40,880 bases of DNA, taken from contig RFFQ01000034.1 of NCBI GenBank assembly GCA_003697105.1, forward strand, positions 1 to 40,880. The letters run 5' to 3'. The notes beneath the pieces were generated by a model. It was not told the DNA's origin and did no database searches. It was given only the letters and a program-made list of their open reading frames with translations. A program made the translations under genes and the position numbers. Shown piece by piece: positions 1-40,880 of the stretch (positions within the stretch are counted from its first letter, which is position 1; each line of letters starts with the position of its first letter). The DNA comes from Gemmatimonadota bacterium (GTDB taxonomy: Bacteria; 4572-55; J002).

Positions 1-2193
1 GGGATAATCCCCTTCAGGATAGATCAACTCCCATGTACTGCCGCCATCCACACTGATTTTGACATTGCCGCCATCCCATCCCTCATTGGTGGCGTACCAG
101 TGATAAAACGCCAACTGGTAAGGCGGTTGGGGCGCATTCAATTCATAGTCGATTGTGGTCAAACGATAATTGGCAAAAGGACGGTAACGCCCGTCTAAAT
201 CCGTGCCCCAACAATATTGCCCTTCGTAGGCGGTAGCGGGACCACCGCTCTCCTGCGGGATGCCCCATTCCCAAAGACCGGTGCCGCTCCAATTTCCATC
301 ATCTTCCTCAAAACTTTGGGCGAAAGTCAAGCTAAAATCCTGTGTAATCGTCTCTCCGGCGGGGATCACAATCTCCATGTCCTGCCGGACGTAGTTGGGC
401 GCATCACAGGTTAAATTGTAGGTATAATCGCCGGGGATATTGTCGATTTGGTAGAAGCCGTTGCCATCCGAAGTAACCAACGCAAACGGAACGTCGTCAT
501 ATTCTAAAAAGATAGTCGCATCCGCGATAAACAAACCCGTCTGGGCATCGGTAACCGTGCCTTGCAGTGCGCCGGTAGGACGCGGGGTTAACGTCAGGTC
601 AACGGTAATCTCTTCCTGATCTTCAATCGTGATCTCTTGACTTTCGGACTCATAATAACCAAACAAGCGACTATGGACAACATACGTGCCGGGCACCACA
701 TCGAGTACATATTCTCCGTTTTCGCCAGTCACGGTCTCAAAATGATCGCCTCCGGTAACCCACACTTGTGCGTTGGAGAGAGGCAATCCATCTTCAGCGG
801 TAATCGTACCGCGAATCACCGCGCTGGTAAAGCTCTGGACACCGGCAATCGCATTTGCCACGTTCAAGCGACCCCCGGTCACGGTGATGCCTTCCAACGC
901 CGGAATCACGTCAACGCCTTCCAACAGCCATTGCCGGAACAAGAGCGCAATTTCACCCGGATCGCTATGATATTGGCTGATGAGGGCGGAACTTGCCGCG
1001 CCGTACATCAGCCCAATCGACCCGCAGACATGCGGTGTTGCCATGGAGGTACCGGTCAAGGTACTATACCCGCCGCCGGGTACCGTCGATAAAATTTGAG
1101 TGCCCGGTGCACCCAAATCAATGGTGGTAGCCCCATACGCGGCGCCACTGTTACGCTGGTCATTACGGGTCGTATTGGTGACGGAAATCAGGTAATCACT
1201 GGGACATGCCGTGGGAACGTCGCCAGTTTCATCGATATTCCAATTGCGATTTGCCGTGGCACCGGCATTGAGCACCCCGATTTCCCCTAACTCATCATAA
1301 ATACCACACCAAAGGGGGTAATTATCCGGGTTACCGCCATCCACCCCAAACGAAGCGTTCGTTGCAACCACAAACGCCCCCATTTCACCGCCGGTTTCGT
1401 TATACGTTGCCCGGAGTTCTAAGATATAGCTATAAGCAGCAACCACAATCGATTCTTGTCCCGATGACCCTTGAACCGGCATGATCCGGGCATTCCAATT
1501 TACCCCCGTAACACCGAGTCCATTGTTTCCGCGGGCGGCGGCAGTACCAGCGACATGGGTTCCGTGGGTATCACTGGTAATATTGCCGCTGTTGTTGTAG
1601 GCATTCCAGCCATCAAAATCATCTACGTAACCGTTATCATCATCATCAATGCCGTTTCCGGGGATTTCGTGCCAGTTCTTCCAAAAGGGTAAATCGGAAT
1701 GATTGAGGTCAAAGCCCCCATCGACAATCGCGACGACAATGGTATCTCCTAAAGCGGTCATACCACCGGTGGTCGTATCCCATGCTTCCGGGGCATCAAT
1801 GTCGGCATCGGGCGTTCCCCCACTTTGCCCGGTATTGTGTAATCCCCACATCTCGCTAAACCGCGGGTCATTGGGGAACGTCTGGCGCAACACCACATTC
1901 GTGTGATTGAATTGGGCGACATGAACCAATCGATGTTGGCGAAGATCGGTTAGCACCTCGTCATCAGATAAAATATCCGTCTCATATTCCAGTAACCAGA
2001 TATTAAGCCGTTGGGATAACACCTGCTTCGGTTGTAACTGAATGGCGCTAAAATCGGTAAGAACAGTCTGTATGGATGCGCCCGGTGCTAAACGCACCAT
2101 GACATCACCCGGCACATAATCAATCGTCTGCGCCGGCAGATTAACTGCAATCATGAGGGTTATCCCCAGTATAAAAAACGTAAACTTCTGCAT
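1..2193 (-). CDS. Subtilisin-like S8 serine protease, secreted, multidomain (3' end beyond window)
   Basis: The reverse strand is open from ATG 2193 to the window edge (731 codons, no stop), so the C-terminus is missing. AGAGAGGAG lies 6 nt before the ATG. A signal peptide (about residues 1-21) and a propeptide-like region precede an S8 domain with Asp158 (VAIVDGG), His210 (DTHGTHVAG), Asn279 and Ser383 (GTSMATPHV); all catalytic residues are present. An acidic GIDDDDNGYVDD loop suggests calcium binding. Two carboxypeptidase-regulatory-like repeats follow (about 445-515 and 520-600). The visible tail (about 605-731) looks like the beta-sandwich found in immune-inhibitor-A-type proteases. It is an extracellular protease by family knowledge; the substrate is unknown. 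It is the paralogue of the next gene, with catalytic residues at identical positions. A sorting domain probably lies beyond the edge (inference). Confidence 0.93.
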   Translation of the reverse strand, partial: MQKFTFFILGITLMIAVNLPAQTIDYVPGDVMVRLAPGASIQTVLTDFSAIQLQPKQVLSQRLNIWLLEYETDILSDDEVLTDLRQHRLVHVAQFNHTNVVLRQTFPNDPRFSEMWGLHNTGQSGGTPDADIDAPEAWDTTTGGMTALGDTIVVAIVDGGFDLNHSDLPFWKNWHEIPGNGIDDDDNGYVDDFDGWNAYNNSGNITSDTHGTHVAGTAAARGNNGLGVTGVNWNARIMPVQGSSGQESIVVAAYSYILELRATYNETGGEMGAFVVATNASFGVDGGNPDNYPLWCGIYDELGEIGVLNAGATANRNWNIDETGDVPTACPSDYLISVTNTTRNDQRNSGAAYGATTIDLGAPGTQILSTVPGGGYSTLTGTSMATPHVCGSIGLMYGAASSALISQYHSDPGEIALLFRQWLLEGVDVIPALEGITVTGGRLNVANAIAGVQSFTSAVIRGTITAEDGLPLSNAQVWVTGGDHFETVTGENGEYVLDVVPGTYVVHSRLFGYYESESQEITIEDQEEITVDLTLTPRPTGALQGTVTDAQTGLFIADATIFLEYDDVPFALVTSDGNGFYQIDNIPGDYTYNLTCDAPNYVRQDMEIVIPAGETITQDFSLTFAQSFEEDDGNWSGTGLWEWGIPQESGGPATAYEGQYCWGTDLDGRYRPFANYRLTTIDYELNAPQPPYQLAFYHWYATNEGWDGGNVKISVDGGSTWELIYPEGDYP

Positions 2194-2285
2194 CAAAAAC
2201 TCCTCTCTTAAATGAGTCAAAATGGATTAAAACGGTATGGCTTACTCCGTGGGAACGAAAAACAGGCGACGTGATAATCCGTCCC

Positions 2286-2343
2286 TTGGGGGATCAAAAA
2301 TGAAATTGGGGAAATCAATTCGCAGTTGGGGGAAATTTTGGGG
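2286..2343. repeat. Four phased TTGGGG tracts between the two protease genes
   Basis: On the plus strand G-tracts of 4-5 G begin at 2288, 2308, 2328 and 2340, the first three spaced exactly 20 bp apart and each preceded by TT. The stretch lies in the 203-bp gap between the tandem proteases, upstream of the left one. Spacers are A/T-rich. It may be phased protein sites or simple low complexity; loops of 15-16 nt make a stable quadruplex doubtful. Confidence 0.5.
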
Positions 2344-2396
2344 AATTTTAGTTGACAAAAAGTAATGGTTCACCGGAAAAAGATCAAGCTTTAAAA

Positions 2397-4136
2397 CTAG
2401 CGGTTTTCTAGCCAAAATTCAAGGAAGGATTGTAAATCATGAAGCGACCGATCTGCATCTAAAGCCAACTGTTGCACATCTACAATGTTAAAAATACCAT
2501 CCTGATTGAGATCAAATGCCTGAAACCGCTCCAATAACGCCACTTCCACCGTGATTAACTGCCCATGTTGCACTTGAAAATCGGTTTGGTAGGACACATA
2601 ATCTGGGTAAGAAATTTCGAGATGGTAATCTCCCGCCAAAAGATACAGCGAAAAGTCACCTTCGGCGTTGGCAGTAGTTTCCACCGTTTGATCTCCCACG
2701 GCGCGTATCTGTGCTGGGAGGGGTAATCCAGTCGATTGGTCGGTCACCGTGCCTTGAATCTGGGAAAGTTCATCCTGTACCACATTCAAAAGGGCTTTAT
2801 GGATGTTCAAGCGTCCCCCCGTTACAGTAATACCTTGCAAAGCGGGAAGGGAGTCCACACCCGCCAGCAACCACTCTCGAAAAAGCAGTGCCGAAGCGCC
2901 CGGATTTGCATGATGTGCTTCAATTTGTTCGGGGGTTGCCGCGGCATACAAGAGTGCTACCGCACCGGCAACATGTGGCGTCGCCATGGAGGTACCGGTT
3001 TTATAGCCATACGAACTGCTGGAAACCGTCGATAAGATCGAGGTGCCCGGAGCGCCTAAATCGATAGTTGTTGCGCCGTAACCGGCACTGCCATAGCGCC
3101 CATCGGAGGAGGTGGTATTGGTTACAGAAATCAGGTAATTACTGGGGCAGGCGGTGGGTACATCCCCGTACACATCGATGTTGATGCCCCGATTCGCTGT
3201 AGCACCCGCACTAATGATCCCCAAGGTGCCCATGGTATCGTACAAAGCGCACCAAATCGGATAATCCTCTGGATCGCCGTAGTCCACTCCAAAAGAGGAA
3301 TTGGTGGACACCACAAATGCCCCTTCTTCTCCGTTGGTTTCGTTGTAGCGCGCTCGCATTTCGATCACGTACCCATACGCTTCGATCACCGTCGATTCAG
3401 AACGGGACGATCCCTGTACCGGCATAATTTGGGCATTCCAGTTGACGCCAGCCACACCGAGCGCATTGTTACTTCGCGCCGCCGCAATGCCACAGACATG
3501 TGTGCCATGACTATGCCCGTACAGCGAACCGGAGCTGGAATAAGCATTCCAACCATCGTAATCATCCACATAACCGTTATCATCATCATCAATACCGTTA
3601 CCGGGGATTTCGGCGTAATTTTTCCAGAAGTACAAATCGGGATGAGACAAATGAAACCCAGCATCAATCACCGCAATCACAATCGTATCTCCCAGAGCCG
3701 TTGTTCCGGTGTTCGTGGTTAAATCCCACGCTTCAGGGGCATCAATATCGTGATCATTGGCTTGGTGGAGTGCCCACTGCGAACCAAACCGGGGATCATC
3801 TGGGACGGTCTCCCGCAACGTTAAGTGATGGTTGAATTGCGCCTGTTTTACCGTCCGGTGCCGCCGGATATCCTGCAACACATCAGTCTCATCAAAAATG
3901 GAAGGGTCAAAGGTACACAACCAAATATTCAACCGTTTGGAAAGGGATTTTTCCCGCCGGAGTTGGACCAACCGAAAATCGGTTTCTAACTGATCAAGGC
4001 GCTGGTCCGCCGTGACCGGATCATCTCCCTCCAATTGAATCAATAATTGTCCGTTGTTTAGATTATCTTCGGCACTGGTAGCGATGGAACAAACCCCTAC
4101 CACAAAAATCAAGACCCAAAACAAGGGGTATTTCAT
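2397..4136 (-). CDS. Subtilisin-like S8 serine protease with C-terminal dockerin-like EF-hand
   Basis: 579 aa from ATG 4136. A TTG 18 nt upstream is also in frame, but the ATG puts the signal peptide at the N-terminus and aligns the catalytic residues exactly with the neighbouring paralogue. Signal peptide about 1-22; S8 catalytic Asp158 (IAVIDAG), His210 (HSHGTHVCG) and Ser383 (GTSMATPHV). A carboxypeptidase-regulatory-like domain spans about 465-530. The last 45 residues carry an EF-hand loop, DLNQDGIFNIVD, as in dockerin type I repeats. Known: S8 enzymes are secreted endopeptidases; dockerin-like modules bind calcium and in some systems cohesins. No cohesin gene is in the window. The pair with 1-2193 is most likely a tandem duplication whose C-terminal modules diverged (inference). 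Confidence 0.94.
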   Translation of the reverse strand: MKYPLFWVLIFVVGVCSIATSAEDNLNNGQLLIQLEGDDPVTADQRLDQLETDFRLVQLRREKSLSKRLNIWLCTFDPSIFDETDVLQDIRRHRTVKQAQFNHHLTLRETVPDDPRFGSQWALHQANDHDIDAPEAWDLTTNTGTTALGDTIVIAVIDAGFHLSHPDLYFWKNYAEIPGNGIDDDDNGYVDDYDGWNAYSSSGSLYGHSHGTHVCGIAAARSNNALGVAGVNWNAQIMPVQGSSRSESTVIEAYGYVIEMRARYNETNGEEGAFVVSTNSSFGVDYGDPEDYPIWCALYDTMGTLGIISAGATANRGINIDVYGDVPTACPSNYLISVTNTTSSDGRYGSAGYGATTIDLGAPGTSILSTVSSSSYGYKTGTSMATPHVAGAVALLYAAATPEQIEAHHANPGASALLFREWLLAGVDSLPALQGITVTGGRLNIHKALLNVVQDELSQIQGTVTDQSTGLPLPAQIRAVGDQTVETTANAEGDFSLYLLAGDYHLEISYPDYVSYQTDFQVQHGQLITVEVALLERFQAFDLNQDGIFNIVDVQQLALDADRSLHDLQSFLEFWLENR

Positions 4137-4213
4137 GGAACGTAAACCTAGCAATTAGGCGGGTAAATTAAAGAGGCTATCCAGGGCTAATGTGGGGGAA
4201 ACGGCGGAAAAAA

Positions 4214-4846
4214 TCAAGGGTTTTGTTGGGTATGCCAATGCCATTCCAGCGGTTGGTTGTTCTGAGTAATCGCCGCCAGATGCCCATCCTGCGCCGAATG
4301 AGCAATCAGCCAGTGACGGTCGTAGTAGTCAATGCGAAGATGCGTCTCATCAAGAACCTCAATGATCCGGCACCGTTTGAGGTGGGCAATACCGATACCT
4401 ACCGCTTTCAGTGCCGCTTCTTTCGCTGTCCAATAGCGGAAAAAGATGTGCCAAAGGACATCATCCGGCATCGTGATTTCTCCGGCAAAGAGTGCCTCAA
4501 TCACAACCGGATCGATACCGGCGCACTGCCACTCTGGCGGGGTTGCCACATAAGCAAACAACCCCGCCGAACGGGGTTGAACCGCTTCAATATCAATACC
4601 GACGGGCTCCGCTGCCAGTACCGCCGCCGCATAGTGTGGCTTGTGAGTCAACGACCAATAAATGCCATCAAACGGGAGAGGCGCCTCGCGTTCGTCTTTT
4701 TGCAGGTCACCCAGACGAACCTGACAAAATTGGGCACATAAGTGTAAAGCGGATCGTGCCGCCCGGCGTTGGGCTTGTAATTTTACCGGACCAGTACGGC
4801 GATTGGTTTCTTGCACAACAGGCAAAATGACCGGATGGAGCGTCAT
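4214..4846 (-). CDS. 4'-phosphopantetheinyl transferase (Sfp type)
   Basis: 210 aa from ATG 4846; its A is shared with the TGA of the upstream cupin gene (TGATG), so translation is probably coupled. The family hallmark residues are visible: WSLTHKP near 64-70, VGIDIE with Asp85 and Glu87 for magnesium, and WTAKEAALK with Glu143 and Lys147. Known role: transfers the 4'-phosphopantetheine arm from coenzyme A to a conserved serine of acyl- or peptidyl-carrier proteins in the cytoplasm. The length is nearer the Sfp class (about 220 aa) than the short AcpS class. No carrier protein or synthase gene is nearby, so it may serve fatty-acid synthesis or a remote pathway. Confidence 0.9.
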   Translation of the reverse strand: MTLHPVILPVVQETNRRTGPVKLQAQRRAARSALHLCAQFCQVRLGDLQKDEREAPLPFDGIYWSLTHKPHYAAAVLAAEPVGIDIEAVQPRSAGLFAYVATPPEWQCAGIDPVVIEALFAGEITMPDDVLWHIFFRYWTAKEAALKAVGIGIAHLKRCRIIEVLDETHLRIDYYDRHWLIAHSAQDGHLAAITQNNQPLEWHWHTQQNP

Positions 4847-5169
4847 CAATCCAACTTTTCAGCTTTCACCGGGTAAAAGGTCTCAATCATCCAGCAGTGC
4901 GATAGCGCTCTGCCTGAATGAGGCACGTTCGGCGGAATATGCGCTACACCCCCGGGTTCCAGCACCTGAGTTTCGTCCCCTACGGTCATCTCAAAACGAC
5001 CCTGCAATACCGTTGAAAATTGCTCGTGAACATGGCTGTGTTCTGGAAGTACCGCATTTGGCTCGATATCTAAATAGACCATCGATACATTTTCCCCATG
5101 AATAAATTTGATGCCATATCCCGCTAAAATATTCTTTTTTTCGACCGTATCCAGATGGTAAAATGCCAT
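4846..5169 (-). CDS. Small single-domain cupin protein
   Basis: 107 aa from ATG 5169, which has AGAGGGG about 7 nt upstream; a longer frame to 5208 lacks such a site. The cupin motif 1 is clear: HSHVHEQ around residue 45, followed by a TVLQGRFEMTVG beta-hairpin and GGVAHIPPNVPHSG (motif 2). The three histidines and the glutamate form the usual metal site, so this is likely a metal-binding beta-barrel, either a small enzyme or a ligand-binding protein of the YP_766765/ectoine-synthase-like type. Substrate cannot be assigned. It is the first gene of a two-gene unit with the phosphopantetheinyl transferase (TGATG overlap). Confidence 0.82.
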   Translation of the reverse strand: MAFYHLDTVEKKNILAGYGIKFIHGENVSMVYLDIEPNAVLPEHSHVHEQFSTVLQGRFEMTVGDETQVLEPGGVAHIPPNVPHSGRALSHCWMIETFYPVKAEKLD

Positions 5170-5302
5170 AATGATCCCCTCTCTTTCCAAATTAAGGTCT
5201 AAATTCAAATTGATTGACCATTTAATCCATCACCTAATGTAACACAAACCTATCTGGCGGGCAAATTTTTTTTAAGTTAGGGATTAGGGGAACAAAAGCC
5301 GC

Positions 5303-5341
5303 AACTCCCCAACTCACGAACTCGTAAAACTCCCCAACTCA
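5303..5341. repeat. 14-bp direct repeat AACTCCCCAACTCA, two copies, 25-bp period
   Basis: Perfect copies at 5303-5316 and 5328-5341 with a partial AACTC between them. The second copy ends on the stop codon of the MATE gene. It looks like a short tandem repeat remnant; no function is apparent. Confidence 0.6.
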
Positions 5342-6691
5342 TTTCAGCTTAATTTCTTTCCATCTACCGCGCCGGAACCACAGCGCCATTGTACCGCCTT
5401 CAAAAATCATGGAGAGAGAGACGGCTCCCCAAATCCAGTCGATACTAAGATGAAACACATAGGCACAAATGAGTGCCGCCGGCAATTTCAAACCCCAGTT
5501 TGCGATCAACGAGATGACCATGGGAGGGCGCGTATCACCTGCACCGGTGAAACCTGCTTGACAGATGGCGCCGGGGGCGGTGAAAATCATCCCTAACCCG
5601 ACGATCAGGAGGTACGACGCCCCGATCCGGAGAACGTTCGCCTCCGTGGAAAAGATCATAATAGCGTATTTTCCACCGAAGCCGTAAAACAGGAAGAATA
5701 GCCCGGCAATCAGGGTTACCACCAATACCGATTTTTTCACGGCGCGTTCCGCCGATTCGGGTAACCCAGCTCCTAAACTTTGCCCGACCAACGCCGAACT
5801 TGCCACGATGAACCCACCCAAAAAGAGCCAGCAAAAGGAGAGTGCCCGCATCCCAAAGCCAAATGCCGCCAGCGCATCCGTACCATATAGGGCGACAATC
5901 TTAAAGGTGACATTGCCGGTGATTGGACGAGCCGTATTCTGAATGCCGGTAGGGAATCCAATCTTAATCAACAACCAAAACAAAGCCTTATCCAAGCGGG
6001 AATCTCGCAAGCGTGGCATGGGAATGGGTGAACGGGGGGTATAGAGGATGAACAGCAGAATACTCACCGAAATCAATTGGGCAATCACGGTTGCCAGTGC
6101 CGCCCCTTTGATACCCATTGCCGGAAAACCAAATTTACCAAACATGAGCAGGGGATCCAGGATCAAGTTGATCGCGTTGGCGAGCGCAAAAAGTTGCATC
6201 GGGCGTTGGGTGTCTCCGGCGGCTTGGAACGCGGCAGAAAGCACCATCCCCATGACCAGTACGGGCGTACCTAAAAACGTGATGTTGAGATAAAGCAAGG
6301 CATGGGCAGTAACATCAGGGGTTGTGCCGAACAGATCGAGTAATTCACGAACAAACGTTAATCCAGTAGTCCCCACCAGTAAGCCCATCACCAACGCTAA
6401 TATCAGCGAGTGAAACGCGGTCAAGCCCGCATCTAGCGGGCGGTCTTCGCCCATCCGGCGCGAAATGACCGCCGTAGTCCCTGCCGAAATCATACCCATT
6501 AGCGAAAAAAGCGTCCAAGTGAGACTACCACTAACCGCCGCGGCGGCGGCTTGCGAAGTGCCCAACATGGCGATAAACTTCATATCGACAACGGTGAAGG
6601 TGGTCTGCAACACCTGCCCTAAAATGACGGGCCACGCCAAGGACCAGATCGTACGGTAGGAAATATGGTGTAAATCCAGCTTTTTTGACAT
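5339..6691 (-). CDS. MATE-family multidrug/toxin efflux transporter
   Basis: 450 aa, the usual MATE length, with about 12 hydrophobic segments in two homologous halves. Family-type sequences include TIWSLAWPVILGQVLQ at the N-terminus, SAAFQAAGDTQRPM before the mid-protein hinge, and FTGAGDTRPPM in the second half (the repeated GxGDT element). The inner-membrane protein exports organic cations or other small molecules against Na+ or H+; the coupling ion and substrate cannot be read from the sequence. ATG 6691 is the start; only a weak GAG lies upstream. It is separated from oligopeptidase B by a terminator, so it is probably its own transcription unit or relies on read-through. Confidence 0.92.
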   Translation of the reverse strand: MSKKLDLHHISYRTIWSLAWPVILGQVLQTTFTVVDMKFIAMLGTSQAAAAAVSGSLTWTLFSLMGMISAGTTAVISRRMGEDRPLDAGLTAFHSLILALVMGLLVGTTGLTFVRELLDLFGTTPDVTAHALLYLNITFLGTPVLVMGMVLSAAFQAAGDTQRPMQLFALANAINLILDPLLMFGKFGFPAMGIKGAALATVIAQLISVSILLFILYTPRSPIPMPRLRDSRLDKALFWLLIKIGFPTGIQNTARPITGNVTFKIVALYGTDALAAFGFGMRALSFCWLFLGGFIVASSALVGQSLGAGLPESAERAVKKSVLVVTLIAGLFFLFYGFGGKYAIMIFSTEANVLRIGASYLLIVGLGMIFTAPGAICQAGFTGAGDTRPPMVISLIANWGLKLPAALICAYVFHLSIDWIWGAVSLSMIFEGGTMALWFRRGRWKEIKLK

Positions 6692-6710
6692 TCACAGCTC
6701 TTTGTGGAAG

Positions 6711-6745
6711 ACAAACAGTAAAAGGGACGTTTCGTAACGTCCCTT
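6711..6745 (-). terminator. Rho-independent terminator after oligopeptidase B
   Basis: A perfect 10-bp inverted repeat (6722-6731 with 6736-6745, stem AAGGGACGTT, 4-nt loop) is followed on the minus strand by TTTTACTGTTTGT. It lies 50 nt past the oligopeptidase stop and just before the MATE start. Confidence 0.85.
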
Positions 6746-6794
6746 GCACTCTGAAAAGTAACAATCATGGATTTCCCGATAGGGCAAATTCCGG

Positions 6795-8849
6795 TTAAGC
6801 TGTAATGCCCAACCGATCCAGCAAAAAGCTAAAATCAAAGGCGGTTTCCTTGAGGCGTTCATAGCGCCCGGAGGCACCCCCGTGCCCGGCGTTGAGGTTG
6901 GTTTTGAGAAATAGCAGATTATCACTGGTTTTGAGGTCGCGCAGTTTCGCCACCCACTTGACCGGCTCCCAGTAATGCACCCGCGGGTCATTCAAACCGG
7001 TCGTTACTAACATCTCGGGGTAATCCTGCGCCACAACGTTATCATAAGGAGAGTAGGAACGGATGTAATCAAAATAGACCTTGTCATTGGGATTCCCCCA
7101 CTCCTCATATTCCCCCGTCGTGAGAGGAAGCGACGCATCCAACATGGTGTTGACCACATCCACAAAAGGCACTTTTGCCAGCACGACCCGAAACAAATCC
7201 GGGCGAAGATTGATCACTGCCCCCATCAACAAACCACCGGCACTGCCCCCCATAATCGCCAATTGAGCCGGATTCGTGTAGTTTTGGGCAATTAGATGCT
7301 CGGCACAATCAATAAAATCCGTAAACGTATTTTTTTTGTGCAAAAATCGACCGTTCTCGTGCCACTCTTCACCCAGTTCACCGCCACCCCGAACATGAGC
7401 AATTGCCCAGATCACCCCTCGATCTAGCAAGCTGAGCAGGTCCGAATTGAAGTACGGCTCCGACGAAATCCCATACGAACCATAGCCATAAAGGATCAAC
7501 GGATTTTTTCCGTTCAGGGTCATGCCTACCCGGTAAACCAATGAGATCGGGATTTCCGTACCGTCGCGCGCGGTGGCATAAATCCGCTCGGAACGATATT
7601 GGGAGGCATCGTAACCCCCGCGCACCTCATACTGCTTCAGGAGGGTGCGCTCCCCGGTATCCATATCAACCTCAAAAATGGAACGCGGTGTGACCAGCGA
7701 GGTGTACGCAAACCGCAATGTTGTTTTATCATACACTGAATTGCCTACCGGATAAACGGTGTACGTCGGTTCAGGGAGATCAAGATAAAAATCATCACCC
7801 TGTACCAACGAGATGATACGAATACGGATCAGCCCTTTTTCACGCTCCCACAAAACTAAATGCCGCTTGAAGACCATCACATCATCCAATTTTACAGCTT
7901 GCCGGTGGGGAATCACGTCCTGCCAGTGTTCCCGACCGGGGGCGTCCTCCGGTGTTTTCATCAGCCGATAATTTTTCGCATCCTCATTGGTGAGAATGTA
8001 AAATGTAGCCTCATGATGGAACAATTCATAACGCCGTCCCGTCCGGCGAGGCGCCACCAACATGAGTTCCTGATCCACCTGATCCGCGCCTAAAATCCGC
8101 ACTTCGGAGGTCAGCGCACTCTGAGAAATCAACTTAAAATATTTTTTGCTTCGGGTTTTTTGAAGATACAGACTGAAACATTCATCTGCTTCAAAATAGA
8201 TTTGCTGGTCCTGTGCTGGGTCATCCCCCAGAACATGCTGGTAAACCGCACAGGAACGCATCGCGTCATCCGAGACCGTGTACAATAAGGCTTGATTATC
8301 ATTGGTCCACTGGAGGTCTGTTTTAACGCCGGAAATCACATCGGGCAAAAGTTCTCCGGTCTGTAAGTTCTTGATATACAAGGTATAGTCTTCATAACCG
8401 GTGGTATCTAGCACATACGCCATCCAGCGATGATCGGGGCTAACCCCAATCTGCCCGACATGGCAGTAAGTATGCCCCTCCGCTAATTGGTTGACATCCA
8501 AAATGATCTCTTCATCTGCTTCCAGATGATCTTTTTTGCGGGCATAAATGGGATACTGGTAACCGGCTTCCGTTCGGGAGTAATAAAAATAGTCATCGAT
8601 CTGCTCCGGCACACTCACATCGGTTTCATTGATCCGGCTGACCATCTCCTGATAGAGTTTGCGGCACAGTGGCTTCAGATGATCCAGCATGGCATCCGTG
8701 TAGGCATTTTCTGCCCGGAGGTACTCCATAACTGCCGGGTTATCCTTATCCCGTAGCCAAAAGTAGGGGTCATCCCATGTTTCGCCATGAACGGTGACCG
8801 GATGGGGTATTTTTTGTGCCCTCGGCGGGTGCAGGATGAGGTCTGCCAT
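6795..8849 (-). CDS. ptrB: Oligopeptidase B (protease II), S9A family
   Basis: 684 aa, the usual length. An N-terminal seven-bladed propeller (about 75-410) is followed by an alpha/beta-hydrolase domain. The catalytic triad is visible: Ser536 in MGGSAGGLLMG, Asp621 in LNDPRVHYWEP and His656 in AGHGGASGRY, each four residues past the E. coli PtrB positions as remembered. The YGSYG and HVRGGGELG segments are typical of the family. Known role: cytoplasmic cleavage of short peptides after Arg or Lys; the propeller excludes large proteins. ATG 8849 has AAGGAG 7 nt upstream. A promoter with a perfect TATAAT lies at 8969-8997 and a strong terminator follows, so the gene is probably monocistronic. 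Prolyl oligopeptidase is a less likely alternative. Confidence 0.94.
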   Translation of the reverse strand: MADLILHPPRAQKIPHPVTVHGETWDDPYFWLRDKDNPAVMEYLRAENAYTDAMLDHLKPLCRKLYQEMVSRINETDVSVPEQIDDYFYYSRTEAGYQYPIYARKKDHLEADEEIILDVNQLAEGHTYCHVGQIGVSPDHRWMAYVLDTTGYEDYTLYIKNLQTGELLPDVISGVKTDLQWTNDNQALLYTVSDDAMRSCAVYQHVLGDDPAQDQQIYFEADECFSLYLQKTRSKKYFKLISQSALTSEVRILGADQVDQELMLVAPRRTGRRYELFHHEATFYILTNEDAKNYRLMKTPEDAPGREHWQDVIPHRQAVKLDDVMVFKRHLVLWEREKGLIRIRIISLVQGDDFYLDLPEPTYTVYPVGNSVYDKTTLRFAYTSLVTPRSIFEVDMDTGERTLLKQYEVRGGYDASQYRSERIYATARDGTEIPISLVYRVGMTLNGKNPLILYGYGSYGISSEPYFNSDLLSLLDRGVIWAIAHVRGGGELGEEWHENGRFLHKKNTFTDFIDCAEHLIAQNYTNPAQLAIMGGSAGGLLMGAVINLRPDLFRVVLAKVPFVDVVNTMLDASLPLTTGEYEEWGNPNDKVYFDYIRSYSPYDNVVAQDYPEMLVTTGLNDPRVHYWEPVKWVAKLRDLKTSDNLLFLKTNLNAGHGGASGRYERLKETAFDFSFLLDRLGITA

Positions 8850-8968
8850 GGGTGTACTCCTTTTTTCATGCCTGAAAGTGGGCTAAAAGCCGGAAAAGTG
8901 ACGTGCCACCTTCATAACGGAGGGGCAAATTGTCCTCTCATGAATTTATTGAAATACGTTGAAAGCCT

Positions 8969-8997
8969 ATTATACACCAAAATAGATAAGAATCCAA
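8969..8997 (-). promoter_or_regulatory. Sigma70-type promoter for oligopeptidase B
   Basis: Minus strand TTGGAT (8997-8992), a 17-nt spacer, and a perfect TATAAT (8974-8969), about 120 nt before the start codon and outside the upstream gene. Confidence 0.6.
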
Positions 8998-9005
8998 GTC
9001 AAAAA

Positions 9006-9506
9006 TCAACGGTGGAGGCGCCGGTAGCCGGTGTAACCGATCAGTAACAACCCGGCAACCAGTATAAAAAAGAGATGAAGCGGAAAAAACGAGAAAAAGA
9101 CGATCCGAATCCGATTGAGAATCCAGGAGAGCACTAAAAACACACCCGCCAGCATTGCCAGCCCTTGCAAAGTCCGGTATGCCGGGATGGACTCCAAAGG
9201 CAATCGGCTTCGGGAAAGCCAGATCGAGGCAAGCATATAATAGGGAGGTGCTGCGAGGAGTAACAAATCCGCCTGATGAACAATCTTTACCCAACCGCCG
9301 GTATTCAGGGCATACGCCACATACCCGACCCAAAGGATCAGGCAGACCAGTGCCCCCGCCATGTTGGTGCTCAGTAAAAACGCCTCTTCCCGCCGCCCGG
9401 GGATAACCATACACAACCCCCATGCCACCCACGGCGCGGCATATAGGATCACCATCAGGGGAATTTTGTAGTTGAGAATGAAGATAAAAATATCAGCAAT
9501 CGTCAC
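9006..9506 (-). CDS. Polytopic membrane protein of unknown function
   Basis: 166 aa from GTG 9506, with AGAGG about 9 nt upstream. I do not recognise the family. Five hydrophobic stretches are visible (about 5-33, 45-68, 80-97, 110-130 and 135-158), joined by short basic loops such as PGRREEAF and GYRRLHR at the C-terminus, so an inner-membrane protein with the C-terminus in the cytoplasm is likely. It starts 41 nt after the sigma/methyltransferase fusion on the same strand. ECF sigma factor genes are often followed by a membrane-bound anti-sigma factor, but this protein has no soluble N-terminal anti-sigma domain or zinc motif, so that role would be unusual. Confidence 0.75.
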   Translation of the reverse strand: MTIADIFIFILNYKIPLMVILYAAPWVAWGLCMVIPGRREEAFLLSTNMAGALVCLILWVGYVAYALNTGGWVKIVHQADLLLLAAPPYYMLASIWLSRSRLPLESIPAYRTLQGLAMLAGVFLVLSWILNRIRIVFFSFFPLHLFFILVAGLLLIGYTGYRRLHR

Positions 9507-9547
9507 GGGGAAAACCTCTCATCTGGGTCAAACCTTGAAAAATGAGA

Positions 9548-10750
9548 TTATTTTAAACCGGAGACACAAAAAATACCGGGAATCCGGTGTTTCTGCATCA
9601 ACGGGCGCAAATACCGCCGCACACTCCGCACCTGAATGGAACGAAAATGAACCTCATGAAACCAACGCTCGACGGTTTGTGGGTCAAATCCAAGCCAAAC
9701 ATTGCGCAGGGATTCCCACACGCCAGCTTGATCATGCCGCAGAAAATCGCACACCAACAATTGTCCTTGGGGGCGCAAAACGCGCCGACATTCGCGCAAT
9801 ACTGCTAGAGGGTCTACCGCATGGTGCAAAGCTAAATTGCAAACCAAGGCATCAACCGATTGGTCTGGAAGCGGCAGATGTTCAAAATCACCTTGCCGGA
9901 AGGTGACATTCTGCATCCCGCGTTGCCTAACTTTTTGGCGTGCCCGTTCCAGCATCTTTTCATTCTGGTCAAGTCCGATCACCTGCGCCACATAGCCCGC
10001 CAAAGCCAACGCACAATGTCCCGTGCCGGTCCCGATATCCAGTACAGTCATTTGCTGGTGAAGCGGCATCTGCTCGATCAGCCAATCGATCCACTCTTCT
10101 GCCACCAATTGGTCTCGCACATCATCCCATTGGGCGTAATTTTCGCTAAAATAACGTTGGACGTGCGCTTTCAATGCCTGCTTGAGGTCATGTTGCGGGT
10201 TGAGCGGGTCAATCCGGCGGAGCAAATCGGCGTATCCGGTGGATTGCGTGAGGGTCCCCACCCATTCGGGGGCAACCGCGAGCAAATACTCCCGCCGGAA
10301 GTTCTCCCGCGCCCGGTTGAGTAAGGAGGTTACGGCACTCTGGGAAAGCCCTAAGACCTCCGCAATGCGAGCATACGATAAGCCGTGCACATCTCGCAAT
10401 TCGATCACCCGACGATGGCGTTCCGGCAATATCTCCATAATGGAACGAATCAACAGGCGTGTTTCCACATCGCCCGGCGGGGACGACCGGTGCAGCCGCT
10501 CCGGGGACTCTGCCACCGCTTCCAGCCGGATTTTACGGAACTTGAGATAATTCAACGACATGTTTTTTGCCACACGATACAACCACGCCCGCCAGTTGAT
10601 CGCCATCGTATTCCCCATCCGCCGTTCAAATTGTACCGCTTTGACAAACACATCTTGACAGATGTCCCGGGCGGTCTCACCGTCCCCGATCATCTGTTTG
10701 ATGAAGCCGTAAATTTCACCTTCATACGGCATAAAATCTGGCGCCATCAT
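9548..10750 (-). CDS. Fusion protein: ECF-like sigma factor (regions 2 and 4) + SAM-dependent methyltransferase
   Basis: 400 aa. Residues 5-75 match sigma region 2 (ICQDVFVKAVQ, then WRAWLYRVAKNMSLNYLK). Residues 97-155 match region 4 with its helix-turn-helix (LPERHRRVIELRD, SYARIAEVLGLSQSAVTSL). After a linker, residues 195-400 form a class I methyltransferase with motif I VLDIGTGTGHCALAL (236-250), the acidic D261 after beta2, GDFEHLPLPDQSVDALVC and LRPQGQLLVCDF. The start of this domain (VQRYFSENYAQWDDVR) resembles methyltransferases that are fused to ArsR-type HTH domains. The frame is continuous, so this is not two adjacent genes. Likely starts are the paired ATGs at 10750/10747, with AAGGA upstream. 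It lies 27 nt after the cyclic-nucleotide patatin gene. Methyl acceptor and target promoters are unknown. Confidence 0.9.
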   Translation of the reverse strand: MMAPDFMPYEGEIYGFIKQMIGDGETARDICQDVFVKAVQFERRMGNTMAINWRAWLYRVAKNMSLNYLKFRKIRLEAVAESPERLHRSSPPGDVETRLLIRSIMEILPERHRRVIELRDVHGLSYARIAEVLGLSQSAVTSLLNRARENFRREYLLAVAPEWVGTLTQSTGYADLLRRIDPLNPQHDLKQALKAHVQRYFSENYAQWDDVRDQLVAEEWIDWLIEQMPLHQQMTVLDIGTGTGHCALALAGYVAQVIGLDQNEKMLERARQKVRQRGMQNVTFRQGDFEHLPLPDQSVDALVCNLALHHAVDPLAVLRECRRVLRPQGQLLVCDFLRHDQAGVWESLRNVWLGFDPQTVERWFHEVHFRSIQVRSVRRYLRPLMQKHRIPGIFCVSGLK

Positions 10751-10777
10751 GCTTCCTTCATAAAGAATAGCCTCCGG

Positions 10778-13111
10778 TTAAGAATCCTCCAACGGTGTTC
10801 TCTCGTAAGCACTCACCTTCAAAAAGCGACGGAATCGCTCGCTGAGAATCAGTGCCAGCGTATCCTCAAATTGGTCGGAATGTTCCCAAGCGTCCAGTTG
10901 CGTTTTGGCATATTCATACCCAGTTTGTACCAGTTGGTCAATGGCAGTGAACTCCAACAGACCAAAATCATCAATAGGCGGCTTCAGATAAATATCGGCT
11001 TCCATTGCCGCGACCTGACCCTGATTGATGCTCCGGATGACCTGTGTACGCATGATAATATGCACCAGATTTGGTACTTGCAACGCTTTTTGGAACGGAT
11101 TTAACCAATGCCATAAGACCGTCCACGGCGATGGCAAATCTGGGGTTTCACACCGGATCATCATCTCCTCATCTGGAATGACATTGACCGAGATCACCAG
11201 CCCTCGCGCCATTTTGCGTATAACACCTGCCGGAAGATTATCCAACACCCCGCCATCAATATAGACCTGATGATTCTTAATCACCGGTGGGACCACCCCC
11301 GGTAAAGCCGTCGTGGCCCGGATGGCCTCCCAAACCGGACCCGTGCGATGAATAATGGTATCACTATTCGAGAGATTACACGAGATGGCAAAACAGTTGA
11401 TCCACAGATCTTCCAGCCGGCGCTCTCCAAAGATGTTTTGCATCAATTTATCGATTTTCCGCTTGGATAACAATGCCATGACCGGCAAGGTTAAATCCTT
11501 TATCACCGAATAATGACCCAAGATGGCTTTATTTTGGCGGTACAATTCGTCATGATCCCACCCCATCGCATATTGGGCGGCAATATAAGCCCCGGCACTG
11601 GTTCCCCCAATCACATCAATGGGGATACCGGCTTCCTGCAGTGCCCGGATGACACCGATATGCGCTAATCCCCGCGCACCCCCGCCCCCCAACACTAAAC
11701 CGATTGCCCGCCCGCTAATGATTCGGGCGAGACGATCAATATCCTCCTCACTTAATCCGCGTAAATGATGGTGGCTGGCTACCGTCCGCTCTGCCAACCA
11801 CAAACGTGTCCCCGAAGGCGACACGGTATCCGGTGGATGGATCAAGACCAGTGCTTTTTGCGCCAGAGTGATCCGGTTGAAATGGCTTAAAAATGCCATT
11901 TCAATTGCCCCCGGGGAGGGGTCTGTGTGCGGCTCGGCGAGGATAAGCACCAAATCGGCTTGTTGTAACGCTCGCTCCGTCCAAGCCGTAATGCCGGGAT
12001 CCGCTTCGTACACCAAAAAATCATATTTGATTTCCTGATCATCAAGCCAAGTGATCAGCCGAATGTTATAGGGGTCTTTCACCGCCAATCCTGCCGCGCC
12101 ACTCCAGCCAATCATCTGATCCAGAGATTCATTATTCAAATACAACACGGAACTATAGGTTCGCAGTGATTGCACCAACCGCCGGCAAAATTCCCCAACG
12201 GGTGCGTCTTTGCGGTGCCCGATCACCGCAATATTTTTGGGAATGGAACCGGCTAACCGGCGATGCCGGCGCATATCATTGCGCAACCGGTCAATTAGGG
12301 TTTCCGTGATGGCAAACATCATCTGCGGGTACTGGCGGGTAATGCGTTCAAATACAGGCTTGGAAATCCGTGCCAAAACCGAATCCCGCACCGACCGGAC
12401 GGTTGCGGTCCGTCCCTCATGGGTGAACATGGAAACCTCGCCGATCAATTCACCTCGGGAAAGCTCACCGACGATCTCAAAATCCCCATGTTGCGTTTCG
12501 ACGACCACTTGCAAGCGCCCATTGACCACAATGTACATGCTGTCGCCAATATCACCTTGCCGGAAGAGGGTCTGCCCGTCCCCTAACTGCACCCATTCCA
12601 CCAGATCGCCAATATCACGCCATGCCACCTCGGTGTGAATCCCGAATAATTCCGGTAACAGTGCCAATAATTGATTCCGCATGAGCCGCCGCCGGACAAT
12701 ATTCGTGAGATGGGTTACGGTCTGCGGGGATTCCTGAATCAGGTGTTCAAATGTTGATTTTTCCAGACGCACGAGCGTTGTTTCTTGTGTGGCAATGACG
12801 GTTGCCGTGCGCTGCCCGCCCGTCAGGATTTGCATTTCGCCCACCGGTTGCCCCGCCTCTAAATCCGCAACAAAGGCTTCCGTACCATCTGGTTTTTCCA
12901 TAGTCACCCGTAAATTGCCATGAACCACCACATAGAGCGCATCACTGGGGTCATTTTGCCGGAACAGCACTTCACCGGCGCCTAACCGGATATACTGAAC
13001 GCGCTCAACCAGATGCTGCAGTACCGGCGTCAATAAATCCGTAAACAGTTCACAGATTTGGAGGTCTTGCTGAATTTGCTCAGCAGGAGGAAGAGGAGTG
13101 AGGTATTCCAT
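10778..13111 (-). CDS. NTE-type patatin phospholipase with two cyclic-nucleotide-binding domains
   Basis: 777 aa from ATG 13111, which has AAAGGAG 6 nt upstream; the frame extends further to 13201 without a better site. Two cNMP-binding domains (about 20-140 and 155-275) each keep a phosphate-cassette-like sequence (GEMQILTGGQRTATV; GEVSMFTHEGRTATV). A Rossmann-like middle region (290-465) precedes the patatin domain with the oxyanion loop GGGGARG (475-481), the Ser505 nucleophile in GTSAG and Asp619 in DGG. This is the layout of neuropathy target esterase and its bacterial relatives: lysophospholipase/phospholipase B activity controlled by ligand binding. No long transmembrane segment is seen, so the protein is probably cytoplasmic or peripheral. 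The sigma/methyltransferase fusion follows after 27 nt, suggesting co-transcription. Confidence 0.93.
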   Translation of the reverse strand: MEYLTPLPPAEQIQQDLQICELFTDLLTPVLQHLVERVQYIRLGAGEVLFRQNDPSDALYVVVHGNLRVTMEKPDGTEAFVADLEAGQPVGEMQILTGGQRTATVIATQETTLVRLEKSTFEHLIQESPQTVTHLTNIVRRRLMRNQLLALLPELFGIHTEVAWRDIGDLVEWVQLGDGQTLFRQGDIGDSMYIVVNGRLQVVVETQHGDFEIVGELSRGELIGEVSMFTHEGRTATVRSVRDSVLARISKPVFERITRQYPQMMFAITETLIDRLRNDMRRHRRLAGSIPKNIAVIGHRKDAPVGEFCRRLVQSLRTYSSVLYLNNESLDQMIGWSGAAGLAVKDPYNIRLITWLDDQEIKYDFLVYEADPGITAWTERALQQADLVLILAEPHTDPSPGAIEMAFLSHFNRITLAQKALVLIHPPDTVSPSGTRLWLAERTVASHHHLRGLSEEDIDRLARIISGRAIGLVLGGGGARGLAHIGVIRALQEAGIPIDVIGGTSAGAYIAAQYAMGWDHDELYRQNKAILGHYSVIKDLTLPVMALLSKRKIDKLMQNIFGERRLEDLWINCFAISCNLSNSDTIIHRTGPVWEAIRATTALPGVVPPVIKNHQVYIDGGVLDNLPAGVIRKMARGLVISVNVIPDEEMMIRCETPDLPSPWTVLWHWLNPFQKALQVPNLVHIIMRTQVIRSINQGQVAAMEADIYLKPPIDDFGLLEFTAIDQLVQTGYEYAKTQLDAWEHSDQFEDTLALILSERFRRFLKVSAYERTPLEDS

Positions 13112-13173
13112 AGTGCTCCTTTGAAAAGTATGCGATTGAAGATACAGTCGAATAGCGATGCCAACTCGTGATA

Positions 13174-13201
13174 GTGCCGCCGGTGTATCACCGGACAGCA
13201 C
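13174..13201. other. Two-part hairpin in the hydrolase-patatin gap
   Basis: CCGGTG (13180-13185) pairs with CACCGG (13189-13194) over a 3-nt loop, flanked by GTGC/GCAC (13174-13177 with 13198-13201). No T-run follows on the minus strand, so it is not a standard terminator; it could slow transcription or protect RNA between the two genes. Confidence 0.45.
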
Positions 13202-13232
13202 TCATTTCGGGACATACACTATCCGGTCATAT

Positions 13233-14216
13233 TTAAGGACGTAAAGCCGGTAGAAAATCGAGGATAGTATCGATCAGTTGGGCGTTATGCTCCGGGGAAA
13301 GAATATCGCCTGCCAATACATGGTTGGAGGGGTCACCGGCTTCCGGGATTTCCACCACCGTTTTCACGGGAGATCCCCACCGCTGGATGTAGTGGAGGGT
13401 CTTTTCGGGATTGACTACCTGATCGTTCGGGGAATAAAACAGTAATAACGGCGTTTTAATTGATTCCAGTGGAAGCTTGCGCACGTACTCCACCAGACCC
13501 ATCATCGGCAGAAGGGCAAGGGTGGGATAGCTGGTGGTCCAGTACCTTTCTTGCAAATCGTTCGCCGCATCCCACCGGTAGGTCTCCCCATTGAGGAGTG
13601 GGACAAACCGGTTTGCCCAGGGGAACAAAAGCACTTCCGAGAGCGGGTCCTTAGGACCGTAATTGGGCGAGATGAGCACCACCGCCAGGACGTCTGCCGC
13701 TGGGGGTTGCGTTGCCAGCCACGTTGCCAGCGTACCGCCGGTGGATGTCCCAATGAGCAGAACACGCTCCCCAATTCGCCGCCCGATCTCCAGTGCCTCG
13801 TCAGCATCGGTTAACCATGCCTGCACCGTCCCCGCCAACATTGCCGCACTCCCCCGCCCATGACCGGTTAAGCGGGTATAAAATAGATTCGCGCCCAGTA
13901 CCTGCGCCAACGAATCACACACCGGCGCAATCTCCTGCCGCGTGGCAGAAAAGCCATGCAGATAAACAATGGAAACCGGTGTTTGACGCTGACTCGAATC
14001 CGCCCAGATGATGGTCTTCTCTGTGCCGGGAATGATGTCCGGGAACACTGCTTCGGATCGCGCTAAATATGCCTCCAAATCATCCAAATCATCCGGTAGG
14101 TGCCGCGGCTGAAAGGTATCATCTATTGCCACACGCGGACCCAGCATAAAAGCCACCCCCCCCAGCAGGAACAGAATCAACAGCAGGAGTAACATTCCAA
14201 TTTTCATTCTCAACAT
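13233..14216 (-). CDS. Membrane-anchored alpha/beta hydrolase (lysophospholipase/monoacylglycerol-lipase-like)
   Basis: 327 aa from ATG 14216, which has AAGGAGG upstream and sits 1 nt after the stop of the preceding small gene. An N-terminal hydrophobic helix (about 7-27) acts as a signal anchor, placing the enzyme outside the cytoplasm. The hydrolase fold shows VYLHGFSATRQE (oxyanion region), the nucleophile Ser158 in LIGTSTGGTLA, Asp in LLFYSPNDQVV and His in DPSNHVLAG, so the triad is complete. Family members cleave ester bonds in lipids; the exact substrate is unknown. Its position beside the NTE-type patatin suggests phospholipid or acylglycerol turnover at the membrane (inference). Confidence 0.87.
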   Translation of the reverse strand: MLRMKIGMLLLLLILFLLGGVAFMLGPRVAIDDTFQPRHLPDDLDDLEAYLARSEAVFPDIIPGTEKTIIWADSSQRQTPVSIVYLHGFSATRQEIAPVCDSLAQVLGANLFYTRLTGHGRGSAAMLAGTVQAWLTDADEALEIGRRIGERVLLIGTSTGGTLATWLATQPPAADVLAVVLISPNYGPKDPLSEVLLFPWANRFVPLLNGETYRWDAANDLQERYWTTSYPTLALLPMMGLVEYVRKLPLESIKTPLLLFYSPNDQVVNPEKTLHYIQRWGSPVKTVVEIPEAGDPSNHVLAGDILSPEHNAQLIDTILDFLPALRP

Positions 14217-14217
14217 C

Positions 14218-14547
14218 TCATTCCCCCTCCTTAGGGGCAATGCCGGCTACAAACCGGTCAAACTCGGGGAAATCCCACTGATCTAATATGCCCTTTACCC
14301 TATACAGGTATTTAAAAAAGACCATAAAACGCATTAAAACCAACACAAAACTACCAAATGCAATAAACTGTTTATGATCACGATCTAAATCTAAATAAGT
14401 TGGGTAGGCTTTGAGGATCGCCCGCAAATTGTCCGCCCATTGCGCCTCCACCCGCTTTTTCTCTTTAGTTTTGGAAGACGGTGCGCGGTTGGGGATTGGT
14501 TCGACCACGTTAAAATCTAGTTTAGCGAGGATTAAACGGGTTGTCAA
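14218..14547 (-). CDS. Small membrane-associated protein of unknown function
   Basis: The frame is open for 109 codons from TTG 14547 and ends 1 nt before the hydrolase start, so the two are probably co-translated. The family is not recognised. A basic N-terminal stretch (SSKTKEKKRVEAQW) is followed by a hydrophobic helix (QFIAFGSFVLVLMRFMVFFKY is its core, about 60-82) and a short acidic tail. The TTG overlaps a good -35 box at 14547-14542, so the true start may be GTG 14508 or GTG 14451, giving 96 or 77 aa. It may tether or regulate the hydrolase; this is context inference only. Confidence 0.6.
   Translation of the reverse strand: MTTRLILAKLDFNVVEPIPNRAPSSKTKEKKRVEAQWADNLRAILKAYPTYLDLDRDHKQFIAFGSFVLVLMRFMVFFKYLYRVKGILDQWDFPEFDRFVAGIAPKEGE
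14519..14547 (-). promoter_or_regulatory. Sigma70-type promoter for the 14.5-13.2 kb gene pair
   Basis: Minus strand TTGACA (14547-14542), exact 17-nt spacer, TAAACT (14524-14519). It sits directly downstream of the terminator of the crystallin-like gene, where a new transcription unit would be expected. Confidence 0.55.
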
Positions 14548-14560
14548 GCAGATTTTAGTC

Positions 14561-14604
14561 CTAAAAAACCGTTGTCACTGGCGGGGCGAGCGGCAACGGT
14601 TTTT
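14561..14604 (-). terminator. Rho-independent terminator after the beta/gamma-crystallin gene
   Basis: AAAAACCGTTG (14564-14574) is the reverse complement of 14594-14604. On the minus strand the hairpin ends in GGTTTTTTAG, and the plus strand also reads into a T-run, so it could act both ways. It lies 27 nt past the stop at 14631. Confidence 0.8.
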
Positions 14605-14630
14605 GGCAATTCGGTCGTCTGGGGGCAGTC

Positions 14631-15602
14631 TCATAGCTGGTGTGGCGGCGGAGAGTCCGTTTTGAGGTCTGGCTGGGGATGGATTACCCGGAGCGAGGCG
14701 GCGAAGTCGTTCCAGCTTTGAGGGCGGTCTTTAAAGACTTTGGTGAGATCGATGGTGTTCGCGGTGAGTTCCACCCGCCGTCCTTTAAAGTTGGGGAATT
14801 CGTACAGGATCACGGTGGTGCCCGGACTGATTTTAAGGGATGAGATGCGCTGGTTCCAGCCGATTTGGCTTAAATCGGCGAGGGCACTGGGCACATCGAG
14901 TTCAAGGGCGTCACCCTGATAGTAGGCGTGTTCGTAAATCCGGACGGACGGCGGCGCATCCGGGGGAGCAATTCGGCGCACGCGGAAGGAGGAGACCCGG
15001 TCATTCCAGGTTGAGGCGGTATTTTCGCGTATATACCTCAAATTGGGGGCATCGTGGCGAAGGGTGATCGAGGGTCCTCCCAGTTGGGCATCTTCATACA
15101 AAGTTACCTCATAGCCCTCTGCCACACGCACGGCGGAGATGCGGTCATTCCAACCGGTCTGGGCGAGGTCATACAAGGTTGCCCCATCGCCCACTGCCAA
15201 AGATTCCCCCCGGTAATAGGCGGCATCGTAAAAGATCACAACGGCTTCGGGCGTCCCGTCCGGCTGCCCGACGGTTAAGGAAGAAATCCGGTTGTCCCAA
15301 CTGGTGTTTGCCGGGTCATCTCGAATCCAACGGAGGTCGGGGACACTTTCGTGGAAGGTGATGGAATGCCCTTCAAAACGGGGATCGGCATAGACGGTAA
15401 CATCCACTCCGGGGTCAATTTGGATCGAGGAAATCGTATCATTCCAATGAAGTTGTGCCAGATCATACCAATATGTATTGGCATCCAAGACCAGCCTGTT
15501 CCCTTGATATTCTGGATGTTCGTACAGGTAAATTTGTTGCGTGGGTGCGGCGGTCACCCACCCCGCCAATAGCAGCAAGCATACATACCAACGTCGCCAC
15601 AT
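14631..15602 (-). CDS. Secreted beta/gamma-crystallin repeat protein, six Greek-key motifs
   Basis: 323 aa. A signal peptide (about 1-19, cut near VTAAP) is followed by three double-Greek-key domains (23-112, 121-208, 218-306). Each half ends in a calcium-site core of the type (N/D)(N/D)xx(S/T)S: WNDTISSI, WDNRISSL, WNDRISAV, WNDRVSSF, WNQRISSL and WNDFAASL. Each half begins with an aromatic strand such as IYLYEHPEYQGN. The family binds calcium and forms very stable folds; bacterial members are stress or envelope proteins, but enzymes are not known among the simple repeats. A proline-rich tail ends the protein. ATG 15602 has GAGGAG upstream. The gene has its own promoter, overlapped by a palindrome, and its own terminator. 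The fifth and sixth calcium motifs are less canonical. Confidence 0.93.
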   Translation of the reverse strand: MWRRWYVCLLLLAGWVTAAPTQQIYLYEHPEYQGNRLVLDANTYWYDLAQLHWNDTISSIQIDPGVDVTVYADPRFEGHSITFHESVPDLRWIRDDPANTSWDNRISSLTVGQPDGTPEAVVIFYDAAYYRGESLAVGDGATLYDLAQTGWNDRISAVRVAEGYEVTLYEDAQLGGPSITLRHDAPNLRYIRENTASTWNDRVSSFRVRRIAPPDAPPSVRIYEHAYYQGDALELDVPSALADLSQIGWNQRISSLKISPGTTVILYEFPNFKGRRVELTANTIDLTKVFKDRPQSWNDFAASLRVIHPQPDLKTDSPPPHQL

Positions 15603-15658
15603 GGTTCAAACTCCTCAAGTTAAAAGTGGATCGGTAACGCCAATACGTTCACTCCAAA

Positions 15659-15687
15659 AATTTAGCGAAGGTATTGTAACGTAACAA
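15659..15687 (-). promoter_or_regulatory. Promoter of the beta/gamma-crystallin gene
   Basis: Minus strand TTGTTA (15687-15682), 17-nt spacer, TAAATT (15664-15659), about 57 nt upstream of the ATG. The -35 box lies inside the palindrome at 15671-15690. Confidence 0.5.
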
Positions 15688-15690
15688 TAC
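15671..15690. promoter_or_regulatory. 20-bp palindrome, likely operator
   Basis: GTATTGTAACGTAACAATAC is a 20-bp dyad with a single mismatched pair. It covers the -35 box and part of the spacer of the predicted crystallin promoter, the usual position for a repressor site. No regulator gene is adjacent. Confidence 0.5.
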
Positions 15691-15739
15691 TCATCCCTAT
15701 GACGACGGCATCTTCCCCAATTGCAAAAAATTTGTAGGC

Positions 15740-15769
15740 GTGCAACGCACTTTTAGAAGTGCGCTGCAC
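15740..15769. repeat. Imperfect inverted repeat in the divergent intergenic region
   Basis: GTGCA-A-CGCACTT (15740-15752) pairs with AAGTGCG-C-TGCAC (15757-15769) over a 4-nt loop: 12 pairs with one A/C mismatch. The whole 15603-15898 gap holds no gene; it carries the crystallin promoter and palindrome, this hairpin, the plus-strand promoter at 15783 and a leader hairpin. A REP-like or MITE-derived palindrome is possible. Confidence 0.55.
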
Positions 15770-15782
15770 CTGAAATTAGTTC

Positions 15783-15811
15783 TTGACACCCTTTGTATTT
15801 TTTGCTACTTT
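15783..15811 (+). promoter_or_regulatory. Promoter for lipoprotein-rpmB unit
   Basis: Perfect TTGACA (15783-15788), 17-nt spacer and a weak TACTTT (15806-15811), about 88 nt before the lipoprotein ATG. Confidence 0.5.
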
Positions 15812-15840
15812 GCGCTACCGATTCCAAAGTGTAGCAAGTT

Positions 15841-15878
15841 AAGGAATTCCCTCAAGGTAGGTAATTCCTTATTTTTAT
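15841..15878 (+). terminator. Leader hairpin with T-rich tail (attenuator-like)
   Basis: AAGGAATT (15841-15848) pairs with AATTCCTT (15863-15870), followed by ATTTTTAT. It lies inside the predicted 5' leader, 21 nt before the lipoprotein start, so it may attenuate rather than end transcription. The 8-bp A/T-rich stem is weak. Confidence 0.35.
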
Positions 15879-15898
15879 AGTGTTAAGGAGTTCCGGTC

Positions 15899-16189
15899 AT
15901 GAGAAAGATCATACTTTTCGGACTACTGCTGAGTTGGATGGGGGCAGTTGCCGGATGCACGGTGTTTGAAACAGAACGGTACTCTATGGCGTATTTGGAA
16001 TCGCGTTATCCTGCCGATAGTGAACAGCGGTTTTGGATCAGCAAAAACGGCATCCCGGATGATATTCAAATCCGCTACAGTTACGATAAAAAAGTGAAGT
16101 ACGAAACCTTCATCTGGCACAAAGGGAAGCCGGATGAACGCTGGATTTTATTTGAAAATGGGAAAGCGACAATCTTTTCATTCTTATAA
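15899..16189 (+). CDS. Small putative lipoprotein
   Basis: 96 aa from ATG 15899 with TTAAGGAG about 8 nt upstream. A lipobox (AVAGC, Cys20) ends the signal peptide, so the mature protein should be lipid-anchored. The remaining 76 residues are rich in aromatic and charged residues and look like one small beta-rich domain (RFWISKNGIPDDIQIRYSY, then ETFIWHKGKPDERWILFENG). I do not recognise the family. It is followed after 18 nt by rpmB and probably shares its transcript; the functional link to a ribosomal protein is not obvious. Confidence 0.8.
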   Translation: MRKIILFGLLLSWMGAVAGCTVFETERYSMAYLESRYPADSEQRFWISKNGIPDDIQIRYSYDKKVKYETFIWHKGKPDERWILFENGKATIFSFL

Positions 16190-16207
16190 ATTTAGGAGGA
16201 TGTTATA

Positions 16208-16429
16208 ATGTCCAAACGCTGTGATATATGCGGCAAAGGGGCGATGGTTGGAAATCGGGTCAGCCACGCCAATAACAAAACCAAACATCGTTTTATGCCG
16301 AATCTGCAAAATGTCCGGGCAATAGTGAATGGGCAGGTCAAACGGGTCAAAATTTGTACCCGCTGTTTGCGGAGCGGAAAAATAGAAAAAGCCATACGCG
16401 GGCGCCGTTACACGCCGGAAATGGCATAA
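16208..16429 (+). CDS. rpmB: 50S ribosomal protein bL28
   Basis: 73 aa. The N-terminal [25 protein letters not shown] and C-terminal [13 protein letters not shown] segments are typical of bL28. Both CxxC pairs (Cys5/Cys8 and the pair in ICTRC) are kept, so this is the zinc-ribbon (C+) form. The protein lies near the E site of the large ribosomal subunit. The start ATG 16208 has a strong AGGAGG. A strong terminator follows at once, closing the lipoprotein-rpmB unit. rpmG, a common partner, is not adjacent. Confidence 0.96.
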
Positions 16430-16435
16430 CAGAAG

Positions 16436-16464
16436 AAAGAGTAGCAATTCGCTACTCTTTTTTT
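16436..16464 (+). terminator. Rho-independent terminator after rpmB
   Basis: Perfect 10-bp stem AAAGAGTAGC (16436-16445) with 16451-16460, 5-nt loop, then an uninterrupted T-run to 16464. Confidence 0.9.
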
Positions 16465-16478
16465 ATATCGAGCCGGAT

Positions 16479-17270
16479 ATGAAAAACGTATTATTGAGTA
16501 TGATTATACTTGCCGGTCTGGGAGCCGCATGGTATCTCGCCTACCACCGGGTCACGACCGCCGGTGAACCGTTGCCCGAACCCCATCCAACACACCCCGT
16601 CTCTACCATTTGGGCAATGGGTCAAGCGGAATGGTCAATGGCACAACTTCGGGCACAAACGCACCGTTGCCGCGAACAGCGAGAGTTTCCCTCTCCTACC
16701 GGCAACCGGCAGACGGGAGTGGTCTTCATCCGGAACCAGACAGATCAGAGGGATATACCGCCGTGGGAACGCGAGCACCGGGTATGGCTCTATTGGGGGT
16801 CAACCGCAATGGATTCCGTACTCCGTTTTGGGCGGGCGATGGTCAAGGATACCACCTACCCCAGCGGTACGCTACTGAATGCCACCATCACCCAGCGGCA
16901 CGCGGATTCCGTAACCGTCAGGGGGACCATCGATCTGCCTTTGGCGGGATTAGCCGCCTTTTCGTTTGTGGAAGCCCACGCGGACAGCCTGTACGCCCTC
17001 GGGGCAGAATTGCCGGTGCTCCAGCAAGTGGAATTCGGGCTAGACCCCACACAAGCGGAGCCGTGGCGGTTTGCCCAGTATGCGTGGGAAGCAGCAACAG
17101 AACGGGTACTTGTCCGGTTTACCTCCGCCAAATTAGACAACTCCGAGATCGAACACCGCGGTCACCGGGATCGGGGTGATTTTCTGGTAGCATGGGTCGC
17201 TGTTGACGCCAAGCAATACCACATCACGGATATTTATCTCAGCAAAGAAGAATTAATCTGGTTAGAATAA
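16479..17270 (+). CDS. Membrane-anchored protein of unknown function
   Basis: 263 aa from ATG 16479; the Shine-Dalgarno is weak. No family recognised. A single N-terminal hydrophobic helix (about 4-22) suggests a signal anchor or uncleaved signal. The rest is soluble: a hydrophilic segment rich in Arg and Gln (about 55-100), then SGTLLNATITQRHADSVTV and an alpha/beta-looking part rich in Ala and Glu (about 130-215). Two other plus frames are also open across the middle (16510-16878 and 16610-17179), but neither has a ribosome site and only this frame continues to a stop that overlaps the next start (TAATG). Coupling to the phospholipase-D-like lipoprotein suggests a shared envelope task. Confidence 0.72.
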   Translation: MKNVLLSMIILAGLGAAWYLAYHRVTTAGEPLPEPHPTHPVSTIWAMGQAEWSMAQLRAQTHRCREQREFPSPTGNRQTGVVFIRNQTDQRDIPPWEREHRVWLYWGSTAMDSVLRFGRAMVKDTTYPSGTLLNATITQRHADSVTVRGTIDLPLAGLAAFSFVEAHADSLYALGAELPVLQQVEFGLDPTQAEPWRFAQYAWEAATERVLVRFTSAKLDNSEIEHRGHRDRGDFLVAWVAVDAKQYHITDIYLSKEELIWLE

Positions 17271-18364
17271 TGAAAAGAACATCCGATTTTTTGAAGTTGA
17301 TCCTTTTGAGCGGTCTGTTGATCCTGTTAAGCGGCTGTTCTGAAAATGATCCGCCGACCATTCCGCCACCGGGTACCGGTAACACACCACCGGATACCAC
17401 CCAGCCCGGTGATTTTGCCTACGAGATTTACTTTTCGCAGGTTTATTCCGGCAACCCCAGCGACGCCGAAGCCAACCCGAACAACGCCGATAAACATCTG
17501 GTTGCTAAAATTGATGCCACAGAACGGACGCTTGATATTGCCGCCCACGAAATCGATAGTTACCTTATTGCCAATGCCATCATCGCCGCCCACCAACGCG
17601 GGGTGCGGGTACGCATCGTTGGCGAAAGTAATTATGCGGATGAAAACGCCATGCAAAACATCCGTGCCGCCGGTATTCCGGTGGTGTTTGATGGGCGTCC
17701 CGAAAGTTTGATGCACAACAAATTTCTGGTGTTTGATGAACACCGCATCTGGACGGGTAGCATGAACCTGACGTGGAACGGTGCCAACCGCAATAATAAC
17801 AATTCAGTCTGGATTGATTCCCCCGAACTGGCACAAAACTTCATCGCGGAATTTGAGGAAATGTTTTTACGACACGAATTCAGCTCCGATTCGGAGCCGA
17901 ATGTTCCTTACCCCGCCCTCTACATGGCAGATGGTACTCTTATCGAGACCTATTTTTCTCCCGATGATGATCGCACCATGACCGTGTTACAACATGCTGT
18001 GGCACAAGCAGATAGTGCCATCCGGTTTATGGCGTTCAGCTTTACACAGGATGAACTCAGCCGGGCAATGGTTGCCCGCTTCCGCGAGGGATTGATTGTC
18101 GAAGGCATTTTTGATGAAGATCAAGCGGAGGGAAGCTCAGAGTATGCTTACCTGATTAGTCAAGGTGTACCGGTCATTGTGGATAAAAACCGTTATTTTA
18201 TGCACCACAAAACGATCATCATTGATGATGACACGGTGATCACCGGTTCATATAACTTCAGCTACAACGCCGCCACCCGCAATGATGAAAATTTCCTAAT
18301 CATCCGCCAAAACCGCGACATTGCCGCCCAATATTTAGCAGAGTTTTACCGCTTGTACCACTAG
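17270..18364 (+). CDS. Phospholipase D-like lipoprotein with two HKD motifs
   Basis: 364 aa. A lipobox (LLSGC, Cys23) is followed by a Pro/Thr-rich linker (about 28-47) and two PLD repeats. HKD1 is His149-x-Lys151-x4-Asp156 (MHNKFLVFD) with downstream TGSMN; HKD2 is His312-x-Lys314-x4-Asp319 (MHHKTIIIDD) with downstream TGSYNFS. Both catalytic half-sites are complete, so an active phosphodiesterase is likely. The family includes phospholipases, nucleases (Nuc type) and cardiolipin-synthase-like transferases; this lipid-anchored, secreted form could act on phospholipids or on extracellular nucleic acid. The start shares its A with the stop of the preceding gene (TAATG). Confidence 0.92.
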   Translation: MKRTSDFLKLILLSGLLILLSGCSENDPPTIPPPGTGNTPPDTTQPGDFAYEIYFSQVYSGNPSDAEANPNNADKHLVAKIDATERTLDIAAHEIDSYLIANAIIAAHQRGVRVRIVGESNYADENAMQNIRAAGIPVVFDGRPESLMHNKFLVFDEHRIWTGSMNLTWNGANRNNNNSVWIDSPELAQNFIAEFEEMFLRHEFSSDSEPNVPYPALYMADGTLIETYFSPDDDRTMTVLQHAVAQADSAIRFMAFSFTQDELSRAMVARFREGLIVEGIFDEDQAEGSSEYAYLISQGVPVIVDKNRYFMHHKTIIIDDDTVITGSYNFSYNAATRNDENFLIIRQNRDIAAQYLAEFYRLYH

Positions 18365-18405
18365 ATAAAGGGCATCGCATCTTTAACGGCATTACACGAT
18401 TCAGA

Positions 18406-20472
18406 TTAGTCATCATACGCGGTGAAAAAGATCGGATGTTGCGGGGGGTGTCGCTCCAATTCCCGCCCGATTTCACCCACAATCACATAAAAGCCAACCG
18501 GTGTGGGGAGTTCGACCGGAAACGCGTCCCAGCGGAGACTCGCCTCGAACAAATCCTCACCAGCAACCACCTGCCACTCATTCTCCGGTGGTGGAACGGG
18601 CGCAAGTTGCCATTGGCGAGGTGTTGGATGCACCACCTGTAAATAAACCGGCGCTTGATGATGCCAGTAACGCGGTTCGACATCAATCCGTAAAAACAGA
18701 TGACCGGCATCATACCCGTAATGGATCGCGTGGATTTGAGTCGAGGCAGGGTACATGGTACCCCCCCGGACGGCAGTATAAAACCCGGCGCCACGCCACT
18801 CATAAAAGCCGGTCTCTTTGCCGTCAATAACCGGTTGAATCCGGCGCTGAGGTTGCCGTACCGGGCTCGGACGCCCATTTTTCTTGATCGGTAGGTTCAA
18901 CAGGGTGGGGATGCCCTTTTCCAACAACCGGTACACCTGCTTTAAATGCTCCCGAAACAGCTCATCAAACAACAAGATGTGCTCATCAACGTGCTCATCC
19001 CCATACCACCAGAACCAATCACTGCCTTCAGCAATGTAGATTTCGCGCCATGCGGCGGCTAAAATGGCCGGGTCACATGCTGGGTGTTGTGCCTGATAGG
19101 TTGCTAAGGTCTTACGGGTGACCGATACCGCCTCCCACGCCGCGTTTTCCTCTTCGTGCCCGATCCACATCTTAAAATTGTGATTCAACCACGAACCGGC
19201 AAACAGATGCGTGATCGTCTGTTGGGGCGGAAATGCGGCTAAATAGTCCCGAATGGTGGTGGTCTTTAAGTCCGGGTCATCTGACAAACGGCGATATAAT
19301 TCGCGTAGAAAATCATTACCATCGTTGGGATAATGTTCCCAGCAATTTTCACCGTCCAAAATGACACTGACCAGTCCGGGCGACCCGGTCGCGGGAGTCA
19401 ATTGGTGGATGGCATGTAAGCGCTGGATAAAATCGTCGGCGGCACGGTCGGGTGCCCACGTCGGATAGACAAAAGCGATCAAGTCTGAGAGAGTATGATC
19501 CCGAAAAACAATATCGACGGTCTGATCTCCCGCCCGCACCCGGTAGGGCTGGTACAAAAATTGGAGTTGAACTTGGGACCGGCGTAGAATTTCCTCATCA
19601 CTGGCAATCCATTGAATCTGGTGGTTGGCTATGAGTGGGATCAAGGACTGCGAGACGCTACCTTCACTGGGCCACAACCCGTGCGGTGTGGTGTGGAATA
19701 ACCGGCGGTACAGGGCAATCGCCATCTCGATCTGGCGGGCGGCATCTTCCCGGTGGGCAAAGCGTGTGCGGGGGAGTTTCGTATTCGGTAACGCCTCCAG
19801 AGCACTGTTGGTATCGATCAGCAGAGGTAAAATCGGGTGAAAATAGGGTGAAATGCTGAGTTCGATCTGCCCTCGTGCTTGCACTTCGGCATACTTAGGC
19901 AGAATCCGCGCCAAAATGGAATCTTGCGCCGCCAGCACATCAAGTTTATCCGCTTCGGTAAAATGGCGTCCTTGCTCATAAAATCGCTTCAATGGTTCCC
20001 GCAACATCGGGTCTATCCACGCCAAAACAGACCAGACCTGAAGGTCGCGCCACTCTTGCTCAGTAAAATCCGCGATTTTGTGGTGGAGTGCCTCCTCGTT
20101 GAGGTCTTCCTCGCCGCGTTTCAGCCACAATTCGTGCAAGCGGGGATATGGCAAAATCATGGTGTGCTGTTGGGCGGGGAATGCCTCTTTCAACAGGTGT
20201 ACTTTTGCGGCTGGTGAAAGCCTATCCACCGGTCGCCGAACCCGCTCCAAATAGGGGTCTGTTTTGCCGTTTAGATAGCCCTCAATCTGCTCGATTAGAG
20301 AGGATGACAAGTTGAACGTTTGGTGAATCTGGGGGAACTCATCCAGAATAGCCACCATATTATAGTAATCTTTTAGGGCGTGCAACCGCACCCACGGCAA
20401 ACGGTAGTTACCGGTACGGGGGTCTTCATACATCGGCTGGTGCATGTGCCACAGAAACGAAACATACAACAT
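18406..20472 (-). CDS. Glycoside hydrolase family 57 (amylase/glucanotransferase-like)
   Basis: 688 aa from ATG 20472 with AAAGGAG 7 nt upstream; the A overlaps the stop of the sugar transferase (TGATG). GH57 regions are visible: HMHQP (His9-His11), GQIELSISPYFHPILP, the nucleophile Glu270 in GLWPSEGSVS, and the acid Asp373 in VILDGENCWEHYP. A helical region and a C-terminal beta-rich domain (about 555-680) follow. GH57 retaining enzymes act on alpha-glucans such as starch, glycogen or maltodextrin (amylase, 4-alpha-glucanotransferase, branching enzyme); the exact activity is not determined by these motifs. No signal peptide, so it is cytoplasmic and probably works on glycogen. The pairing with a polysaccharide transferase is notable. 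Confidence 0.93.
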   Translation of the reverse strand: MLYVSFLWHMHQPMYEDPRTGNYRLPWVRLHALKDYYNMVAILDEFPQIHQTFNLSSSLIEQIEGYLNGKTDPYLERVRRPVDRLSPAAKVHLLKEAFPAQQHTMILPYPRLHELWLKRGEEDLNEEALHHKIADFTEQEWRDLQVWSVLAWIDPMLREPLKRFYEQGRHFTEADKLDVLAAQDSILARILPKYAEVQARGQIELSISPYFHPILPLLIDTNSALEALPNTKLPRTRFAHREDAARQIEMAIALYRRLFHTTPHGLWPSEGSVSQSLIPLIANHQIQWIASDEEILRRSQVQLQFLYQPYRVRAGDQTVDIVFRDHTLSDLIAFVYPTWAPDRAADDFIQRLHAIHQLTPATGSPGLVSVILDGENCWEHYPNDGNDFLRELYRRLSDDPDLKTTTIRDYLAAFPPQQTITHLFAGSWLNHNFKMWIGHEEENAAWEAVSVTRKTLATYQAQHPACDPAILAAAWREIYIAEGSDWFWWYGDEHVDEHILLFDELFREHLKQVYRLLEKGIPTLLNLPIKKNGRPSPVRQPQRRIQPVIDGKETGFYEWRGAGFYTAVRGGTMYPASTQIHAIHYGYDAGHLFLRIDVEPRYWHHQAPVYLQVVHPTPRQWQLAPVPPPENEWQVVAGEDLFEASLRWDAFPVELPTPVGFYVIVGEIGRELERHPPQHPIFFTAYDD

Positions 20473-21869
20473 CAAATAGCTCCTTTTTGCGTGAGAACCA
20501 CCCAAATGGTGCGAAAGATGATCTCCACATCGAGCCAGAGCGAATAATTTCGGATATAATAATAATCAAATTTAACCCGTTCTTGGATCGTTTGCAAATA
20601 CCGCCCGTTGACCTGCGATAAACCGGTCAAGCCGGGCAACACCGAGAGGCGAATCCCTTGCAATTCGGGGTGTTGTTGTACAAAGTAGGGACGTTCCGGG
20701 CGGGGTCCCACCAATGACATATCCCCTTTTAAGATATTGATAAGTTGCGGAATTTCATCAATACTGGTACGGCGCATAAATCTGCCCCACGGGGTAATGC
20801 GCGGATCATCTTCTGCCGCCCAAACGGGTCCGGTATGCGCTTCTGCATCGGCAATCATAGACCGGAATTTGATCAGGCGAAACGGTTTACCCCCTTTTCC
20901 GGTACGTTCTTGCAAATAAAAAATGGGTCCGGGTGAGGAGAGTTTGATCAAGGTCACCACCAGCGGGAAAAAGGGCAAAAACAACAGCAAACCGGTCAAT
21001 GCCCCCATAATATCGATCACCCGCTTGATCTGGTACTGCCAACCTTGAATCGGACCCGTCATGGCTTCTACCAAGGGGATACTATCCCCACTCCGCATGT
21101 CCGGGTTGACCAGCAAAATCTCATCGGGGTCTGGTGACACCTTAAAACTGACGTGTGGGTATTCGCACGTGTTAATCAGGGCTAAAATATCCTTGTATGA
21201 TTGGTGCGAGCTGCGCACAATGATGAATTCATCAATATAATAACGCTCGATAAGCTGATTGAGTTCCGCCCGGGTGCCTAGCACCGGCAACCCTCCGATG
21301 AGGGTGCCCGCCGGTTGGTGGTCATCCACAAAACCGATCAGCCGGTGTTCGGTATCGGGATAAGATTGGATCTCGCGGGCAATAATTTCGCCTTCCGAAG
21401 TCGCTCCGACCAGTGCGGTGGTCTTGTAGATCAATTTGCTACCGAATGTATCCCACAGCAACAAGCGCACCAATAAGCGCCACCCCCCCACACTGCACGT
21501 GATGAAAAACCAAGTAAGCAAAAAGACCGTGCGGGGATAGGCATAGCGGCGTCCTAAAAAATAAGTTATCACGGTAATGAACACGAAGGCAAGAGTCGCA
21601 CTGCGGAGCGCCTGCGCAAAACTGAACAGATTGCGGGTATATAGCTCTGAACCGTAAAAGGCAACTAACCAAACAACGGTACACACGCCGGCAATGGTGA
21701 TATGGGTCTGTCCCCACCCCCAAAAGGGTTGTAAATGGGGCACACCAGAAAAAATATAAATTGCCAAACTAAAACTAAGGTTGATGCAAATGGCATCCAC
21801 CAGCAGAAAAATAGGGAGGGTAAACCGGCGGAAAAAACGGATCAGGGGTGAAAATGTGGCGTCGTGCAT
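20472..21869 (-). CDS. Polyprenyl glycosylphosphotransferase (WbaP/WcaJ-like), exopolysaccharide initiation
   Basis: 465 aa from ATG 21869; the frame extends to a TTG at 21959, but that would overlap a promoter-like TTGACA. Five hydrophobic segments in the N-terminal half, a CoA-binding/Rossmann-like middle domain (LVGATSEGEIIAREI), then the bacterial sugar transferase domain with KRVIDIMGALTGLLLF, FRLIKFRSM, TSIDEIPQLINILKGDMSLVGPRPERP and LPGLTGLSQVNGR. Known role: transfers a hexose-1-phosphate from UDP-sugar to undecaprenyl phosphate, the first step of capsule, colanic-acid-like or O-antigen repeat synthesis. No flippase, polymerase or other glycosyltransferase is within the window, so it may be a solitary initiating enzyme. 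Confidence 0.93.
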   Translation of the reverse strand: MHDATFSPLIRFFRRFTLPIFLLVDAICINLSFSLAIYIFSGVPHLQPFWGWGQTHITIAGVCTVVWLVAFYGSELYTRNLFSFAQALRSATLAFVFITVITYFLGRRYAYPRTVFLLTWFFITCSVGGWRLLVRLLLWDTFGSKLIYKTTALVGATSEGEIIAREIQSYPDTEHRLIGFVDDHQPAGTLIGGLPVLGTRAELNQLIERYYIDEFIIVRSSHQSYKDILALINTCEYPHVSFKVSPDPDEILLVNPDMRSGDSIPLVEAMTGPIQGWQYQIKRVIDIMGALTGLLLFLPFFPLVVTLIKLSSPGPIFYLQERTGKGGKPFRLIKFRSMIADAEAHTGPVWAAEDDPRITPWGRFMRRTSIDEIPQLINILKGDMSLVGPRPERPYFVQQHPELQGIRLSVLPGLTGLSQVNGRYLQTIQERVKFDYYYIRNYSLWLDVEIIFRTIWVVLTQKGAI

Positions 21870-21924
21870 TCCGTTTACGGATATCTCATAAGGTTCACAA
21901 ATCGTGCAACGCGGTAAAACCCTA

Positions 21925-21953
21925 TACTTAAAGTGGGGATAGGGGGTTGTCAA
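21925..21953 (-). promoter_or_regulatory. Possible promoter of the sugar transferase-GH57 pair
   Basis: Minus strand perfect TTGACA (21953-21948) with TAAGTA 17 nt downstream (21930-21925); the -10 is poor, so the call rests on the -35 and the position 56 nt before the ATG. Confidence 0.35.
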
Positions 21954-22125
21954 GCGCAAAAACCGTGGCGGTTAATGCCGGTACTTGATTTTTATCTTGC
22001 TGTAAATACCGAATATAAATAAAATAAATATCTTAGAAGGTCACAAGTTTGAAATCCGGTAACATTATATCTGGAACAACTGGAGCGCATCCACAACCAT
22101 TCTCCCTTTCATGGAGGAGATCATC

Positions 22126-23028
22126 ATGAAACTAGTTGTTAGTGGCGGTACCGGTTTTATCGGGCAAGAACTCGTCCGGCAACTTCTTCACGCCGGGCAT
22201 GAGGTCGTTGTTTTAACCCGTCGCCCGCGCCCAACATCCACACCCCACCTAACGTTTTGCCAGTGGGACACCCAAACCGTTGATACCGCATGGGTAAAAG
22301 AGATTGCGGGTGCACAGGCGGTAATCAATCTTGCTGGCGCCGGAGTTGCCGACCAACGCTGGACGGCGCACCGGAAGAAAATCATCTATGATAGCCGGAT
22401 CAATTCCACCCGTGCCCTCGTAGATGCGATTGGGCACGTTACGGAACGTCCAAGCGTGCTGATCAATGCCTCCGGGATCAGTTATTACGGGCTAAAAACC
22501 GGTCAGGTGACCGAAGATAGCCCTGCCGGAGATGATTTTTTAGCGCGTGTCTCTGCCGATTGGGAAGCCGCGGCACAAGCGGTGGAAGCACACGGAAGCC
22601 GCGCCGTACAACTCCGCATTGGAATTGTCTTGGGAAAAAACGGTGGCGCATTGGCAAAGATGCTACCGCCATTTTACCTCTTCTTGGGGGGTCCCTTGGG
22701 AGATGGCCAGCAGTGGTTCCCGTGGGTGCACCGGGCGGATGTGATTGGTGCGATTCTGTTCGCCCTAGAGAGGGAAACACTCCAGGGACCGGTGAACATG
22801 GTTGCCCCCCATCCGGTACGAATGCGTGACTTTTGCCGCACGCTGGGCGAAGTACTGCACCGCCCCTCGTGGGCGGCAGTTCCCGCCCCAATCTTGCATC
22901 TGATATTTGGCGAGTTAGCGGAGGTCATCCTCGGTGGGCAACACGCCATCCCCCAAAAATTGATCGATGCCGGATATACCTTCCGCTACCCAACCCTCAA
23001 ACCGGCATTACAAGCGATTTTGAATTGA
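22126..23028 (+). CDS. TIGR01777-family NAD(P)-dependent epimerase/oxidoreductase (YfcH/SDR39U1-like)
   Basis: 300 aa from ATG 22126 with GGAGGAG 6 nt upstream; an ATG at 22111 is also in frame but has no site. The N-terminal Rossmann glycine motif is SGGTGFIGQELVRQLL. VINLAGAGVADQRW, INASGISYYG and the FPWVHRADVIGAILFAL segment are characteristic of this subfamily, and the C-terminal region PQKLIDAGYTFRYPTLKPAL is the usual DUF1731 end. The reaction is not known in general. The gene is single, with a terminator-like hairpin after it and the ROK kinase downstream. Confidence 0.92.
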   Translation: MKLVVSGGTGFIGQELVRQLLHAGHEVVVLTRRPRPTSTPHLTFCQWDTQTVDTAWVKEIAGAQAVINLAGAGVADQRWTAHRKKIIYDSRINSTRALVDAIGHVTERPSVLINASGISYYGLKTGQVTEDSPAGDDFLARVSADWEAAAQAVEAHGSRAVQLRIGIVLGKNGGALAKMLPPFYLFLGGPLGDGQQWFPWVHRADVIGAILFALERETLQGPVNMVAPHPVRMRDFCRTLGEVLHRPSWAAVPAPILHLIFGELAEVILGGQHAIPQKLIDAGYTFRYPTLKPALQAILN

Positions 23029-23060
23029 CAAGCTACCGCATTTTCCATAAGATAGCACCC

Positions 23061-23104
23061 CCGGCGCAGAACGAACACCCCATTTCTGCGCCGGTTGTCT
23101 GTCT
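23061..23104 (+). terminator. Likely terminator after the TIGR01777 gene
   Basis: CCGGCGCAGAA (23061-23071) is the exact reverse complement of 23084-23094; a 12-nt loop separates the arms. The tail (TTGTCTGTCTG) is T-rich but not a pure T-run. Confidence 0.65.
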
Positions 23105-23140
23105 GTTCACAGTAAACTATTCAGTGAAGGAAAGAAAATC

Positions 23141-24100
23141 ATGAAGCCCTATTTAGGTATCGACGTAGGTGGAACATTTATCAAGGTCGGATTAGTCAGT
23201 GATACGGGAACCCTGCTTCACCACGAAAAAGTCCCAACAGAAGCACAACGCGGTGGCGCGGCAATTCTGGATAACATTGTAGAAGGCGCCAAGCGCTGTG
23301 TCGCCCACGCGCAAATGGACTGGGATGAGATCGCCGGCGCCGGCGTGGGGGTGCCCGGCTTGTTAGATGCCGCCAGTGGGATTGTCCGGCAAGCTCCCAA
23401 TCTGCCGGATTGGGATAATTTGCCCGTCCGTGACCGCCTCACGGAAAAACTGGGCATTCCGGTGCAAGTGGAAAACGATGCCAACGCCGCGGCGTTTGGC
23501 GAGTGGTGGGTTGGCGCCGGTCAAGGGGTCGATCATCTCATCGGCTTGACCTTGGGCACCGGCGTCGGCGGTGGATTGATTCTCAATGGCAAAATTTATC
23601 ATGGCGCCATTGGAGCGGCGGCGGAACTAGGTCATATGACAATTGATCCCTACCATCCCTATGTCAAGGAGGGTATCCGGGGAAGTCTGGAAGCACTCGC
23701 TTCCGGTCTGGCGATTGTCAAATTCGCTACCGAAGGCTTGAAAAGCGAGGATGCCGATATTTTGCTCCAAATGGTCAAAGAGAACGATAACGAAATCACC
23801 CCGTACATCGTGTATAAAGCCGCACAGGCAGGAGATTCGCTCTCCGCGCACATCTACCACGAGGTCGGTACGTTTTTGGGGATTGGCATTGCCAACCTGA
23901 TCCATATTTTCAACCCCCAAATGGTCGTCATTGCCGGTGGCATTGCCGCCGCCTATGATCTGTTTGCCCCGCCCATGATGAAGCAGATCACCGAACGAAC
24001 ATTTGAGACCTCGCGCCAATGCGTCCAGATCGCAAAAGCCCAACTCGGTGAATTTGCCGGACTGATCGGCGCCGCGGCAAGCATTAAATTTAAAGATTGA
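23141..24100 (+). CDS. ROK-family sugar kinase (glucokinase-like), zinc cysteines absent
   Basis: 319 aa with the ATPase-fold phosphate loop GIDVGGTFIKVGLV at the N-terminus, the catalytic Asp113 in ENDANAAAFGE, the LTLGTGVGGGLILNG adenosine-binding loop and ELGH (162-165) for sugar and metal. Known role: ROK kinases phosphorylate glucose or related hexoses with ATP. The canonical zinc motif CxCGxxGCxE is degenerate here: residues 175-184 keep Gly178, Gly181 and Glu184, but Val175, Glu177 and Ser182 replace the cysteines. There is no N-terminal HTH, so it is an enzyme and not a repressor. ATG 23141 has AAGGAAAG upstream. It could be a glucokinase or N-acyl-sugar kinase. Confidence 0.91.
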   Translation: MKPYLGIDVGGTFIKVGLVSDTGTLLHHEKVPTEAQRGGAAILDNIVEGAKRCVAHAQMDWDEIAGAGVGVPGLLDAASGIVRQAPNLPDWDNLPVRDRLTEKLGIPVQVENDANAAAFGEWWVGAGQGVDHLIGLTLGTGVGGGLILNGKIYHGAIGAAAELGHMTIDPYHPYVKEGIRGSLEALASGLAIVKFATEGLKSEDADILLQMVKENDNEITPYIVYKAAQAGDSLSAHIYHEVGTFLGIGIANLIHIFNPQMVVIAGGIAAAYDLFAPPMMKQITERTFETSRQCVQIAKAQLGEFAGLIGAAASIKFKD

Positions 24101-24175
24101 TCTGGCAATAACATATTTATTCCAAGTAACTTGCCGAAGTTTGACAACGGTGTTGATTACCGGCAGATAATTTCA

Positions 24176-24204
24176 TTGACATCACCGCTGAAATCCTCTA
24201 AATT
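24176..24204 (+). promoter_or_regulatory. Sigma70-type promoter of folE2-ribD-like operon
   Basis: Perfect TTGACA (24176-24181), exact 17-nt spacer, TAAATT (24199-24204). The predicted start of RNA near 24211 leaves a leader of about 235 nt. Confidence 0.6.
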
Positions 24205-24210
24205 GAAAAC

Positions 24211-24445
24211 GCCTAAAACGCTCATTTTTTTAGTACGGTGTACTTTCAGTGCTTTCGCTTTTTTGGATAGGTGATTGCTGCGGTAGTAAAGGCCTTGACC
24301 TTTGGGTACTACCTCACGATTACAGCGTAAAATCTGTTTTTTTACGCGTCGGATGTTGCTCCCGATCAAAGCACACGTTGACAACCCGGAAGTATCGCAA
24401 CTCATCTATCTTCACTTCAATTTTAGATCACAAAAAGGAAAATTC
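24211..24445 (+). promoter_or_regulatory. Long 5' leader of folE2 with several hairpins; candidate structured RNA
   Basis: The gap 24101-24445 holds no gene. Within the leader, GGTAGTA (24282-24288) pairs with TACTACC (24307-24313), an inner AAAGG/CCTTT (24289-24292 core with 24299-24303) stacks inside, and GCTG (24277-24280) can pair with CAGC (24323-24326). A second hairpin, GCGTAAA (24325-24331) with TTTACGC (24341-24347), shares bases with that CAGC, so the two folds compete. I do not recognise a known riboswitch class. Confidence 0.35.
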
Positions 24446-25534
24446 ATGAAGACATTGAATCCCCAATCGGTCTTGAAAAACCCGGTGCATCCCAACGGGA
24501 AGAGCAACGGGCAACCTCATTCGGTGCCGGAACTCACCCTTTCACCTCATGACATGCCAACGCACCAACGACAGATACCGACCTTTGAGCAAACGCTATC
24601 GACCCCAGCCGGTCAGGTCATCCGGGCAATGGATGCCGCCGGGGATGACATTCCCTACCAAGAACCGGAATTTAAGATTGCCCTTTCCTCCGTAGGGCTA
24701 AACCGCCACCATATTCCGCTACAGATAATCGATCCATTTGGTTCTGAGACCGTTTGTCACCTGAATTGTACCGTCGAAACCCGCACATTTGTACCGGCGG
24801 AAAAACGGGGAATTCACACCTCTCGTATTGGCCGGCTGATAGCAGAACGCACCCCCACCGTTTATAGCACGATGCAGGAATACGCCGCCGATTTGGCACA
24901 AGCGATCACCCGCGCCGAATATGGCGTCAGTTCGGAAGTCCGGGTCAGCGGCACGCTCTCGTATCTGGAAGTGGTGAAAGGTTGGAAAACGGAGAAAAAC
25001 AAAACCTCACTGGAACACTTGCAGTTGAATGCCGCCGCTCGCTATACCCCGCATGAATGCATGGAAAGTGCCGGTATAACCGTCAACCACATCACGGCGT
25101 GCCCCTGTGTACAGCAAACCTACAAACACGCGCTGCTCCAAGCAAAAGGGGATGTTACCGCCGCCTTGGAGACCGTCGCCCCCTTGTTGACCCACTCCCA
25201 GCGGTGCACCACGCGGGTCGAAGTACGGAATTTGAGCAAGCCATTACCCATTTTGGCAATGCTCAATACACTGGATCAGGTGCTTTACCGGGTTCAAAAT
25301 ACACTCCCGCGGGAATACGAACTGCTGTTGGTTTACCGGGCGCATAACTCGCCGCAATTCATTGAAGATGCTACCCGCCAGATTTTAGCCCATCTATACC
25401 GGTTGCTCCATGAAGATTTTGCGGATAGCTCCATTTATCTGCACTCCACCAGCATGGAATCCATCCATGATTTTGACATTGCGGCAGAGGTAGAACTCAC
25501 CATGGACCAACTTCGCACAATGGTAGCGATGTAA
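24446..25534 (+). CDS. folE2: GTP cyclohydrolase FolE2 (type IB)
   Basis: 362 aa from ATG 24446 with AAAAAGGA upstream; the frame runs upstream to a TTG at 24302, which lies in the leader. FolE2 hallmarks: TVETRTFVPAEKRGIHTSR, AITRAEYG, HITACPCVQQ with the metal-ligand cysteine Cys219, LTHSQR and MESIHDFDIAAE near the end. Known reaction: GTP to 7,8-dihydroneopterin triphosphate, first step of folate and queuosine/pterin synthesis, using Zn, Mn or Fe. The protein is longer than usual (about 260-310 aa) because of a low-complexity N-terminal extension of roughly 60 residues rich in Pro, Asn and His. The RibD-C-like reductase starts 1 nt after its stop. Confidence 0.93.
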   Translation: MKTLNPQSVLKNPVHPNGKSNGQPHSVPELTLSPHDMPTHQRQIPTFEQTLSTPAGQVIRAMDAAGDDIPYQEPEFKIALSSVGLNRHHIPLQIIDPFGSETVCHLNCTVETRTFVPAEKRGIHTSRIGRLIAERTPTVYSTMQEYAADLAQAITRAEYGVSSEVRVSGTLSYLEVVKGWKTEKNKTSLEHLQLNAAARYTPHECMESAGITVNHITACPCVQQTYKHALLQAKGDVTAALETVAPLLTHSQRCTTRVEVRNLSKPLPILAMLNTLDQVLYRVQNTLPREYELLLVYRAHNSPQFIEDATRQILAHLYRLLHEDFADSSIYLHSTSMESIHDFDIAAEVELTMDQLRTMVAM

Positions 25535-25535
25535 C

Positions 25536-26234
25536 ATGAAGCGTCCGTTCATCCGCTTGAATATGGCTTCCAGTATTGATGGCAAAATCACAACCGTTCA
25601 GCGAGACACGATTCATTTAGGTAGTGCAGAAGATCGAGCCTTGATGGAAGAATTGCGGGCAGATGCCGATGCGGTACTCATCGGTAGCGGAACGCTGATC
25701 GATGAAGACCCGCGCTTGCTAGTCGAACATCCCGGACGGATTGCCCAGCGGGAAGCCCTGAAAGGCAACCCCCAGCCAATGAATATGGTGGTTTCTTCCA
25801 CCCTCAATTTCCCCATCGAAAATAGCCGCTTTTTTACCCGAGATGCCGTGAAAAAAGTGGTGTTCACAACCCCTCAGGCAGATGAGCGGCAGCGAGAGGC
25901 GTTAAAAGATGTTGCCACCGTCATTACGGTACCGGCAACGGCAACGGGCCATGTGGATGTCGTGGAGATGGTCCAACGAATGCCGGATTTGGGCATCCAG
26001 CAGTTATTGTTGGAAGGCGGCGGCATCCTTAATTTTGCAATGCTCCGTGCCAATCTGATTGATGAAATATATCTAACCCTGTGCCCGCTGGTGATCGGCG
26101 GTGCCACCGCACAAACCACTTTTGAGGGTGCGGGTTTCTCCCACGAGATGATCCGCCGGTTGCAACTGCGAAGTCTTCGGGTCAATGAGGTTGGCGAGCT
26201 GTTTTTGCGATATGCCGTGCAACCACCGGCATGA
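25536..26234 (+). CDS. RibD C-terminal-domain (dihydrofolate-reductase-like) reductase
   Basis: 232 aa, standing alone without the deaminase domain of bifunctional RibD. The N-terminus IRLNMASSIDGKITT, ADADAVLIGSGTLIDEDPRL and LLLEGGGILNFAMLRANLIDEIYLTLCPLVIGG are the signature blocks of RibD_C (pyrimidine reductase) proteins, which share the DHFR fold and use NADPH. It could be the riboflavin pathway pyrimidine reductase, or, because it begins 1 nt after folE2, a pterin/dihydrofolate reductase. The position favours a pterin substrate (inference); no other rib gene is present. It ends at a bidirectional terminator. Confidence 0.87.
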   Translation: MKRPFIRLNMASSIDGKITTVQRDTIHLGSAEDRALMEELRADADAVLIGSGTLIDEDPRLLVEHPGRIAQREALKGNPQPMNMVVSSTLNFPIENSRFFTRDAVKKVVFTTPQADERQREALKDVATVITVPATATGHVDVVEMVQRMPDLGIQQLLLEGGGILNFAMLRANLIDEIYLTLCPLVIGGATAQTTFEGAGFSHEMIRRLQLRSLRVNEVGELFLRYAVQPPA

Positions 26235-26261
26235 TCCCCCCCTGAGACCCCCACAAACACG

Positions 26262-26296
26262 AAACCCCCCGAATGTGAATATATTCGGGGGGTTTT
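26262..26296. terminator. Bidirectional terminator between convergent genes
   Basis: A 13-bp perfect stem, AAACCCCCCGAAT (26262-26274) with 26283-26295, and an 8-nt loop. Runs of T/A on both sides let it serve the reductase gene (plus) and the M1 peptidase gene (minus). Confidence 0.85.
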
Positions 26297-26343
26297 GTAT
26301 GGCATTACTTCGTGATAACATCGTTAGATTGGGGCAATTTTCC

Positions 26344-29300
26344 TTATTTCATCAACATCATCGTCCGGCTATCGCTAAAAGTGTCTGTAGTTAAGCGATA
26401 AACATATACCCCCGAACCCACCGGTTGCCCGTCTGAATCGCGCCCATTCCACACCGTGGAATACCTGCCCGCACTGTGGGCACCATGTACCAATGTGCGG
26501 ATCAACCGTCCTTGAATATCATAAATAGCCAAGGTTACCTCTGTGGTCTGGGGTAATTCGTAGGCAATTGTCGTTTGGGGATTGAATGGATTAGGATAGT
26601 TACTCAGGGAATAGGACTCAGGGGTCAGGATGTGGGGTTCGGGGGTGACAACATCCACATTCGGGTCGAGGAACATCAGCATGTTATACATGAGTTCCTC
26701 CCGGCTTGCCATGACGGGGGTTCGCTGGTTGACGGCTTCAAAGCCAAATGCGAGGTAGATCAACCGGTAATCACCTTGATAATGGAGTGCCACCGAATTT
26801 GTGGTGGGGAAGAAGTTTAAAAAGCTCTCCGCGTCCTCCTGCGGTTCGATGACGTTGACGTGGGTTTGGTTATTTGCCCCGTCGCCACCACTGATAGAAA
26901 CCACCATGCCATCACTAATTGGGTCCCCATCCACACCCTGTAAAATGCGCTGCCCGCTGGTGTTACCCGGTTGCATGGTTGCATGGAGATAATCCGTGTA
27001 GAACATGCTATTACCGATATCTTCCGCGATACCTTGCCCGCTTAGCAGTAAATTTCCGCCATTCTCCAAATAGGTCATTAAAACAGCTTGTTCTGCCCCG
27101 GTTAAGGTATTTTCCGTTTGGTCGCCGGTGTACCAAATAACCAGATCAAAGTTATCCAGATGTTCACTGGTGGGCACACCGAACAAGCGGTTATCACGGA
27201 TTTGATAAGCTGTAGGCGCCGCCTCCAACGCACCGGTGTAATAGTGCAGGTATGCCGGATTTCCATCGTCATCATTCACCACCAACACATCCTGAGCCGG
27301 CCCGATGGCTACTGTTTGTTCGATTGTGGTATGGCTGCCATCTCCCCACGAAATCACCAGATCAAAGGAGACCTCGTGGGGTTCAATTTCGTCTGCTATC
27401 TGGATCGTGAACGGGTCATTTGTGTTAAGTACCATTTCGCCGGCGCCAATCGTGCCAAATACGGCGGTATCATCGGTGATCGTCACAGCATCATCCGTTG
27501 TAACCAATGTCACGGAGACATTTTCTGCCGGAGCAAGTCCATTGCGCAACCCGAATACCAGATTCGCGGTTTCATTTTCTTCGAGCAACTGGTCGTTATC
27601 GTTGTCTAAAATTCCGATCTGGTCAACAGCAAACTTTTGCGTTCGCGCCACATTGACGGACTTGACCACTACCCATTCATAAGGGTCAATCGCCACATCT
27701 AGGGGTTCGTCGTTGAAGGTGAGGGTCACATAATTGGCATCCGTCGCTTCAATTTGGACGGTTTCCAGTTCGTAAATTTCATTATCTTCGTTAATGGTAT
27801 AATCGCCCCCGAGCTGCATCGGCATTTCAAACAGGCGGTCTCCTTCAGCCGTTTGGGTCTGGTAGAGTGCCATTTCGAGCGTGTACGTATTTTCGCTACT
27901 TTGCCACATATCCCAAAAAATATCGAACTGGGGATAGCCTTCATCGTAAATCCACTCATCAAAAAACCAATCGAGGTCATCGCCGGTGACGGTTTCGCAC
28001 ACCTGATGAAAATCGGCGGTTTCGGCGGTACTAAAGGCATACTGGGCGCGGTATTCGGCTAAAATATCGTCAAACTGGTCGGGATAAAGTCCGCGGAGCA
28101 TGTGGAGCACCATTCCGGCTTTGTCGTACACCACATTGGAGAACAAAAATCCCGGCGGGGGGTCGTACACCGGATGGTCATACCCTTGATTTTGATACGA
28201 ATTGCGCATACTGAGCACATACGGGCGAATATCCCCAAAATAGGCTTCATAATAGAGGGCTTCGGTGTAGGAGGCAAACCCTTCATTAAGCCAAATGTCC
28301 GCCCAGGTTTCACAGGTAATCATATCTCCCCACCACTGATGCCCCAACTCATGGGCATAGAGCCAAAAATTATGATTGATAGAGCCATCAATGGTATTGG
28401 CATGGAGGAGGGTAATCGTCTGGTTTTCCATTCCCCCACCAAAAATATGAAAAGAGGCCTGCCCATACTTTTCGGCTAAAAAAGGATATTCACCAAAATG
28501 ATTGACCAGCGATTCCATCATGAATTGCATATCCTGAAAACTGCCTTCAGCCTCTTCGTATTGCCAGTTGAAAACGTAGCAAGGCATCGGCATTATCGTG
28601 CCATCTAACGCCTCGTATTCCAGTTCCAGTACTTCATAATCCGGGGAGGCAACAAACGCAATTAGATAGGTTGAGATCGGGTATTGCGTATGCCAGCGGT
28701 GGGTTCGGGTCTCCCCGTTATCTACAATCTCGCGGAGTACGCCGTTGGAGTACACATTCCACTCGCTGGGAAAGGTAAGATTCATAGAAAGGGAATCCGC
28801 TTTATCCGACGGGTCATCAAAACAGGGAATATAATAGCGCACATCCGACGGCTGGTTGTGGGTGCTAACCTCACCGATACTGGGAAAAAAATAGATACCG
28901 TAAGCCGGTGTCCCGTAATACTGAACAGAGACCGTAAAGGGTTGCCCTTCGTCATACGCCGTATCTAACGTGATGGCAAGCTGGTTATTCTCATGGATAA
29001 AATCAACGTCCGTATCATTCATGACCACGTTGGAAACGGTCATGTCCTCCATCAAATCCAATTCGATGGTTTGCAAACCGGCTTCCGTACTGGTAGCAGT
29101 CATGTGTACCGTCCCCTCGACCATTTCGGTTTCGGGATCAATCTCCAGATGCACATCATAATAGGTGGCATCAAAGCCGTGATCGGTACGTAAGTTACTG
29201 AAATAATGCCGGTATTTAGCCTCATCTTTGCCATGAGAACAGCCCGGATAGCCTTCCGGCTGAAACCACGGGGCGGAATCTTCCGCCAGACCATAGTGAG

Positions 29301-29349
29301 TCCCCAAACCCAGAAATAGACTAACCCAAATCAATACAAACTGCTTCAT
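26344..29349 (-). CDS. Secreted M1-family zinc aminopeptidase with C-terminal sorting domain
   Basis: 1001 aa from ATG 29349, with AGGAGG 5 nt upstream (the longer frame to 29397 lacks a site). Signal peptide about 1-22. The M1 domain holds the exopeptidase motif GGGMEN (304-309; a variant of GAMEN) and zinc site HELGHQWWG (His333, His337) plus Glu356 in WLNEGFASY. Residues about 500-600 form a beta-sandwich, followed by a CARDB-like stretch with DNDNDQLLEENE. A region near 730-900 (DVLVVNDDDGNPAYLHYYTG, then GGNLLLSGQG) resembles ThuA/DUF4350-type glutamine-amidotransferase-like folds. The last 85 residues are a FlgD-like/type IX-type sorting domain (SNYPNPFNPQTTI, GRDSDGQPVGSGVYVYRL). It should trim N-terminal residues from peptides outside the cell or at its surface. 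Confidence 0.95.
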   Translation of the reverse strand: MKQFVLIWVSLFLGLGTHYGLAEDSAPWFQPEGYPGCSHGKDEAKYRHYFSNLRTDHGFDATYYDVHLEIDPETEMVEGTVHMTATSTEAGLQTIELDLMEDMTVSNVVMNDTDVDFIHENNQLAITLDTAYDEGQPFTVSVQYYGTPAYGIYFFPSIGEVSTHNQPSDVRYYIPCFDDPSDKADSLSMNLTFPSEWNVYSNGVLREIVDNGETRTHRWHTQYPISTYLIAFVASPDYEVLELEYEALDGTIMPMPCYVFNWQYEEAEGSFQDMQFMMESLVNHFGEYPFLAEKYGQASFHIFGGGMENQTITLLHANTIDGSINHNFWLYAHELGHQWWGDMITCETWADIWLNEGFASYTEALYYEAYFGDIRPYVLSMRNSYQNQGYDHPVYDPPPGFLFSNVVYDKAGMVLHMLRGLYPDQFDDILAEYRAQYAFSTAETADFHQVCETVTGDDLDWFFDEWIYDEGYPQFDIFWDMWQSSENTYTLEMALYQTQTAEGDRLFEMPMQLGGDYTINEDNEIYELETVQIEATDANYVTLTFNDEPLDVAIDPYEWVVVKSVNVARTQKFAVDQIGILDNDNDQLLEENETANLVFGLRNGLAPAENVSVTLVTTDDAVTITDDTAVFGTIGAGEMVLNTNDPFTIQIADEIEPHEVSFDLVISWGDGSHTTIEQTVAIGPAQDVLVVNDDDGNPAYLHYYTGALEAAPTAYQIRDNRLFGVPTSEHLDNFDLVIWYTGDQTENTLTGAEQAVLMTYLENGGNLLLSGQGIAEDIGNSMFYTDYLHATMQPGNTSGQRILQGVDGDPISDGMVVSISGGDGANNQTHVNVIEPQEDAESFLNFFPTTNSVALHYQGDYRLIYLAFGFEAVNQRTPVMASREELMYNMLMFLDPNVDVVTPEPHILTPESYSLSNYPNPFNPQTTIAYELPQTTEVTLAIYDIQGRLIRTLVHGAHSAGRYSTVWNGRDSDGQPVGSGVYVYRLTTDTFSDSRTMMLMK

Positions 29350-29585
29350 AAAAACCTCCTGACTGGTAAAAAGGATAAGAATCTGAAAAACCATCAATTA
29401 TCAATGGGTATCCGCGGGTGTACTCGTCAAAAATCGAGTGGAAATGGGGGGGACGTGGGGATGATGAATTTCAAACGGTGCCCAATAAACGGTTGGTGAC
29501 GAGAACCACCAGATTGACCCTAAAATAGCCTCCCAAGATACATCACCCCGCCAGTTTAATCAATTGTTAATTATTGAAAAAACTG
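29350..29585. other. Gene-free part of the divergent region between M1 peptidase and the acidic protein
   Basis: The 327-bp gap 29350-29676 holds no ORF with a ribosome site. The left part carries the peptidase Shine-Dalgarno (29354-29359 region) and a possible minus-strand TTGATA box near 29400; the right part carries the plus promoter at 29586. I see no RNA gene or repeat. Confidence 0.5.
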
Positions 29586-29614
29586 TTGCGTAGAAAAATT
29601 GATTGTATTATATT
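29586..29614 (+). promoter_or_regulatory. Promoter of the acidic DUF2007-like gene
   Basis: TTGCGT (29586-29591), exact 17-nt spacer and TATATT (29609-29614), followed by an A/T-rich leader of about 55 nt. Confidence 0.5.
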
Positions 29615-29676
29615 CGACACGCTTAAGGAGAATAAGAACTTAACTTTAATAACATCAGTAAGTTATGAAGGTAACC

Positions 29677-30180
29677 ATGATAAACGAACCGAAAAATAAC
29701 CCTGAATTTGAAGACGAAGATGATGATCTCTTGGCGGATGACCTCGATGACATTGAAGTAATTGATAGCGACGAGGACACCGATGAGATCGATGAAGATG
29801 AGATCGAAGCGGTTGAGTTTGAAGATGACTATGAACTTTTCGATGAAGATACCGGCACGCACGAACAGATTGAGATGGTGCCGGTTTATCGTGCGCCCAC
29901 CGAGCATGTGGGGTATTCGCTAGTCAAAATTTTACAGGAAAATAATTATTTGGTGGACATCCGCCAGTTGGAGGGTCCTGTAAATCAAGCAACCAAACGC
30001 ACCATCCGCTCCCGGGATTTTTGGGGTGAAATTTTAGTACCCGCTCCAGATGCCCAACAGGCGTTATCCCTCATCACCAAATATCTGGATGTTGTCGAAA
30101 ATGCGGAACGGATGAGTGTGGGCGAGGACTTCCTACCTCACCAAATTATCAGTGGGCGGATGCCACACGTAAATATATGA
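29677..30180 (+). CDS. Protein with highly acidic N-terminus and DUF2007-like C-terminal domain
   Basis: 167 aa from ATG 29677, chosen because AAGG lies 5 nt upstream; an ATG at 29665 is in frame but has no site. Residues about 8-65 are an acidic low-complexity tract with dozens of Asp and Glu and almost no basic residues. The C-terminal part (about 68-140) reads MVPVYRAPTEHVGYSLVKIL, then DIRQLEG, FWGEILVPAPDAQQALSLI, which resembles the DUF2007 / putative signal-transducing fold (a small alpha/beta domain). Function unknown; the acidic tail could mimic nucleic acid or bind cations or basic proteins (inference). A strong terminator follows, so it is a single-gene unit. Confidence 0.78.
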   Translation: MINEPKNNPEFEDEDDDLLADDLDDIEVIDSDEDTDEIDEDEIEAVEFEDDYELFDEDTGTHEQIEMVPVYRAPTEHVGYSLVKILQENNYLVDIRQLEGPVNQATKRTIRSRDFWGEILVPAPDAQQALSLITKYLDVVENAERMSVGEDFLPHQIISGRMPHVNI

Positions 30181-30207
30181 GAAATAAAGGATAACCTCCG
30201 AAAATAC

Positions 30208-30241
30208 AACCCGGACATCAAACGATGCCCGGGTTTTTTTG
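30208..30241 (+). terminator. Rho-independent terminator after the acidic-protein gene
   Basis: AACCCGG-A-CATC (30208-30219) with GATG-C-CCGGGTT (30224-30235), 4-nt loop, one mismatch, then eight T. Confidence 0.88.
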
Positions 30242-30311
30242 TATCCAACACAACCCGCCGTACATTTGCCATATTTGCGCTTTTAGCTTGCCATTTTAGA
30301 GCTAAATCATT

Positions 30312-30893
30312 ATGCTACATGCCATGCAAACCGAACATGCCTTTTTGTGCCCAAATTATCTCTTGGCGGGCACCCCACGCCAGCAACAGGCGTATCAAAC
30401 GTTAGCGGAACACCATATTTTGCAGCACCTGATGAGTTTTCAACCGGTGTTGTGCGGTACAATCCCCTTGAATATCGATCTGAATACAAGCGATTTAGAC
30501 ATCATTTGCACGGTCACCAATGCCGACCGTTTTCGGAAACAGATTTACACCCACTTTAGCCGTTATCCGGCATTTGAATACACAGAACGGCTCTTTCAAG
30601 ACGAACCGTCGTTTATTTTTCGGTTTGAAACCGGTCTGTTTCCGGTTGAAATTTTCGGGCAGGCAACACCGGTGGCAACCCAAGCCGCATTCCGCCACAT
30701 GTGGGTTGAATACCTGCTCCTGCAACTGGGAGGCGAACCGGCACGGCAAGCCATCCGGCAACTCAAGCAAAACGGAGTAAAAACAGAACCGGCGTTTGCT
30801 CGCTACTTTCAACTGGACGGTGACCCGTACCGGCGGTTGTACGAACTCTCTTTTTTGACCCTGACTGAATTGAAAGCCCATATATCCCGATGA
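30312..30893 (+). CDS. DUF4269 family protein (nucleotidyltransferase-like)
   Basis: 193 aa. The segment LCGTIPLNIDLNTSDLDIICTV (about 47-68) is the DUF4269 core; its GT-x8-S-D-L-D-I arrangement resembles the GS-x-DxD site of minimal nucleotidyltransferases. Also seen are the N-terminal YLLAGTPRQQQAYQTLAEH and FRFETGLFPVEIFGQ with a third possible carboxylate. Members are uncharacterised; AMP or nucleotide transfer is an inference from the fold-like motif. ATG 30312 has no strong Shine-Dalgarno; ATG 30324 is an alternative. The stop overlaps the start of the PHP gene by 4 nt (ATGA), so both are probably made together. Confidence 0.84.
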   Translation: MLHAMQTEHAFLCPNYLLAGTPRQQQAYQTLAEHHILQHLMSFQPVLCGTIPLNIDLNTSDLDIICTVTNADRFRKQIYTHFSRYPAFEYTERLFQDEPSFIFRFETGLFPVEIFGQATPVATQAAFRHMWVEYLLLQLGGEPARQAIRQLKQNGVKTEPAFARYFQLDGDPYRRLYELSFLTLTELKAHISR

Positions 30894-31741
30894 AATTATT
30901 TCAAAAATCAAAAACCATCCCCCCCCGTGCAGATTTGCACATGCATTCGGTTTTTTCTGATGGGAAATCCACCCCCTCAGAATTGGTCGATCTGGCAAAA
31001 GCCCACCATCTGACCGCCATTGCCATTACGGATCATGATGTGATGGACGCCTACCCCGATATTTGCGAGTATGGCAAACGCCAGAACGTGGAAGTGATTC
31101 CGGGGGTGGAACTCTCCGCCAATTATCAGGAGAAAGATGTGCATATTCTGGGTTATTTTGTCGATCCAGAACATCCCGAACTCAAAGCAACCATGCGCCA
31201 CTGCCGGGAAAGCCGCCATGAGCGGGCAAAGCAAATGGTGGAAAAGCTGAACCAGCAAAACGTCAACATCAGCTTTGACCGGGTGGCTGAAATTGCCGGT
31301 GAAGGCGCCATTGGGCGCCCGCATATTGCACAGGCGCTGCTGGAATCCGGCTATGTGTACGAGTGGCAAGAAGCGTTTCACCGCTTCATCGGCTATCATA
31401 ATGAAGCCTATGTGGCAAAAGCCGGACTATCTCCTGCCGAGGCATTCCGGTTGATTCATGATGCCGGCGGAATTGCCGTATGGGCACATCCGGGTAGTAT
31501 CCGGCAAGACAAATGGCTGACAGAGTTTGTGGCACAAGGCTTGGACGGTCTGGAGGTGCACCATCCCGTGCACGATCCCCATCGACGCCGGCAATATGCC
31601 GCTCTCGCTCGAAAATATGGCTTGATACCGACCGGTGGTACGGACTTCCACGGGGACCCGCAAACTACCCCGGCAATCGGTGCCATTTCGGTTTCCTATG
31701 ATGTCGTGAAACAGATGAAACGACGAACAGCAGACCAGTAA
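30890..31741 (+). CDS. PHP-domain phosphoesterase (RnaAM/YciV-like)
   Basis: 283 aa. Metal-binding PHP motifs are present: ADLHMHSVFSDGK (His17, His19), AITDHDVMDAY, PGVELSANY, VHILGYF, WAHPGS and TGGTDFHGD near the C-terminus. A helical insert (ESRHERAKQMVEKLN, then IGRPHIAQALLESGYV) is typical of the YciV/TrpH group. Known activity in this group: 3',5'-nucleoside bisphosphate phosphatase and 5'-to-3' exonuclease on short RNA. It overlaps the DUF4269 gene by 4 nt, and the histidine kinase follows 64 nt later. Confidence 0.92.
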   Translation: MKLFQKSKTIPPRADLHMHSVFSDGKSTPSELVDLAKAHHLTAIAITDHDVMDAYPDICEYGKRQNVEVIPGVELSANYQEKDVHILGYFVDPEHPELKATMRHCRESRHERAKQMVEKLNQQNVNISFDRVAEIAGEGAIGRPHIAQALLESGYVYEWQEAFHRFIGYHNEAYVAKAGLSPAEAFRLIHDAGGIAVWAHPGSIRQDKWLTEFVAQGLDGLEVHHPVHDPHRRRQYAALARKYGLIPTGGTDFHGDPQTTPAIGAISVSYDVVKQMKRRTADQ

Positions 31742-31805
31742 CAGAGATCCCCCCCTTGAAATCTCCGGTGGAGTCTATTCTACTGCCAATGTTGGGACAA
31801 AATCC

Positions 31806-33713
31806 ATGACGAACCATATCACGCCCCCTCACCCCTCTTTTGACGAACTTCAACAGCAATTGGATCACATGCTACAGCGCATTCATCGCATCCGGCAGGA
31901 GGTTCGCCGGCTGGAATCACCCCCCAACCAACCGGCGTTCGCACCCGAAGACCGGGAAAAACTGCTCCATGTGATCCATTTGATCAGTGCTAATTTGCGA
32001 TTAGATGACTTGCTGGATACGGTTATTGATGTGTCTTTACGGTTGACCGGCGCAGAACGAGGCTTTTTGATGCTCATTGCCGAGGATGGAAGTTTTGACT
32101 TTAAGGTCGCCCGCCGGATAGACCAAACTGATCTGGAAGCCGAGCCATTTCAAGTAAGCCGAACGGTATTACGTCAGGTTGTTGAATCCCAACAACCGGT
32201 GTTTATTCGGGATACCGGTAAAGAATTGGAGTTCAGCCGCTCCAGCAGTATTGCACAATTGGAGTTATTATCCGTGATTGCCGTCCCTTTGATCGGGCGC
32301 TCCAGCCACACCCTGATCGGCGCGATTTACGTGGACAGCCAATCCATTAATCAAGTGTTTGAACCACACGATATGGAACTCGTACAAGCCGTGGCAAATC
32401 AAGCCGCCATTGCGATTGAGAACGCCCGGTTATACGAGCATGTGGAACAAGACCGGCAGGATTTAGAACGGATTTATGAAGTTAGCAAAGCGATCAATGC
32501 CACGCTAAACCCGGAGGAACTCCTCACCTTAATTGTGGATACCGCCATTGACATCACCGCAGCGGAACGAGGGGTACTCATGCTAACCCATCCCAAAGTT
32601 CATGGTACCTACGAACTGGAATTTCGGATTGCCCGCGATCACCAGAAACAAACCCTAGCGGAAAATGAATTTGACATCAGCTACACCATCACCAATAGGG
32701 TTTTGGAAACAAAAGCCCCCGTATTGATCGCCGATGTGGAAAAGGAAGTGGACTTGATCCCACCCAGTAGTAGTATTATGAACTTACAGTTGAAATCTGT
32801 GTTGGGGGTGCCCCTCCTGACCAGCCAACGATTGATCGGCATTATTTACGTGGATACATCCGCCCTGAGCCAGCATTTTACCAAGCGTGAATTGCGCTTG
32901 CTGAGTACGCTCTCGGGACAGGCGGCAATTGCCGTCGAAAATGCAACCCTTTATACCGATCTTCAACGCGCCCATCAGGAATTGACCGAACTGGATAAAA
33001 TGAAATCCAAATTCATCAGCCTTGCCTCCCATGAACTGCGCACGCCCATGACGGTCATTGCCGGTTATTTGTATCTCCTGAATAACTTTCCGGAATCCGA
33101 AGTCTCGGGAAAAGCGCGTGACATCATCGGTATCTTAAAAAAAAGCATGGAAAAACTCACCAGCATCGTCAACAATATTGCCAATTTAGCCCGTCTGACC
33201 GCGCCGGATTATCAAATTGAAATGAAACCGGTCTCCATAACCCATGTGATCCAAGATGTACGGCAGGAAGTCACCCCTTTTATTGAACAGCGAAATCAGC
33301 ACCTAACAATACAGCTCCCAGAAGAAGAAATATGGATTGAAGCCGATGAACAATCGATCTGGCAAGCGTTAGCAAATTTAGTGATCAACGCGATCCGCTT
33401 TACCGAAGATAGCGGCTCAATCCAGATCACTTTATTGGATCAAGACCAGCAGGTGGAAATCCAAGTAACAGATACCGGCATCGGAATTCCGGCAACAGAA
33501 CATCACCATATTTTCGACCAATTTTATGAAATCGGAGATGTTCTTTATCACAGCTCTGGGCACGTGGAATTTAAATCCGGCGGTCTGGGTGTTGGGCTAT
33601 CCATTGCAAAAATCGCAGTGGAGCAACATCACGGTAAAATCTGGCTGGAAAGCGAAGAAGGTAAAGGTAGTACGTTTTATTTCCGGTTGCCGAAAACGCA
33701 ACCACCCCATTGA
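31806..33713 (+). CDS. Soluble hybrid-free sensor histidine kinase with two GAF domains
   Basis: 635 aa. A short coiled coil (about 10-40) precedes GAF1 (about 52-205) and GAF2 (about 226-382). A linker coiled coil leads to HisKA with phospho-acceptor His409 (ASHELRTPM), then HATPase_c with the N box ALANLVINAIRFTE (Asn528), G1 DTGIGIP and G2 GGLGVGLSIAK. No membrane segment, so it senses a cytoplasmic ligand through the GAF domains. GAF1 and GAF2 resemble each other (LTGAERGFLML; ITAAERGVLML) and probably arose by duplication. There is no receiver domain and no response regulator nearby: an orphan kinase. The ribosome site at ATG 31806 is weak. Confidence 0.95.
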   Translation: MTNHITPPHPSFDELQQQLDHMLQRIHRIRQEVRRLESPPNQPAFAPEDREKLLHVIHLISANLRLDDLLDTVIDVSLRLTGAERGFLMLIAEDGSFDFKVARRIDQTDLEAEPFQVSRTVLRQVVESQQPVFIRDTGKELEFSRSSSIAQLELLSVIAVPLIGRSSHTLIGAIYVDSQSINQVFEPHDMELVQAVANQAAIAIENARLYEHVEQDRQDLERIYEVSKAINATLNPEELLTLIVDTAIDITAAERGVLMLTHPKVHGTYELEFRIARDHQKQTLAENEFDISYTITNRVLETKAPVLIADVEKEVDLIPPSSSIMNLQLKSVLGVPLLTSQRLIGIIYVDTSALSQHFTKRELRLLSTLSGQAAIAVENATLYTDLQRAHQELTELDKMKSKFISLASHELRTPMTVIAGYLYLLNNFPESEVSGKARDIIGILKKSMEKLTSIVNNIANLARLTAPDYQIEMKPVSITHVIQDVRQEVTPFIEQRNQHLTIQLPEEEIWIEADEQSIWQALANLVINAIRFTEDSGSIQITLLDQDQQVEIQVTDTGIGIPATEHHHIFDQFYEIGDVLYHSSGHVEFKSGGLGVGLSIAKIAVEQHHGKIWLESEEGKGSTFYFRLPKTQPPH

Positions 33714-33772
33714 CACAAATAGCGGCAAGCGATGCCATCCCGTAGCAAACCCCTAACAAAGGGAAGTCTCCA

Positions 33773-34123
33773 ATGGTACATTCATGCAAAACCCTAGCAG
33801 ATTTTGAGCAATTACAGCAAAATAGCTATCACAAGCCGGTTTTTCTATTCAAACATTCGTCGATCTGTCCGGTTTCATCACGGGCGTGGCAGGAATTTAA
33901 GCAATTTCTGTCTGCCAACCCGACTTACGAGTATTGGCGGGTGCTGGCTGTGGAGGATCGCGCTCTATCCCGCCAAATTGCGGAGATATGTGGGGTAACG
34001 CACCAATCTCCCCAAGTAATTTTGTTCCATCAGGGACAAGCTATCTGGCATCAATCACATCTGTATATTACATCCGAAGCGCTCTTGCAAGCGGTTCAAT
34101 CTCTCATTCCTTCCACAAGGTAA
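33773..34123 (+). CDS. ytxJ: YtxJ-family monothiol bacilliredoxin
   Basis: 116 aa with the family layout: KHSSICPVSSRAW around Cys32, then VLAVEDRALSRQIAEICGV and HQSPQVILFHQGQAIWHQSH, with a cis-Pro loop QSPQV. Only one active-site cysteine is in the CPVS motif; another cysteine (ICGV, near 73) is not in a CxxC pair. Known role: removes bacillithiol from oxidised protein thiols in Firmicutes and some other phyla. Its presence suggests bacillithiol or a related thiol in this organism. ATG 33773 has GGGAAG upstream; the DUF3592 gene follows after 3 nt. Confidence 0.9.
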   Translation: MVHSCKTLADFEQLQQNSYHKPVFLFKHSSICPVSSRAWQEFKQFLSANPTYEYWRVLAVEDRALSRQIAEICGVTHQSPQVILFHQGQAIWHQSHLYITSEALLQAVQSLIPSTR

Positions 34124-34126
34124 GTT

Positions 34127-34687
34127 ATGCCACTGGTTCTTATCCTATTGAGTACGCTTTCGTTAATCGGATTCGGGGTGACGTTTGCCTTGCGTCGCCA
34201 GCCTATCCCTGCGGCGAAATGGGTATGGTTTGGCGCGATTGGGGTCGGTCTGGTCGGTGCGGGTTTGGTCATCCACAACAGCCACCGTTTGGAAGAAGCG
34301 TTCACCCACCAACAGTGGCATCACGTCACGGGTCAAATCGTCCAGACCGAGATCATTGATAAATCCTTCCGTCCAATATTGACCTATCGCTATCTGGTGA
34401 ATGGACAATCTTTTACGGCTCAATCAGACCTCGATTTACCTTTTTTTGGCGGGAAGCGCAATCGCCGGGAAACGGCGGAAATTATTGTTCACGAATACCC
34501 GGCAGGTAAAAGGGTGACGGTTTACTATGATCCGGCAAATCCGGCAAAGTCAACCTTAACCCGTGTGCCAGCGTGGGATATTTTTATGAAACTCAGTTTT
34601 GGATCGTTCCTTTACGGTACCGGTCTGGTTTATACCTTGATGTTTCTCTGGAGTCAACGTTCCAAGCGTAAAACGATAACCCCTTGA
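34127..34687 (+). CDS. DUF3592 membrane protein
   Basis: 186 aa with two hydrophobic segments at the start (about 2-20 and 32-50) and one near the C-terminus (about 152-175). Between them is a soluble beta-rich domain: HHVTGQIVQTEI, RPILTYRYLVNGQSFTAQSD and PAGKRVTVYYDPANPAKSTL, which are the typical blocks of DUF3592 proteins. Function unknown. It starts 3 nt after ytxJ, with AAGG close upstream, so the two are coupled. Confidence 0.87.
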   Translation: MPLVLILLSTLSLIGFGVTFALRRQPIPAAKWVWFGAIGVGLVGAGLVIHNSHRLEEAFTHQQWHHVTGQIVQTEIIDKSFRPILTYRYLVNGQSFTAQSDLDLPFFGGKRNRRETAEIIVHEYPAGKRVTVYYDPANPAKSTLTRVPAWDIFMKLSFGSFLYGTGLVYTLMFLWSQRSKRKTITP

Positions 34688-34703
34688 GAAGATAGGAGGT
34701 TCC

Positions 34704-35414
34704 ATGCAACAGTTAAGTAACAAAGTCGCCCTGATCACCGGCGCCGGTGGTGCCGTCGGGAGTGGTGTCACCACCGCTTTGCACAAAGCCGGCTGCAAGC
34801 TCGTACTGGTGGAACTCAACGATACCCGGCTAATGCAACTTCGCCAACAGTTCGCGGGTTCAGATGATATTTTGCCCCTTCCGGCAGATTTAGGCGATCC
34901 GGAAGCGGTACAACGGCTGGTAGATAGTGCTACCCGCACATTTGGGCGGGTCGATTTTCTGTTTAATGCCGTTGGCGGTTGGGTCGGGGGTAAGCGGCTC
35001 CATGAGCACACTCTGGACGACTTGCAAAAGATGCTGCGCATTGACCTTATCCCAACATTCAACATTATGAACAAAATTCTACCGGTGATGGTCGATCAAG
35101 GTGGGGGTAAGATCATCAATTTTGCCTCGATGGCGGTATTTGGAACGGGAGCGAATGTCTCGGCGTATGCCGCCTCCAAATCTGGAATCGTGGCATTAAC
35201 CCGAGCCGCCGCCGAGGAATATAAAACCCATAATATTCAGGTACATGCCTTTGCTCCCTCCATTATTGACACCCCTGCCAATCGGGCGGCGATGCCCGGT
35301 GCCGATTTCAGCCAGTGGGTCAGTATTGCAGAGTTGGCACAGACTGCCGTCTTCATTTTTAGCTCGGCAAATTCCCTTAGCAGTACCATCTTCAAATTTA
35401 CCGGTCGTCTCTAA
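34704..35414 (+). CDS. Short-chain dehydrogenase/reductase
   Basis: 236 aa, classical SDR. Rossmann motif TGAGGAVGSG (13-22), the DL after beta4 (PADLGD), NAVGGW in place of NNAG, the catalytic serine region INFASMAVFG and YAASKSG (Tyr-x3-Lys) are all present. Glu38 (VLVELND) after beta2 favours NAD over NADP. The substrate cannot be predicted. ATG 34704 has AGGAGG 4 nt upstream. It precedes the first heme gene by 16 nt and so may belong to the same transcript. Confidence 0.93.
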   Translation: MQQLSNKVALITGAGGAVGSGVTTALHKAGCKLVLVELNDTRLMQLRQQFAGSDDILPLPADLGDPEAVQRLVDSATRTFGRVDFLFNAVGGWVGGKRLHEHTLDDLQKMLRIDLIPTFNIMNKILPVMVDQGGGKIINFASMAVFGTGANVSAYAASKSGIVALTRAAAEEYKTHNIQVHAFAPSIIDTPANRAAMPGADFSQWVSIAELAQTAVFIFSSANSLSSTIFKFTGRL

Positions 35415-35430
35415 ATCCAAAAGGAAATTC

Positions 35431-36510
35431 ATGAGCACATTCACCAATTCAATGCTGGGATTAGCATTTTTAGGACTGGCATTTTTCGCCAGTTTATTGA
35501 TGTACAAGCTGTGGGGGTATCCCTTTGATAAACAAAAATTGAAAAGCGAAGCCCCCCCATTTTGGATACTGGTGCATAAGCTATTGGGCTGGGCGTTTGT
35601 CATTATCTATGTCCTGCTGATGTGGCAGATGATCCCGCGTTTGTGGAATTATCAGGTGGAACTCCCCCCGCGGACGGTGATGCATTTAACGATGGGTTTG
35701 GCAATCGGCATCATGTTATTCGTTAAGATTGTCATTGTCCGGTTTTTTCGCTATTTGGAGGACCCGATGGCACCTCTGCTCGGTACGGGGATTTTAATCG
35801 CAACCTTTATTTTGGTCTCGCTTTCCGTACCGCTTGCCCTACGGGATATTCATCTCAGCCAGCAAACATTGGGGGGTACCGTCTTCAGTGATGAAAATAT
35901 CAAACGGGTACAAAACCTGTTACCCACCGCCGGATTTCCCCCCGAAGCTGACCTGAAGGACCTCACTTCCATCAAAACCCTGAAACGGGGGCGCGATGTA
36001 TTACAGAAAAAATGTGTAGTTTGCCATGATATGCGAACCATTCTTGCCCGCCCCAAAACACCGGCAAATTGGGTCAAAACGGTGAACCGGATGGTTGAAC
36101 GCAGCCTTTTTGAGCCATACACCCCGGCGGAAACGTGGGCGGTATCCGCGTACCTGATCGCCATTTCACCCGAGTTACAAAAGGCAGTTAAACAACAACG
36201 CCAAGAAGAAGAAACCGCCGAAAACGCCAAAGCCGCGCTGGAAACACTCAATGAATCTTTTGAACCGGCAGAAGATAATACCGAAGAACACACCGGCGAA
36301 CCGGAAGTCGATCTGGCAGCGGCTCGCGAGTTGTGCGTAAAACTGTGCAACCAATGCCATGACTTTTCCGAAATTGAAACCTATCCGCTGGCGTCCAAAG
36401 CCGATGTGGTGAACTTGGTGGATCGCATGATCGATGAGGGATTGGAAATCGAAAAAGATGAGCTTCAACAGGTTATCCGCTACCTGAAAGCGACCTATGT
36501 GACACATTAG
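35431..36510 (+). CDS. Inner-membrane protein with four helices and two c-type heme sites
   Basis: 359 aa from ATG 35431 with AAAAGGA upstream; the frame reaches back into the SDR gene but those codons are out of place. Transmembrane helices lie near 8-25, 44-68, 82-104 and 115-137. Their histidines (His49, His85) could hold a b heme (inference). The soluble C-terminal half carries CVVCH (Cys195, Cys198, His199) and CNQCH (Cys306, Cys309, His310), separated by a Glu-rich linker (about 255-292). NWVKTVNRM and ADVVNLVDRM each supply a possible methionine ligand. The protein therefore likely carries electrons from the quinone side to the periplasm. The next heme gene starts 114 nt on. Confidence 0.9.
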   Translation: MSTFTNSMLGLAFLGLAFFASLLMYKLWGYPFDKQKLKSEAPPFWILVHKLLGWAFVIIYVLLMWQMIPRLWNYQVELPPRTVMHLTMGLAIGIMLFVKIVIVRFFRYLEDPMAPLLGTGILIATFILVSLSVPLALRDIHLSQQTLGGTVFSDENIKRVQNLLPTAGFPPEADLKDLTSIKTLKRGRDVLQKKCVVCHDMRTILARPKTPANWVKTVNRMVERSLFEPYTPAETWAVSAYLIAISPELQKAVKQQRQEEETAENAKAALETLNESFEPAEDNTEEHTGEPEVDLAAARELCVKLCNQCHDFSEIETYPLASKADVVNLVDRMIDEGLEIEKDELQQVIRYLKATYVTH

Positions 36511-36624
36511 TGATCTCCTCGTGAGGGCTTTGACATTGACTTTTCGACGAGATTCGTTACGTTGCATGACACAATTCATTCGTTTTGTGAACACACACCA
36601 TCGCGAAGATATAAAGGAGGATTT

Positions 36625-37845
36625 ATGGCAGTTCGATTACCCATTTGGCTACAAATAACGGTTCTATTCCTGTTAGGGGGCTTCACCGTTGTACAGGCGG
36701 CACCCGCAATTCCGGCGGATGTAGCAACCATTTTTGCCAATAATTGCACCGATTGCCACGCCGGTGACCTACCGGATGCAAACCTGCGTCTCTCGGCGGA
36801 TATGATTTTTAGCTCGGCGGTGGGCAAACCGAGCCGCCAAATGCCGGGCATGATGCGTATCAAACCGGGAGACCCCGCAGGAAGTTATTTGATGATGAAA
36901 ATCCGCCATGATGAAGGGATTCAAGGGGAACCCATGCCCCTCGACGAAGACCAGCTTGCCCCAGCCGACATCGAAAAAATCGCCGGTTGGATTGCGTCGC
37001 TTTCGGCGGCAGATGTAGCCCCGGATCAACCGGAACCGGTGCAGGCGTTTGCCGGGTGGACGGTCGGTAATACCCCCACCGCCAAGGTACTCCGCAAAGG
37101 GGAGATGCTCTTTCGCATCAGCCACCGCTTTGTACCGGTAGTGAACGGCGGAGAAAATCAGAATGCCTACGACGTCAACTTTGGCTTGGACGGTCCCGCC
37201 GTGATCATGATTTCACTGGGTTACGCTCCCACAGATAACCTATTGCTCAATCTCGGACGGACTAACGCCGCCGATAACGTGGAATTTAACGCCCGCTACC
37301 GGATTTTACGGGAAACCTCCGGTCAAATACCGGTTTCACTGGCGATACAAGGAAATCTCAACTGGGAGAGCCAAAAGGTAGGAGATGAAAGCCGCCTACG
37401 GGGTGAAGTCCTTAAATATTCCATGCAAGCAATTGCCACCAAAGCCCTTACGGAAAAAGCCTCGATAGCAGTGGTTCCCGGCATTCTGATCAATTCCAAC
37501 AGTGCCATAGAGGATGAAGACCCGCTCCTAACGCTGGGCGTGGGGGGGCGCTATCATTTCGGTAATGGGCTTTCGCTCACAGCGGATTGGCTGCCGATCT
37601 TCACAGAATTGGACGCCGTCCAAAATTATGGGGTCGGGTTTTATGAAGGGGATGACCCCACAAAGGCACGCCGGTTTGATAGTTGGACGGTCGGCGTGGA
37701 AAAACAGGTTGGCGGGCACGTTTTTCAGCTCTTTTTTGCCAACTCACCTGTCATTGCAACCGATCAAGTCATGAACGGCGGTGATCTGGACGTCGCCGAA
37801 GGGGATATGCGACTCGGATTTGCCATTTACCGGATTTTGCGATAG
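36625..37845 (+). CDS. Outer-membrane beta-barrel (DUF5777-like) with N-terminal c-type heme domain
   Basis: 406 aa from ATG 36625 with AAAGGAGG 6 nt upstream. Signal peptide about 1-26, then a cytochrome domain with NNCTDCHAG (Cys41, Cys44, His45) and the distal-methionine block PMPLDEDQL, of the Planctomycete-type cytochrome kind. From about 135 to the end, alternating hydrophobic and polar strands (FRISHRFVPVVNGG, VIMISLGYAPTDNLLLNLG, LGVGGRYHFGNGLSLTADW, DMRLGFAIYRILR) indicate a beta-barrel of the DUF5777 type. A heme domain joined to a barrel could conduct electrons through the outer membrane, as porin-cytochrome complexes do. The next gene starts 13 nt later. Confidence 0.9.
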   Translation: MAVRLPIWLQITVLFLLGGFTVVQAAPAIPADVATIFANNCTDCHAGDLPDANLRLSADMIFSSAVGKPSRQMPGMMRIKPGDPAGSYLMMKIRHDEGIQGEPMPLDEDQLAPADIEKIAGWIASLSAADVAPDQPEPVQAFAGWTVGNTPTAKVLRKGEMLFRISHRFVPVVNGGENQNAYDVNFGLDGPAVIMISLGYAPTDNLLLNLGRTNAADNVEFNARYRILRETSGQIPVSLAIQGNLNWESQKVGDESRLRGEVLKYSMQAIATKALTEKASIAVVPGILINSNSAIEDEDPLLTLGVGGRYHFGNGLSLTADWLPIFTELDAVQNYGVGFYEGDDPTKARRFDSWTVGVEKQVGGHVFQLFFANSPVIATDQVMNGGDLDVAEGDMRLGFAIYRILR

Positions 37846-37858
37846 GAGACTTTCAACC

Positions 37859-39370
37859 ATGAATGTAAAATATATTATTATTTTGATGGGGCTGGGACTT
37901 TTGACTGTGCTGATCAGCAGTTGTGAACATGAAGTGGACCTGCCGGAAATATCCGGTGATGTGACCTTTGCCGACGTTAAAAGTGAAGTATTTGAAGCCA
38001 GTTGTAAATCCTGCCATATTGATGCCTCTAGCGGCGGTTTGAATCTCGCATCGTATGACAATCTGGTGGGGGTGATGAGTTCCAACCCCCCGTATCTGCT
38101 GATCGAACCCAATAATGTGGCAGACTCCTACATCTACATGAAATTAATCAACGATTCCCGCATCACCGGCGACCCCATGCCGCAGGGCGGGACCATCTCG
38201 CAATACCAGTTGAACTTGCTCACGGCGTGGATTGAAAACGGTGCACCGGAAGGATTTGTAGATCGTACTGTCGCGACAATTGAACTGGAGCCAACCGCCA
38301 TCACAATGCCGCTGGGTACCACAGCAACATTGAGCGCAACGGCTAAAAATGCCGCCGGTGATGTATTATCCGGTGTTGATTTTGGCTGGAGCAGCTCCGA
38401 TGAAACGGTTGTCACCGTCATGCCCTCTGTCGGTAATACCTCGCAAGCCACGTTGACCGCAACGTTCGCTGGAGCGGGGGTTCAATCGGCGACGGTTACC
38501 GTACAAGCCGGTGAGGTTTCCGCAACAGTAACGGTCACCGTAGAAGGCGTTAGCACCATCCATTTGAATGTGGAAACATTGGCATTGGCTGAAGGGGGAT
38601 CTGCCCAATTAACAGCAACGGCACAAACAGCTTCCGCAGTTGATCTACCGACGGTCACCGATTTTACGTGGAGCAGTTCTGCGCCGGCAATTGCCACCGT
38701 CGATCAAAACGGACACGTCACAGCGCTCAGTGCGGGTATAGCCGAAATCACAGCCAGTTATGCGAGTGTGGTCAGTAATGCCTGTGAAGTAACGGTGACG
38801 GCAACGGATCCAGCGGAACGGGTAACCTCCATTACCCTAAGTCCAGAATCGACCCTGCTCGGTGTAGGGGAAACGGTCACCCTCACCGCAACCGCGTTTG
38901 ATTCGCTAGGGAGTACCATCGATGTCACGTTTGACTGGACTTCGGATAACCCGGAGGTGGCAACCGTCAATTCCAGCGGAAATGTGACCGCGCTCACTTA
39001 CGGAACAGCGAACATCACCGCCAGTGTCCGCAGCGGCGCCGTGGTCAGCAATGCCGCCCAAATTCGGGTGGAAGCCACGTTAAGCGCGGTGCAGAGTGCC
39101 GTTTTTAATAATTGTACGGGGTGTCATGGGGGTGCCGGCAATCTCTATCTTACGGATGGCGATTCCTACAACAATCTGGTAAACGTGCCAGCAACCGGCA
39201 ACGCCAGTTTTATGCGGGTTTCTCCCGGCGACCCCGCCAATTCGTATCTGTATATGAAAGTTACCGGCGATGTACGTGCCGGAGATCAGATGCCGTTGGG
39301 GGGGCAATTGACCGCAGAACAGATTGAAATGATCGAAAACTGGATTCAAAACGGCGCACAGGATAACTAA
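37859..39370 (+). CDS. Lipoprotein with two Planctomycete-type cytochrome c domains flanking three BIG2 domains
   Basis: 503 aa. A lipobox (LISSC, Cys22) anchors the protein. Cytochrome domain 1 has CKSCH (Cys49, Cys52, His53) and DPMPQGGTISQYQLNLLTAWI; domain 2 at the C-terminus has CTGCH (Cys419, Cys422, His423) and DQMPLGGQLTAEQIEMIENWI, so each has an MP distal ligand. Between them are three immunoglobulin-like BIG2 domains (about 142-225, 228-312, 316-405), with repeating SSDETVVTV, ATVDQNGHVTALSAG and ATVNSSGNVTALTYG. The layout spaces two hemes far apart on a rod. ATG 37859 has AGGAG about 9 nt upstream. A strong terminator follows. Confidence 0.93.
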   Translation: MNVKYIIILMGLGLLTVLISSCEHEVDLPEISGDVTFADVKSEVFEASCKSCHIDASSGGLNLASYDNLVGVMSSNPPYLLIEPNNVADSYIYMKLINDSRITGDPMPQGGTISQYQLNLLTAWIENGAPEGFVDRTVATIELEPTAITMPLGTTATLSATAKNAAGDVLSGVDFGWSSSDETVVTVMPSVGNTSQATLTATFAGAGVQSATVTVQAGEVSATVTVTVEGVSTIHLNVETLALAEGGSAQLTATAQTASAVDLPTVTDFTWSSSAPAIATVDQNGHVTALSAGIAEITASYASVVSNACEVTVTATDPAERVTSITLSPESTLLGVGETVTLTATAFDSLGSTIDVTFDWTSDNPEVATVNSSGNVTALTYGTANITASVRSGAVVSNAAQIRVEATLSAVQSAVFNNCTGCHGGAGNLYLTDGDSYNNLVNVPATGNASFMRVSPGDPANSYLYMKVTGDVRAGDQMPLGGQLTAEQIEMIENWIQNGAQDN

Positions 39371-39413
39371 TCCACGCACACGAAATCTTTACAAAACGCT
39401 CGTTTTGCATTAC

Positions 39414-39456
39414 ATTAAGTCGAAGATCAACCCCCATCTTCGACTTAATTTTTTTA
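39414..39456 (+). terminator. Rho-independent terminator after the heme operon
   Basis: A perfect 14-bp stem ATTAAGTCGAAGAT (39414-39427) with 39436-39449, 8-nt loop, then a T-run to 39456. Confidence 0.92.
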
Positions 39457-39475
39457 AGGATGAAAGGTATCTATC

Positions 39476-40033
39476 ATGGCTGAAGAAAGTAGTTGGATAA
39501 GCTATACGGAGCGGTTGGAGTCCCTCACGGAGGAAGAATTGACACGGGTGATGGACACCCTTTTCCCCATTTTAAAGAAGGAAGGGGTTTTCGCCAAAGT
39601 GATCGGGCGCAATAGCCAACTTCAAAAGAAGTATTTCCCCGGGATGCGGATGACCAAAATTCAACCCTCGATGTTTAAGCGGGCAGTTCAAAGAGCAATC
39701 CGCTCAAACGATGATTTTTTCCTCGGACCGCTCATCATCGAAAAGTGGTTATCCCTTTATGGTGAGATTGAAATGAGCATCTCACAATTCTTGGAGAATA
39801 CCGAGCAACTAGCGGCATATGAGGCATACCGTACGGATACCGATCCGGAAGCGGACAATTTAGTTTTCGCCGTCCACTATTTGCTATACCAACAACAACT
39901 CGACGAAGGAGACCTCCGGCTGTTCCTCAAGCTCAGTGGCGGGTTTGATGAACCGTTATTTATGCAGCAGGTACAACGCGCCGCAGAAATTGAAAACGCC
40001 ATGAAAACCGAAAATCAAGGAGAAACATCGTGA
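39476..40033 (+). CDS. Helical protein of unknown function, coupled to glnS
   Basis: 185 aa from ATG 39476. I do not recognise the family. It is rich in Glu, Leu and Gln, predicted all-helical, and has no signal peptide, membrane segment or cysteine. A basic patch ([20 protein letters not shown]) sits near residue 50. Its last codons overlap the start of glnS as GTGA, so the two are translationally coupled; a role linked to tRNA charging is possible but not shown. Confidence 0.78.
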
Positions 40034-40880
40034 GTGAACATGAAAAAAAACCATCCCATTTTATCCGGGACATCATCATTGAAGATTTGAAAGCCGGTAA
40101 AAATGACAAACGTGTCCACACCCGCTTCCCACCGGAACCAAACGGCTATTTGCATATTGGTCACGCGAAGTCGATCTTGCTAAATTACGGGTTGGCAAAG
40201 GAATTTGGGGGCAAGTTCAACTTGCGCTTCGATGATACCAATCCCATCAAAGAAGAACAAGAATATGTGGATGCCATCATGGAGGACATCAAATGGTTGG
40301 GGGCAGATTGGGAAGACCGGCTCTTTTTTGCTTCGGATTATTTTGACCAACTGTATGAATGGGCGATCAAACTTATTAAAAAGGGTAAAGCGTATGTCTG
40401 CGATCTGACGGCAGATGAAATCCGAGAATATCGGGGTACGCTCACCGAACCGGGCAAAAACAGCCCCTACCGGGATCGCTCCATTGAGGAAAACCTCGAC
40501 CTGTTTGAACGAATGAAAGCCGGTGAGTTCCCGGATGGGTCAAAAACCTTGCGGGCAAAAATCGATATGAGTGCCCCGAATCTGAATCTACGAGACCCCG
40601 TGATGTACCGCATTTTACACGCCCACCACCACCGAACCGGTGATAAGTGGTGTATCTATCCCATGTATGATTGGGCACATGGACAATCGGACTCAATTGA
40701 AGGCATTACCCACTCGATCTGTACCCTAGAATTTGAAGACCATCGACCCCTTTACGACTGGTTCATCCGGGAATTGGGGATTTTTCAATCGCGCCAATAT
40801 GAATTTGCCCGCCTGAACCTGAATTACACGGTGATGAGCAAACGAAAACTACTGGAACTGGTCAAAGGGGGTTACGTGAA
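40030..40880 (+). CDS. glnS: Glutaminyl-tRNA synthetase (3' end beyond window)
   Basis: 283 codons are visible. The class I HIGH motif is [17 protein letters not shown], with GlnRS-specific [20 protein letters not shown], the [20 protein letters not shown] region and TVMSKRKL (KMSKS-like) just before the edge. GlnRS rather than GluRS is indicated by [12 protein letters not shown] and by [25 protein letters not shown] 40030 is the start, with AAGGAG 8 nt upstream; it overlaps the preceding stop (GTGA). The enzyme charges tRNA-Gln directly, so this organism does not depend only on the Glu-tRNA amidotransferase route. Confidence 0.97.

Follow-up and report, generated by a model that had tools for sequence, protein, structure and literature searches.

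The window analyzed here, a stretch of 40,880 nucleotides from a Gemmatimonadota bacterium, encodes a polypeptide in which regions 2 and 4 of an ECF-like sigma factor are followed by a class I methyltransferase (MT) domain. We propose that this protein is probably a metabolite-sensing sigma factor of the methyl cycle, whose on-board MT domain would sense S-adenosylhomocysteine (SAH) or the SAM/SAH ratio and direct RNA polymerase to ahcY, the gene for S-adenosylhomocysteine hydrolase. SAH is an inhibitory by-product of methylation. The domain fusion, its conservation, its linkage to ahcY, and a bipartite motif and its position were all computed directly.

The open reading frame of the fusion begins with ATG and contains no internal stops (Table 1). 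The Pfam models Sigma70_r2, Sigma70_r4_2 and Methyltransf_11 all exceed their curated cut-offs in this single frame, and the protein also scores above the cut-off of the NCBIfam sigma70-ECF model. Regions 2 and 4 are present without a Pfam domain for region 1.1 or region 3, an arrangement that is ECF-like. The MT core is of the Rossmann type, is matched by PF13847 as well, and carries an intact SAM motif I, VLDIGTGTG. An earlier note on this DNA, made from the sequence alone, had described one polypeptide joining both sigma regions to a methyltransferase with an intact SAM loop; this description is correct, and region 2 does score as sigma factor. Other matches in the window's own genome are sigma factors and methyltransferases on separate proteins. 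Single-sequence AlphaFold2 prediction of the fusion protein gave a mean pLDDT of 41, too low for the model to be used.

Table 1. Coordinates of the fusion gene and its parts in the window.
Feature	Position	Strand	Basis
Sigma factor-methyltransferase fusion gene, 400 aa	9548..10750	-	Single open frame, Pfam domains, homologues in 11 other genomes
Sigma-70 region 2, residues 8-70	10541..10729	-	PF04542 Sigma70_r2, E 2.5e-9, 37.2 bits against a cut-off of 24
Sigma-70 region 4, residues 99-149, with helix SQSAVTSLLNRAR kept across the family	10304..10456	-	PF08281 Sigma70_r4_2, E 4e-15
Linker, residues 160-230, with motif YFSENYAQWDD (F201, W208)	10061..10273	-	Residue counts in aligned fusions and ArsR-MT proteins
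Class I MT core, residues 237-332, putative SAM/SAH-binding sensor	9755..10042	-	PF08241 Methyltransf_11, E 1.7e-29
C-terminal signature H339...W352-LGF355	9686..9736	-	Common to fusions and ArsR-MT regulators

Homologues of the same architecture are present in 11 further genomes from two phyla other than that of the window; the copy in G391 is truncated at the edge of its contig. Long homologues with 34-38% identity turned up in G328, G197 and G345 when 386 genomes were sampled across the domain. The phylum of G345, which we take to be Caldithrix-like, holds nine genomes that match at E <= 1e-40 among the 40 searched; the fusion was found in two of nine genomes from the phylum of G328 and in one of two from that of the window, and another broad sampling, of 385 genomes, added no further phylum. 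These homologues came from the genome-sample searches, and a related-loci search did not find the fusion. Since the same arrangement recurs as an uninterrupted open frame in independent genomes, the suspicion that a frameshift or an assembly error had joined two genes can be dismissed. Across 11 aligned fusions, 34 columns are invariant, spread over both sigma regions, the linker and the MT domain; those in region 4 include A139, S142-L144, R146 and R148.

The non-fusion relatives that score best with the MT domain are mostly proteins in which an ArsR-type HTH precedes an MT domain, in keeping with the analogy to ArsR-MT proteins drawn in the earlier note. We assigned 22 such loci by their N-terminal sequence, four of which were confirmed as HTH_5 by Pfam. 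Fusions and ArsR-MT proteins have in common F201 (12/12 fusions, 21/22 ArsR-MT), W208 (12/12, 18/22), LHH at 308-310, H339 (12/12, 21/22), W352 (12/12, 17/22), G354 (12/12, 22/22) and F355, and the W/H/LGF signature is absent from the generic MTases in the same alignment. An exchange of the DNA-binding half is plausible rather than proven, because the MT-domain tree leaves the deep branches, including the relation to ArsR-MT, unresolved. A stand-alone methyltransferase of 213 aa is encoded in the phylum of G345 (L049, G075:C108, about 35.2-35.7 kb); its score against the MT profile of the fusions is 130 bits, and it has the same YF..WD linker without a DNA-binding half. It is possible that this protein is an evolutionary intermediate or a product of splitting.

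The only conserved feature in the neighborhood of the fusion loci is ahcY. At each of the nine fusion loci in the Caldithrix-like phylum it directly follows the fusion gene in the same orientation; Pfam AdoHcyase identified the G345 copy, and BLAST those at the other loci. The ArsR-MT proteins display a similar association, with ahcY within about 1.5 kb at 19 of 22 loci and metK at one more. In the window's genome (G000) and in G328 and G197, ahcY lies on a different contig from the fusion gene. Control of ahcY by a riboswitch was considered and rejected, since a scan of nine sources for SAM/SAH riboswitches at ahcY loci returned a 5S rRNA match and nothing else. Within the Caldithrix-like phylum, ahcY adjoins the same hypA gene with the fusion gene in between in G399 (L075, 4962-7931) and without it in G389 (L133, 5199-6981), where ahcY retains the hyp-gene neighbors found in G399. 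The fusion gene has therefore been gained or lost at that spot.

A bipartite motif, CGAAAGA-N15-TGTATAT, is found at the start of the fusion gene in all eight Caldithrix-like loci with readable upstream DNA, which amount to fewer than eight independent observations because several of these genomes are close relatives. The spacer is a constant 15 nt, and one of the eight sites reads CAAAAGA in its first box. Exact matches to CGAAAGA-N15-TGTATA number eight in the 15 genomes scanned, seven of them at fusion genes; the single match elsewhere lies inside a long ORF (L109, G399:C122:33126-33153). A pair of conserved boxes a constant distance apart is consistent with the appearance of a sigma-dependent promoter, and we infer that the motif may be the fusion sigma factor's own promoter. 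One observation counts against our preferred reading: in four close relatives (G345, G386, G387 and G388) the second box and the annotated ATG overlap, and either the annotated start codon or the transcription start is uncertain there. The window itself carries no such motif, matches there being no more than chance would give. A wider regulon was rejected as well: in the 15 genomes scanned, matches with one mismatch do not outnumber those of a reversed control pattern, and no metK was found near the motif sites kept as loci.

Where the fusion gene and ahcY are separated, the motif is found upstream of ahcY itself. We scored the 300 bp upstream of ahcY with a matrix derived from no sites other than the eight Caldithrix-like ones. 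The best matches, all in sense orientation, were CGAAAGAAACCGGTATTTAAGTTGTTTTA at -93 in the window's genome, CGAAAGGTTTTAAAACAAGACTTGTATTA at -82 in G328 and CGAAAGATTTTTACCTTAATTTTGTATCA at -78 in G197. The strict form CGAAAG-N16-TGTNT is present near ahcY in 3/3 genomes with an unlinked fusion, which represent two independent lineages because G328 and G197 belong to one family, versus 0/18 genomes without a fusion. One genome of the latter kind, G393, has a site at -202 that scores as high with the matrix, but it reads TGAAAAA where CGAAAG is expected. All three unlinked sites deviate from the consensus in the -10 box. A pattern fitted to them has five exact occurrences in the combined 11.4 Mb of these genomes, of which three are the sites themselves; the count is partly circular because the pattern was fitted to those sites. 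As with SahR, a putative regulatory site, here of the sigma type, lies upstream of ahcY in 3/3 unlinked genomes and at the head of the fusion-ahcY unit in 8/8 linked ones.

The window's own fusion gene lies in an unrelated string of hydrolase genes, which we also count against our reading. The gene that ends 27 bp upstream of it (10778-13201, minus strand) encodes a protein of 807 aa that combines a patatin phospholipase domain with two cNMP-binding domains and an NTE-type P-loop-like domain, and the two genes possibly share one transcript. Further along, at 14631-15602 on the minus strand, lies a gene whose product looks secreted and contains several beta/gamma-crystallin repeats (Pfam Crystall). 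The surroundings raise the alternative that the window copy has drifted into a different function within a lipase/peptidase gene string, its neighbors being an alpha/beta hydrolase, the patatin protein and a prolyl oligopeptidase, and that the motif at the ahcY gene of its genome is a chance match. Among 5000 Markov shuffles, the site score was reached within 150 bp by 60 for the window's genome, 70 for G328 and 7 for G197. Taken alone, the site in the window's genome would be matched by shuffling at a rate of about 1-3%, and its -10 box reads TGTTTTA rather than TGTATAT; both points favor drift and also count against our proposal, as do the deviating -10 boxes at the other two unlinked sites. 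On the other hand, this site has an exact CGAAAGA, the exact spacing, and the right strand and position, and the fitted pattern occurs just once in the window's 4.18-Mb assembly. Two more unlinked genomes show the same ahcY motif, and the window protein keeps the region 4 helix and the MT signature residues. We consider drift of the window copy very improbable.

A different alternative concerns the MT domain, which could be catalytically active, such that the sigma factor methylates a partner (RNA polymerase, DNA, a protein or a small molecule) and the nearby ahcY clears the resulting SAH. In its favor, SAM motif I is intact in the window copy and in most relatives, and a related ArsR-MT protein has been reported to methylate arsenite (PMC10190100). 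Against this, motif I is altered to DAGSATG in two relatives, and the motif precedes ahcY even where ahcY is unlinked. The only conserved neighborhood feature is the SAH-clearing gene, and it seems to us that a single regulator would yield too little SAH to need a hydrolase operon of its own. We therefore regard catalysis as unlikely and favor an MT domain that would act as a sensor without catalysis.

In the mechanism we favor, the C-terminal MT-fold domain, of the kind seen in SahR-like ArsR regulators, would bind SAH or read the SAM/SAH ratio. Ligand binding would release or reshape the sigma2-sigma4 module, and the resulting holoenzyme would initiate transcription at a promoter of the CGAAAGA-N15-TGTATAT type. 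AhcY would then be made and hydrolyze SAH, so that SAH would act as the activator of its own removal. In Caldithrix-like genomes, with the putative promoter at the start of the fusion gene and ahcY next, the two genes would form a sigma-ahcY unit that regulates itself; the window's genome and the two other unlinked genomes would have the candidate promoter directly upstream of ahcY. Alternatively, the ligand logic could be different or opposite, with SAM (or a methionine-cycle intermediate) inhibiting the sigma factor and ahcY being transcribed as SAM falls. The fold could in principle bind SAM as readily as SAH, and SamR, a SahR homologue, has been proposed to be SAM-responsive (PMC4239095). 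The target, in contrast, is a gene for SAH clearance rather than metK, no motif accompanies metK among the sites kept as loci, and the ArsR-MT relatives flank ahcY at 19 of 22 loci and metK at one. Such an inhibitory SAM signal appears rather improbable to us. The earlier note had suggested that the enzyme may report metabolite or SAM state directly to RNA polymerase. The linkage to ahcY and the promoter-like motif support that link, with the refinement that ahcY would be the main target and the likeliest signal SAH or the SAM/SAH ratio.

If this sensing mechanism is correct, a single protein chain would couple methylation state to RNA polymerase, dispensing with anti-sigma factor, riboswitch and separate repressor, and would wire a metabolite directly to RNA polymerase by a route absent from the literature searched. 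It would also suggest that MT sensor domains of one type can pair with unrelated DNA-binding modules, and the fusion could serve as an SAH biosensor. With the protein, the proposed ligand, the promoter and the target all named, ligand-gated sigma activity is directly testable.

Several other assignments were weighed and set aside. No HTH_5 or HTH_20 match is found in the fusion, whose N-terminus consists of sigma regions 2 and 4; lacking an ArsR-type HTH, it falls outside SahR, although its mode of action may be similar. Nor is it an arsenite methyltransferase (ArsM), the conserved arsenite-binding Cys being absent: none of the 34 invariant columns of the 11 fusions is a Cys. The PADLOC mad2 model for the MADS anti-phage protein Mad2 hits the MT part alone (E 3.6e-31) and not the sigma part by itself, and no mad-like genes are present among the scanned neighbors. 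The same model also matches ArsR-MT proteins and a generic MTase, and would therefore mislabel such proteins as defense genes.

In the literature searched, which took in a minority of subscription papers, we found no paper on a sigma-methyltransferase fusion and no methyltransferase-fold ECF sigma factor of the methyl cycle; a 2022 ECF review mentions a methyltransferase solely as a neighbor of ECF122. An ECF group of the 2021 reclassification could already include these proteins. We see about even chances that the fusion represents the first sigma factor to sense a central metabolite directly, namely an MT-fold sensor of SAH (or the SAM/SAH ratio) on an ECF-like sigma factor, with a dedicated ahcY promoter, spread over at least three phyla, and with its DNA-binding half exchanged between ArsR and sigma types.

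Among known systems, SahR of the ArsR family is SAH-responsive and has a regulon of ahcY, metH, metF and metK (PMC4239095, PMC8877191). The fusion resembles SahR and SamR in its apparent target, ahcY, and, by family and context, through the related MT-type domain of ArsR-MT proteins encoded beside ahcY. SahR and SamR, in contrast, use an ArsR winged helix as a repressor at a palindrome, whereas in the fusion a sigma2-sigma4 module is paired with a motif resembling -35 and -10 boxes. In Brevundimonas sp. M20, a met operon starts with the gene for ArsR-M, which binds the promoter of its own gene and was reported to be an active arsenite methyltransferase (PMC10190100). Compared by description rather than alignment, ArsR-M is likewise a regulator fused to an MT domain, but it has an ArsR HTH, reported arsenite methylation and no sigma domain. 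The earlier note's term "new one-component regulator type" is fair as a statement about architecture, but ECF sigma factors that carry sensory or regulatory extensions already exist. In CorE, ECF41 and OrbS, as in the fusion, a sigma2-sigma4 module is followed by an on-board domain, which in these proteins gates activity and in CorE and OrbS senses metals; the extension of the fusion differs from theirs in being a class I MT domain with a link to the methyl cycle.
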